Virus record (IMG/VR): IMGVR_UViG_3300045825_000178
Coordinates: 1-45,515 of that record
Direction: 5' to 3' (one strand)
Length of the DNA stretch: 45,515 bases
DNA from: a virus
Shown piece by piece: positions 1 through 45,515 of the stretch (positions within the stretch are counted from its first letter, which is position 1; every line of letters begins with the position of its first letter). The notes beneath the pieces are model-generated. The model made no database searches and was not told where the DNA came from. It was given only the letters and a program-made list of their open reading frames with translations. The position numbers and the translations under genes were made by a program.

Positions 1-1
1 C

Positions 2-1765
2 GATGACACTATCTGCACGGCAAGCTTCCACAACTTTGCCAAGCTATTCATGCAGCTTGAGGGCACCTATCAAGTTTATTTAGATGTAGAGATAGACGCA
101 TCATATTTGCACTGCCAGTCATTTATCCACGGAACGAAGGTCAGTTTGGCTACGCTAGCAAAGATTAGCGCAGAAGATGACATAACGTATGATGAAGCAT
201 GGGCACAGTTGCGGGACTACTTGATTACTAAAGGGTGGGAAGGTACTGTTACGCCAGTGTACACTGAGTTCACTCCAGCACTTGTTAAGGAGAGCTACTT
301 CATTGTTACTGGTGAAGAGATTACTTTTTCAGTGAGATTACCTGAAAAGGTGATGGACTTAATCAGTCACCAGACGCTCCTGCATGGCGCATGGATGCTA
401 GCACTTGGAGATGACAAAGACTTCTCGGTGTTAAACAAGCTTGTTGCATCGCGCTATAAGAATGAACCAGTGTTCAACTGTGGTAGTCCTAAGCAGATGC
501 AGAAGCTGTTGTATGAGGTCATGGGGTTTGAAGTGGTAGTAGCAAACCAGCCTACTGACACTATGAGAGCAGCAGGACTTAGGCAGGGTACTCCAAAGAC
601 CGACAATTTGGCAATGGCCTATGCCTTGCAGACAGCAACGCCAGAGCAAACGCTTGCGATAAACGCTGTTATACGTATGAAGATGGTAGTAACTCGTAGG
701 AGTCTCTACTATAGCCCATATCCGCATTTTGTCCACTGGAAGACAGGCCGAGTGCATAGTTCGCACAATCAGTGTTCTACTAACACCAGAAGGGCATCAG
801 CTAGCAAGCCAAACGTGCAGCAGGTTAGCAAGCAAGAGAAGGTTGACGGATACCTTCCGAAGGTTAGAGAAGTATTCATTCCGCACCGAAAAGGTGCAGT
901 AGTGGTGTCGATGGACTTCATGGCTCAAGAGCTTAGGATTATCGCTGACTACTCGCAAGACAAGGGGATGCTTGCCTGTTTCATTGGAGACAATAAGAAG
1001 GATATGCACGCTCTGACTGGTGTTGGAATCCATAACTACAGGGCAGATGTTGCGATGAGCTACGAAGAGTTCTATGCTGCGGTCAAGGATGAGACAAATC
1101 CAGCACACGGAGTGGCTTACATAGAACGAACGCTAGGTAAGAAGACAAACTTCACTAGCGAATTTGGCGCTATGGCTCCCAAGCTAGCTCAAACCTTAAT
1201 GGTAACTGTTGAGGAAGCTCAGGTATTTCTTGACGCTAAGGAGTCTGCATTTCCTGATGTAGTTCTATGGAAAAACAAGGTCATTGAGCAGGAAGTTAAA
1301 GCATTAGGGTATGTAAAGACTAAGATGGGCGCTGTACGACATCTGGTTCCAGCACTGACATCTGGTGATGGCTATAAGATGAGTAAGGCAGAGCGTCAAG
1401 GTGTGAATACCAAGGTGCAAGGGTCAGCAGGCGAGATGACGAAAAGGGCTGAAGGCAGAATCTGGCAGGCTAGACTTGAGCAGCAGTTTGACTGTGAAAT
1501 TATGTTCCCTGTGCATGATGAAATCGTAGCATCGGTCATGATCGAAGACTTGCTAAAATTCATCCCGGCAATGCACTCTTGTATGGTGCAACCGTATGGA
1601 GACATGATGGTTCCTATCATGTCGAGCATCAGCTTTGGTAGAAGCTTTGGGCCAGCTTTTCAGGTGGATATAGGAGAGTTACCTACGGAAGAGGCTATCT
1701 TGAAAGGCCTTGCAACTATGTATGATAGGGAGAAACCCAAGCAACTTGAGGTAGTTACAGCATGA
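2..1765 (+). CDS. Family A (Pol I-type) DNA polymerase, 5' end cut by window edge
   Basis: Replicative DNA polymerase of the phage. The reading frame is open to the first bases of the window, so the gene starts upstream; the ATG at position 50 is internal (16 further residues are readable before it). The C-terminal polymerase domain is complete. Numbered from that ATG, motif A (SMDFMAQELR) has its metal-binding Asp near residue 289. Motif B (GKKTNFTSEFGAMAPKLAQ) follows. Motif C (VHDEIVAS) has the catalytic Asp near 490. The N-terminal part probably belongs to a 3'-5' exonuclease region, but too little is visible to judge exonuclease residues. Its stop overlaps the next start by 4 nt (ATGA), so the two genes are translationally coupled. 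Family A polymerases are common in lytic phages; which subfamily this is cannot be said. Confidence 0.93.
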   Translation, partial: DDTICTASFHNFAKLFMQLEGTYQVYLDVEIDASYLHCQSFIHGTKVSLATLAKISAEDDITYDEAWAQLRDYLITKGWEGTVTPVYTEFTPALVKESYFIVTGEEITFSVRLPEKVMDLISHQTLLHGAWMLALGDDKDFSVLNKLVASRYKNEPVFNCGSPKQMQKLLYEVMGFEVVVANQPTDTMRAAGLRQGTPKTDNLAMAYALQTATPEQTLAINAVIRMKMVVTRRSLYYSPYPHFVHWKTGRVHSSHNQCSTNTRRASASKPNVQQVSKQEKVDGYLPKVREVFIPHRKGAVVVSMDFMAQELRIIADYSQDKGMLACFIGDNKKDMHALTGVGIHNYRADVAMSYEEFYAAVKDETNPAHGVAYIERTLGKKTNFTSEFGAMAPKLAQTLMVTVEEAQVFLDAKESAFPDVVLWKNKVIEQEVKALGYVKTKMGAVRHLVPALTSGDGYKMSKAERQGVNTKVQGSAGEMTKRAEGRIWQARLEQQFDCEIMFPVHDEIVASVMIEDLLKFIPAMHSCMVQPYGDMMVPIMSSISFGRSFGPAFQVDIGELPTEEAILKGLATMYDREKPKQLEVVTA

Positions 1766-2175
1766 CAAGTGCTTCAGATCGAGGCAAGGAAGGTGAGGGG
1801 TTACTTAAAAAGTACCTTGATACGCTGTGTCGCTACAGTGATACAGCATATTATAGGCTTCCTGACGCAAGGGCTGGAAGCATGAGGGCTACCTTAGCTG
1901 ACTTCTTACTGATGCGTAAAGGCGTACTCCATCTAATAGAGTGCAAGGAAGTTAAGCATGACTTCAGATTACCACACGGGAATTTTGATAAAGCTCAGGT
2001 TGCAAGGCAGAGATTGTGGAAAGACGCAGGTGCCAACAGCCTTGTGTTAGTCTATCACTCTACATTAGGTAAGTGGAGAGGCTACGACATAGAAAGGTTT
2101 ATCGACCGCAGCGAAGGCGGTTCGTGGGATTTGAGGGATACAATACCAAAAACATTACCGGAACTTTTATGCTAA
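1762..2175 (+). CDS. PD-(D/E)XK-type nuclease, probably a Holliday junction resolvase or VRR-NUC-like enzyme
   Basis: Small protein of 137 residues. The central segment fits the PD-(D/E)XK nuclease core: Asp47 in LADFLL, then Glu60-Cys-Lys62 in LIECKEV on the following strand, with basic residues around it (KHDFRL, RQRLW). Such compact nucleases in phage replication clusters usually resolve branched DNA or trim DNA ends. The ATG overlaps the polymerase stop by 4 nt, and the end overlaps the start of the SbcD-like gene. That places it in one replication and recombination operon. The catalytic motif is what I see; the substrate is inference. Alternatives are a RecB-like exonuclease or an endonuclease of unknown substrate. 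Confidence 0.7.
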   Translation: MTSASDRGKEGEGLLKKYLDTLCRYSDTAYYRLPDARAGSMRATLADFLLMRKGVLHLIECKEVKHDFRLPHGNFDKAQVARQRLWKDAGANSLVLVYHSTLGKWRGYDIERFIDRSEGGSWDLRDTIPKTLPELLC

Positions 2176-3173
2176 CAATATATAATGATCAGCACTTAGG
2201 CGCTATCAGAAGCGGTGGCACGACACTGACTAGCCAGTGGGAGCTACGCCAGCACCTGCAACGGGACTTCAAACGGCTCTTACCTACCAACACTGATCTA
2301 CTTCTTCTAGGTGATCTTTTCGATGCAGTTAACGTCCCTATCCGTGACGTACTTGAAACGTTCTTCACACTGAAAACATGGGCTGCTGCTAATCCCGGTA
2401 AAGTGTGCTGGCTTGTTGCCGGAAATCATGATTTGTCAAAGACCAGTAACGTCATGTCAAGCTTTGATTTCTTATCAGCATTGCTTGCGGATAGTTGCCC
2501 TGCAGTCATCAGCGTCAAAGCACCTCTGATGACTCCGCACGGCTATATTATCCCGCATTTACCAAATCAGCAGCTTTTCGATGCAGCACTTGCCGCTGTA
2601 CCTGAGTGCAAGGTTTTATACCTGCACTGCAACTACGACAATAACTTTGCTGCGATGTCAGACCAGTCACTCAACCTCAGCAAAGAGCAGGCAGCGGCCT
2701 CAATTGCTGAAGCGATTGTGATTGCACATGAACACAAGTCGAAGCGTGTCGGCAAGGTCTTTATCCCCGGAAATCAGATTGCTAGCAGTTGTTCCGACTG
2801 GCTCGGTGTACGTGTTAAATTCTACACTACTGTCGATGCAGGTGTTGTCTCCCTGTTGCCTGTCGAGACAACAGGAGGATTTGCCGAACTGGATTGGCAA
2901 GCGCTTGATGGACTTAGCGAAGCAAAATTTGTTCGGGTTACCGGAAATGCCACCGCAGACCAAGCTGCACAGGTAGTGACTGCTATCAGTAAATTACGGC
3001 AGACTAGCCAAGCGTATGTTATTACTAATGGTGTAAGTATAGCTGCAGAGGATGGTACTGCTGCTGTGTTTGAGACTGCACTGGAAGGTGTGCAAGCATT
3101 TAGCGTCATGGCTGCGCTGCGTGAGTTGATGACAGAAGAAGAAATGATAAAACTTGAGGCACTCAATGCTTAA
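2169..3173 (+). CDS. SbcD/Mre11-like metallophosphoesterase, recombination nuclease subunit
   Basis: Protein of 334 residues with the calcineurin-like phosphoesterase signature. The motifs in order are DQH (residues 7-9), GDLFD (48-52), GNHD (85-88), a later His in LYLHCNYDN, and the AHEH motif in VIAHEHKSK. These coordinate two metal ions in Mre11, SbcD and T4 gp47. The partner ATPase lies immediately downstream, as expected for an SbcCD complex that processes DNA ends and recombination intermediates. I chose the ATG at 2169, which overlaps the previous stop, because the family fold begins at once (MLTIYNDQHLG). The longer frame open from 2073 would add a non-family leader that lies within the preceding nuclease gene. 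The stop overlaps the next ATG (ATG, two nt, TAA). Confidence 0.88.
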   Translation: MLTIYNDQHLGAIRSGGTTLTSQWELRQHLQRDFKRLLPTNTDLLLLGDLFDAVNVPIRDVLETFFTLKTWAAANPGKVCWLVAGNHDLSKTSNVMSSFDFLSALLADSCPAVISVKAPLMTPHGYIIPHLPNQQLFDAALAAVPECKVLYLHCNYDNNFAAMSDQSLNLSKEQAAASIAEAIVIAHEHKSKRVGKVFIPGNQIASSCSDWLGVRVKFYTTVDAGVVSLLPVETTGGFAELDWQALDGLSEAKFVRVTGNATADQAAQVVTAISKLRQTSQAYVITNGVSIAAEDGTAAVFETALEGVQAFSVMAALRELMTEEEMIKLEALNA

Positions 3174-5235
3174 TTCGCTCAAACTGACAAATTTCCAACA
3201 ACATCGTGCACTTGAGGTTAACTTCACTAGCGGACTTAACGTACTAAGAGGCGCTAACGAGGCTGGAAAGAGTGCCACATTTAGTGCCATTGCTTACGCC
3301 TACTACGGTGCACGGGCCTTGCCGCTTTCTTTGGAAGACACAGTAACGTGGGGTGAGTCGGTAAACACGCTCAAAGTAGAGCACAGCTTCACGCACAACG
3401 GCAACGATTATATCATCACCCGTAAAAAGAGTGGTGCTGAGTTGCTTGGACCTGATAGCTTACGTGTATCAGGCCACTCAGAGGTCACAAGTTACATGGA
3501 AGCTCTATTTAACTGCAATATGGCAACGGCTGTAGCCACCATGATTGCAGGACAGGGCCAGCTAAAAGAATCTCTGGACGGTAGTGCAGTCTCGTTGATT
3601 GAGAGACTGTCGAATATGGGCTTGATTGACGAACTTGTAGATCGAGTTCAAACACGGCTACCTAGCGGCAACACCAAGATTTTTGAGTCGCAGCTGGAGG
3701 CTCTGCCGATTGTTGATGTCCCTGTTGGCGACTTTGGTGCGCTAGAGTCGGTCGTAACAGCTGCTAAACAGGTTGAGTTTGCGGCTTTTGATGCGGCTGA
3801 TGCTGCAAATGTTGCGTATGAGCGTGCCAAAGTAGAAGCTGAACGAGCTACCTTGAGGATTAATAGCGCAAAGGAAATTACTATACGCAGGAAGATGCTG
3901 AGTAATCAGTTGACAGCCGCACAGGAAAGTGCGGTAGTACAGGCACCAGTAACTGATGAAACATCGACTATGGAGGCACTGACGGCAGCTTTAGTTAAGC
4001 AGAACTCTCAGGTAGTCGTTGCAACCAAGTGGAAGATGTTCGCAGAGCTTCCAATCGTAGAGTCGTACCTTGACAGGCCTGCGGTAGAGGCCGATGTACT
4101 CTCTATTGAGTCAAGCATCACTGCTTGCATGGCTGATGTGCGTAATGCAGAACTTGCACGCGCAACTGCTTTAGCCAAGGTCATCACGCAGTCAGCGTGC
4201 GGCTTGTGTGGTAAAGACCTTACAGATGTCCCTGAAGTAGCGGCTGTGAATGCCGCAGCACAGGCAGAGGCTTTAGCTCTCAGCGAAAAAATAGCAGACT
4301 TCAAGGCGCAACGAGTTATCCTTGACAGAGATTACGGCCACCTGAAGACTCTGTATGCTGCTGACCACGCACTAGCGCTGAAGATAGCGCAACTTGTTAC
4401 CTATGTAGATGTTGACAACGCTTACATACCGTCAAAGGTTACGTGGAAAGGTCCAACAGCCGTACAAGAGCTTGACACTAATGACTACGTTAAGCGAATT
4501 GACGCGCTACGCAAGCATCAAGCCAAGGTTGCACTGCACGACTCACTAACAACTACGGCATTGGTGACAGCAGAGCATTTAAAGCAGACTATAGCAGAAC
4601 TACCCACACTGGAAGCGGACCCGGCTGATGCGCTGGCAGCGCCCGCCGCCGCCGCCGCGCTGGTTGAAGCGAGGGCTGCAACCGTTCGGCTGCACACCGC
4701 CAAGGCTACCACAGCCGCCGCAATTGCCGCGCTGGCTAGTGCAGTGCAGGCACACAATTATGCGCTGGAAAGGCACGCTGCAGGCCTTGCTAAGCGGGCA
4801 GAGTTGATCGCCACGCTGGCAGAGTATGGCGACAATAACAGGCTTATCAAGAAACTCAGAGATGCAAGGCCCGTAGTGGCCAAGAAACTTTGGGGTACTG
4901 TGCTTGCTGCCGTGTCAACCTACTTTAGCATGGTGCGAGGCACACCTTCAGTAGTCACCCGAGATGACTCTACATTTCTGGTGGATGGCAAGTCTGTCAA
5001 GGCCTATAGCGGCTCTACCAAGGATGCGCTTGGGTTGGCCATTAGGATGACGTTACAGAAAACGTTCTTAGGGAGTCTCAATACCATGCTGGTCGATGAG
5101 CCTGCAGCTGCAGCTGATGATGTCAGGGAGACAGCAATGCTTGGTATGCTAGCTTCTTGTGGCTACGAACAGGTAGTGCTTGTCACTCACTCGGACCTAG
5201 CTGATTCGTTCGCTGCGAACATTATACGTATCTAA
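3166..5235 (+). CDS. SbcC/Rad50-like ATPase, recombination nuclease partner
   Basis: Protein of 689 residues with SMC/Rad50 layout. The N-terminal half of the ATPase has Walker A GANEAGKS at residues 29-36. Long Ala, Glu and Lys-rich coiled coils flank a CGLC motif at 345-348 that resembles the zinc hook joining Rad50 dimers. The C-terminal half has Walker B (MLVDEP) near residue 643 followed by VLVTHSD. It is shorter than bacterial SbcC (about 1,000 residues) and close to phage versions such as T4 gp46. The ATG at 3166 overlaps the SbcD-like stop; a TTG 12 nt upstream is less likely. The stretch around 4620-4800 is richer in GCC and CTG codons than its surroundings and encodes an Ala-rich coil. 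The stop overlaps the stop of the convergent Rz gene, with no terminator between. Confidence 0.88.
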   Translation: MLNSLKLTNFQQHRALEVNFTSGLNVLRGANEAGKSATFSAIAYAYYGARALPLSLEDTVTWGESVNTLKVEHSFTHNGNDYIITRKKSGAELLGPDSLRVSGHSEVTSYMEALFNCNMATAVATMIAGQGQLKESLDGSAVSLIERLSNMGLIDELVDRVQTRLPSGNTKIFESQLEALPIVDVPVGDFGALESVVTAAKQVEFAAFDAADAANVAYERAKVEAERATLRINSAKEITIRRKMLSNQLTAAQESAVVQAPVTDETSTMEALTAALVKQNSQVVVATKWKMFAELPIVESYLDRPAVEADVLSIESSITACMADVRNAELARATALAKVITQSACGLCGKDLTDVPEVAAVNAAAQAEALALSEKIADFKAQRVILDRDYGHLKTLYAADHALALKIAQLVTYVDVDNAYIPSKVTWKGPTAVQELDTNDYVKRIDALRKHQAKVALHDSLTTTALVTAEHLKQTIAELPTLEADPADALAAPAAAAALVEARAATVRLHTAKATTAAAIAALASAVQAHNYALERHAAGLAKRAELIATLAEYGDNNRLIKKLRDARPVVAKKLWGTVLAAVSTYFSMVRGTPSVVTRDDSTFLVDGKSVKAYSGSTKDALGLAIRMTLQKTFLGSLNTMLVDEPAAAADDVRETAMLGMLASCGYEQVVLVTHSDLADSFAANIIRI

Positions 5236-5747
5236 CGTAGCTCGCAGACAAGCTTAGGGTTGTTAACATAGTTGTACAGGATGCCGTAGTCTATTTTGAG
5301 ACTGTCTGCATCCCCTGCTAGTCGGAAAAGATTTCCGTTAATCTTTTCTGGAAGCTGTACGATGGTGGTGCTTGTGTCACTGGTGGAGCCTGCCGCTCTG
5401 CCTTTGGCGTTACCACAACCTTGCCCACTTCCCGTGGTGGTGTACTGCAAGCGGTGAGTAGTAGCATAGTTACGCAGGCTGGCAGTGTTTTCAGCTTGAA
5501 GTTGTTCACGTTGTTTCCCCAATGCTTCTATCGTATCTTTAAGTTTACCTCTTGCAGTAGTAGCTTCGTCCTGTGCAGTAAGCAGGAGTGCAGCAGCTTC
5601 AGCTTTTTGCTTGTCAAGCTTCTCTACCCAAATAGCGCGTTCTGCATCAGCACCTACACCTTGTTCGTGACTACTCCAAGAAAAGTACCCTGCTATTAGT
5701 GCCGCTAATAGGACACCATAAGCTAGCAATTTATAGGGCAACGTCAT
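5232..5747 (-). CDS. Rz: Rz-like inner-membrane spanin (i-spanin)
   Basis: Protein of 171 residues. It has one N-terminal transmembrane segment (LLAYGVLLAALIAGYFSW, residues 7-24), then a long Gln, Glu and Ala-rich periplasmic coiled coil from about 40 to 95, and the tail NPKLVCELR typical of Rz proteins. It anchors in the inner membrane and with Rz1 links the two membranes to destroy the outer membrane in the last step of lysis. It starts 4 nt inside the end of the endolysin gene (ATGA). A complete Rz1 frame is embedded in it. Its stop overlaps that of the SbcC-like gene on the other strand, so two operons meet tail to tail with no spacer. Confidence 0.9.
   Translation of the reverse strand: MTLPYKLLAYGVLLAALIAGYFSWSSHEQGVGADAERAIWVEKLDKQKAEAAALLLTAQDEATTARGKLKDTIEALGKQREQLQAENTASLRNYATTHRLQYTTTGSGQGCGNAKGRAAGSTSDTSTTIVQLPEKINGNLFRLAGDADSLKIDYGILYNYVNNPKLVCELR
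5318..5509 (-). CDS. Rz1: Rz1-like outer-membrane lipoprotein (o-spanin), embedded in Rz
   Basis: A 63-residue frame lies wholly inside Rz in a different reading frame. It has a lipoprotein signal peptide (MNNFKLKTLPACVTMLLLTAC) with lipobox LTAC-S, so Cys21 would be lipidated. A short Pro-rich mature part follows (TPPREVGK, QAPPVTQAPPS), as in lambda Rz1. It is the outer-membrane partner of the Rz protein. An embedded Rz1 is one of the known arrangements (lambda Rz/Rz1). Lipobox, Pro-rich mature part and position all agree, so the call is firm despite the small size. Confidence 0.88.
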   Translation of the reverse strand: MNNFKLKTLPACVTMLLLTACSTPPREVGKVVVTPKAERQAPPVTQAPPSYSFQKRLTEIFSD

Positions 5748-6208
5748 ACAGGCTTGTTAAAAAGGTTCTTCTCTGCTGCACGGCGAGTAACAAGTCCTGA
5801 AAGCCTTTTACCACCACCGTAAATCCACTTGCCGAACTCAAGTGCTGCACCGATGTAGTCGCCTTTGTTAAGTTTCTTGAGTAGTGTGCTTGTACGCAGG
5901 TTGGTTGCACCAGCATTGTATGCGAAGTCGGTCAATGCGTCGTATTGATTCTGGTTAAGTGGTACAGTGACATAGCGATTAACTGCATTCTCATATTCAC
6001 CAAGCGTAGCAAGCACCATCAGTGCTGCCGTAGCCTCAGAAATTGGTGCATCCTCCATAGTCACTCGTCTGCCGTCAGGGTATCGAGTAGAGCCATAACC
6101 AATAGTAGGTACACCGGCTGGACATCTATAAGGTACTGCGCTAAAGCCTTCTGACAACTTGACAAGTTTTACTGCGTTCTGCGAGGCTTTCAAACTTATG
6201 CTCTCCAC
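5744..6208 (-). CDS. Endolysin, GH24 lysozyme (muramidase)
   Basis: Protein of 154 residues that cleaves the glycan strands of peptidoglycan at lysis. The catalytic triad pattern of phage GH24 lysozymes is present: Glu20 in SEGF, Cys29 where T4 has Asp, and Thr35 in VPTIGYG (E-x8-C-x5-T). The Cys variant is known from other GH24 phage endolysins. The later conserved segment QYDALTDFAYNAG is also present. No signal peptide or SAR segment is visible, so it should need a holin to cross the membrane. The start is GTG at 6208; no in-frame ATG lies near the family start. It overlaps the end of the small membrane gene upstream by 13 nt and the Rz start downstream by 4 nt. Confidence 0.93.
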   Translation of the reverse strand: MESISLKASQNAVKLVKLSEGFSAVPYRCPAGVPTIGYGSTRYPDGRRVTMEDAPISEATAALMVLATLGEYENAVNRYVTVPLNQNQYDALTDFAYNAGATNLRTSTLLKKLNKGDYIGAALEFGKWIYGGGKRLSGLVTRRAAEKNLFNKPV

Positions 6209-6372
6209 AATTCACTGAATAGCATACTGAATGTAAACAATACACTGATAACAACTGCTGCTATCTTGAGTATCTCTTTCCACGGCTCCGGTATATCAAG
6301 CTTGTAAATGAGCAAAAACACTGCACCGAAGATCACAGCATACACAAGTAGCGTGAGTAATATATCAGGCAT
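6196..6372 (-). CDS. Small membrane protein with two transmembrane segments, possible second holin or antiholin
   Basis: A 58-residue frame in the gap between holin and endolysin. It begins MPDILLTLLVYAVIFGAVFL and is followed by a short loop (YKLDIPEPWKE). A second hydrophobic stretch (ILKIAAVVISVLFTFSMLF) then leads to the tail SELWRA. The ATG shares one base with the stop of the putative holin gene (TAATG) and the stop lies 13 nt inside the endolysin gene, so the whole cassette is read as coupled frames. Two membrane segments in a short protein between holin and endolysin fit a class II holin or an antiholin. I do not recognise the family; the role rests on position and topology. Confidence 0.72.
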   Translation of the reverse strand: MPDILLTLLVYAVIFGAVFLLIYKLDIPEPWKEILKIAAVVISVLFTFSMLFSELWRA

Positions 6373-6731
6373 TACGCTGCAGCTAGCACTACAGGAGGTG
6401 CAGTGGGTGTGGTAACCACAATTTGAGGCTTGATAGCTGCAATGGTAGCTGGTACATCTATAGGTGCGATAGTCGGAGTTGGCCCTACTGTATTATCTGC
6501 TATAACAATCCCTGCTGTAATAGCAATAACTTCCCTATGCTTAGCTTTAATGTCGAGGTAATACTGCTCAGCAATAGCCCATAGAACAGGGATTAGCACC
6601 ATAAGGCCACCAATAAACTCAGTTAAAAGATCGTCGGACATAAAGCCTCGTACTGCACCTGTAGCTACAAGCATCGCCCTAATAACGGAGATAAGCGCCA
6701 GAATTGTTGGGTTTGTCATTGTGTTGTTCAT
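6372..6731 (-). CDS. Putative holin (Pam3-gp28-like)
   Basis: Protein of 119 residues. The N-terminal half has a moderately hydrophobic helix (ALISVIRAMLVATGAVRGF), a short linker SDDLLTEF and a stronger helix (IGGLMVLIPVLWAIAEQYY). This order, gain of Gly-rich helix, acidic loop and Trp-containing second helix, resembles the small holin family named after cyanophage Pam3 gp28. The C-terminal half (about 60-119) is a Pro, Ala and Val-rich tail unusual for a holin. It lies directly upstream of the small membrane protein and endolysin. The ATG overlaps the stop of the GH12-like gene by 4 nt. The holin role is inferred from topology and position. Confidence 0.65.
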   Translation of the reverse strand: MNNTMTNPTILALISVIRAMLVATGAVRGFMSDDLLTEFIGGLMVLIPVLWAIAEQYYLDIKAKHREVIAITAGIVIADNTVGPTPTIAPIDVPATIAAIKPQIVVTTPTAPPVVLAAA

Positions 6732-7969
6732 AGTTTCACCTTATAGTCATAAACAATTATGTCACCAGTGCCGTCAATCGGCTCAACGCCCAACTCAACT
6801 GCTACTAAGTACTCTTTACCAGTTGCCCATGGAGTGCCCTTAGCATCCTTTCTGGTTGTCATATAGTTAATAAGCTCACCGATGTCAATTTCCGCTGCAG
6901 TGATCGGTAGCTTATCTGGCAAAAATGCAACCATTTTCCAGCCAGTGCCCCATGCACCCCATTGTCCTCCGAAAGTGTAATCAAAGACACCATCTGGTTT
7001 TTTAGTGCAGTAAACATGGTATAGCCGACCACCTATAGTGGCGTCGTGGTCATACCAAGTAGGATTACGGCCCTTGTTATGCGCGCCATAGTTGCCCCAA
7101 TTTTGCAATGGGATCATGATTTCATGCGTAAACGGTGCCGAACTGAAGCCGCGTGTCTGCCCCGGTGTGCTTTGCAACCAGATGTCAAAAACAAGTTGTC
7201 CCTGTCCTGTTGGTGGCACAACGTTAGATACAGCAAATTTACATTTGACAGGTGGTAGCGGTAACTGCAGTGGCATGAATGTGCCGGGTGTATGGCCAGT
7301 AGGTGCGACGCTTTGAACAACACCTTGAGGTGTAATTACTTGCATACCGTCGATTAGTGCATCACTGCTATAGTAACCCGGCTGTCTACCACCAATAATA
7401 CTTGAGTAGCTTTTTACCTCTGTACCTACTGGTGCTGGTATAGGCCATCTCCACTTTAAGCGAAATGCTACTTCACCATTTGGCCCCTGCGTTGGAAGAA
7501 CACCTATCAAAGACTCAAACTGATTTGCAGCAGGGCCTCTAGTAATGCCGTTAGCGCCCCACGGGTTTTCCAGAACAAAAGAGCCGCTAGCGGGGTTACC
7601 GAGCAGGGTAATGTATGAACTTCTGTCTGTAACTGGCATCTGAGCAGCTGTAGGGGCACTAGCAGCAGGAACAGGAATAGGAACAGGCACCGGAAGAGGG
7701 ACCGTAGTAGGGATGGTTACAGGGATAGGCAAGTGCACTTCCCAATAGTAGGTACTTACCGTTGGGTCATACCCCGGATTTGCATACTTGGCCCGATAGA
7801 GCTTGCCATCAGAGAAAGCCACAATAGTTCCAGCTGCATACTGCTTGTTTTGCACCCATGACTGGTATAAAGGCGGTGGTGTAGGTGGTGGGGCATTTGG
7901 TATGCTTTCCACATATTCAACTGCAACCGCCAGCGCTGCTTGCGCTTCTGGTTTTGTTGGACTAGGCAT
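6728..7969 (-). CDS. GH12-like endoglucanase or xyloglucanase with N-terminal chitin-binding-like module
   Basis: Protein of 413 residues. Residues about 35-80 (YQSWVQNKQYAAGTIVAFSD, then YRAK and a final YYW) look like a type 5/12 chitin-binding module, which also occurs in cellulose and chitin enzymes. A Pro/Val linker of about 30 residues (PVPVPIPVP) follows. The rest resembles glycoside hydrolase family 12: NPWG near the start of the domain, HEIMIPL with Glu283 at the nucleophile position, and ELGVEPIDGTG with Glu396 at the acid/base position, where GH12 has a G-x-E-P motif. A role in cutting a beta-glucan-type surface polysaccharide, as a virion depolymerase or released enzyme, is inference. 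The start is ATG 7969 with GAAGGAG six nt upstream. A holin gene follows with 4-nt overlap. Confidence 0.68.
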   Translation of the reverse strand: MPSPTKPEAQAALAVAVEYVESIPNAPPPTPPPLYQSWVQNKQYAAGTIVAFSDGKLYRAKYANPGYDPTVSTYYWEVHLPIPVTIPTTVPLPVPVPIPVPAASAPTAAQMPVTDRSSYITLLGNPASGSFVLENPWGANGITRGPAANQFESLIGVLPTQGPNGEVAFRLKWRWPIPAPVGTEVKSYSSIIGGRQPGYYSSDALIDGMQVITPQGVVQSVAPTGHTPGTFMPLQLPLPPVKCKFAVSNVVPPTGQGQLVFDIWLQSTPGQTRGFSSAPFTHEIMIPLQNWGNYGAHNKGRNPTWYDHDATIGGRLYHVYCTKKPDGVFDYTFGGQWGAWGTGWKMVAFLPDKLPITAAEIDIGELINYMTTRKDAKGTPWATGKEYLVAVELGVEPIDGTGDIIVYDYKVKL

Positions 7970-8038
7970 CAAAAACTCCTTCAAAAGCTATAAAGTGCCT
8001 ATAGCCGTAGCTACAGGCACGTTTCCGACAGTTAGCGC

Positions 8039-8290
8039 TTAGGGATTCGTTGGCGCAGCCGGTGGTGTCAGTGCATCAGCAGCCTCGATGCGTGTAGCGA
8101 GTGCAGCCACTTGCGCATCAATTTGGTCAAGCAGGGCTTGGTCTTCTGCGGTGATAGCACCCGACGTTGCTTGCAGTTCGGCGACCTTGGCACTGAGTGT
8201 GTCAACATCAGCCGATAGGCCTGTCAATGCTGCGTCGATGCGTGCGCTGTACTCAGCTTGTTTCGTGGCAAAATCAGAAATTGCGGTCAT
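8039..8290 (-). CDS. Small coiled-coil protein of unknown function
   Basis: Protein of 83 residues, almost entirely helical and heptad-like (YSARIDAALTGLSADVDTLS, AKVAELQ, EDQALLDQIDAQVAALATRI), with a Pro/Ala tail. It lies between two accessory structural-type genes of the late block, and similar short coiled-coil proteins often sit near phage fibre genes. I start it at ATG 8290, which has AGGA seven nt upstream and where the helical protein begins. The same frame is open to ATG 8395, which has its own AAAGGA and would add a 35-residue leader; that longer form is possible. No specific role can be assigned. Confidence 0.6.
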   Translation of the reverse strand: MTAISDFATKQAEYSARIDAALTGLSADVDTLSAKVAELQATSGAITAEDQALLDQIDAQVAALATRIEAADALTPPAAPTNP

Positions 8291-8449
8291 GATATGTCCT
8301 AGGTAGTGGAAAACACGCGAAAAATTTCGCTTGGTGATGGTGGCATCTTTACTTTTTGTGGCAAAGAATGCCAATATTGTTTCTGAAAAAATCATTTTTA
8401 TCCTTTAGGTGGGTCGTTCATAAAGCTCCTTTTGTGGTCTACGGGGAAA

Positions 8450-9181
8450 CTATTTATTAGGCTGAATTACAACTGGTGCCTGTGTCTGAGGTGTCGGCTG
8501 TACATAGATAATAGGCGGGGATGCAGATAAAGATGGAGTTCCTACTGGCCCTGAAGCCCCTTTAAAGTCTATAATCATAGCTGCAGCAGCTACCACTACC
8601 GCTAACACTGCTACTATAATGCCAATATTTGATCTGTTATCATCCTTGTTATCATTACCACCTGCTATTTTACCGCTCATAAGCAGAAGCTGACCATTCA
8701 AAATTACTTGCTGGCCCTTCACATCATCAATCTTGTCATTCAGATTACTATTGCTAGTTGCTATATTTATGCTGATCTGATCAATCTGCTTTGTCGTTCC
8801 GCTTTCACTTTTTGAAATAGCCAGTGAACTCGATTTATTTTGCTCGCCCACAGCCTCTTTAGCAGCTTGCAAAGCCGCATCCACCGCAACTTTTGAATCT
8901 TTTGCTGTCTGTTCTGCTCTGGTATCCCTCTCTACGAACTGCGTCTGAATGCTGCGGAACTTTTCGTCCTGCAGTTGCTGTAAATGATCCACTTGTGTTC
9001 GTATAACTACTGCGCGTTCTGCTAGAGAGTCCTGCAACATCGCTATCAGGCGATCATTACCGGCTATCCGCATGTCCAGCACTTCGCGCAGCGCATGAAC
9101 TTCACGCAGCACCATATCCGTTGTCAGAGGTGTTGGGTCTGGTATTGGCAGCATATTACCAGAGGACTTTGGGAAGGTCAT
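8450..9181 (-). CDS. Coiled-coil protein with C-terminal membrane segment, unknown function
   Basis: Protein of 243 residues. Residues about 20-180 are helical and coiled-coil rich (REVHALREVLDMRIAGNDRL, LQQLQDEKFRSIQTQF, LNDKIDDVKGQQ). A single hydrophobic segment follows at about 186-207 (IGIIVAVLAVVVAAAAMIIDF), then a Pro/Gln-rich tail (YVQPTPQTQAPVVIQP). Proteins with this layout recur near the fibre and lysis genes of phages but I cannot name a role. The start at 9181 has no convincing Shine-Dalgarno sequence; ATG 9154 (MLPIPDP) is an alternative. A membrane anchor argues against a purely virion-structural role. Confidence 0.68.
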   Translation of the reverse strand: MTFPKSSGNMLPIPDPTPLTTDMVLREVHALREVLDMRIAGNDRLIAMLQDSLAERAVVIRTQVDHLQQLQDEKFRSIQTQFVERDTRAEQTAKDSKVAVDAALQAAKEAVGEQNKSSSLAISKSESGTTKQIDQISINIATSNSNLNDKIDDVKGQQVILNGQLLLMSGKIAGGNDNKDDNRSNIGIIVAVLAVVVAAAAMIIDFKGASGPVGTPSLSASPPIIYVQPTPQTQAPVVIQPNK

Positions 9182-9202
9182 ATAGACGCCGATAACAGTT
9201 AG

Positions 9203-9685
9203 TTATATCCTACTAGCAAAAAATTCTTTTGTGATGTCTTTACCGATTGTCAAGCAGATAGCTGCAAAGTGATGAGGCCCAAACGTAGCAGACGCTTTAA
9301 GGAATGGATGACCTACCCACTGATTACAAAATGCCTTGTCAGCGTCAGGAGAGCCGGGAAGGCACGTTGCGAGAGCACCACGGCTATCGTATGGCATCCC
9401 AACTGTCATAGAAAGATAATCCTGTGATAACTCTACGTCCCATTGAGGTACATCAACCATAATCCAATGTAGCGGGTTTAGCGTAGTGATCTTAGAGCGG
9501 ACACCCTTATCCATATACGATGCACTAGCAATTGTCACAGAGCCATCACTAAACTCTTCGTGAATAGCTTCTACATGCACAACGTTAGAGTAAGGCCCCT
9601 TCTGGAACTTCCTTGTCAGAATCGCACTAAGCTTAACAAGAAAGGCTGAGTCAGCGTGATTACCTATAAATAAAGCAACTCTCAT
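9203..9685 (-). CDS. Permuted papain-fold (YiiX/NlpC-P60-like) cysteine hydrolase, putative
   Basis: Protein of 160 residues. The layout fits circularly permuted NlpC/P60-type enzymes: a His early in SNVVHVEAI (residues 34-42), a middle strand region with GMPYD, and a Cys late in AFCNQWVG (about residue 119). In the permuted family His precedes Cys, as here. Members are amidases or proteases acting on peptidoglycan peptides or lipids. It is the second papain-fold-like gene in the late block; the tail-tip NlpC/P60 gene at 23064 has the normal order. The start overlaps the end of the upstream gene by 4 nt. The catalytic assignment is by motif only, so the function is tentative. Confidence 0.5.
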   Translation of the reverse strand: MRVALFIGNHADSAFLVKLSAILTRKFQKGPYSNVVHVEAIHEEFSDGSVTIASASYMDKGVRSKITTLNPLHWIMVDVPQWDVELSQDYLSMTVGMPYDSRGALATCLPGSPDADKAFCNQWVGHPFLKASATFGPHHFAAICLTIGKDITKEFFASRI

Positions 9686-10137
9686 GTGGGCATCTCAGTA
9701 GGATTTCTAGTATTCAATAGCTCTGTTGCTTCTGGACTAGCGCTATCTAGTGCTAACTGCGCTGCCGCCCTCTCTGCCAAGTCTATCTCTACAAGATCAC
9801 TGTTTCCTGTAGGCGTCGTAGAGTCTAGAATAACCAGTGGCTGTCTTAGCCTGAGCAATGATGGTTCAAGATCAAGAACTTCCTGAAGGAGAATCATGTC
9901 AAGTCTTGCCTGTACAAGTGCTAAGCCTGCATTTTCTGTAAGAACTTTGACCTCTTCAATTTCTGCCATTTCAGATGCAGTTGCTGGCCTCATGCGTGAT
10001 ATGTGTCCAATCATGATTGTACGTAGCTCTTGTTGCCTATCAGCCGATACACCAGAGCCAACGAGTGCTCTCACGTAGTTGTTCAAATCTGCTTCGCTCC
10101 ACACATCGTTACCCATCATGTTGACAAATCGCAGCAT
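9682..10137 (-). CDS. Hypothetical protein downstream of the large tail fibre
   Basis: Protein of 151 residues with no recognised domain. The N-terminal half is helical (EADLNNYVRALVGSGVSADR) with many charged residues; the middle has Leu-rich helices (LLQEVLDLEPSLLRLRQPLV). The start ATG at 10137 has AGGA eight nt upstream and lies 4 nt after the fibre gene stop. Genes directly after large fibres often encode fibre chaperones or attachment proteins, but nothing in the sequence proves it. It ends in a 4-nt overlap with the permuted papain-like gene, so the two are probably co-translated. Confidence 0.65.
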   Translation of the reverse strand: MLRFVNMMGNDVWSEADLNNYVRALVGSGVSADRQQELRTIMIGHISRMRPATASEMAEIEEVKVLTENAGLALVQARLDMILLQEVLDLEPSLLRLRQPLVILDSTTPTGNSDLVEIDLAERAAAQLALDSASPEATELLNTRNPTEMPT

Positions 10138-10141
10138 AATC

Positions 10142-13100
10142 TCATTCCTTTTTGGCGGTTATCTGGACCCATGCAGCAGAGCCGGGAGCTACTGCAAAGC
10201 GTATGGTTTCCCTAAATCCGTCAAAGTTTCTAACAAAATCCTTGGTTGGCCCTTCACGCTTAGATGCACCAGCCGATAGCACCTCTGTCGCCGTCCATCC
10301 TGCAGGCGTCTGAAATGTTGACTGACCAATAGCCACCAGATTTGCAGTAGCCGTTGCATTAGCACTCATGGTATAGATAGCACCATTGATGTTTGTAATT
10401 ATGGTGTTGACAGGAATACCAACACCTGTAATACCCATTCCGATGTAAGGCGTACCTATAATAGAGGCCACTACTGTCAACTGATTGCTCAGGTTCGTCG
10501 TAGTGGCCGTAAAGCCCACTGCGTCAAAATCAAACACCGTAAGCGTCTTACTGGCCTTGGCTGCTGCCTCCGCTCTACGTACCAGTTCATCTCGCAATCC
10601 ATAGGCCGGGACCGTAACATCAACACCGGGGTTAGCAGTAATACGTGATAGTAACTTAACGCCTGATTGCGCTCTAACATTGCTGAAGTTACCAGAGCTA
10701 GGTGTTCCCGTAGCAGTACGTATCAAGCCTGTGAAAGAAGACTCATTTCCTGCCTGAATTGCTACCCACTTGTCCAACTGTTCATCGTAAGCAAGGTCTG
10801 CAACAGCTGTGGCCGCAGGTAAGGTAATCTGCGCACCGTCACGGAACATTTGCTTTTCTTGCTCATACATGAACACCGCCTGTTCGGGAGTAGGTAGTGT
10901 TGCACCGACTTTGAGCAGGGCTATGCTGCCGGGGAATGGTGCGTCTAGGGTGCGGCTGTTGCCGATGGTCAGCGTGGCAGCGGCGTTGTTCAGCGTCAGT
11001 AGCGGCGCACCAACAGTGCTTGCCACCTCAAGCCCGTTGACGCTGATTGCCAGTCGGCCAGCGCTGTAGTTCAAGCGTGCCTTGGTAGGTGTGCCGGTGT
11101 TGTAGGCTGCTGTCGTGGTGACCGTGCGGGTGGTTGTGCCGTCATAGAGCGTAGCAACTAATTTGGCATTTCCATCCATACCCAACATGAAAGACGGTCC
11201 GGTAGCTGCGCTGCGATCCACTAAAGCGACAGTACCGTTATAGGCCGTCGTTAAGCCGGGCCTGTAAGGCTGTAGTAGGCCCGGTGAACACATGGCACCC
11301 CAAACGTATATGCCAGAAACTCCGTCACCAGTATACAGCGGTGTGATGGCGTTTAAAAGTATGCGAATCTCAAATTCACGAACTGCTGCAAGGCTGATCA
11401 CGGAGACTGAACACCTATAAAAGCCGTTCAAATCAGCCGTGATTGTCCCGCCACCTGATACAGCAGTTCCTGACGACAGATCAAATATGGCTGAGAAACC
11501 TGTCCCACCTGATTGAAAACTATTAATAGCGAAAAACTGTCTTCCGGCAGGTTTGGCATAGACAGAGAATGTATATAAGCCTGCTACGAACATAGGAAGT
11601 TGAAATACCCTATTCACAATAGCTGCCGATGTACCTTCAGAAAGTTTGTCAGCAGTCGTGCTACCGTCTGGTGCAACCGTCGCATTGGCGGTTACTGTAA
11701 TGTTGGATTTAATCCAAACCGCATTGTCAAACTGCTCTGGAAACAGCATAAGACTGCTAGGGCCATAGCCAGTGGTGTTAACCCAAACACTCACACTCAA
11801 ATCATTCGTACCTACATCCAGATCAGCGCTGTATGTCTCTCTAGCATAGTTGGCAGGACTAAAACCGCTGTACGCAACAAGCTGACTCCCGACACCGACT
11901 GCACTTTTAACTAGCGTTCCGAAAATGTTTGCGCCTGCTGCTTTGTAGGAGCGGTCTGCGATGACTTCTTTGACGCTAACGCTGTCTACCTGATATATGC
12001 CGAGTACAGTGCCCGCCTTAAAGTAGCTAATCCATAGTTGAGCGCTGGTAGCTACAATAACTTTGGAGTAAGTTGAAGTGTTGCTCACTGACGGCACTGT
12101 GAAGTATTCAGCACCACCAGCAGCTGTCCCAACTGTCACCGTTGCCGGTGAACCGCTCTCCGATAGTCCTACGAAAGTGATGTTGTATGCTTTTCCCACC
12201 GTCACATTAACTTGTTGCCGAATGCGTGCGATGCCAGCTATGTCCACAGGATTAAGTGTCACCACCCCTGCTGAAACAGTGGCTGTTGCACTTCCTGTAT
12301 TTATAAGTGTCCACCCCGCCGTATCAACATCAAACGTCCCATTAGTAACCAACTCAGTCGCGCTAATACTCTCAACAATAGTATTGGCTAGGTAGCAGCG
12401 GCGGATGTCACCTGTCATGTAGCCGGTGTTGTACCTATCTGCAATAGTAGCCTGCAACCGAGCCGCAACGCTCTGAATGCCTGTACGCACAAAGGTAAGC
12501 TCAGGTAGTGCCGGGCTACTAGACCCAAGACCTATAACAGATTTACTTGCCGCTAGTCTGAAGACCCATCCATCACGAATTGGAATACCTCCAAGGAATC
12601 CAGTTGGTGACGCAATTACGCCAGCAGATATTGAAGCATTGCTGTAAAAATAAGCAGAGCCTATACTGGCGTTGCGACTTACCCATAACCCACTAGGGCT
12701 AAATACAGTGTAAGCTACCGATGTAGGGTTAATAGCGCTACTTATAATCGTGCCATCATGCCGAATAATGCTAGTTCCGCCTTGTGTCCCTACAGCGATA
12801 GTAGGAACTTGCAAGCCGGTAGCGATGTCAATAGGGGCGTCAGGTAGCACGGTCATGGCGACGGCGTTTACATCACGCGAGGCGATAGCTGCTGGAAAAT
12901 AGTTAAGTGTCGCTATCATTCCCGCCGTGGAGTTTCTCAGAGACACCACCTGAATGTTGTAGCCGGTAGTTGACCCGTTGTTGCTTACCGTGGTGTCTTT
13001 GGCAAAATTGATCTGCACAAAAAGACCAAATGAGACATTCGACGCGCCAACGCACATCAAGCCGTTAATAGCGGCCACCGAACCAATAGTTCCTGAAAAT

Positions 13101-14752
13101 ATCGCAGCCTGCACACTTGTGCCAATGGTCTTGAACCGCATCCACATCGGACAGCCCTTCTCTGTCAGGTCATATATAGTGATACTACCGGCTTCGGCCA
13201 CAATAGCCGAAAGCCGTGGAAACTTGGCCTTGTTGCCACGGAAGACCTCAACTAGCGTTCCGTAGGTAGCGCCCAGTTTGTAGAACTTGCCGTCTGCACT
13301 GGACTGGTAGTAGCTACCAGCTTGGGTGCTGTAGGGGACGTAGGGAGTGGCTAGAGTGGTGATCTGCTTACAGGAAACAGCAGAGAAAAAAGCCGTATTG
13401 CCGATCACAGCGCCGAAACTTGTAAGGGAGATATAAGTCGTCGTCCCTGTCGCGACAAAAACAAACTGTAGTGCGGTATTGGTAGTCGTTGGCGCTGCGA
13501 CTGACCCTATATTAAAAGCCCCCGCAGTTGTGCCTACCCACAGGCGGGCATCAGTGGCGGTGCCTTTTCTGGCGGTTACATTGATAGAGTAAGCCTGCCC
13601 GATAACTGTAGTAATGGCTTGTGAGGCGGAGCCGTTCGCGGCTGTTCCCGCTGTGACTGTGATTTCACTAACAGTTGATGCCAGCGTTGCGCCGTTTGTT
13701 GCAGTCCACCCCACCGTCCCACTATCAAACCCACCATTACTAACAAGCTCAGGCGATGCTGAGTAGGTAGATGGTAGAGCGCCGACCCTGTTTAACTTCG
13801 GTGCATAGATTTCAATAGTGGCTGGTGACCCTGCATCTTTACGCACAGCTATAGAGTCGGAAGTCGCTGTTGGAGTTTGTATCAGTTCAAACTTTTGCCA
13901 AATTGTCGTGATGTTGGCCGTCAAGTTAGCGGCGGCATAGTAAGGGTTGCCAATAATCAAGGTGCCGGGCGTGTCAGACCGCAGCCATACTGAACGAATA
14001 TTCGGCTGTCCTGTAGGCACAACTACACTGCCATTACTGTTAGAAAAGCCTGCATTTACCGCAGCGCTCGACCAGTCTATCTTCTGTGCGGACAAACCCC
14101 CAATAGGGTCACGCACATTGCCGATGACTGATACACCTACACCTTTTATCCATGCTGCATTGTCAATTTGCTCCGCATACGGCAGCAGGTTATCGCCACG
14201 CGCTAGCAATTCCGAAGCAAACCCACCTGTCAACCATGCACCACACAAAGGCTCATTCATCCATGACGTATGTTGCATACGCTCCACCCATGCACCACCA
14301 TCGCTATCCCTACTGGTGTCATAGATAAATAGCGCTGTGACAGGATTCGGCGAACGATGCAGTGCCGTGCTGATAGCGCTCAGGTCTTGCTGCAATACCG
14401 AGCTAGCAGATACTGCTGCAGTTTGAGCAAGCTGTGTCTGTGCCGCAGCCGTAATCAGCGCTGCATTCATGGCATTCGTTGTGCCATAGATAGCCAGTGC
14501 CTGTGAAGCGTTGTTTAAAGCTTGCTCAGCACTAGCAGAAGCTAAACCTCTGTCAGTACTGGCAAAAGCTGCGGAAATAAGAGCGGCAGCTGCACTGCGA
14601 GCAGCATCACCAGCTGACGCATTAGTAGCGAAAACTTCGGCAACCCTTGCGATTATGTCGGTCTTAACATCACTAACTGCTGCAAGAAGCGCAGTAGTGT
14701 TGGTGTCAAGGACATTTACTTGTGCCGTAAGGCTTTCAATTGCTGTAGGCAT
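10142..14752 (-). CDS. Large tail fibre or receptor-binding protein with several carbohydrate-binding-like modules
   Basis: Protein of 1,536 residues. The N-terminal 110 or so residues are helical and Ala-rich, as in virion-attachment regions. Beta-rich modules follow. A module beginning AEQIDNAAWIK lies at about 187-330 and recurs as PEQFDNAVWIK at about 1000-1170. Two CBM4/9-like modules start LVSNGGFD (about 333) and LVTNGTFD (about 798). A LamG-like domain is apparently split: its first half (LDVGTNDLSVSVWVN) is at about 971-992 and its second half (GRLAISVNGLEVAS, LTIGNSR) at about 1179-1297. This composition suggests recognition of a host surface glycan. The C-terminal end is not S74-type. 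Translation is coupled to the upstream gene (TAATG). Ends of the modules are estimates by eye. Confidence 0.85.
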   Translation of the reverse strand: MPTAIESLTAQVNVLDTNTTALLAAVSDVKTDIIARVAEVFATNASAGDAARSAAAALISAAFASTDRGLASASAEQALNNASQALAIYGTTNAMNAALITAAAQTQLAQTAAVSASSVLQQDLSAISTALHRSPNPVTALFIYDTSRDSDGGAWVERMQHTSWMNEPLCGAWLTGGFASELLARGDNLLPYAEQIDNAAWIKGVGVSVIGNVRDPIGGLSAQKIDWSSAAVNAGFSNSNGSVVVPTGQPNIRSVWLRSDTPGTLIIGNPYYAAANLTANITTIWQKFELIQTPTATSDSIAVRKDAGSPATIEIYAPKLNRVGALPSTYSASPELVSNGGFDSGTVGWTATNGATLASTVSEITVTAGTAANGSASQAITTVIGQAYSINVTARKGTATDARLWVGTTAGAFNIGSVAAPTTTNTALQFVFVATGTTTYISLTSFGAVIGNTAFFSAVSCKQITTLATPYVPYSTQAGSYYQSSADGKFYKLGATYGTLVEVFRGNKAKFPRLSAIVAEAGSITIYDLTEKGCPMWMRFKTIGTSVQAAIFSGTIGSVAAINGLMCVGASNVSFGLFVQINFAKDTTVSNNGSTTGYNIQVVSLRNSTAGMIATLNYFPAAIASRDVNAVAMTVLPDAPIDIATGLQVPTIAVGTQGGTSIIRHDGTIISSAINPTSVAYTVFSPSGLWVSRNASIGSAYFYSNASISAGVIASPTGFLGGIPIRDGWVFRLAASKSVIGLGSSSPALPELTFVRTGIQSVAARLQATIADRYNTGYMTGDIRRCYLANTIVESISATELVTNGTFDVDTAGWTLINTGSATATVSAGVVTLNPVDIAGIARIRQQVNVTVGKAYNITFVGLSESGSPATVTVGTAAGGAEYFTVPSVSNTSTYSKVIVATSAQLWISYFKAGTVLGIYQVDSVSVKEVIADRSYKAAGANIFGTLVKSAVGVGSQLVAYSGFSPANYARETYSADLDVGTNDLSVSVWVNTTGYGPSSLMLFPEQFDNAVWIKSNITVTANATVAPDGSTTADKLSEGTSAAIVNRVFQLPMFVAGLYTFSVYAKPAGRQFFAINSFQSGGTGFSAIFDLSSGTAVSGGGTITADLNGFYRCSVSVISLAAVREFEIRILLNAITPLYTGDGVSGIYVWGAMCSPGLLQPYRPGLTTAYNGTVALVDRSAATGPSFMLGMDGNAKLVATLYDGTTTRTVTTTAAYNTGTPTKARLNYSAGRLAISVNGLEVASTVGAPLLTLNNAAATLTIGNSRTLDAPFPGSIALLKVGATLPTPEQAVFMYEQEKQMFRDGAQITLPAATAVADLAYDEQLDKWVAIQAGNESSFTGLIRTATGTPSSGNFSNVRAQSGVKLLSRITANPGVDVTVPAYGLRDELVRRAEAAAKASKTLTVFDFDAVGFTATTTNLSNQLTVVASIIGTPYIGMGITGVGIPVNTIITNINGAIYTMSANATATANLVAIGQSTFQTPAGWTATEVLSAGASKREGPTKDFVRNFDGFRETIRFAVAPGSAAWVQITAKKE

Positions 14753-15264
14753 TATGGGTGACTCGCTATGTATGACATAAACATGGTTCGTAACTCTTGA
14801 ACGTTATTTATACTATTGATGTAGGCTTGGGCTACACCTGACTGCGCGATTGCAGCCATAACGGAAGAGTCTAGATTTTGCTGCGCGGCAGCGGCAGCAG
14901 CCTGTACGCCTAATAGGGCTATCTGAGATGCGTCTAGAGTTGGATAAGGTTCTGCATTTATCAGTTGCTCTATTGGAATAGGTATGGATGAGTCAACGTC
15001 TGGAACGACTATCACTACATCTAGCAGTTTGGCGTAGCGAGTTGCCTTAACTGAGTAGCTGGACGAAGCGCTGCCTCTTGCATTCGGCCATAGGTTCAAA
15101 GTTACCGTACCAGTGCTATCTGTAAATGCTTTAACAAGCGCAGGCACAATAACACCATTGTCTATCTCGTAGTTACTTAGGCACGCCTCTACGCAGGCGT
15201 TGACAATAGAGATTGAGTCAGGGCCTAGGAGCTTTACTTCGACTTTCACAGTTTTGAGTGTCAT
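14752..15264 (-). CDS. Tail fibre-associated protein, unknown
   Basis: Protein of 170 residues starting MTLKTVKVEVKLLG. The first 100 residues are beta-rich and resemble a small carboxypeptidase-regulatory or Ig-like fold (VTLNLWPNARGSASSSYSVK); the C-terminal third is helical. I chose ATG 15264 because AAGG lies 11 nt upstream; the longer GTG at 15294 has no ribosome binding site. The stop shares one base with the fibre ATG, which suggests that this protein is made in step with the large fibre and perhaps joins it to the tail. No family name can be given with confidence. Confidence 0.65.
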   Translation of the reverse strand: MTLKTVKVEVKLLGPDSISIVNACVEACLSNYEIDNGVIVPALVKAFTDSTGTVTLNLWPNARGSASSSYSVKATRYAKLLDVVIVVPDVDSSIPIPIEQLINAEPYPTLDASQIALLGVQAAAAAAQQNLDSSVMAAIAQSGVAQAYINSINNVQELRTMFMSYIASHP

Positions 15265-15368
15265 TATGAAGTACGCCTTGGTGTGCTTTGGCACGGATTA
15301 TAAATGTTACTGCTTAAATTACAGCAAACAACCTTGGTAATACTGCCTATTGGTATCGACAACGCAGG

Positions 15369-15686
15369 CTAAAATATCTGCCAAACAGTAGTGAAGTCAT
15401 AGACTACTACCCATCCTCCAACTCCATCACTATACTGATAGACCATATCCCATAGACTACTGCCATCTGGCCATTGTGCAGTAGCGGCTTGAAATGTGTA
15501 TTTACCCTTATTTACAGCCTGATCTGGAATAGTAGCTGTTACTGCAGCAGCTATAATTCCATCAGGTGTCCATACCTGACTGCTTATAGACCAGCCAGTT
15601 AGGTCTACCTGTAGTCCATCTTTTGCAACACTAGCGCTAAACTGAAATGGGGCTGTTTTTACGACTGTAGTTATTAGTTTTGCCAC
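15369..15686 (-). CDS. Small beta-rich structural protein, baseplate/fibre-adaptor-like
   Basis: Protein of 105 residues predicted to be all beta (FQFSASVAKDGLQVDLTGWS, YTFQAATAQWPDGSSLWDM). It resembles the N-terminal BppU-like or Ig-like fold seen in fibre-adaptor proteins, which typically begin with a two-sheet description of allowed strain. The start is GTG at 15686 with GGGGT seven nt upstream. It lies among fibre genes 2 nt after the preceding gene. The call is by fold impression and context only. Confidence 0.55.
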   Translation of the reverse strand: MAKLITTVVKTAPFQFSASVAKDGLQVDLTGWSISSQVWTPDGIIAAAVTATIPDQAVNKGKYTFQAATAQWPDGSSLWDMVYQYSDGVGGWVVVYDFTTVWQIF

Positions 15687-15688
15687 TG

Positions 15689-16168
15689 CTATACCCCTAG
15701 GTATACTTCAGGCCATCCGTTGCTAAAGTCATAGCTAGCCGGGTCCAGTGATAGTTTTATTGCGCTATAGTGTGCCTCACCTGCAGCGAAGATAGCCATT
15801 CCTTGACTAACACCGGCCTGAAATATTTGAGAAGCTAATGCTTGTGTCATTGTCACCTTACTACCATCCATAGTTTTCCACTGTACGGCTGGAACATTGG
15901 CTCCTAACAGAACTAAACTCATTTGCTGTCTCTGACTTGTGGAATCTGAATGAAACCATTTAACAGTGCCGTTTACTGTAACTTTATAACCGCCGTCATT
16001 AGATAACCGTTCACGCTCTGCCTTAACACCAATCCATGCTGCTTGTCTTGCAATATCAAGCGTATCTACGTGCTCTACCCATGAGTGCCCTTCTGGTAGA
16101 GTATCGTACATACCAAGTTGGAAGTTAGCCCTTACGACTTGGCCGTTAGTATCTAGTTGGTCGTACAT
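15689..16168 (-). CDS. DUF4376-like tail fibre or fibre-assembly protein
   Basis: Protein of 159 residues. The C-terminal half matches the DUF4376 pattern common in phage fibre proteins: AERERLSNDGGYKV, WFHSDSTSQRQQMSLVLLGA, then VQWKTMDGSKVTMTQALASQ. The N-terminal part (MYDQLDTNGQVV) resembles the short segment found in fibre-assembly proteins. I start at ATG 16168, four nt after the stop of the preceding gene. A GTG at 16216 in the same frame would overlap that gene by 44 nt and lacks a ribosome binding site, so I think it less likely. Confidence 0.65.
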   Translation of the reverse strand: MYDQLDTNGQVVRANFQLGMYDTLPEGHSWVEHVDTLDIARQAAWIGVKAERERLSNDGGYKVTVNGTVKWFHSDSTSQRQQMSLVLLGANVPAVQWKTMDGSKVTMTQALASQIFQAGVSQGMAIFAAGEAHYSAIKLSLDPASYDFSNGWPEVYLGV

Positions 16169-16172
16169 CGTC

Positions 16173-16637
16173 TTATGGATAAATGTATAAATGGAAGTAC
16201 CACTCTGTATAGCCACTTGTCATACCATCGCTTGCAGTACAACGTAGCGTCGCATACGCATGTTCTGTAGATGGTAGTTCAGGGCCTGGAAAGGTGTATA
16301 CAATAGAGCCATTACCAAACTCTCTATCAGTAAATAAAAAGCCTGAAGGGTTTGATTGCCATGTCCAACTATACGTCAAAGGTATCCGTCCACCACTAGT
16401 TGAACATTGAAAGCTGATATTAAAGGTACGTTGCGAGCTTCGATGATTATCTTCAAATGCACCGTTCCAGTTCACACTTATAGGCTGATAGCGGCAGTCA
16501 TTAAGGCTAATAATTCCTGAAGGCCTACTGGTTAAATTCCGTACTCTACTATCGTTAAGATTTAGGCCATTAGCGCTTATTCCCAAGTAAGCTGCTATAT
16601 CAGTAATAGAGATAGTACCGTATGATGGTAAAGCCAT
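16173..16637 (-). CDS. Tail protein with Ig-like domain
   Basis: Protein of 154 residues. The opening MALPSYGTISITDIAAYLG and the following RNLTSRPSGIISLNDCRY match a motif seen at the start of many phage tail-tip or fibre proteins (P-S-G-x-I-S-L/M-x-D). Residues about 55-154 look like a single Ig-type domain (FNISFQCSTSGGRIPLTYSW, ATLRCTASDG). The ATG has AGGGT nine nt upstream. It probably decorates the tail tip; Ig-like domains on virions may bind surface glycans weakly. That role is inference. Confidence 0.65.
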   Translation of the reverse strand: MALPSYGTISITDIAAYLGISANGLNLNDSRVRNLTSRPSGIISLNDCRYQPISVNWNGAFEDNHRSSQRTFNISFQCSTSGGRIPLTYSWTWQSNPSGFLFTDREFGNGSIVYTFPGPELPSTEHAYATLRCTASDGMTSGYTEWYFHLYIYP

Positions 16638-16638
16638 A

Positions 16639-17709
16639 TCAAGACCCTATCAACTGTTGAAGTAGCAATATCTGCCTCTGCTGCTCTTTAACCGCCTCAA
16701 TCAGGACTGGTATCAATTTCTCATAAGCTACCATCTTGTAGCGTTCACCATCAATTGCAATTGACTCTGTTACTATTTCTGGAAACACAGCCTCTACGTC
16801 ATTAGCAAGTATCCCAATGTCAGGCTTTCCAGCCTTGGCTTCCACATGCTGAATGTTTTTTCTCCACGTAAAGTGTACACCATTCAGCTTGCATAGTTTA
16901 TGTACAGAGTCTTCTATAGGTCTTATGTTCTCTTTAAGCCTAGGGTCCGAATAGGCTGTCACATTGCCAGCTGCAACCATATTACCAGAGGGGTCTGTAT
17001 ACCAAGACCATGCTGCACGCGACCATCCACCAATACCTACGTATCCATCTCCACGCACTGCAAGGTGGGTAGCGTAGCTGTCGTGGTATAGCGTATAACC
17101 TGCTAAATTACCATCGCCAGCACCAGAACTTCTAGCTGTAAAACTACCAGCGGCTGTAGCGCCAAGAGCCATAGTAATTGCTGCCGACTTCCCTATTATC
17201 GGATTAACCTGTTGTGTACTACTCAGTTGAGAAGCAGTCCCAATAAAAGAGGGTGCTGTAATAGCTCCAGTATTGACATCAATAGTAATCACATCTGCAC
17301 CAGTTGCAACACCGTTACCTGTTGTCTGTACTAGACCAATCTTGTCTCCTGCACCTATGTGCCACATAGCAGCAATTGCGCCAATCTTGTGAAGCTCAAG
17401 CTTTGGTTCAGCTAATGACGCAGCCGTAAAATACCCCAAAGTAGCTGCTTTTGCTACACTGGCTGTAGCTGCATTCCCACTAATATTTATAGAGTATAGT
17501 GCTTCTAAATCAGCCCAACTTATGCCGTTATATTTCTGCCACTTTTTTGCAGCAGAGTTCCACTGAATACATCCTGTGGGTGTATTGATCTTTGTACCTG
17601 TAGTCGAAGGGTCGAACCCTTTTGCTATTTCATTAAGCGTAGTATTAAGCGCTGGTAACAACAGTGCATAGTTATCAGAAATTATAGGCTTGAGGAAGTC
17701 GGTTGACAT
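16639..17709 (-). CDS. Tail fibre with C-terminal S74 intramolecular chaperone (autoprotease)
   Basis: Protein of 356 residues. The C-terminal 100 residues are a peptidase S74 / intramolecular chaperone domain: SDPRLKENI with the Ser254/Lys259 catalytic pair, GILANDVEAVFPEIV, YKMVAYEKLIPVLIEAVKEQ, and a final coiled coil. This domain trimerises the fibre and then cuts itself off. The N-terminal part begins MSTDFLKPIISDNYALLLPA and is beta-rich with GYVGIGGW-type repeats near 225-235. It lies just after the gpJ-like tip gene, as side fibres often do. The start has AAAGG about eight nt upstream. Confidence 0.88.
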   Translation of the reverse strand: MSTDFLKPIISDNYALLLPALNTTLNEIAKGFDPSTTGTKINTPTGCIQWNSAAKKWQKYNGISWADLEALYSINISGNAATASVAKAATLGYFTAASLAEPKLELHKIGAIAAMWHIGAGDKIGLVQTTGNGVATGADVITIDVNTGAITAPSFIGTASQLSSTQQVNPIIGKSAAITMALGATAAGSFTARSSGAGDGNLAGYTLYHDSYATHLAVRGDGYVGIGGWSRAAWSWYTDPSGNMVAAGNVTAYSDPRLKENIRPIEDSVHKLCKLNGVHFTWRKNIQHVEAKAGKPDIGILANDVEAVFPEIVTESIAIDGERYKMVAYEKLIPVLIEAVKEQQRQILLLQQLIGS

Positions 17710-20700
17710 TTAATAACCTTTCACAGTCCAAGAGAAACTACCACCGACATCAGTGCCAGCTAGATTATAAAGTCTAACTATAAAACTAGTTGGGCTTACA
17801 CCACCAGCATATATTACTACTGGAATCAGTGGTACACTGCCATTTGGCTGCACTGTTGGCGTATCAGCCGATAAGAACGGATAACCAAAGTTTACCGTAG
17901 TACCTCCAATAGCTGCTATGCCAGCACCATTATCTCCACGTTGCTTAATGCTTAACTTTATACTTAAGCTATTAGCTCTGAGCAAGTTGGCTCCCGCCGT
18001 TGCAGTAAACGTATACGCAACTTTAATGTATCTGAAGTTAGTGGCCAACATAGAAGTAGCACCAACAGGGCCGTCAATCCACACATCCCCCGATAGCAGT
18101 TTGTAGCTAATAGTGCAACTAATGCCAACTGTACCAGAGATAACTGTAGAGCTTAGTAGGACAGTTACATTTGTTGCCGGTAAATTGCTACCGTAGTCAA
18201 TTACCTCTGTATAGCTACCAATCGTCAGGCTTGGGTTGATATATATTGGAAAGCCTGCTACAACCTGTGCATCAGGCGTAGCAAACCCATTTACAGTATA
18301 GTGTTCACTCCATGACTCCGTTGTGTTGATTGGTAACAGCAAACTAGAGACATCATCTACAACGTTAACTCTTCCATCATACCCTGTCGGTGGTGCATAG
18401 GCAAATTTAGTACCCCCAAAATTACATAGTAGATTGGCGCTAGCTGACGGTAGTGACAACATTGGAAACCACGGTCCTACTCCAACAATCTTAGAAGGCC
18501 CTTGCTGCGTTCCATTCTTGAAGAATGTAACAATGGAATTTGCACCGAGTGTGAGGTCTACAGCTAATCCAATAGTATCTCCTATACCCCATGCTTCACC
18601 AAGCGGTGCTGAAGTGGCCCCTGCATACCTAGAAGTTCCATCTGCGCTCCAATATCCATAACCATTTTCGTCAAGGCCAACATAAATATTTAGATTAGCA
18701 GCTGCTTTTCCTATTCCAATAAGAATATCAGCACCAGAAAGTACTGTAACTTCCCAATAGTCTTTGACATTGCTTAATCCAGTAACCCCTCTAACACTTC
18801 CATATCCAGTACCGATAGCTCTTGTAGCTTGCAGCCCATTAAACACTGTAACGTCAGAAGCCTTGTCAGTATAGCTAAGGCTATTAGTATTACCACCCTC
18901 AAAATTGCTATCAATACTAGCGCGTAAAACATAGTCAGGAGGCTGATTAATCATCGCCTGAACTGATATGGGTATGCCAAAGTTGCCAGCGCTGTCTACA
19001 GCTGTAATCCAGTAGTTGTAAATACCACTCTGCTGTTCAAAAACAGTAGTAAATGTACTATTTCCATTACTGCCAATCACAACTGCATCAGCCCATGCAG
19101 CACCCTTACGAGCCTCATACCTATCAATAGGAAGACTTCCAGTAAGCGGCGTACCCCAATAGATAAGAGCGTTATTGTCAATAACATCTACACGCATATT
19201 TGGAACAGAGCCGGGACTTGCTATTCTGATAGTGACAGTTCCTGCTGCACCAACGTTACCTATAACGTCTATAGCTGCAATCCAGTAAATCCTATCACCA
19301 CCAAAATCAGCCTTCCGTCTATGAGATGTTGACTTTGTAGTGCTAAGCAATGTACCAAGTGCCCATGTTGCGCCGTGTCGTATCTCATACCTATCTACCA
19401 AAAAGCCGCTAGTTGGAATAGACCAGCGAAGGACTTCATCAGGCCCTGCTAGCTCATAAGTCATAGCTGGTGCAGAAGGTGCTGGCACAATAACATTTAC
19501 ATCTCGTGATGTACTGCTATAGTTTCCGTTGACATCTACAGCCTTAATCCTAATAACCAGTGTTCCGGCTTGTTGCATTGCCCACATATACTCGGAAGCC
19601 TGAAGACTGGCAACATTTACAGCAGTCTCCCATGAGTCTCCACCAACTCTAATTTCATAAGTAGCGACTTCCGGCCACACTGACCACTTTAGCTTAATAC
19701 CAGTCGGTAAAATTGTATAGGAAGCGCTAATAACATCAAATGGTCGTACAACTGTTATTGTGGTTTGCGACCACATACCTTTAGCCATACCTACCGCAGC
19801 AACCCTGACAATAGTATTTTTTCCGTAGACAGCTGTTGCTACAAAATTGGTTGCACCAGTTTCTCCAACTCGTTGCCAAGCTCCATTGCCCTCGGACATC
19901 TCCACAAGGTAGTGGTCTGCCCAAGGGCTAGGGTTCCAGGTAATAACTGCCTTATTCTTCACGTTAAACGCAAATCTTGCGGTAAGACCAGTCACTACTG
20001 GCTTACTGGTGTACCCTGTAAGCTGGCTAGTAACCATTGGTGGAGCTATAACCCCGCTCTCTGCTGTATGCACGTTATCGTCTTCAACTACAGCTTCAAT
20101 GCTTACTTTATGTATACCATCTGGTTTTATGGATAATATTAGCGCACGGGTACGGTAAGTTTCAGCCCAACCAAACGCATAGTGCGTCCTCTCTTCACTA
20201 TCGCCTATGTACGGCACAAAATCAGAAGCGCCGATAATTACTTGGTGACCGTCATAAATAGACGGTAAAACGGTGTAAGGGCCGGACACAGTACCATCTC
20301 GCCTACGTAAAGCGATATTATGCGTACCCTCTCCCCACTCTGGAATTTCACTTAACGTTAGAGTCTGTTGTGTAACAGCCGTATCAACTGTCTTAATAGT
20401 CGGTGTCGCAAAAGAGCCTAACTCAAGTTGTACTCCAGATATGATAATTTGCGCAGCACCTTTCATTGCTATATCAATATGTGGACTTGATGTAGCAGTT
20501 TTTGTGAAACTAAAATTTGTCAAATTACTGGATAGCACCGCTGGAACAGACATCCCATCACCAAAGTCGCATAGTATTCCGGGATCACCTATAACAGACT
20601 TTGCCCAAAAAGATAAGGTATAAGTTAAACCTGCAGTTGTAGGTACTCCTTGTCTTAATATGCTTGCCGAACTACTAAAGTTTACAAGCGCTGCCGTCAT

Positions 20701-23067
20701 AGTTCCATCTTGCGCCATAGCTGCATTTGGTGTAACTGCAGCACCTAGTGACTTTTCCCACACAGGATTATCAAGTTGGCCTGAGTACCTTAATAGGTTA
20801 GTTGCAGTATTTACTGCTGCCAATTCTCCACTCTGACCCCAACCCGGCATATCATGCTGAATAGCAATCAAGTCTCCGTAACTTGGGATAAAGCCATCCA
20901 TCTCAGCGCCAAACTTTACCATCCTCCTACGGTAGCGATTGCTGGCAGCTTGGTACATGCCTTCTCTATGAGCATGATTCCTATCTGTAACTCCAAAAAG
21001 CTCTACCTTAGCAGGCTTAACTGACAGGCTTGATGGAAGTTTTGCTTGTACCTTTGCCTGTGCCCATGTAGATTGATCAAAATACTTTACATCAACAGCG
21101 TCTGCTGTTTCATTAGTCGGCATTAGGTAGTCTATTGCGAAACTTCCCTTTGATATATTCCGCATAGAGAACATAGCAACTGGCAGTGTTTGAGCTTGAT
21201 CGCGCTTAAACCGTATAACACCCCCCTGCATAAAAGGTTTAGTGCGTCCAGCTTGAGCTATTTTTGTCACAGCCTCCCAAAAGCTCAGGAAATTATCGAA
21301 GCGCGCATTAAATTGATCCCCGCGTGCAGCCCATACCGAATCCAGTGTAAGAAGAGTTGCTAGATCAATTTGTTGGTCTGTCATGCCTACCTGCTTACAA
21401 GCATAGGCCAATGCCCATGCTATCGACGTTGTAGGCGTCAAGTCACTCCACGAACTGCCATTCCATATAGGTAACTTCCTAGTAGCAATAACATTAACTT
21501 TCCTAGATGCCTGTGCGCTAAGATTATTACTGGCCTTCATACGCATAGCTATTACAGTAACATCTCCAAACGTTCTTGTATCATGCAGATAGCACCTAAG
21601 ACCTGCCCACGTTACGCTGTGACCGTATCGAGTGGAGGTCTGTTCAACGTCAACCCTACGTGCACGAACTTGATAGCGACCTTGCGTTACCTGCACACGT
21701 TCCGAATTTGCTTGTGGTGTTGTAGTTGCTCCTGCGTACACCTTCGATACGACATCAAACCATACACCTGATATTGGCGCACCTGTTGCGCTATCAACTA
21801 GTCTTGCCTGTGCGTGTACGTGCAATGCCACTTGCCCAAGGCTACCATCATCATTGGCGTAATATAGTCCCTTAGGGCAAATGAAATCAAAGCCTAAGTA
21901 ATTGGTCAGGGTATCAGCTGCCGATGCAATAAACCCTCCAATCCACGGAGATATATTACAGGCCCCACTACTATTTACAGATGACGAAGCCGTAATAGAG
22001 AACCTATCAGCATCTAATATAGTAACAATGTAGCTGCCATCAGCTGCTACAACTACAGGTGGTACTGTGTATACTGGATTAAAATGGCCATCAACCCAAT
22101 AAGCATAGTCATTATCACCGGAGCCAGTTGACTCACTATGTCCTTCTATCCACTCTCCGCCAGCTAGATAGCCTGCAGTAGAGTCTACTAAAAAGTCTAT
22201 GAAGACTGTCATGCCTGTAGCAAGCCCGTGAGCCATTGCTGTGACAACTACATCAAACCCTGCCGCAGTATATGCTCCAGCATAGCATGTAAGCTGCTGT
22301 CCAGCAACTTCAATACTACTAACTACATTAACAGGAAACAGCGTTACAGCCTCACCCGGACCTTTAACCTCATAGCTAATATCCTCAAATGAGCCTACTA
22401 GAGAGTCTTCAATCCTCACTGACTCTATGGCATATTGACCTCTGCCTATCACTAAAAGCTGATAAAGATACTGCTGGTTGTTGGCGAACTCTTGATAAGG
22501 CTGTGAGCCAAAATCAGGGAATGCTATATGTCTACCAAAATGCTCAGTAATTGCCGATTCAAGCCTAGCGCTGTTACCTTGTGCACCTAAACTATAGGTT
22601 GGACTTGCTGCTGCCAGTGCGGCCTGTTGCTGCGCTGATGTAGCTTTTGGCGGTGGTAGCATAGCGTTAATTAATGCAGAACCTGCAAAAATTATACCTA
22701 CCTGTAGGCCTGCTATAACCATACCAGCATTAGCAGCCACAAATGTCCCGCCCATACCACTGTATAAACCTGCTGCCATACCTCCCGAGAAATACGTCAA
22801 GGCTGCTATAAGCACTACAGCTAGAACAGCTTTAGAGCCTCCACCACCACCTTGAGGTAGAGCGTTAACGTCAATAAAAGCTAGGTCATGGCCCTCTTCG
22901 AGTACAAGTTCCCACTCTGCACGTAATACGGGTTGACCGTCAAGAAAGGCTACAAAAGGCCTATTCCAGTCTATAGGTGCGAGTGCGTGAATAGTATTAG
23001 GCTCTGTATTCAGTACCTCACGCGCCTGCGGAAGCATCGCATTTTTTAGGTAGACGACCGTACTCAT
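17710..23067 (-). CDS. gpJ-like central tail tip / host specificity protein with Fn3 and SPRY-like domains
   Basis: Protein of 1,785 residues. The N-terminal part holds the tail-tip features of gpJ proteins: a Gly-rich turn GGGGGSKAVLAVVL with hydrophobic helices (about 75-145), then FPDFGSQPYQEF and QYLYQLLVIGRGQY, leading into the hub domains (VDGVKYF-type region around 650). Middle and C-terminal parts have fibronectin type III-like repeats (WGEGTHNIALRR; WSIPTSGFLVDRYEIRHG; WGTPLTGSLPIDRYEARKG). A SPRY-like domain follows around residues 1410-1560 (YWEVTVLSGADILIGIGKAA, GLDENGYGYWSADG, IGLAVDL). A NxQLDNPVWEK module also found in the fibre gene lies near 770. It should form the tail tip and take part in host recognition. 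Its ATG overlaps the preceding stop (ATGA). Confidence 0.87.
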   Translation of the reverse strand: MSTVVYLKNAMLPQAREVLNTEPNTIHALAPIDWNRPFVAFLDGQPVLRAEWELVLEEGHDLAFIDVNALPQGGGGGSKAVLAVVLIAALTYFSGGMAAGLYSGMGGTFVAANAGMVIAGLQVGIIFAGSALINAMLPPPKATSAQQQAALAAASPTYSLGAQGNSARLESAITEHFGRHIAFPDFGSQPYQEFANNQQYLYQLLVIGRGQYAIESVRIEDSLVGSFEDISYEVKGPGEAVTLFPVNVVSSIEVAGQQLTCYAGAYTAAGFDVVVTAMAHGLATGMTVFIDFLVDSTAGYLAGGEWIEGHSESTGSGDNDYAYWVDGHFNPVYTVPPVVVAADGSYIVTILDADRFSITASSSVNSSGACNISPWIGGFIASAADTLTNYLGFDFICPKGLYYANDDGSLGQVALHVHAQARLVDSATGAPISGVWFDVVSKVYAGATTTPQANSERVQVTQGRYQVRARRVDVEQTSTRYGHSVTWAGLRCYLHDTRTFGDVTVIAMRMKASNNLSAQASRKVNVIATRKLPIWNGSSWSDLTPTTSIAWALAYACKQVGMTDQQIDLATLLTLDSVWAARGDQFNARFDNFLSFWEAVTKIAQAGRTKPFMQGGVIRFKRDQAQTLPVAMFSMRNISKGSFAIDYLMPTNETADAVDVKYFDQSTWAQAKVQAKLPSSLSVKPAKVELFGVTDRNHAHREGMYQAASNRYRRRMVKFGAEMDGFIPSYGDLIAIQHDMPGWGQSGELAAVNTATNLLRYSGQLDNPVWEKSLGAAVTPNAAMAQDGTMTAALVNFSSSASILRQGVPTTAGLTYTLSFWAKSVIGDPGILCDFGDGMSVPAVLSSNLTNFSFTKTATSSPHIDIAMKGAAQIIISGVQLELGSFATPTIKTVDTAVTQQTLTLSEIPEWGEGTHNIALRRRDGTVSGPYTVLPSIYDGHQVIIGASDFVPYIGDSEERTHYAFGWAETYRTRALILSIKPDGIHKVSIEAVVEDDNVHTAESGVIAPPMVTSQLTGYTSKPVVTGLTARFAFNVKNKAVITWNPSPWADHYLVEMSEGNGAWQRVGETGATNFVATAVYGKNTIVRVAAVGMAKGMWSQTTITVVRPFDVISASYTILPTGIKLKWSVWPEVATYEIRVGGDSWETAVNVASLQASEYMWAMQQAGTLVIRIKAVDVNGNYSSTSRDVNVIVPAPSAPAMTYELAGPDEVLRWSIPTSGFLVDRYEIRHGATWALGTLLSTTKSTSHRRKADFGGDRIYWIAAIDVIGNVGAAGTVTIRIASPGSVPNMRVDVIDNNALIYWGTPLTGSLPIDRYEARKGAAWADAVVIGSNGNSTFTTVFEQQSGIYNYWITAVDSAGNFGIPISVQAMINQPPDYVLRASIDSNFEGGNTNSLSYTDKASDVTVFNGLQATRAIGTGYGSVRGVTGLSNVKDYWEVTVLSGADILIGIGKAAANLNIYVGLDENGYGYWSADGTSRYAGATSAPLGEAWGIGDTIGLAVDLTLGANSIVTFFKNGTQQGPSKIVGVGPWFPMLSLPSASANLLCNFGGTKFAYAPPTGYDGRVNVVDDVSSLLLPINTTESWSEHYTVNGFATPDAQVVAGFPIYINPSLTIGSYTEVIDYGSNLPATNVTVLLSSTVISGTVGISCTISYKLLSGDVWIDGPVGATSMLATNFRYIKVAYTFTATAGANLLRANSLSIKLSIKQRGDNGAGIAAIGGTTVNFGYPFLSADTPTVQPNGSVPLIPVVIYAGGVSPTSFIVRLYNLAGTDVGGSFSWTVKGY

Positions 23068-23453
23068 TTGCTGAACCTAAAAAACTCACGATTACCGAAC
23101 CCACTAGTAGCCCATGCAGCATCATGTGTAAAAATAACTCCAACTCCACGCACTGAGTGCAGTACACCACCGCCGTCTATTTGTAGCCAAGTGCCTATAT
23201 GTAGTGGGTTTCGTATTATTACAGCACACCCATGCTCAGGCTTGTCGATACGAGGCCAACGCCTGCGTTCTTCATGCGTGCCAAAAAGCTGCACAAGGCA
23301 GGCAGGATCATCGTAGTCGGGTGCAATGATTGTAGGTACAGCAATGCCAAAGTGTTCTCCCTGAAGACGCCGAAAGAACCCCATACAGTCGTAGGCATCA
23401 GGGCCTTGCGCGCCTGCTACCCATGGAATTCCGATGTAGTCTGCAAAGATCAC
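23064..23453 (-). CDS. Tail tip NlpC/P60 cysteine peptidase (gpK-like)
   Basis: Protein of 129 residues. The NlpC/P60 order is visible: YDCMGFFRRLQGE with catalytic Cys23, then LHIGTWLQIDG with catalytic His85, then VLHSV with a further His99. In lambda-like phages gpK sits between the distal tail proteins and gpJ and carries a peptidoglycan-peptide hydrolase; here it also lies immediately before the gpJ-like gene. The start is GTG at 23453, which overlaps the previous stop (GTGA), and its own stop overlaps the gpJ-like ATG. Probably needed for tail assembly and DNA entry through the cell wall. Confidence 0.88.
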   Translation of the reverse strand: MIFADYIGIPWVAGAQGPDAYDCMGFFRRLQGEHFGIAVPTIIAPDYDDPACLVQLFGTHEERRRWPRIDKPEHGCAVIIRNPLHIGTWLQIDGGGVLHSVRGVGVIFTHDAAWATSGFGNREFFRFSK

Positions 23454-23974
23454 GGAGCAAGTCCCGGAAATACTGTTGTGTCAAACTCGGTTGTAGGAAA
23501 TCGAATATTCATCAAGTTTGGAAAACTTGCTACTGCTGACACCCTCATAGTCGTGGCGCTAACACTCATAATAGTCATGGTTAGTGGCGGATTATTTTGT
23601 GGTGCACTTAGGTCAGTACTAATAAATTCTCTATATGTGCATTGAACCAAATCTGTAGTGGCAATTGACGCCTCAATATTAGCAACAATACTCCTATCTA
23701 CGTTGTCAATTTCAATAGTTATTTGAGGTATACCAACAGAGTTAACCTCTGGCTTTGTAAAGTCAAATGCAAATGCAATGAAGTCTACTAATTCACCGGG
23801 ATTAACTGCTGCTGTTGATTCAAGTGTCGCTGATAGGTCTACAGTATCGTGTACAACCCTAATTGGCGCATCAAACGCTGGATGTCTGAGTTCGATAGTG
23901 TGATAGATAATTACGCCAGCAGGCGCGCTAGCATAGGCTTCACGTATAGCTTGTGACAAAACACTATCAGGCAT
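23450..23974 (-). CDS. DUF1833-like distal tail / hub protein (gpL-like position)
   Basis: Protein of 174 residues. The segments AIREAYASAPAGVIIYHTIE, LRHPAFDAPIRVV and VDFIAFAFDFTKPEV match the DUF1833 family, found in phage tails beside NlpC/P60 and gpJ-like genes. It takes the gpL position and probably forms part of the tail hub. There is a two-base overlap with the upstream gene and a GTGA overlap downstream. No metal-binding cysteines are visible here, whereas lambda gpL has an iron-sulfur cluster. Confidence 0.75.
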   Translation of the reverse strand: MPDSVLSQAIREAYASAPAGVIIYHTIELRHPAFDAPIRVVHDTVDLSATLESTAAVNPGELVDFIAFAFDFTKPEVNSVGIPQITIEIDNVDRSIVANIEASIATTDLVQCTYREFISTDLSAPQNNPPLTMTIMSVSATTMRVSAVASFPNLMNIRFPTTEFDTTVFPGLAP

Positions 23975-24327
23975 CAGCGTAATTCCACTTCGCCAGTAAC
24001 AAGCCAGCGTAATACAGGGAGATAGACTATATTGGGGACTCCAACAAACCTTGCCGACATCTCTTTAAATCCTATAGTTCCTACAACAAGACTGATTGTA
24101 AACCACATAGCACCACCGGCTATGTCTGTTTTAAACCATGGACGATAAATGGCTAATTGCTCGTCTGTCATCTCCCAACCTAACTTTACCCTATCAGTAT
24201 TTGCTGTAGTCACATGCCTTACTCTTGCAGGCCCTTTCTCCATATCAGTCCTGATAACCTGCTCTTGTGGTTTTATCTCGTATCCATTAGATAGAGGTGC
24301 TGGTAGAGTAGAGGGCCATGATGCCAT
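23974..24327 (-). CDS. Minor / distal tail protein (gpM-like position)
   Basis: Protein of 117 residues starting MASWPSTLPAPLSNGYEI, then RTDMEKGPARVRH and a beta-rich body. The W-P-x-x-L-P opening followed by a R-x-D-M-E-x-G-x-A-R motif is typical of small tail proteins that lie directly after the tape measure gene and cap the tail tube end. The start ATG has GGAG eight nt upstream. It is adjacent to the tape measure (2 nt) and overlaps the next gene start. The name reflects position rather than a proven homology. Confidence 0.68.
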   Translation of the reverse strand: MASWPSTLPAPLSNGYEIKPQEQVIRTDMEKGPARVRHVTTANTDRVKLGWEMTDEQLAIYRPWFKTDIAGGAMWFTISLVVGTIGFKEMSARFVGVPNIVYLPVLRWLVTGEVELR

Positions 24328-24328
24328 T

Positions 24329-27300
24329 TTAGTAAGCTCCTGCTACTCGGTTAAGACCATAAGTTGTTGACATTGCATTTGGTACTGACCCGGAACCACG
24401 ATTGATGTCAGTTGCTATCGAGGACTTAACCTTTTCAACAAATACATCAATAACGCTTGCACCACCACTATCTTGTCTAGTCTGCTGTGTACCAGCTTTC
24501 GACCTATCTTCAATAACATTAACAGTAACATTAACTGTGCCGCCAGTACCGGACGACTGCACACCAAGTTTTCCGTTAGCTCCGCGTGTCAGTGGCATGA
24601 TCGCCTCAGGCCCTGCCTCAGCAAATACACCAGCACCTCTAGCAAACATAAATGGTGTAGGTGTGTCACGCACTTGACCTGAATAGGCACTAAGGCTATT
24701 AGAACTATACACATTCCCTTTTGCAGTATACTCAATAGTGGAAGCTGCAGTACTAGCTGCTGCAGTTGAACCTCCGCTAAAATACGCTCCAACAGCTTTG
24801 CCTAACCAAGACATAACGCCGCTATTTCCACCCATTGAAGCCTGCAGTTGCATACGAACCATATCAGATATAACAGAGTTAGCTAGGCTCTTGAAGTCAA
24901 GTTTGCCTGTCATGGCAAAGCTGACTAGTGCATCTTCCATCCCTTGAAATGCTTTTGTAACGAGGCTCTCAGTCTGTTTAAATACATCGCGGGACTTGTC
25001 ACGGTAATTATTTAGGGCCTTCTCTGCGCCTTTTTGCCAATCTAGCTCAATTATCTGAAGCTTTGCGTACTTTTCTTTGTAGATAGCCAACTCTACTTCG
25101 GTAGCATCTTTTGCTTGCTTAACGTCAAACTCATACCTGCCTGCTGGAAGTGTTTTATATTTTTCAAGCTCATTGTCTCTGGCTAGCTGCCTCAACTTGG
25201 CCATACCTTTATCTTCAATTGCGTTTATTGCAGTATCATTAGCGTTAGACTTATCTCCAGCACTTATGCCTGCTATCTCTCTTGCAGCCTGTTTATTAAG
25301 TAGGTCTATGTACTCTTTTGCCTGAGCAATTGCATCAGCCTTGTGCAATTTTTCCTTATGAGCAATGACCTCTGCCTGATTACTTAAAGACTGCTCTTTG
25401 TCAAAGCGTTCTTGAGATGCCGCATTTAACAAGCCTAGTATGCGTGTCTGCTCAAGTACGTGATTCTTTCTGAGTCTAGCAGCTTTCTCATACTCATCTA
25501 TATAGTTTTTCTCACGCTTAGCAAAGACTTCATTCTCCTTTTGCATCTCAATCGTAACGGCTTCGGCACTTGTTACTTTTCCCATAGCTTCAAGCTGCTT
25601 TAACTCCGAGTAGAACTGCTTACGGTCTACAAGCATTGCTTTATCTGCATCCTTGTTTTTCTGCATCTCTGCTTTAACAAGGTCGTCAGCTTCTGCTACA
25701 CGCTCTGCTGCAGCTTTTCTATCTGCTGCCTTAGCTGCCGTTGCAGCAGTTTTCGCGGCTGTTGCAGCATCCTTAGCAGCTTTTGTTACATCACCCGCAG
25801 TTTCTGTGTCTACACCGGAAGGCTTTTTACGTTGAAGTTCAGAGTCTTTCGCTGCTGCATCAGCGGCATCTTTTCTTAAAACAGCTACTGATGCTAGATC
25901 AGTACGTATACTATGGCTTCTGAAATCCCTGTCTGTCTCAATTTCAACCTTCTTAATGCGAAGTCTTTCAGCAGCCTCTGCCCGATATGCCTTCATACCT
26001 ACAGGATCGCCTGTACTAGACATAGCCTTATCAACCGAAGCAAGATCGGCGTCTACTTCGGCAAGTACTAACCTGAAATCTGCCCATTGGTTGATGCGAG
26101 TAATCATTGCCTCGCCCTCTACCCTCGCATTAGCCTGCTCTTTTGTAACCATAGTGGCACGTAGTGCAGCAGCCTTGTCAAGGTGCTCCTTCTCCGATGT
26201 GAAATTCTTAACCTTTTGGTCATCGAAAGCCAGCCTCTGCTCCACTAAGGCCTTTGCCTCAATCTCTGCATTAGACTTTTTAATAGTAGCCATTGTCCTA
26301 AGTGAAGCTAACTCTACCGCTACTTGGTCCCTCTGGCTATTCATAATACTCTCAGCAGAGCCTATCTTATTCTTTGCAACGTCACCGTCAGCTTTTAGTT
26401 GCTTAGCAGCTGACTCTTGTGCAGCGGTGCCTGCTGATTGGTACTCTGACGCAAGTTTGAATACGTAACCAATTGCCGTGACTACTGCTGCCGCAACAAG
26501 GATAAGACCTCCAGTACTGATAGTCAAACCTATACCCATAGCAACAAGCTCTGCATTCATGGTAGCAATTGCGCCAGTAAGCCACAAAGTCGCAGCGGTC
26601 CATAGGCCTGTAGTAGTGGCAGCAACACCTGTTGCAGTGGCAGCAACACCTGTTGCAGCAGCAGAGGTAGCCGTAACAGCAGTATTTGCTACAATTACGC
26701 TTGCTAACCATGCCGTAGAAGTAGCAGCAAATCCAGCAGCCACTGAGTACAGTCCGTAAGCGCCTATAACTACACCAATTGCTATTAATGAATCCTGCAT
26801 GGCAAACTTAATCAGGTCTGCTGCTGTCTTTGTGACGCTCGCTAAAGTAAGCATTGCTGAAGATACACCGCCTACCATAGCCGATATTGTAGCTTGAAAA
26901 TCAGCACTGTTAAACGTAGCTCTTAGTAGCAATCCAAGGTCCATAAGCGCACCTTCACCAGCGCCAAAGGCTTTTACAAACGCAGTCTCTAGAGATGCCA
27001 GTGCACCCTCATACTGTTTTAAAGGCGTGAACTGCCCCTCAAGATTCTTAAGAAACGCAAACCCTGGCATTCCAGCTTGATCTTCCGAAGTTTTTTCGCG
27101 CATTTTCACATAGGCAGAATTTACAGCATCTATGTTAACTTTATCGCCTTCAAGGTTCTTGCCTATCTTATAGTAGTAGTCAGCTTGCTCTCTGAGAAGC
27201 GGGTTAGTCTTATTCACCATAGCCAACACATCGGCTTGAAAAGCTGCAGTAGCTTTATTGCCGCGCTCATTGGTCATGTCTTGTAGAATAGAGTCTTGGG

Positions 27301-29596
27301 CTTTGCTAGTCTTAACGACAAGTTTTGCCGACAGTTCCTGCATAATATCCATTATTGGACGCGCAGCACCTGTTTCAAGGTTCTTCATCTCAATGCTAAG
27401 GTACTTAACAGACGCAGCGGCTTTACCGGACTCTTTATTAAACTCAGTCATCATGTTTCTCCATGATGTACCTGCTGCTGTGCCTCTAATTCCAATCTGA
27501 GCAAGCATACCAAGCGCTGTAGCTGTATCCATCAGCGATATACCATACTGCTGTGCTAGTACGGAAGATGTTTTAAATGCCTCTGACATGTCAGTAACAG
27601 ACGCCATCGTATCTGCAGCTGTCTTAGCAATGATGTCGCCAACTGCTGAAAAGTCTTTGGCTGAATATTTATAGGCTGTTGCTACTGATACTAATGTAGC
27701 AGCCGCTGCTTCAAGTTTTACGTCACCCGCTGCTGCAAAGTTGAGAGTGGGCTTTAAAGCATCCATCGCTTCACCAGCCTTAAGACCAGCTAGCGAAAGT
27801 ACCTTTATGCCTTCTGCAAGTTGTAAAGGTCCGTACTGCGTTGACTGCCCCATTGAAAGCACAGTATCTGTCATGTTTGCTAGGTCTTTTCCAGCAACAC
27901 CCGCAAGCTCTCCTATTGCAAATAGAGTCTCTGCGAATTTTACACCGTCTTTAACAGATTTTGCAAATGATAATGATATAGCTGCTCCGGCTAGAAGCGG
28001 TAATATACTGCCATAGGTGAGGGCCATTTGCCCAAAACCCATAGACAAACCCCGTGCCATGGAGTGAAGATCATTTCCATCAACAGTTAGTTTGCGGAAT
28101 GCTCCACCTAGTGCTTCAGTGTGAGGAAGAGCAGCAGCAGCTGCTGCGCCTGCTGCTGTAGCTGCTGCTGCGGCATTAGCTGTTGCAGCTGAATTTACTA
28201 ATCCACCAGATAGACCTGTAGTTGTGCTATACCTTTGATACATTCCGGTAGCTGAGTTAGTAGCTGCTGCTACCTGTGCACGTGCCAGCTTAGTAGCAGC
28301 CTCTGCTTCAGCTACAGCTTTAGCCGTAGCAAATAGCCACTCTTCCTTTGAGGGCATATTCATAAACAGTTCAGCATTTTTAATCCTGAACATGCGGCCA
28401 CTTGCAAGACTGGAGTAGTCTCCACCAGCAGCTATTGTTGCTGCTTTGACTTGTGCTTGAGCAGACCTAGCAGATGCAGTTGCCTCGTCTGCTGCCTTGG
28501 CAGTGGCAAATAGCCACTCTTCCTTGGAAGGCATATTCATGAAAAGTTCAGCATTCCTAATCCTGAATAGACGACCACTTGCAAGTCCTGAATATTCTCC
28601 AACTGCACCGATGGTGGCTGCTTTTACTTGAATCTGAGCAGCTTTAGCAGAGGCATTTGCTTCTTCTGCTGCCTTAGCAGTGGCAAATAGCCACTCTTCC
28701 TTTGAGGGCATATTCATCAGTAGTTCAGCATTCCTAATCCTGAACGTTCGTCCACTAGATAGGCTGGAATAGTCTCCACTAGCCTGAATTGTTGCGGATT
28801 TTACCTGTAGCTGTGCAGCCTTAGCAAATACAGATGCCTCTTCTGCTGCTTTAGCAGTAGCAAATAACCAATCTTCCTTAGACGGCATATTCATAAGGGC
28901 TTCAGCGTTCCTAATTCTGAATACCCTACCGCTATCAAGGCTTGAGTAGTCACCACTAGCTACTATACCGTCTTTTGCATCTTTAGTAGCACCGAACATA
29001 TTTACACGGGCACCAGATTTGCTCATATCTGTTGGGTTGTACCTAGTAAAGTATGAACCGTTGGCCTGTGCGATAGCTAAAGCTTTATTGACCTCTACCT
29101 GTATCATTTCCTTTGAGTGAACCTTAGCCTGAACAAGTTCTTTCATGTCAGAGGTTTCCTTGGCGATGGCCGCATCCTCACTTGCGCGTCTAGCCACCCT
29201 AAAAGCACCGAAAGCAGCCTGAGTTTTCTGCAAGTCGAATGCCATCTGCGCAGCAAGTCTTTGGTCGTATCCTACTTTCTCGGCAGCTGCTACTTCTGAC
29301 ACATTAGCTCTTGCTCCAGCTAACATCTGGCTGTACTGATCCCTAGTGATACCAAGGCTTTTGGCTGAGTGATTTTTCTGTATGTCTATAGCCATATCCA
29401 ATGCGGATTGAATATTTGCAGCCATTTGCTGTACCTCAGTAGCAGAGCTACTTGAGAGCTTTTTTAACTCTGCTTGAATAGAGTTTATCTTTGCACTATC
29501 TAAGGCTCTGATTACCTTAGTCAGCTTTTCAAGCGATTTTTCTACCTGAGCTACTTCTGCCTGTATTTCCTGCGTGTTAATTAGTATGTCAGACAA
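24329..29596 (-). CDS. Tape measure protein
   Basis: Protein of 1,755 residues that sets tail length and is ejected ahead of the DNA. The N-terminal 200 residues are helical coiled coil. Residues 214-449 are four tandem 59-residue repeats. Then comes the conserved tape measure core (GMALTYGSILPLLAGAAISL; KFAETLFAIGELAGVAGKDL; QYGISLMDTATALGMLAQIG) at about 500-720. A hydrophobic region follows around 900-1050. A Lys/Glu-rich coiled coil (about 1100-1500) leads to a lambda-type tape measure C-terminal domain (KAFQGMEDALVSFAMTGKLD) and the closing FAEAGPEAIMPLTRG. The start is TTG 29596 with AGGA about six nt upstream; no ATG lies within 50 codons. Expect a tail of more than 200 nm if the usual ratio holds. 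Confidence 0.93.
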   Translation of the reverse strand: MSDILINTQEIQAEVAQVEKSLEKLTKVIRALDSAKINSIQAELKKLSSSSATEVQQMAANIQSALDMAIDIQKNHSAKSLGITRDQYSQMLAGARANVSEVAAAEKVGYDQRLAAQMAFDLQKTQAAFGAFRVARRASEDAAIAKETSDMKELVQAKVHSKEMIQVEVNKALAIAQANGSYFTRYNPTDMSKSGARVNMFGATKDAKDGIVASGDYSSLDSGRVFRIRNAEALMNMPSKEDWLFATAKAAEEASVFAKAAQLQVKSATIQASGDYSSLSSGRTFRIRNAELLMNMPSKEEWLFATAKAAEEANASAKAAQIQVKAATIGAVGEYSGLASGRLFRIRNAELFMNMPSKEEWLFATAKAADEATASARSAQAQVKAATIAAGGDYSSLASGRMFRIKNAELFMNMPSKEEWLFATAKAVAEAEAATKLARAQVAAATNSATGMYQRYSTTTGLSGGLVNSAATANAAAAATAAGAAAAAALPHTEALGGAFRKLTVDGNDLHSMARGLSMGFGQMALTYGSILPLLAGAAISLSFAKSVKDGVKFAETLFAIGELAGVAGKDLANMTDTVLSMGQSTQYGPLQLAEGIKVLSLAGLKAGEAMDALKPTLNFAAAGDVKLEAAAATLVSVATAYKYSAKDFSAVGDIIAKTAADTMASVTDMSEAFKTSSVLAQQYGISLMDTATALGMLAQIGIRGTAAGTSWRNMMTEFNKESGKAAASVKYLSIEMKNLETGAARPIMDIMQELSAKLVVKTSKAQDSILQDMTNERGNKATAAFQADVLAMVNKTNPLLREQADYYYKIGKNLEGDKVNIDAVNSAYVKMREKTSEDQAGMPGFAFLKNLEGQFTPLKQYEGALASLETAFVKAFGAGEGALMDLGLLLRATFNSADFQATISAMVGGVSSAMLTLASVTKTAADLIKFAMQDSLIAIGVVIGAYGLYSVAAGFAATSTAWLASVIVANTAVTATSAAATGVAATATGVAATTTGLWTAATLWLTGAIATMNAELVAMGIGLTISTGGLILVAAAVVTAIGYVFKLASEYQSAGTAAQESAAKQLKADGDVAKNKIGSAESIMNSQRDQVAVELASLRTMATIKKSNAEIEAKALVEQRLAFDDQKVKNFTSEKEHLDKAAALRATMVTKEQANARVEGEAMITRINQWADFRLVLAEVDADLASVDKAMSSTGDPVGMKAYRAEAAERLRIKKVEIETDRDFRSHSIRTDLASVAVLRKDAADAAAKDSELQRKKPSGVDTETAGDVTKAAKDAATAAKTAATAAKAADRKAAAERVAEADDLVKAEMQKNKDADKAMLVDRKQFYSELKQLEAMGKVTSAEAVTIEMQKENEVFAKREKNYIDEYEKAARLRKNHVLEQTRILGLLNAASQERFDKEQSLSNQAEVIAHKEKLHKADAIAQAKEYIDLLNKQAAREIAGISAGDKSNANDTAINAIEDKGMAKLRQLARDNELEKYKTLPAGRYEFDVKQAKDATEVELAIYKEKYAKLQIIELDWQKGAEKALNNYRDKSRDVFKQTESLVTKAFQGMEDALVSFAMTGKLDFKSLANSVISDMVRMQLQASMGGNSGVMSWLGKAVGAYFSGGSTAAASTAASTIEYTAKGNVYSSNSLSAYSGQVRDTPTPFMFARGAGVFAEAGPEAIMPLTRGANGKLGVQSSGTGGTVNVTVNVIEDRSKAGTQQTRQDSGGASVIDVFVEKVKSSIATDINRGSGSVPNAMSTTYGLNRVAGAY
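26616..26657 (-). repeat. Perfect 21-bp tandem duplication in the tape measure gene
   Basis: Two identical 21-bp units lie end to end (26616-26636 and 26637-26657). Each contains the palindrome GCAACACCTGTTGC. On the coding strand they encode GVAATAT and GVAATTT-type repeats in the hydrophobic region. The exact identity suggests a recent slippage event. Confidence 0.85.
28250..28957 (-). repeat. Four tandem 59-residue (177-bp) repeats in the tape measure protein
   Basis: Four units of 59 residues (214-272, 273-331, 332-390, 391-449) share the pattern GDYSSL-x-SGR-x-FRI-[RK]-NAE, then MNMPSKEEWLFATAKA, then a variable Ala-rich helix ending Q-V-K-[SA]-ATI. DNA units are 177 bp and about 80-90 percent identical by eye. 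A diverged partial copy follows (TGMYQRY) and another precedes (NGSYFTRY). Repeats may change tail length by whole units. Confidence 0.9.
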
Positions 29597-29673
29597 GACA
29601 GTTCCTAGGGTTAGTGCTTGTAGTGGCGCTCATTTTAAAGGAAAAGCCAGCATAAAACGGGTTTTCTGTGGTA

Positions 29674-30419
29674 TTAGGCTTGTGATTCGCGTATCTTGAT
29701 GACCTCATTGCGCCACGCTTTGTCGATGCGGTGTAGGTCATCCCAAAGGTCAGCAACTTCAAGATTACTACATCCATGTACCATCCCGTAGATAGCTACT
29801 TCACTGAATGATATTAGTGGTAGGCTATGCTCAGTGGAAGGCCTACTTCCCGATAGCTCCTGCCACACACTATGCGGCCATACCCAAATGTCTAGCAATA
29901 CTGGTCTGTTAGCAAGTGCTGGTGGCTTAACCCCTCTCTCTTCCCACATCTCATGGAGAAATTTGAGTTTGTCACCCCACCGTAGCTCCCACTCAAACCA
30001 CTCTGCTAGTTTTTTGCGTCTTCTTCGTCTTTAATAACCTTGAAGTTTTCCATGTCTTCTGCAACTTTGCCCACTGCAACGCGGAACTCTTTTAGTTTCA
30101 ACAGCATAACTGCTGCATCGTAGCTGTATGATGTCCACTCACCTTTGATATTTACTTTACCTTCCCACCCAAGCAGGACAGTCTTAGCAAGTACTTCTAC
30201 AAAAATCTCATCACTCTTGGCTTCAGCCGCGTCACCTTTTGAGTCAAGTACTGCACGATGTTGCTTGACAAGCCGTTGAATCAGCTTTGCGTAATTCTTG
30301 TTACCGGACCGTGCAACGGTAAAAATAGTGTCACCCGCTCCCGGAATTTGAGTAGGAGTGCCTTCTTTTTCAGTAGTCTCATTAGTAGCAAACGCGGCAA
30401 ATAGGTCTATAGCAGACAT
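29674..30419 (-). CDS. gpGT-like tail assembly chaperone made by -1 frameshift
   Basis: Fusion of about 248 residues. Ribosomes read the G frame from ATG 30419 to the slippery heptamer A AAA AAC at 30015-30009, slip back one base just before the TAG stop, and continue through LAEWFEWELRWGDKLKF into the downstream frame to 29674. That frame is open from the slip point through the first Met (29949). In lambda this low-frequency product binds the tape measure through its T part while the G part recruits tail tube subunits. Position between tail tube and tape measure genes is the same here. Heptamer, frame relation and position are all visible; frameshift rate is not. Confidence 0.85.
30006..30419 (-). 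CDS. gpG-like tail assembly chaperone
   Basis: Protein of 137 residues, beginning MSAIDLFAAFATNE and ending DEEDAKN right at the slippery site. It acts as the abundant assembly chaperone of the tail; it is normally absent from virions. I chose ATG 30419, which has CAGGA about six nt upstream; a longer open frame to 30476 runs towards the terminator that follows the tail tube gene and is unlikely to be translated. It lies between the tail tube gene and the tape measure gene, as gpG does. Confidence 0.87.
   Translation of the reverse strand: MSAIDLFAAFATNETTEKEGTPTQIPGAGDTIFTVARSGNKNYAKLIQRLVKQHRAVLDSKGDAAEAKSDEIFVEVLAKTVLLGWEGKVNIKGEWTSYSYDAAVMLLKLKEFRVAVGKVAEDMENFKVIKDEEDAKN
30009..30015 (-). 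other. Programmed -1 frameshift slippery site A AAA AAC
   Basis: On the minus strand the heptamer AAAAAAC is read in the zero frame as GCA AAA AAC TAG. It meets the X XXY YYZ rule exactly and stands directly before the stop codon. A short inverted repeat (TAGC and GCTA) surrounds the next 26 nt and might be a weak stimulator; no strong stem is visible. Confidence 0.9.
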
Positions 30420-30508
30420 TGTGTATCCTGAGGTTGTTGGAAACTGCATTATCGAGCCTGTGCCATCAAAGCACATAGGACAAGTGCAATATTGGTATGC
30501 ACAGGCGC

Positions 30509-30540
30509 AAAAAAGCCTCCCGATGTTTCCACCGAGAGGC
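30509..30540 (-). terminator. Rho-independent terminator after the tail tube gene
   Basis: Minus-strand RNA: stem GCCTCTCGGTG, loop GAAA, stem CATCGGGAGGC, then six U. The stem has 11 pairs with two G-U pairs and a GNRA tetraloop. It lies 25 nt after the tail tube stop and should cut expression of the downstream tail genes relative to the tube protein. Confidence 0.92.
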
Positions 30541-30564
30541 GAACCAACAACCCCGATTTAAAGC

Positions 30565-31776
30565 TTAGACTGCCGCGCCAACCCGATCAATAAACAGCAA
30601 CTTGCGTAGTGCTACATTAGGGTTACTGACATCGTTAAGCGCAGTCAGCGTCATGTCAACCATTTGGTCTTGATCTTTTGCACCAGCAGACGACTTCCAC
30701 GTAGTGACGTTACAGACAGGTGCAGTAAAGATGTAGCCATTACCAGCAGAATCAGTTGTAGCAAAACTGATAGCGCCATTTACATTAGTACGGAACTTCT
30801 GGAACGTTGTCTTGTCAGCAAAATAGACTGACATATTCATAGTGCATTGAATGGTACCGGAACCAATACCTACTGCACCAAGTGTGCCGATAGCCTCTTG
30901 AGAGCGCAAACTATTAGCAAAACTCAGGTCAACAGACTTGACATAAGTGCCGACTACAGGAACGCCATCCATCCATACAGCATTTGTAGCACCACTAACA
31001 CCGGAATGAACATCATAGGCATCAGCAGGAACTGGAGTACCGGGCAGCGCTGTAACATTGGATTCCAATGCGCTCTTGCCAATAAAGTCAAATGACGCTT
31101 CGCTTAGAGCACCGGAAGCTACCTTCAGGCTGAACTTATCAGGTGTCATACCAACATAGTTGATAAACACACCGATGTCAGTCATCTGCTTTTCGATAGA
31201 CCAGCTACTCTGTGTAGTGCCATGAGTAAGCCGTGCGGCTTGAATCTGAATAGACTCAGCTGCACTGACAGTAGCTGGTGTATTCAAGTCTAGAGTCAGC
31301 ACAGTAGCCGTTGGCGGCGTAATGGTACTGACACGCAAAATCTTGCCGTTATTTACACCGACACTCAGCACACGGAACCACTGCCCCATTGCAAGTGTGG
31401 TAAATAGGCTAGTGCCAGCAGTGGCCGCTGATGCCGTAATTGCAGTAGCACTAATGGTAGCTGTTGGTGTAGCAATACCAAGGCCAATAGTACCGAAGTC
31501 AGTGAATACAGCCTGCATTGCAGACTCGAAAAAGTCCTCAAGACCAAGCGCCCGCATCTCTATCCCTAGCGTTCCAGACGCTTTTGCAGAGGTCGGAGAC
31601 ACCGAGCTAATGGTGCGCGATGCGTTGATTTCAGCCGAAGCTGTTTTGGTGATGTCAAAATTCAGAGACTCGGACTTGATACGAAGCACGGTAGGATTAC
31701 CCGCCACCGGCGTGACGCCGAATACGGCTTCTTTGATCGCACGGACGGTGACAAGGCTGGATGATGCGAGAGGCAT
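30565..31776 (-). CDS. Major tail (tube) protein
   Basis: Protein of 403 residues, beginning MPLASSSLVTVRAIKEAVFG and continuing GVTPVAGNP-x-x-LRIKSESL, the standard opening of phage tail tube proteins of the TTP_2 type. A beta-rich tube core follows (SWSIEKQMTDIGVFINYVG, SLKVASGALSEASFDFIG). A 40-residue Ala/Thr-rich insertion (about 105-175) may be an exposed loop or Ig-like domain. It polymerises around the tape measure. ATG 31776 has GGAG six nt upstream and gives the family start. Its 119-nt leader has mutually exclusive pairings (see separate entry), and a strong terminator follows. Confidence 0.88.
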   Translation of the reverse strand: MPLASSSLVTVRAIKEAVFGVTPVAGNPTVLRIKSESLNFDITKTASAEINASRTISSVSPTSAKASGTLGIEMRALGLEDFFESAMQAVFTDFGTIGLGIATPTATISATAITASAATAGTSLFTTLAMGQWFRVLSVGVNNGKILRVSTITPPTATVLTLDLNTPATVSAAESIQIQAARLTHGTTQSSWSIEKQMTDIGVFINYVGMTPDKFSLKVASGALSEASFDFIGKSALESNVTALPGTPVPADAYDVHSGVSGATNAVWMDGVPVVGTYVKSVDLSFANSLRSQEAIGTLGAVGIGSGTIQCTMNMSVYFADKTTFQKFRTNVNGAISFATTDSAGNGYIFTAPVCNVTTWKSSAGAKDQDQMVDMTLTALNDVSNPNVALRKLLFIDRVGAAV

Positions 31777-31895
31777 AGTAGGCTCCAAAATGGCAATGAA
31801 AAATCAATGCCTAAAGTCTACGGTGCCGACGCTACATAACAGCTTGGACTTCCTGATTTTGGAGAGACTATATTGAACTTATGCTAATCAGGGGT
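31777..31895 (-). promoter_or_regulatory. Structured leader of the tail tube gene with possible ribosome-site masking
   Basis: In the minus-strand RNA, CTCCAAAAT (31864-31856) is a perfect complement of ATTTTGGAG (31791-31783), the segment that contains the tail tube ribosome binding site. The same upstream segment overlaps AATCAGG (31858-31852), which can instead pair with CCTGATT (31892-31886). The two pairings cannot form together. This arrangement could switch translation on or off. No promoter with both boxes is evident in the leader. Confidence 0.5.
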
Positions 31896-32318
31896 CTACA
31901 GAGCGTACTGTAAATCAACCCAAAAAGGGATTACTACCGGCGAGTACAGCCAGCCCAAGTGCGGTACGTCAGGCCCAACCGTAGCCATGTGCGTGTGCAC
32001 AATGCCAAACGTTCTGCGTTGCAGCTTTGGATAGAAGTAGTCAAGGATAGTGTTAGCTGCTCTAGTTCCACCACCCTCCTTAACACCAGCAGCCAGTATT
32101 ATTTGTCCATGTATCCTGTGCATAGGGTTATCAGACAGGTCTGCTTGCTCCATGTCTATATACTTGATGTCAACCCGTAAGTATGGATTTATCTGATACT
32201 GCGTGTCTACAAGAAGAATATTGTCATACTCAATCAGTATTAAGTAGCCTCCGGGAAAATCTGCCTTTAGGGCGTCTATTGCAGAGGCTATATCTTGACG
32301 TATTTGTTCTCTTGACAT
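31896..32318 (-). CDS. Tail terminator protein (DUF4128-like)
   Basis: Protein of 140 residues: MSREQIRQDIASAIDAL, GGYLILIEYDN, INPYLRVDIKYIDMEQADLS, GQIILAAGVKEGGGTRAANT. The pattern, a helical start then a beta sheet with a long loop, and the spot between the head-tail joining genes and the tube gene fit the DUF4128 tail terminators, which cap the tail tube and join it to the head (lambda gpU role). No ribosome binding site is clear at ATG 32318, so translation may be coupled to the upstream gene 1-2 nt away. Confidence 0.75.
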   Translation of the reverse strand: MSREQIRQDIASAIDALKADFPGGYLILIEYDNILLVDTQYQINPYLRVDIKYIDMEQADLSDNPMHRIHGQIILAAGVKEGGGTRAANTILDYFYPKLQRRTFGIVHTHMATVGPDVPHLGWLYSPVVIPFWVDLQYAL

Positions 32319-32319
32319 G

Positions 32320-32847
32320 TTAACTAACTAGATTTGGAAACCTGTTTTGTAGATATAATTTCACACCTAGTGGCGCTTCTATCAAGTTGACACGACGAAG
32401 TTTTATGGTGCCAGCGTCTAGCTCTCCGGCAACTTGCGATCTATTTACAAGCCTGACATTGGTGTTCCACTTTATGCTAGCTATATTCTCGTAGTTAGAG
32501 TTTTTCTTTGCTGCAGCAATAGCAGTCAAGTCTCCAGCACTCTTGGCCCACCCTAACGCTGTCCTGCTATGATCGGCTTTAGTCTCTGATGCGCCAATAT
32601 CCCATGACTGTAAATTTCTCCATGGGTCTACTTTAAGTGTGCGTTGCTGTCTCCATGTTCCAGTCTGATTAGTCTCTACACCCCAATTAACTGCATAGTT
32701 ACCAGACCACTGCGGACTTACTCTAACAGCTTCATCCAATACCAATTTTACGCGCCTTCTAACTTTCTCATTTGCATTCTCATGCACACCCTTCATTACG
32801 GCATCGCTCATCTTCACCCACTTAGCCATATCCACGGTTGACCCCAT
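32320..32847 (-). CDS. Neck / tail completion protein (HK97 gp10-like)
   Basis: Protein of 175 residues. The start MAKWVKMSDAVMKGVHENAN (from the sixth or so codon) with KVRRRVKLVLDEAVRVSPQWSG and NWGVETNQTG recalls HK97 gp10-type proteins, which attach the tail to the head. The S-P-Q-W-S-G-N-Y segment corresponds to the family motif before a loop. ATG 32847 overlaps the previous stop (TGATG) and has GGAGGG four nt upstream. It lies in the conserved order between head-tail connector and tail terminator. Confidence 0.7.
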   Translation of the reverse strand: MGSTVDMAKWVKMSDAVMKGVHENANEKVRRRVKLVLDEAVRVSPQWSGNYAVNWGVETNQTGTWRQQRTLKVDPWRNLQSWDIGASETKADHSRTALGWAKSAGDLTAIAAAKKNSNYENIASIKWNTNVRLVNRSQVAGELDAGTIKLRRVNLIEAPLGVKLYLQNRFPNLVS

Positions 32848-33677
32848 CAGGCCCTCCGAATATGCAGGTTGTAGCCGTCAAGCTCGGGCGTGCTGGTCAG
32901 AACCTTCCAATTAGCCCTCGCCAAGCTCACCAGAGAGCCTACGGGGGCAGGCATTGCAAGGATCAAGGTCATATCCCCGGATAGAATTCGAGGGTCTGCT
33001 TGGGACGCAAATCGGAAAAGTTTTGAGGGGTCAAAAAAGATACCGAATGTGTTCGTAACCACGCCAGCGCGGGTATCGAGAACAGGGTCATAGTCACCTA
33101 CCGTTGTCAGCGTTACGGGAACCCGCGGTGACCCATCTAATTCATCAGCGTTAGCTAACAGGAATCCGCCTGCTGTCGTGTGTACTGAGCGTACGCGAAA
33201 CAACTTGCTGCCTGTACTGATAAACTGACCTTTAAATACGTTCTCACTTATACTGATAGTAAAGTCCCATTGCGGGTCATAATCGCTATCAGTGACATAG
33301 TTTACCGTATCTTTTAGATACTCTTTGCTAGTAGCAAGCTCATAGCCCGGTATGTCATTGCACACCTCACCCGGTGTAAGCCGTATAGCCAAGTCGATAA
33401 CCTTGCGCGTCCAGTAAGCAGTTCTAAGCGCCCTATTTTGCAGGCCGTCTGTATTTCCGTCACCGACAATCCACATCTCATCGAAGTAACTGATTACCCT
33501 ACGCGGTGGCATAACAGTACCCGGAACTACACTGATCGTGCGTTTCTTATTGGTGCTACCGTCTGGTGAGGTTTCGTTAAATGAACTTACCTGACCCTTA
33601 AATAACTTTGCACGGCTATACCCATCAAAAATGTCGATGTCGTCAAAATGTTTGCTGATGTCAGATAGCAGCGGCAT
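32847..33677 (-). CDS. Head-tail joining structural protein, unrecognised family
   Basis: Protein of 276 residues: an opening MPLLSDISKHFDDIDIFDGY, then beta-rich sequence (RTISVVPGTVMPPRRVISYF, WDFTISISENVFKGQFISTG, GDMTLILAMPAPVGSLVSLA). No known motif stands out. Its place between the adaptor and the neck protein suggests a head closure protein (stopper) or a virion structural protein of the connector. No ribosome binding site is visible at ATG 33677, seven nt after the upstream stop, so coupling is likely. Confidence 0.7.
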   Translation of the reverse strand: MPLLSDISKHFDDIDIFDGYSRAKLFKGQVSSFNETSPDGSTNKKRTISVVPGTVMPPRRVISYFDEMWIVGDGNTDGLQNRALRTAYWTRKVIDLAIRLTPGEVCNDIPGYELATSKEYLKDTVNYVTDSDYDPQWDFTISISENVFKGQFISTGSKLFRVRSVHTTAGGFLLANADELDGSPRVPVTLTTVGDYDPVLDTRAGVVTNTFGIFFDPSKLFRFASQADPRILSGDMTLILAMPAPVGSLVSLARANWKVLTSTPELDGYNLHIRRA

Positions 33678-33683
33678 CGGCTA

Positions 33684-34184
33684 TTACAAGTTTGTTACAG
33701 GATCGCGCAAAATACCAGTACTAATAGCAAATACTTGAGTAACAGACGATGATGATACAGCAACTGTATCAGTGACTCCATAGTAACTCACAGCAAGTCT
33801 TAACTTGATGTCACCAAGCACAAGCTGTACAGAGGTTCTTACAGAGTCGTAGATTGCTGCGTTGCTATTTCGCTGAAATCCTGCTCTACCATCAGTCAGC
33901 TGCTGAATACCGAACATCGGTAGCGATGTCAATAACTGCTTTGCGATAGCGTATGGAACATACAAGCAGACTAGGCCTATAAACCTAGTCTGCGCTTCAG
34001 TCTTCACCGAAAGTTCTGAAAATGTATCGAAAACAGTTGGAATACCAACTACTACATCATCAAGCGCAATCAGCGCATGAGTGTCGTACATTGGCTGATT
34101 TAAGGCCTCATCAGTCAATTCCGTTGCCGATACACCAAGCACAGCCCGAATTTCGTCGTAGCTGGTGTAGCGCAGTAGCGGCAT
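33684..34184 (-). CDS. Head-tail connector / adaptor protein
   Basis: Protein of 166 residues starting MPLLRYTSYDEIRAVLGVSA, then ELTDEALNQPMYDTHALIAL and a helical core (TRFIGLVCLYVPYAIAKQLL). The helix bundle with the Y-T-S-Y-D-E-I-R-A-V-L-G-V opening and the position after the capsid genes fit a gp6 or gp15-like adaptor that binds the portal. The initiator ATG has GTGGAC about eight nt upstream. Family level is inference. Confidence 0.65.
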   Translation of the reverse strand: MPLLRYTSYDEIRAVLGVSATELTDEALNQPMYDTHALIALDDVVVGIPTVFDTFSELSVKTEAQTRFIGLVCLYVPYAIAKQLLTSLPMFGIQQLTDGRAGFQRNSNAAIYDSVRTSVQLVLGDIKLRLAVSYYGVTDTVAVSSSSVTQVFAISTGILRDPVTNL

Positions 34185-34187
34185 CCT

Positions 34188-34466
34188 TTAGTCCACGTAC
34201 TTCATTTTTCCTGCCTCAATTTGTGAATCAACCCATCCAGAAGGCTGAAACAACTCTTGAGGGGCAAGCGTGTAGCTCACGCCTGTCATAGGGTCGTGCA
34301 TATCGCCGTGCACAGTTACCACCATCTTCTTAGACGCCTTCGGTTTTTCCACCGCCGGTGTCTTCACATCAGCCGCCGGTGTCTTCACATCCACCTCTGC
34401 AACGCGCTTGACTTCAGTAGTAGAGTCCGAACCCGGTTTCGCAGCAAATTTTGCAGTATCAGTCAT
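34188..34466 (-). CDS. Small Lys/Pro-rich protein between capsid and adaptor genes
   Basis: Protein of 92 residues. The N-terminal half is disordered with repeated DVKTPA heptads (DVKTPAADVKTPAVEKP). The C-terminal half (VVTVHGDMHDPMTGVSYTLAPQELFQPSGWVDSQ) looks folded, with a short hairpin and a helix. Such small proteins are common after capsid genes, with unknown role. It starts 23 nt downstream of the capsid terminator and so probably depends on readthrough or on a promoter that I cannot see. Confidence 0.68.
   Translation of the reverse strand: MTDTAKFAAKPGSDSTTEVKRVAEVDVKTPAADVKTPAVEKPKASKKMVVTVHGDMHDPMTGVSYTLAPQELFQPSGWVDSQIEAGKMKYVD
34352..34391 (-). repeat. 21-bp tandem repeat in the small Lys/Pro-rich gene
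   Basis: CCGCCGGTGTCTTCACATC occurs twice at 34352-34370 and 34373-34391, a period of 21 bp, encoding two copies of the heptad DVKTPAA/V. The copies match exactly over 19 bp. Confidence 0.9.
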
Positions 34467-34488
34467 TTAGGTCTTTCGTTAATACAAG

Positions 34489-34511
34489 AAAAAAGCCCTC
34501 TCGTGGAGGGC
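34489..34511 (-). terminator. Rho-independent terminator after the major capsid gene
   Basis: Minus-strand RNA: stem GCCCTC, loop CACGA, stem GAGGGC, then six U. It lies about 40 nt after the capsid stop, as expected for a gene that must be expressed far above those downstream. Confidence 0.92.
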
Positions 34512-34551
34512 CTTGTGAACTTCGCCCGACTTAGGTCAAATAGAGCCGTTC

Positions 34552-35718
34552 TTACGTCAAGGTTAGGACCGTCCATGCTTGATCGAATAATCTATACGAG
34601 ATTGAACCTGAGTCCACACGTAGCTTCCGACTTCTGCGTATGGCAAACTCTGCCGTCGCCGTGTACGACAAAGCTGTACTGTTTACAATACTGTAGCCGT
34701 ACTGCTTGTCGTAACCAACAATGGTGTTGGCCGGCCAGTTGGGGTCTTGGCTGATTATGACAGATACCTTGTCAGGCCAAGTTGGATTCAGGATGGACTC
34801 AATGATGTCCACACGATTGCTGGTGCCAAAGTTGCTGCCAACAAGCGGGCGACCAGCACGATTTTCGATAGCAAGCGCACCGGCCAAGTCAGTGATGATA
34901 GTCGTAACCTGACGATAGCGACTGCCGTTAAACAGCCATGCCACCCATGCTTTTTGTGACAACGTGCCGGGAACAGTCAACGTTGCATCAAAGTCAGTCT
35001 TTGCATTTTTGACAGCGCCGGGAACACCAGACAGTGGACCCATACCAATGTCAGGATCACCATTGAGGAAGGCCAGTATCTGCATCTCAACGCGCTCAAG
35101 GTTCTCAACTTCAGCCTGACGACCCATAGACAGGGTGACCAGTGCCAAACTCGTAGAGTTCGCTGCTTCATCCGAAATCTCAAGACCGATAGACGTACCG
35201 GCGATCTTTGCAGATTTGTCAGATGCAGTAATCAGCAACATGCTGGCAGGTTCTGCCAACTGAGCGATAGCGCGGCTACGCCCTTGTTCGGCGCGTGTGA
35301 AGTCAAGCACAGGACGGTCAAACTTGGTGCCGGGGATGGTGTCGATAGTAGCCGCTTGACTGTTGAAGATAGCACTGATGCCATAGTCAGTCGAGGTCAA
35401 CTTGTTTTCGATGGAGTCCATCAAGTAGGCCACGGTAGCCAAGCGGCCAGAGATTGCACCTTCTTCAGTGATGGCACCAGCTGTAAAGCCTAGACCTTGC
35501 ATAGCAAAGCCCATCGTAACGCTCTTTCGTCCAGCACCAAGGCGAGAATACATCTGCTGCGTAGCAGTTGGCTGGCCCTCTTTTGTCGGGTACATCACAT
35601 CAAGCATTGCGCCAATGTGCTTGTAACCCTCAGCACTAGCGCGCTGCAAGGCACCAAGGCCGACCTCAGCTTGGTGTACTTCACCTTGTTCGTCAAAAAT
35701 ACCAATTGCTTGTTCCAT
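34552..35718 (-). CDS. Major capsid protein
   Basis: Protein of 388 residues: MEQAIGIFDEQGEVHQAEVG, MYPTKEGQPTATQQMYSRLG, then alpha/beta sequence, and a late YRQVTTIITDLAGALAIENR with NPTWPDKVSVIIS. Length, position after the protease/scaffold and decoration genes, a strong ribosome binding site (GGAG before ATG 35718) and a terminator immediately after all fit the capsid subunit of an HK97-fold head. No long N-terminal delta domain is apparent, which agrees with the separate scaffold gene upstream. Confidence 0.85.
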   Translation of the reverse strand: MEQAIGIFDEQGEVHQAEVGLGALQRASAEGYKHIGAMLDVMYPTKEGQPTATQQMYSRLGAGRKSVTMGFAMQGLGFTAGAITEEGAISGRLATVAYLMDSIENKLTSTDYGISAIFNSQAATIDTIPGTKFDRPVLDFTRAEQGRSRAIAQLAEPASMLLITASDKSAKIAGTSIGLEISDEAANSTSLALVTLSMGRQAEVENLERVEMQILAFLNGDPDIGMGPLSGVPGAVKNAKTDFDATLTVPGTLSQKAWVAWLFNGSRYRQVTTIITDLAGALAIENRAGRPLVGSNFGTSNRVDIIESILNPTWPDKVSVIISQDPNWPANTIVGYDKQYGYSIVNSTALSYTATAEFAIRRSRKLRVDSGSISYRLFDQAWTVLTLT

Positions 35719-35745
35719 TAGATGCTCCTGAATAACTGAAATTGA

Positions 35746-36228
35746 TTAGAGCAGTTCGATAACGCCGGTAGTGCCGATAGCACCCGTATTTGCGTTACCA
35801 AGACTGACCACACGCGCTTTGAACGGACCCGATCCGGCAGTTGCCTGCGTGGTCGCTTTAGTCACCTTCAATGGAGCAGTAAGAGCAGTACCAAATGGAA
35901 CAACAGTTCCTGTCACCACAAAATCACCCGTAGCGATAACACCCGTACCCGGCGTAAGCTGCAGGCCGTCAAAAGTGACGTTCTTGTAGCCCTTGCCGTA
36001 GATACCGATAATCGCAAAGCCGTCAACAGTCCCTTGATTGTTCAAGTTGGACGAGCCTTGAATAGCTTCGATAGCATCACCGGGAGCGGCCAGTATGTAG
36101 CTGTTAGCGGCAGCAAGCTTAACGGCTTTTCCGTTCTCAGCATTGTCGTGCTTTTGTACCGTAGTGCCACCACGCACGGTCATAACACGTTCGCTGTAGA
36201 TGGTTTCAGAAATGAGAAATTTTGGCAT
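35746..36228 (-). CDS. Head decoration protein, putative
   Basis: Protein of 160 residues, beta-rich: MPKFLISETIYSERVMTVRG, ANSYILAAPGDAIEAIQGSS, FAIIGIYGKGYKNVTFDGL. Decoration proteins (lambda gpD type) sit between the protease/scaffold gene and the capsid gene, as this one does, and usually have such an Ala/Gly/Val-rich composition. It is somewhat longer than lambda gpD (110). Assignment rests on position and composition, not on a signature motif. Confidence 0.65.
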   Translation of the reverse strand: MPKFLISETIYSERVMTVRGGTTVQKHDNAENGKAVKLAAANSYILAAPGDAIEAIQGSSNLNNQGTVDGFAIIGIYGKGYKNVTFDGLQLTPGTGVIATGDFVVTGTVVPFGTALTAPLKVTKATTQATAGSGPFKARVVSLGNANTGAIGTTGVIELL

Positions 36229-36248
36229 GATGTGTTACCCTTGATTGA

Positions 36249-36851
36249 TTACTTGGCGCGTGGAAGCTTGATAGCTATTTCTAGCTCACGATCAGTCATG
36301 GTCGGAGCCTTAGCGTCCGCTTCTGGCTTACCTAAGGAGGTAGCCGCAACGCCACCAACCTTAAATTTGGCTCTAAACAAGCCCGATAACCGGGTATGCT
36401 CAGCAAGTACTTCTGCTGGTGTCATCGCTGCAGCCGCTTCTGCGGTAGTACCAAAATGTAATCCCATCGTGCGAACAGAGGCGCGAGCAATGTCTGTCAT
36501 CGCTGCAGCCTGCGTAGCAGCCGCCGTGTTCGCTTGAACATTCGCAGCAAGGGCTGCAACTGCCGTAGCAGTCTCCACGCGAGCAGTCAGCAAGTCTTGA
36601 TTAGCAGTAGCAAGCATCCCCTTCAACAGAGCAACAGCTTCGTTTACCAGTGGTGCAACAGCTGCTACTGAAGTCGTACCACCACCGGCAGCTAGAGCTT
36701 CATCAGCTTCTCTAGCTGTTACTCTAGCAAGTTCTGCAGCAGCCGCTGCGGCTGACTCTGTAGCAATCTCTTCTTCGGTCTTTTCAGCACCAAGCTCAAC
36801 ACCGGCAGCCATCGCGGCAAGTTGTTCAGCTGAGAGGGTTTGTGTTTTCAT
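36249..36851 (-). CDS. Scaffold protein from nested in-frame start (Nu3-like)
   Basis: Same frame and stop as the protease gene, starting at ATG 36851 (protease residue 313) with AGGA seven nt upstream. The product of 200 residues begins MKTQTLSAEQLAAMAAGVEL and is helical, Ala-rich and acidic, with no protease residues. Lambda makes its scaffold Nu3 in the same way from within gene C. The ribosome binding site inside the longer gene is the main sign; the match to Nu3 is by arrangement, not by sequence. Confidence 0.78.
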   Translation of the reverse strand: MKTQTLSAEQLAAMAAGVELGAEKTEEEIATESAAAAAAELARVTAREADEALAAGGGTTSVAAVAPLVNEAVALLKGMLATANQDLLTARVETATAVAALAANVQANTAAATQAAAMTDIARASVRTMGLHFGTTAEAAAAMTPAEVLAEHTRLSGLFRAKFKVGGVAATSLGKPEADAKAPTMTDRELEIAIKLPRAK

Positions 36852-37787
36852 TGAGGTTCCTAAATGATTGGTGAGATTATCGGCCAGAAGGACAGTACCA
36901 GTCGATGCCTGTGCTTGGACATTGCTATTGTTGGTAGCACCTATGCCCCTAGACGCAGAGGCTGTCGTCTTTGCTTTTTTCATGAGCGCCATCGCTTTTT
37001 TCATGGCGTCCTCATAAGTGCCTACAGCGTCAACAAGTCCCGCTGTCTTAGCAGCCTTACCGAGAAACTCGCGGCCTTGACCAAACTTCTTGTCTGCTGT
37101 TGTAACTGCTACACCACGACCAGCCGCTACTTGAGGAAGGAAAATGTCATAGAGGTCGTTAGCCATAGTTTGCAGCGCGTCTTTAGCTTCTGCAGTCAGG
37201 GCCTCAAAAGGAGTAGCAAGCGCTTTTTCAGAGCCTGCACGAATGATAGTGGGTTTTATACCAGCCTGAGCAAGCTCTTGACTTCTATCCATGTGCACCA
37301 TTAGAATGCCAATGCTACCGACTATTGCAGTTTCAGACGCTACGGCATACTGACCTTGACTACCAAGCCAAAGTGCAGCGCTTGCCATCGCAGACCCTGT
37401 ATAGGTAACTACAGGTTTAATAGTGTCTACACGCGCAATCAACTGCGAGCATTCGTGGCAACCAGCTACCATGCCACCACCAGAGCCGATATTGAGCATG
37501 ATGGACTGCACTGCAGGGTCGGTGACAGCGGCAGCAAGTGCGTTTCTGATGTCGTTGTAGCCGATCATCCCAAAGAAGACGCCGAAGCCTGCACTGCCTT
37601 CAACAAGGGAACCTGCAATATTGATGACTCCAACGCCATTGTCAACGCTGAGAATCTGGCTAAGAACTTGGCTATCGTAGTTGAAATCAGCTTTGAAGCC
37701 AGCATCAGCCCTTGCTTTGAGCATCCCTTCAAGATACCCCTCATACGATTGCTGTGTGCCTGCCCAAAGTTGCAGTCCTGTTTTCAT
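36249..37787 (-). CDS. Capsid maturation protease, S49 (ClpP/SppA-fold), fused to scaffold
   Basis: Protein of 512 residues. Residues 1-260 form an S49 peptidase domain like lambda gpC: GVGVINIAGSL, the oxyanion region NIGSGGGMVAG, catalytic Ser136 in GSAMASAALWLGSQG, and Lys188 in AGSEKALATPFEALT as the general base. Residues from about 313 onward are Ala/Glu/Thr-rich and helical, a scaffold-type region (AAMAAGVELGAEKTEEEIAT). It cleaves the portal, scaffold or capsid inside the prohead. ATG 37787 has GAGGAA six nt upstream. A nested in-frame start at 36851 yields the free scaffold. Confidence 0.9.
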   Translation of the reverse strand: MKTGLQLWAGTQQSYEGYLEGMLKARADAGFKADFNYDSQVLSQILSVDNGVGVINIAGSLVEGSAGFGVFFGMIGYNDIRNALAAAVTDPAVQSIMLNIGSGGGMVAGCHECSQLIARVDTIKPVVTYTGSAMASAALWLGSQGQYAVASETAIVGSIGILMVHMDRSQELAQAGIKPTIIRAGSEKALATPFEALTAEAKDALQTMANDLYDIFLPQVAAGRGVAVTTADKKFGQGREFLGKAAKTAGLVDAVGTYEDAMKKAMALMKKAKTTASASRGIGATNNSNVQAQASTGTVLLADNLTNHLGTSMKTQTLSAEQLAAMAAGVELGAEKTEEEIATESAAAAAAELARVTAREADEALAAGGGTTSVAAVAPLVNEAVALLKGMLATANQDLLTARVETATAVAALAANVQANTAAATQAAAMTDIARASVRTMGLHFGTTAEAAAAMTPAEVLAEHTRLSGLFRAKFKVGGVAATSLGKPEADAKAPTMTDRELEIAIKLPRAK

Positions 37788-37895
37788 GTCATATTCCTCA
37801 TGCGTTGGAATTTTATGTGGTATTTGCGAGATAGCGTACCTAAAATCTTGGACTTCCGAGCATTTGCCGCTTCTACTCGATAACTTTTGGTGCCA

Positions 37896-39425
37896 TCAAG
37901 CCTTTGGACTTTTTGGGGCCTTTGGCGCTTTACTGGTCAATGTCTGGTCTATTGCACTGGTATTTGACGAGGGGTTCCCATTAGGGTCTGCTTTTACCGG
38001 CATTAAGAACATAGTTCCTGATAGAGGCTTGAATCCGGGTGGTGGAAGGTGTCCAGTAAGCTGTAAGCAAGCTTCTTCATCCGGCAAGTAGCCAATACTA
38101 AGTAATTCAAGCACCCTGCTTTGCTCCATCGACCTGAATGCCTCAAGCTCACTTTCTGGCTTCAATTCGATATTAGCGTACTTAAACTCTACATACACGT
38201 CCTGCCCAAGGATGCGGGTCGCAATTGTCAAGGCTCTGCTGTATACCTCGTTAAGCTTGACACGTAGCATGTTCGCCTGCTTTATGTATAACAGTGTTTC
38301 TGCAGATGCGGCGTTAGACGTTGTACCATGCCCAAGGATAACAGGTAGTGTCTTTGCACCTGCCGCCATCTTGCCATTTAACACCTTTTGCAAGCGCTCG
38401 ATAATTGCAGAAGGATCGTGACCTCCGTCAACAAAACCATAACCAACCGCATCAAAGCTTACAAGTGCATCTTCTGGAGCCAAGCCGTTTATCAATCTCT
38501 CGATAGAGCTTATTAACTCATTCTTGTAGGCAGTAAACTTGTCGGAGTCAGCCAGAATCTCTGGAGGCACCATCTTTTTGACTTTTTCGCTGTCAATGGT
38601 CGCCGTCAACCTTGGAAGCACTGCCCGCTTAAGTGCCCGCCTGACATCGTTGTTAAAGTCAGCATCAGCAAGTACTGGCTGTATAGAAGCCTCCAAGTAA
38701 CTACTTGGGTAAGCCTCTGTAAGCAAGTTGTCTACTGTAGTGTAGATAATCGTTGGCAAGTCAAGGTCGATGTCAGTCCCACCGATCCTCTGCTTAAGCT
38801 TGAACGAATTATCTTCGTCAAACATAATAAGAGTCGTAACAGACACCGGGTTAAAGCTTGCAGGCACCCTAGCCTTATCAAGCGCAACCTCAAGGCAGGC
38901 AGCACCGTCTAGTATCAACTCCAAGCCAAGCTCTTCACTGAGCGTCTGTAAGCCTTTCTGCGGTCCGAAGCTTCCATCTACATTGCCAAGGTAAGTCAAA
39001 CGCCGTAGAAGCTCAGACGCTAATCCAGAAGCCTCTGGATTAATAGTACCGTCCATATTACGGGCAGCTACAGAAAACCTTTCTGGAATACCAGTGCGGA
39101 GCAGAAAAGATACCGCACTAGACAAGTCTGGTGAAGCCTTGACAAGGCTCCGCATGACCTTTCTCGTATCACCTGCATTTCTCGCTTCCAGCCTATCAGA
39201 ACTGGCAAGGTTTCTGTCTACCCTACGAAGCGCCGCCGATGACGCAACAACAGAAGTTCTATATGCTGGTACGCTGACACCGCCCTTAGGCGGCTTCGGT
39301 AGTGCAAACGGTGGCAAAGCGCCATTACCACTTCCGATCTTAGCACTAAACCCTGCTTCTTCTTCGTCAACGAAGCGTGGTGCATTCCGGCCAAGCACCA
39401 ACATCATTCTCTGGAAATAGCCCAT
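37896..39425 (-). CDS. Portal protein
   Basis: Protein of 509 residues starting MGYFQRMMLVLGRNAPRFVD. Later SVSFLLRTGIPE-type and IIYTTVDNLL segments, a basic central region and a long C-terminal helix segment (MLRVKLNEVYSRALTIATRI) fit portal subunits that form the dodecamer for DNA entry. The gene lies between terminase and the capsid protease, as it should. The C-terminal tail is Pro/Lys/Thr-rich (SKAPKAPKSPKA). ATG 39425 has AAAGGA seven nt upstream; a TTG at 39455 is in frame but has no site. Two hairpins lie just upstream (see 39450-39487). Confidence 0.85.
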   Translation of the reverse strand: MGYFQRMMLVLGRNAPRFVDEEEAGFSAKIGSGNGALPPFALPKPPKGGVSVPAYRTSVVASSAALRRVDRNLASSDRLEARNAGDTRKVMRSLVKASPDLSSAVSFLLRTGIPERFSVAARNMDGTINPEASGLASELLRRLTYLGNVDGSFGPQKGLQTLSEELGLELILDGAACLEVALDKARVPASFNPVSVTTLIMFDEDNSFKLKQRIGGTDIDLDLPTIIYTTVDNLLTEAYPSSYLEASIQPVLADADFNNDVRRALKRAVLPRLTATIDSEKVKKMVPPEILADSDKFTAYKNELISSIERLINGLAPEDALVSFDAVGYGFVDGGHDPSAIIERLQKVLNGKMAAGAKTLPVILGHGTTSNAASAETLLYIKQANMLRVKLNEVYSRALTIATRILGQDVYVEFKYANIELKPESELEAFRSMEQSRVLELLSIGYLPDEEACLQLTGHLPPPGFKPLSGTMFLMPVKADPNGNPSSNTSAIDQTLTSKAPKAPKSPKA

Positions 39426-39449
39426 AGCAGTGTCCTTTAGGGTCAGACT

Positions 39450-39487
39450 TCCCAACCCGTTGGGTTGGGATTCTACCGGAGGCCGGT
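39450..39487 (-). other. Two tandem perfect hairpins between terminase and portal genes
   Basis: TCCCAACCC with a 3-nt loop and its exact complement (39450-39470), then ACCGG, loop AGG, CCGGT (39475-39487). Neither is followed by a U-run, so they are not typical terminators. They lie upstream of the portal ribosome binding site and downstream of the terminase stop. They could shape mRNA stability or processing. Confidence 0.7.
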
Positions 39488-39503
39488 AACTATCTTGATA
39501 GGA

Positions 39504-41186
39504 CTATCTATTTATTGGTGTCGTTAGTGGAGGCTTCAACCTGAAGCTTGTAACCAAAGCCACTGCATTGCTAACCCAAGTCTGCCGTGTACGCATCTGC
39601 CAAGCCAGCAGCATGTAACCAAGTGCAAAGTGCTGGTGGTCCACCTGTGTACCTGTCTTTTGCCATAGCCACACAAGTTCGTCTTTGACGAACACCTGAG
39701 TTCGCTTAAGTGAAGTGTAATGGCTGTTATAGTCTACCAGAGCCTTTGTCATTATCAAAGATGAGGTTTTGAACGCCGCCATCGTTTCGTCAAGCATCAT
39801 GGTTCTATTAACCTTGAGTAGCCGAAGATTGAGCTTCCCTTCTTCTGCATCCGGTGTCTTCTCTTGAAGTGTATACAACTGCACAGTTTTAGCCGACGCA
39901 AATACAGCACCATAAGCATTGGTGTCGTACTCACACACCTTCATAACTTCAGTTGTATACGGGTATACGTCATGTACAGATGCTACAACCCTATATTTCT
40001 TTATAAGTTCAAGTCTTCTAGTCTCCCAAATAGATATTGGCACCATCTCCCGATGTACCACTATAATCAAGCCTGCCGTATTAATTCTACCGATACACAC
40101 GGCGCATAGCAAGCCCATGTCGAAGCCCATGACATGTACTTCCGAACTATCCAAGGACACTTCAACTGTACTCTTTAGAATATCATCCAGCGTAATCTGC
40201 TCGTTCTTGTTTTCGCTAGTCTCGCCAAGCACCTGATTCATCCACTCTGATCTAGTATTATACTCAGTAGAGGTTCTAACAAGGTAAGATGGAACAAGCA
40301 CAAGACACGCAGTTACCGGCGTGATAAAGTAACTATGCGCCTCATAGTTATCGTCTGGATTCTCACATACCCATTCAAGCCTCTCAGGGTGTAAATCTGG
40401 GTCGTTACCGCAGGAAGGGCAAGTCCAGTGAGCCTCTCTCCATCTAATATCCTTAAGACTGACTTTTGTAATCAACTCTAAATCTTGGTCATATCCCGGA
40501 ATAACAATATCATTGTGGTAACTAGGCAACCACTTATGGCCACAGCACCCACACTCAGCCATGTGGCGCATACGCTTACTAGTTTCAGTTTCCTTCGTAA
40601 TTCCCACACCATTTATGGTAGGCGTACTGAACTGCCTTACAATTTGCAAGTCTGACGCCTGCAAGCGTGACCTGAATTGCTTTACTACGTCTGGATCACA
40701 GCGATCAATCTCATCAACTATCAAGCAGTCTGCACTAATAGAGAGTGCCGCTGTATCTGACTTGGTACCACGTATAAAGATAAAGTTCTTATTTATCTCT
40801 TTCAACTCCATCGAGTGCACATTAACGTTAACCAAGCGTCTAACTATAGGGCTGTTATCTATCAGAGGATTAAGCTTTGTAGTTACAAGCTTGTTTGCAT
40901 CTCCCGCAGTAGGTAATGCGTAGATACTGTTAAACTTCTTTTGTGTACAAGCAGCGGCCACAGCGTAGGCCATAGTCGTGATAGTCAAGCCGATCTGTGC
41001 TGGCTTAACCGTGTTATTTACCCTTGAGGTATCATTCAGAATGTCTTTTTGGTAGCCATAGCGTGTACCAAAGCTGAAGTGCCCACCCTCAAGCATAATG
41101 CTCTTTTCTACATACGCCGCCAAGTTCTGTAAGTTGTAGACATTGCGAACACCATCCTTAATTCTCTGTAGATGCTCAGACTTCAC
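39504..41186 (-). CDS. terL: Terminase large subunit (GpA-like)
   Basis: Protein of 560 residues that pumps and cuts DNA. ATPase: the deviant Walker A KPAQIGLT at 61-68 typical of GpA-like enzymes, and Walker B CLIVDEID at 154-161 with catalytic Glu159. Zinc-binding cysteines lie in ECGCCGHKW (212-215) and WTCPSCGN (255-258). Nuclease domain: VMGFDMG with Asp356, then VASVHDVYP and a late HQHFALGYML with a His. GpA-like terminases usually work with a small subunit and cut at cos-type sites, though no cos site is seen in this window. The start is GTG 41186 with GAGG six nt upstream, overlapping the previous stop by 11 nt. Confidence 0.93.
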   Translation of the reverse strand: MKSEHLQRIKDGVRNVYNLQNLAAYVEKSIMLEGGHFSFGTRYGYQKDILNDTSRVNNTVKPAQIGLTITTMAYAVAAACTQKKFNSIYALPTAGDANKLVTTKLNPLIDNSPIVRRLVNVNVHSMELKEINKNFIFIRGTKSDTAALSISADCLIVDEIDRCDPDVVKQFRSRLQASDLQIVRQFSTPTINGVGITKETETSKRMRHMAECGCCGHKWLPSYHNDIVIPGYDQDLELITKVSLKDIRWREAHWTCPSCGNDPDLHPERLEWVCENPDDNYEAHSYFITPVTACLVLVPSYLVRTSTEYNTRSEWMNQVLGETSENKNEQITLDDILKSTVEVSLDSSEVHVMGFDMGLLCAVCIGRINTAGLIIVVHREMVPISIWETRRLELIKKYRVVASVHDVYPYTTEVMKVCEYDTNAYGAVFASAKTVQLYTLQEKTPDAEEGKLNLRLLKVNRTMMLDETMAAFKTSSLIMTKALVDYNSHYTSLKRTQVFVKDELVWLWQKTGTQVDHQHFALGYMLLAWQMRTRQTWVSNAVALVTSFRLKPPLTTPINR

Positions 41187-41532
41187 TGAGTGCCTCTTCG
41201 TAGGCAGTTATAAAACTTTCACTAACTTCTGGAAAGTCCTTTAGAACTTTTATCAAGACTTCTTCCATCTTTTTCATGCGCTCAGAGTTAAATAGCTCAG
41301 TTCGGATAGTCGCTATCCTTCCAAGCACATTAACAACACTGTTAATCGTCTGCGCTCTCTGGTTTAAAGGCTCCTTCTTTGATGCCTCAAACATGCGCCT
41401 TGCAGCTATATAGTGAGAATATAGCTCATCTGCCAGATCAAGCTCTTCAAGCGCTACTACTGGAGAAAAAACTACTTCTTCTTCTTCTTTCGGTTTATCA
41501 GCTTTGGGAGGGGGTGCAAGACTTTCGTGCAT
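41176..41532 (-). CDS. Small acidic helical protein upstream of terminase, possible terminase partner
   Basis: Protein of 118 residues: a charged, disordered N-terminus (PKADKPKEEEEVV), then helices (ALEELDLADELYSHYIAARR, INSVVNVLGRIATIRTELFN, MKKMEEVLIKVLKDFPEV). It overlaps the start of the terminase gene (11 nt) and the HTH gene upstream (35 nt), which suggests translational coupling. It may be a terminase small subunit or an accessory packaging factor. No DNA-binding motif is visible here. ATG 41532 has only a weak upstream site. Confidence 0.6.
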   Translation of the reverse strand: MHESLAPPPKADKPKEEEEVVFSPVVALEELDLADELYSHYIAARRMFEASKKEPLNQRAQTINSVVNVLGRIATIRTELFNSERMKKMEEVLIKVLKDFPEVSESFITAYEEALSEV

Positions 41533-41944
41533 CTCTGGCTTTCTGTATTGTTAATTGTTTCTGAGCAAGCACTATCGCTACGTACCCTTGTATAAGCTCA
41601 GGACGGCGCTTCTTCGCTTTCTGCAAGAAGCGCTGCATGGTGTTGTAGCTGACGAAGGCTATATTTGCAGCCTCCTGAATTGTATGTTTGCCTTTCAACA
41701 CATCTATAGCAATCTCAAGCTTGAATAACTTTCTACCTTCAATCATAGGCCTCTTGTCTATGATCTGTATTTTAGTAAAAAACTTGTACGATAAGTAAGT
41801 CTCATGTACTCCAAGTTGCCTGGCAAGTGCCCTTGTTGTAATGATTCTGTTGAACAAGTCCATTTTCTGCTGCTCGGTGATCCTACTCTGTAGAGAACCG
41901 GGCTTGTGTATGTTGGGCTTTGGCCAGAATGACGGATATTGCAT
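41498..41944 (-). CDS. HTH DNA-binding protein, candidate terminase small subunit or regulator
   Basis: Protein of 148 residues. Two helix-turn-helix-like segments are visible: TTRALARQLGVHETYLSYKF at about 36-55 and TIQEAANIAFVSYNTMQRFL at about 87-106, with a Lys/Arg-rich helix after the second. A DNA-binding protein directly upstream of TerL is usually the small subunit that recognises the packaging site. The alternative is a transcription regulator of the late block. The ATG at 41944 follows an 8-bp inverted repeat (41945-41963) that contains the only candidate ribosome binding site, so translation could be self-controlled. First gene of the minus-strand block. Confidence 0.6.
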   Translation of the reverse strand: MQYPSFWPKPNIHKPGSLQSRITEQQKMDLFNRIITTRALARQLGVHETYLSYKFFTKIQIIDKRPMIEGRKLFKLEIAIDVLKGKHTIQEAANIAFVSYNTMQRFLQKAKKRRPELIQGYVAIVLAQKQLTIQKARDARKSCTPSQS

Positions 41945-41963
41945 GTCCAATATTTTATTGGAC
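41945..41963 (-). promoter_or_regulatory. Inverted repeat directly upstream of the HTH gene start
   Basis: GTCCAATA TTT TATTGGAC is a perfect 8-bp inverted repeat with a 3-nt centre touching the ATG of the HTH gene. It could be an operator for a dimeric protein or an RNA hairpin that hides the start. Which one cannot be decided from the sequence. Confidence 0.6.
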
Positions 41964-42054
41964 TTAGCGCCAGTATAGGAGTTACCATATTAGCAGAAGT
42001 CTTTTATGTCTTGTGATTTTTGATCTACGTCAAGCTCACTAGGCTTCTCTGCTT

Positions 42055-42100
42055 AAGGACTTACTTAGTACTCACTGTAGTACCTTTAGGACAAGTCTTT
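42055..42100. other. Nested stem-loop at the left end of the divergent region
   Basis: AAGGACTT (42055-42062) pairs with AAGTCTTT (42093-42100), one G-U pair, and inside it GTACT (42068-42072) pairs with AGTAC (42079-42083). It would lie in the leader of either strand. No U-run follows. Confidence 0.5.
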
Positions 42101-42204
42101 AGGGTTCTATCAGGGATTTTTGGCGATATAGGGGTCGTTTAGCTGGTTTTTCTTTAGTGCTGAGAAATTAGCAATATCAGCTTATTTTACTAGTTTTTGT
42201 ACGT

Positions 42205-42229
42205 TTTGTTACAAATATCTCGGTAAAAT
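42205..42229 (+). promoter_or_regulatory. Palindrome plus TAAAAT box, copy 1 of a repeated promoter-like element
   Basis: TTTGTTACAAA (a palindrome with one central base, 42205-42215), 8 nt, then TAAAAT (42224-42229). The same pair at the same spacing occurs at 45407-45431 upstream of a gene. It reads as a -10 box with an operator or activator site in the -35 to -10 interval. There is no clear -35 box. Confidence 0.55.
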
Positions 42230-42392
42230 GGTCAATTTTTTAAAATTTTTCGATTTTTAACGTGTTTTAGGTGTCATTTTTAGGTGCTATTTTAAGGTAG
42301 TTGGGGAAAGTTTTGGAGAAAAATTCTATTAGGCGAAGGCCTCTAGCGGGCACTTTCCGTGCCAATAAACCGCAAACCCTATACGTCAACCT

Positions 42393-42410
42393 ATAGGGGT
42401 TTACCCCTAT
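42393..42410. repeat. Perfect inverted repeat with TTTA centre
   Basis: ATAGGGG, TTTA, CCCCTAT. On the minus strand it lies just before a TTGACG (42389-42384), but no good -10 box follows at the right distance. It could be an operator or a hairpin. Confidence 0.7.
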
Positions 42411-42430
42411 TGTTTCCATCACAATCCCAC

Positions 42431-42536
42431 TGTCAGTTCCGGTGTCAGTTTCCCGTAAGCATCTTATGGTATGAATCGCGATGTCAGTCCTATGTAAGTT
42501 TAGCATGGTAGGTTTTAGGTGTCAGTCTCATGTAAG
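42431..42536 (+). repeat. Iteron-like direct repeats
   Basis: Three 17-bp copies of TGTCAGTYYCNYGTAAG-type sequence lie at 42443-42459, 42482-42498 and 42520-42536, spaced 39 and 38 bp apart, plus a partial copy TGTCAGTTCC at 42431-42440. ATGGTA occurs in both spacers at about the same place. Regular direct repeats at nearly four helical turns suggest cooperative binding by a replication or regulatory protein. This is not a CRISPR: copies are short, imperfect and few. Confidence 0.7.
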
Positions 42537-42602
42537 GGTTTTAGTGTAATCGCAAGTAAGGGCCTAGGTTACAATGTCTTACACTTGCCGTTATCAATTA
42601 GC

Positions 42603-42632
42603 TTGTATAGCCTTAGATAACCGTGCCATAAT
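42603..42632 (+). promoter_or_regulatory. Candidate sigma70 promoter for the right-hand plus-strand genes
   Basis: TTGTAT (42603-42608), 18 nt, CATAAT (42627-42632), which would start RNA near 42639, at the foot of the leader hairpin. Part of it, AGATAAC (42615-42621) then ATAATAT (42628-42634) then AGCCAG, is repeated at 43615-43640. The -35 box is only moderate. Confidence 0.5.
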
Positions 42633-42638
42633 ATAGCC

Positions 42639-42718
42639 AGTGGCGAGAGACTGATTACAGACTTGCCACTTAGGGCTATAACTACGCCCATACTTTTCAA
42701 CCACTTCAAAGGCTCAAA
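42639..42718 (+). other. Leader of the 197-residue gene, with hairpin
   Basis: AGTGGC at 42639-42644 pairs with GCCACT at 42665-42670, enclosing CTGATTACAG that forms a small inner stem. Parts of the leader, CTGATTACAGAC (42651-42662) and GGCTATAACTACGCCCAT (42674-42691), recur after the gene (43401-43412; 43520-43537). The gene's site AAAGG follows. Confidence 0.6.
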
Positions 42719-43312
42719 ATGAACACCATCGCTATCCCGTCCGTCCTGACAATCCATGCTATTGCGTCTGCTAAGTCAGGAAAGGTCAGTAAAAACGCGG
42801 ATAAAGCCGCAACTCTGTTGCGCACCGCATCAAGCGCAACCGTGCTAGCGGTTGCCATGTCAAAAGGTGCGCTGCAAACTACTGCGCAGTCTGCCCTTCG
42901 CGACCTTACGCCCACAATGGGGGCTATTCTGTCAGGGGATACGGTTGCTAATTGGGGCGACTTACTTACCATGCTTGCCAATCGTTTTGGCTTGCGCAAC
43001 CTTAACCGCGACAAACTGAGCACCCACTATATGAAAGGTCGTAAGGGCGTCATCGCTTACGTGCAACTCTGCCTTACAGACGCCTACGGCGATGAGAAAC
43101 GCGCTGAAGGCGATAAAGCCGCCGAAAAGGCAGACGCCCTTATTACGGAATTGTTGCAAGTGGTTGAAAACGTCAACCGCTTAAGCGATGCTCATGAATC
43201 CGCACGGTTGAAGGCAGAGACAGACGCGGCTTTGCTGGCCAGTGGTCTTGCACCAGACGCAACCGCACCAGACGCAACCGCACCCGCACCAGACGCCACG
43301 CAAGCCGCCTAA
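42719..43312 (+). CDS. Hypothetical protein with Ala/Pro/Asp-rich tail
   Basis: Protein of 197 residues not recognised. The first 125 residues are helical and Ala-rich with several Lys (SAKSGKVSKNADKAATLLRT, GALQTTAQSALRDLTPTMGA) followed by RDKLSTHYMKGRKGVIAYVQ. The middle is acidic and helical, and the tail is a disordered repeat APDAT (APDATAPDATAPAPDATQAA). The DNA of the tail repeats a 15-bp unit. AAAGG lies about six nt before ATG 42719. It is the first plus-strand gene after the control region and probably early or middle expressed. A DNA-associated or morphogenetic role is possible but not shown. Confidence 0.75.
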   Translation: MNTIAIPSVLTIHAIASAKSGKVSKNADKAATLLRTASSATVLAVAMSKGALQTTAQSALRDLTPTMGAILSGDTVANWGDLLTMLANRFGLRNLNRDKLSTHYMKGRKGVIAYVQLCLTDAYGDEKRAEGDKAAEKADALITELLQVVENVNRLSDAHESARLKAETDAALLASGLAPDATAPDATAPAPDATQAA

Positions 43313-43318
43313 ACGAAC

Positions 43319-43380
43319 AGCGACCTAGTACCGTACTAGGTCGCTATCTGCAAAGCCTTGCACGGGCTTTGCAGATAGCG
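43319..43380 (+). other. Two strong, overlapping hairpins after the 197-residue gene
   Basis: First stem: AGCGACCTAGTA, loop CCG, complement (43319-43345, 12 pairs). Second stem: CGCTATCTGCAAAGCC, 7-nt loop, complement (43342-43380, 16 pairs, none mismatched). They share bases 43342-43345, so full forms compete. There is no U-run, which argues against a simple terminator. Confidence 0.8.
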
Positions 43381-43396
43381 CAACCCGCTATAAGTA

Positions 43397-43414
43397 GCGT
43401 CTGATTACAGACGC
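43397..43414 (+). other. Perfect hairpin GCGTCTG, ATTA, CAGACGC
   Basis: Seven pairs with an ATTA loop. The top half CTGATTACAGAC is the same as in the leader hairpin at 42651-42662, so this hairpin apex is duplicated on either side of the gene. Confidence 0.75.
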
Positions 43415-43548
43415 GCACAGAACGATGCACCGTAACAGTGCGGCGTGAGCATGTCCGAAAGAGCAAGCTTCGCAATCTTCGCCACTCATTAAAAATCTAA
43501 AGTTAAAAATCAGTTGCAAGGCCATAACTACGCCTATGCGGCATGGGT

Positions 43549-43584
43549 GCCGGAAACAGCACAGCGAAAAGCGCCGGAAACAGC
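43549..43584 (+). repeat. 12-bp direct repeat, period 24
   Basis: GCCGGAAACAGC at 43549-43560 and 43573-43584 match exactly, with a 12-bp spacer. Confidence 0.85.
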
Positions 43585-43614
43585 GCATGACGCACCACGC
43601 ATAAAAATACTGAC

Positions 43615-43640
43615 AGATAACTTACGATAATATGAGCCAG
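43615..43640 (+). promoter_or_regulatory. Second copy of the AGATAAC/ATAATAT promoter-like element
   Basis: AGATAAC (43615-43621), 5 nt, ATAATAT (43627-43633), then GAGCCAG. Copy 1 at 42615-42640 has 6 nt between boxes and AGCCAG. There is CTGACA just upstream (43610-43615), which is too close to act as an ordinary -35 box. It may serve a transcript beginning near 43640. Confidence 0.45.
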
Positions 43641-43698
43641 CTACAAACCCAGCCAATCCGCGTAAATAATCGGCCTTTGTAACGTACACCCTATCACT

Positions 43699-43735
43699 TA
43701 GCTGTAGACAGCCTCAAATTAAGCTGTCTGTGCTA
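43699..43735 (+). other. Stem-loop in the intergenic region
   Basis: TAGC (43699-43702) pairs with GCTA (43732-43735) and AGACAGC (43706-43712) pairs with GCTGTCT (43723-43729) around a 10-nt loop. There is no U-run. Confidence 0.6.
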
Positions 43736-43783
43736 GTCCCTGCCGTGTAAACCTACAGAATTTAATAACACTGATACCAGTAT

Positions 43784-44074
43784 TTGAACCAATGGACGGT
43801 TCCAGACGCCCATACACACATAATATTCCCTACAGGTTATAACGACTCAAAACAACGTGACGCAGTTTACGTAGCATCGCCAACCCCGGCGGTTCGACTA
43901 TTCCCGGCGCCTAAATTTGCGCGTCAATGGATAGCCTCAACGACTAATAACGTAGTTAATAAAGACGGATGCGCGGTAACGTGTAGTCACAGCAATGCTG
44001 ACCATCTTTTGGCCTATGAACGGATAACTGTATCTTGCGGCTGCAGTGAAAAATACATAGGCTCCTTGATGTAA
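43784..44074 (+). CDS. Possible small Cys-containing protein, uncertain start
   Basis: Open frame of 96 codons that starts only with TTG 43784 and has no ribosome site. The product (PTPAVRLFPAPKFARQWIAS, then DGCAVTCSHSNADHLLAYER and VSCGCSEKY) has protein-like composition and two Cys pairs (C-x3-C and C-x-C) that could bind zinc. Codon use looks coding. No ATG lies in frame except the last codon. It may be a real gene with an unusual start, a decayed gene or chance. I include it because the next plus-strand gene is 338 bp away. Confidence 0.3.
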   Translation: MNQWTVPDAHTHIIFPTGYNDSKQRDAVYVASPTPAVRLFPAPKFARQWIASTTNNVVNKDGCAVTCSHSNADHLLAYERITVSCGCSEKYIGSLM

Positions 44075-44411
44075 ACCTACGCCAAGCGGTTGATAAATAA
44101 ACAGATGGGGTGTGACTAACAATCACTTTATCGCGGGTAGAGGCGCGTGTACCTCTAGACTAACGGACAGAAAGAATGCTCCGTAACGTATCGCAGCCCG
44201 TTGAATAGGCTGTTAACCAACCGATATGCGACCCCTGCCTACACCCCGAAAAATTCTTGGGTGTAGGCGGCGGCGCGTGTCAAATAAGCTGCTATCGCAG
44301 ACAGGAAGGGCGTGCGCCCTGCTTTAGTTACTTTAGTAACTCTCTTAGGTCTACGTTTACGTGGGCCTAACTGAGTTAGTAGTGTGCTAACTGACTTAAA
44401 AGGAACTATGT
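44075..44411 (+). other. 337-bp intergenic region with five consecutive stems
   Basis: No gene seen. Stems: GCCTACACCC with its complement (44237-44268, 12-nt loop); AGGGC/GCCCT (44307-44320); AGTTAC, TTTA, GTAACT (44326-44341); an 11-pair stem with a TTTA loop (44345-44370, two G-U pairs); and AGTTAG/CTAACT (44374-44392). The last ends 10 nt before the ribosome site of the next gene. The AGGGC/GCCCT stem followed by GCUUU resembles a weak terminator. Confidence 0.7.
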
Positions 44412-44630
44412 ATGCAACAGCAACAACTTGATGTCGTGGGCGCTGAAATTAACGCCTTGATCAACCAACTGCAAGGCGGTTTAATCACCGTCATTGAATT
44501 CGTGGACGCTATCGCACACAAGCGCGTGTACCTACCCAATGAAGACGCTCTGTGCGGCCTTCTGTGCCCCTTCACGGGCCTGCGTTACCCCACGGCAGAG
44601 GAACTGGCTGTCATGGACGCAAGGGCTTAA
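44412..44630 (+). CDS. Small hypothetical protein
   Basis: Protein of 72 residues: a helical N-terminus (QQQLDVVGAEINALINQLQG), a short sheet and a C-terminal LCPFTGLRYPTAEELAVMDA with two Cys (CGLLCPF). AAAGGA lies seven nt upstream of ATG 44412, a good ribosome site. I do not recognise the family. It is followed within 3 nt by a short basic frame. The gene lies in a cluster of tiny plus-strand genes that often act against host functions, but nothing in the sequence proves this. Confidence 0.72.
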   Translation: MQQQQLDVVGAEINALINQLQGGLITVIEFVDAIAHKRVYLPNEDALCGLLCPFTGLRYPTAEELAVMDARA

Positions 44631-44632
44631 TC

Positions 44633-44794
44633 GTGGGCGCAGCAAGGGAAAAGCACAAGTACGTCCCGCACATAGGTAAGAATCATGTGCGGCCTGTGCA
44701 GCCTACAGTAATAGGCAACGGGCCTAGCATACGTGTGCTTGGGCCAAAGAGCTTGCGTAAGCAGGCATTGAAACTTAAAAGGAGCTATCCATGA
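44633..44794 (+). CDS. Small very basic protein
   Basis: Protein of 53 residues from GTG 44633 (AAGGG about eight nt upstream): GAAREKHKYVPHIGKNHVRP and GPKSLRKQALKLKRSYP. It is rich in Lys, Arg and His. Its stop overlaps the ATG of the next gene by 4 nt, which supports translation. The same frame is open further upstream to 44552, but that part lies antiphase within the preceding gene. Probably binds nucleic acid or a host protein; unproven. Confidence 0.55.
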   Translation: MGAAREKHKYVPHIGKNHVRPVQPTVIGNGPSIRVLGPKSLRKQALKLKRSYP

Positions 44795-45039
44795 AACCAC
44801 TTGATACCCAATCTATCCCGCTTGATATGCGTGTGCTTGCAGCTAATGCGGGCCTTGAGTACGTAAACTGCACTATTGCGGTGCAGTTAGCGGAAGAGGT
44901 GCATTGGCAGCATAACAACGCCACCACGCATGATGCGCTGATGCTGGCGTATGGAGCGCAACGTGTGGCGCAAAACGAACTTGAACAGGCCTGCAAGGCT
45001 GTTAGCGCGTACATCGCAATAGCCGGCGTTAGCGCATAA
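44791..45039 (+). CDS. Small helical hypothetical protein
   Basis: Protein of 82 residues, predicted mostly helical: DMRVLAANAGLEYVNCTIAV, QLAEEVHWQHNNATTHDALM, QNELEQACKAVSAYIAIAG. AAAAGGAGC lies seven nt before ATG 44791. It overlaps the previous stop by 4 nt. No family is recognised. It is compatible with a small early regulator. Confidence 0.72.
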   Translation: MKPLDTQSIPLDMRVLAANAGLEYVNCTIAVQLAEEVHWQHNNATTHDALMLAYGAQRVAQNELEQACKAVSAYIAIAGVSA

Positions 45040-45052
45040 GACGAACTTTTTG

Positions 45053-45072
45053 TAGGCCTTCACGGGCCTACC
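45053..45072 (+). other. Intergenic hairpin
   Basis: GTAGGCC (45053-45059) pairs with GGCCTAC (45066-45072) around TTCACG. No U-run follows. Confidence 0.7.
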
Positions 45073-45106
45073 AAAGGCAGACTTTGCCCTACTTCAAAGG
45101 AAAATC

Positions 45107-45340
45107 ATGCGCACCCACTACGAAACCCAAAGGCGCAGACGCGCCGGTACTTCAAACATCATGAACTACGCGCTGTTCAGCCTCGCCATCGCCTGCCTCA
45201 TTGGCATGGGCGTGCTGACGATGATGGCGTGTGCTTACGCTGACGGTGATAGCGGGCTGCACCCTGCTATTGTCTCTGTTTGCGTGGCTGTGCTCGCTAT
45301 TCTCGGGTTTAAGGCCTGCTCTTTGGTGTGTGAGGGCTGA
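45107..45340 (+). CDS. Small membrane protein with two transmembrane segments
   Basis: Protein of 77 residues: a very basic N-terminus (RTHYETQRRRRAGTSN), a hydrophobic helix (YALFSLAIACLIGMGVLTMM, about 21-40), a short polar loop (ADGDSGLHP), and a second helix (IVSVCVAVLAILGFKACSLV, about 55-74). By the positive-inside rule the N-terminus is cytoplasmic. CAAAGGA lies six nt before ATG 45107. Unknown role; small membrane proteins in early phage regions may block superinfection or affect the host envelope. Confidence 0.75.
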   Translation: MRTHYETQRRRRAGTSNIMNYALFSLAIACLIGMGVLTMMACAYADGDSGLHPAIVSVCVAVLAILGFKACSLVCEG

Positions 45341-45406
45341 TATTGTTGGGTTTGAGGGTTTGTGATGGGTATGGGTTGGGGGTTAACGTGACTGCTATGC
45401 GTGCAT

Positions 45407-45431
45407 TTTGTTACAAATATTTTGTTAAAAT
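45407..45431 (+). promoter_or_regulatory. Palindrome plus TAAAAT box, copy 2
   Basis: TTTGTTACAAA (45407-45417), 8 nt, TAAAAT (45426-45431). Same spacing as copy 1 at 42205. An RNA starting about seven bases later would have a leader of about 50 nt before ATG 45488. It lies after a 66-bp stretch that is free of genes. Confidence 0.65.
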
Positions 45432-45487
45432 AGCCCCATTTTTTTTTAACAATTCGCTGTTTTTAAAAATGTTATTTAAGGAGCGTT

Positions 45488-45515
45488 ATGGACGATTGTT
45501 TTTGCACTGAGTGCG
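45488..45515 (+). CDS. Start of a further plus-strand gene, cut by window edge
   Basis: ATG 45488 follows TAAGGAG at seven nt spacing. The first nine residues read MDDCFCTEC, a Cys-rich start that could be a zinc-binding site. Only 28 nt are in the window. It is the likely first gene under the copy 2 promoter-like element. Confidence 0.6.

Follow-up and report, generated by a model that had tools for sequence, protein, structure and literature searches.

A phage protein encoded beside a holin, with a remote GH12 domain and a CBM5/12-like module, as a candidate matrix depolymerase

A 413-residue protein encoded in the window (the whole 45,515-nt stretch of viral DNA analysed here, IMG/VR record IMGVR_UViG_3300045825_000178) was confirmed by sequence comparison to carry a remote glycoside hydrolase family 12 (GH12) domain with both catalytic glutamates. 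The gene lies between the tail-fibre and lysis genes, and on balance we consider it somewhat probable that it is a late gene for a phage endo-beta-1,4-glucanase-type matrix depolymerase, on a deep GH12 branch, that would be released at lysis. The open reading frame runs on the minus strand from an ATG at 7969 to a stop at 6728, where the preliminary description had placed it. We rejected an alternative TTG start at 7984, since an AAGGAG ribosome-binding site stands just 5' of the ATG at 7969 and the relatives' proteins start at the same residue (MPDPTK...) in the alignment. From its N-terminus the protein has a conserved segment (the first 20 residues are conserved among the phage homologues and include MPxPTKxQAQAxLxVA), a CBM5/12-like module, a Pro-rich linker and the remote GH12 domain, and judged by eye it has no evident signal peptide. 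The features of the region, all on the minus strand, were as follows.

8450 to 9181, minus strand: 243-residue protein with a hydrophobic segment (homologue 45% identical over 225 residues)
8039 to 8395, minus strand: 118-residue coiled-coil-like protein, upstream of the GH12 gene, with homologues in contigs G302 and G301
6728 to 7969, minus strand: 413-residue protein (P0001) with CBM5/12-like module, linker and GH12 domain; open reading frame with homologues about 55% identical in other phages
7730 to 7867, minus strand: CBM5/12-like module, about residues 35-80 (Pfam CBM_5_12; similarity to a Streptomyces GH19 protein)
7631 to 7729, minus strand: Pro/Val-rich linker, about residues 81-113, Pro-rich in all homologues
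6731 to 7630, minus strand: GH12 catalytic domain, about residues 114-413 (hhalign, Pfam scores over the cut-off in two homologues, fold search)
7121 to 7123, minus strand: codon for Glu283 in HEIMIPL, the predicted nucleophile, which aligns with Glu120 of CelB2 (an invariant position)
6782 to 6784, minus strand: codon for Glu396 in ELGVEP, the predicted acid/base, which aligns with Glu203 of CelB2 (an invariant position)
6372 to 6731, minus strand: Pam3 gp28-type holin (PF23987, 26.3 bits against a cut-off of 27), its start overlapping the GH12 stop by 4 bp
6196 to 6372, minus strand: small hydrophobic protein of 58 residues, from its position a possible second holin or antiholin
5744 to 6208, minus strand: endolysin, a phage lysozyme (PF00959, 144.9 bits)
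5232 to 5747, minus strand: Rz-like spanin (phrog_2466, E-value 1.8e-7)
5318 to 5509, minus strand: lipoprotein-like Rz1 open reading frame, in another frame inside the Rz-like gene

Enzymes of GH12 have a beta-jelly roll fold (clan GH-C) and, as retaining enzymes, hydrolyse beta-1,4-glucan, xyloglucan or mixed-linkage glucan. GH12 (PF01670) was the sole catalytic Pfam match of the window protein, at 20.4 bits, below the cut-off of 27, and a phmmer search of the PDB with the window protein retrieved no GH12; two full-length phage homologues exceeded the Pfam cut-off (28.8 and 29.2 bits), with matches that span almost all of the model. The window protein scored 25.4 bits against an HMM made from six GH12 enzymes of solved structure, compared to a maximum of 10.7 among 5,000 shuffles of the domain. 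As GH12 seed sequences we used T. reesei Cel12A (1h8v), R. marinus Cel12A (1h0b) and S. lividans CelB2 (1nlr), with whole-length PDB matches; in profile comparison the window sequence alone matched the solved GH12 seeds with an E-value of 2.4e-6, and the phage family matched solved GH12 by hhalign with an E-value of 3.8e-12 over 203 columns, an alignment that covers the N-terminal N-x-W-G motif (within ENPWG, which begins at residue 134) and both catalytic glutamates. The preliminary description had read the protein as a GH12-like glycanase from Glu283, Glu396 and NPWG, and this reading stood: the numbering was exact, and the two glutamates fell on the nucleophile and acid/base positions of solved GH12s, in motifs invariant across all phage copies. 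One departure was noted, in that the Trp following the nucleophile motif, invariant in the aligned solved GH12s, is Pro in all phage copies. Given the score relative to the shuffles and the strong purifying selection among close homologues (see below), we regard the observation made on this open reading frame as more than chance.

Structure prediction was consistent with this at moderate confidence. AlphaFold gave a pLDDT of 33 for the GH12 domain from the single sequence; from an alignment that combined the phage homologues with bacterial GH12s it gave a pTM of 0.69 and a mean pLDDT of 58, with core parts at 80-90. No fold other than GH12 emerged: the 50 best PDB matches of this model were all GH12 (E-values down to 2e-10), which, because GH12s were in the model's alignment, supports the sequence evidence and is no independent proof. 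When the model was searched against the BFVD library of viral structures there was nothing at an E-value of 0.001 or less.

A Trp/Tyr-rich, chitin-binding-like module followed by a Pro/Val linker had also been described, and both were recovered at the positions given above. Alone, the module scored 18.6 bits against Pfam CBM_5_12 (PF02839), short of the cut-off of 26.2, and the homologues' scores were likewise under it (14.4-15.4 bits), hence we label it CBM5/12-like only. It is similar to a segment of a Streptomyces (S. fungicidicus) GH19 protein (55.8% over 43 residues, E-value 2e-6); identities to this GH19 protein were 55.8-62.8% over 43 residues, with a framework of W, Y and G in common. 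The phage module differs from known CBM5/12 in its sub-threshold Pfam score and in being joined to GH12, and we take it to be a candidate polysaccharide binder. The J-like tip protein of Pseudomonas phage vsMR contains a similar module, so such modules occur in tail proteins too.

The window belongs to a siphovirus-like phage with recognisable TerL, portal, major head, tape measure and J-like tip proteins; its TerL shares ~27% identity with the TerL proteins of phages of Caulobacter, Vibrio and Achromobacter. The Rz/Rz1-like pair implies a Gram-negative host, and a search for tRNA genes as a further host hint found none. Several other genes of the window were noted in passing. The 160-residue product of 9203-9685 resembles phrog_1128 (named enoyl-CoA hydratase-like in the records) and by eye appeared nearer to a YiiX/NlpC-P60 type peptidase, with H, C and H motifs. 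The 1536-residue fibre encoded at 10142-14752 has a head-spike fibre domain of the GTA type (NF048003, 117 bits) as well as carbohydrate-binding repeats that score under threshold (CBM_4_9, DUF642), and 36249-37787 encodes an SppA-like signal peptide peptidase amid head genes, probably the head maturation protease. A family A DNA polymerase (50-1765) had a weak secondary match to DpoZ, the aminoadenine-incorporating type (45.6 of 500 bits); we saw no sign that this phage uses aminoadenine.

As the preliminary description had stated, the GH12 gene stands directly upstream of the holin gene, and it heads a set that continues with the Pam3-type holin, the small hydrophobic protein, the phage lysozyme and the spanins. 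The partner holin genes in relatives scored 52.5 and 52.9 bits against PF23987. The 4-bp overlap of GH12 stop and holin start reads ATGA in the window and in locus L118, and GTGA in L119 and L120; it is present in every complete copy found, which points to translational coupling of the two genes.

Relatives were sought by pattern scans covering 2.9 million viral contigs. Scans with the window protein or a CelB-type GH12 returned nothing beyond the 86.4-kb contig IMG/VR 3300045918_000157, a longer piece of the same phage (100% identity in an 11.2-kb comparison), and a genome scan with the window protein found no relative. The homologues in other phages came to light only when an actinobacterial GVE-type GH12 led the scan, with the window protein alongside it: four further contigs carried a full-length copy (~55% identity in the alignment), and a final scan added a fifth, whose homologue is truncated by the contig end. 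All members of the family came from three metagenomes (3300045918, 3300045825 and 3300045993), and two of the contigs, G301 and G303, are identical over 10.9 kb. Among the GH12 copies dN/dS was 0.08-0.12, which indicates that the function of the protein is kept. In a tree the phage proteins formed a deep separate GH12 branch, whose attachment point is unsure because the branches are long. In G300 and G301 the gene immediately 5' of the GH12 gene encodes a homologue of the 243-residue protein. Contig L091, obtained by way of a neighbouring gene, belongs to another phage and lacks the module.

In G302, a 42.7-kb contig of ~62% G+C with an integrase match, the GH12 gene and a second holin follow a first holin, an endolysin and a pair of spanin-like genes, away from tail genes. 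At DNA level G302 and G300 have in common only the GH12-holin pair (85% over 1.6 kb, counted from the first codon of the GH12 gene) and part of the upstream gene, whereas G302 and G301 share the pair plus some nearby segments; the pair is a 1.6-kb block common to two otherwise dissimilar phages. We tentatively raise the possibility of a mobile two-gene lysis accessory, in which a GH12 glucanase directed at the matrix and a dedicated holin, coupled to it in translation, would pass as a unit between unrelated phages and supply a lysis-timed attack on biofilm glucan beyond the ordinary holin-endolysin-spanin set, G302 having both. Also in G302 (L116:2814-4316 and 5528-6010), we noted two Pam3-type holin genes, one before the endolysin and one overlapping the GH12 stop, with the integrase match nearby.

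In the reading we prefer, the late gene product would be a retaining endo-beta-1,4-glucanase-type enzyme linked to a polysaccharide-binding CBM5/12-like module. Lacking an evident signal peptide, it would collect in the cytoplasm, be co-translated with its holin and be set free at lysis, whereupon it may bind and cut the beta-glucan matrix round host cells (bacterial cellulose or a related glucan), allowing progeny to disperse and find further cells. Of the two routes put forward in the preliminary description for a beta-glucan depolymerase, release at lysis and carriage on the virion, the gene's surroundings speak for the first, since the GH12 gene heads the holin-lysozyme-spanin set and overlaps its Pam3-type holin. 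The points against this reading are the sub-threshold Pfam score of the window protein, the modest mean pLDDT of its model, the GH12s in that model's alignment and the change from Trp to Pro after the nucleophile motif. The main rival is a virion-borne depolymerase, fixed to the tail by its N-terminus or binding module, whose GH12 domain would clear glucan at adsorption. The tail-fibre genes that precede the GH12 gene and the vsMR tip module fit such a role, and the conserved N-terminus could be an anchor; yet the holin coupling holds in all complete copies, the G302 copy follows a complete lysis set away from the tail genes, and no PHROG tail family scored above noise, so that we rate a virion role as unlikely.

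Two further explanations were weighed. Soil phages are reported to carry other glycoside hydrolases, and typical GH12 substrates include plant or algal beta-glucans, so the gene could be an auxiliary metabolic gene whose product breaks down such glucans outside the cell and feeds the infected host or its neighbours. We judged this improbable, as no signal peptide is evident and holin coupling would allow export only with cell death, hence no gain for the infected cell. The protein might instead be derived from GH12 and no longer a glucanase, binding glucan or cutting a different polymer, for instance peptidoglycan or a glycan like chitin; the Pro beside the nucleophile, the extra inserted segments, the deep separate branch and the resemblance of the module to that of a GH19 protein could all be read in this way. 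That every phage copy keeps both catalytic glutamates and the motifs around them unchanged, under purifying selection, and that a separate lysozyme is already there for peptidoglycan, makes this very improbable in our estimation, and we continue with a matrix depolymerase released at lysis.

That GH12 is unusual in phages, as the preliminary description had remarked, held in the collections we searched (phage records, BFVD and viral contigs). A tblastn search with three sequences against 50,697 phage records found no GH12, although very distant relatives could escape such a search, and the 2.9 million viral contigs yielded only the present family and one separate, actinophage-like GH12. The latter (L112:4234-5259, contig 3300005364_000316) scored 54.4 bits against Pfam GH12, over the cut-off, and shares its contig with genes for a phage portal and head. 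It differs from the window family in having a signal-peptide-like N-terminus and no CBM5/12 match and in grouping with actinobacterial GH12s (98/95 support), and because of this grouping we regard it as a separate acquisition, which suggests two or more entries of GH12 into phages. The L112 gene adjoins one for a right-handed beta-helix protein (6532-8778). We found no report of a phage GH12 in the largely non-subscription literature that we searched; one apparent match for phage 'glycoside hydrolase family 12' turned out to be GH127. Phage cellulases are few, and those we found in the literature belong to GH5 and GH48 (phage S6, PMC9544554). The phage depolymerases would gain a family in a GH12 clade that has a binding module of its own, is joined to a holin and passes between different phages; such a clade would also suggest that some phages time a matrix-degrading enzyme with lysis. 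The proteins are directly testable for breaking cellulose-type biofilms.

Compared to solved GH12s such as Streptomyces CelB2 (1nlr), Rhodothermus Cel12A (1h0b) and the GH12 domain of Acidothermus GuxA (7mks), the phage family has the same order of motifs across the domain, those in common being N-x-W-G, (Y/F)D-I-W, E-I/L-M-I (nucleophile) and G-x-E (acid/base), and the moderate-confidence model of the window protein has GH12s as its best PDB matches. The phage proteins differ in being only ~20-27% identical to these enzymes, with EIMIP for EIMIW, in having a domain of ~300 residues with several insertions instead of ~220, and in that the window gene is phage-borne and apparently holin-coupled, with no signal peptide evident in its product. 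In Erwinia phage S6, gp095 (GH5) was shown to degrade carboxymethylcellulose and gp094 (GH48) is a predicted cellulase; cellulose is a first receptor of this phage, and the cellulase genes lie in a polymorphic region with no holin joined (PMC9544554). Like that pair, assigned to cellulose, the window protein is a phage-encoded multidomain protein predicted to be an enzyme, whereas the GH families and accessory domains are unrelated and the holin link is found only in the window family. With soluble phage depolymerases released at lysis, the likeness would be that of a free, phage-made, matrix-cutting enzyme; the enzyme families described there differ, and we liken the window protein to them by action and claim no membership. 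What appears to be new, on the sequence evidence, is a candidate type of phage polysaccharide depolymerase built on GH12, a family unseen in phages in these searches apart from the actinophage-like case, and coupled to a holin.
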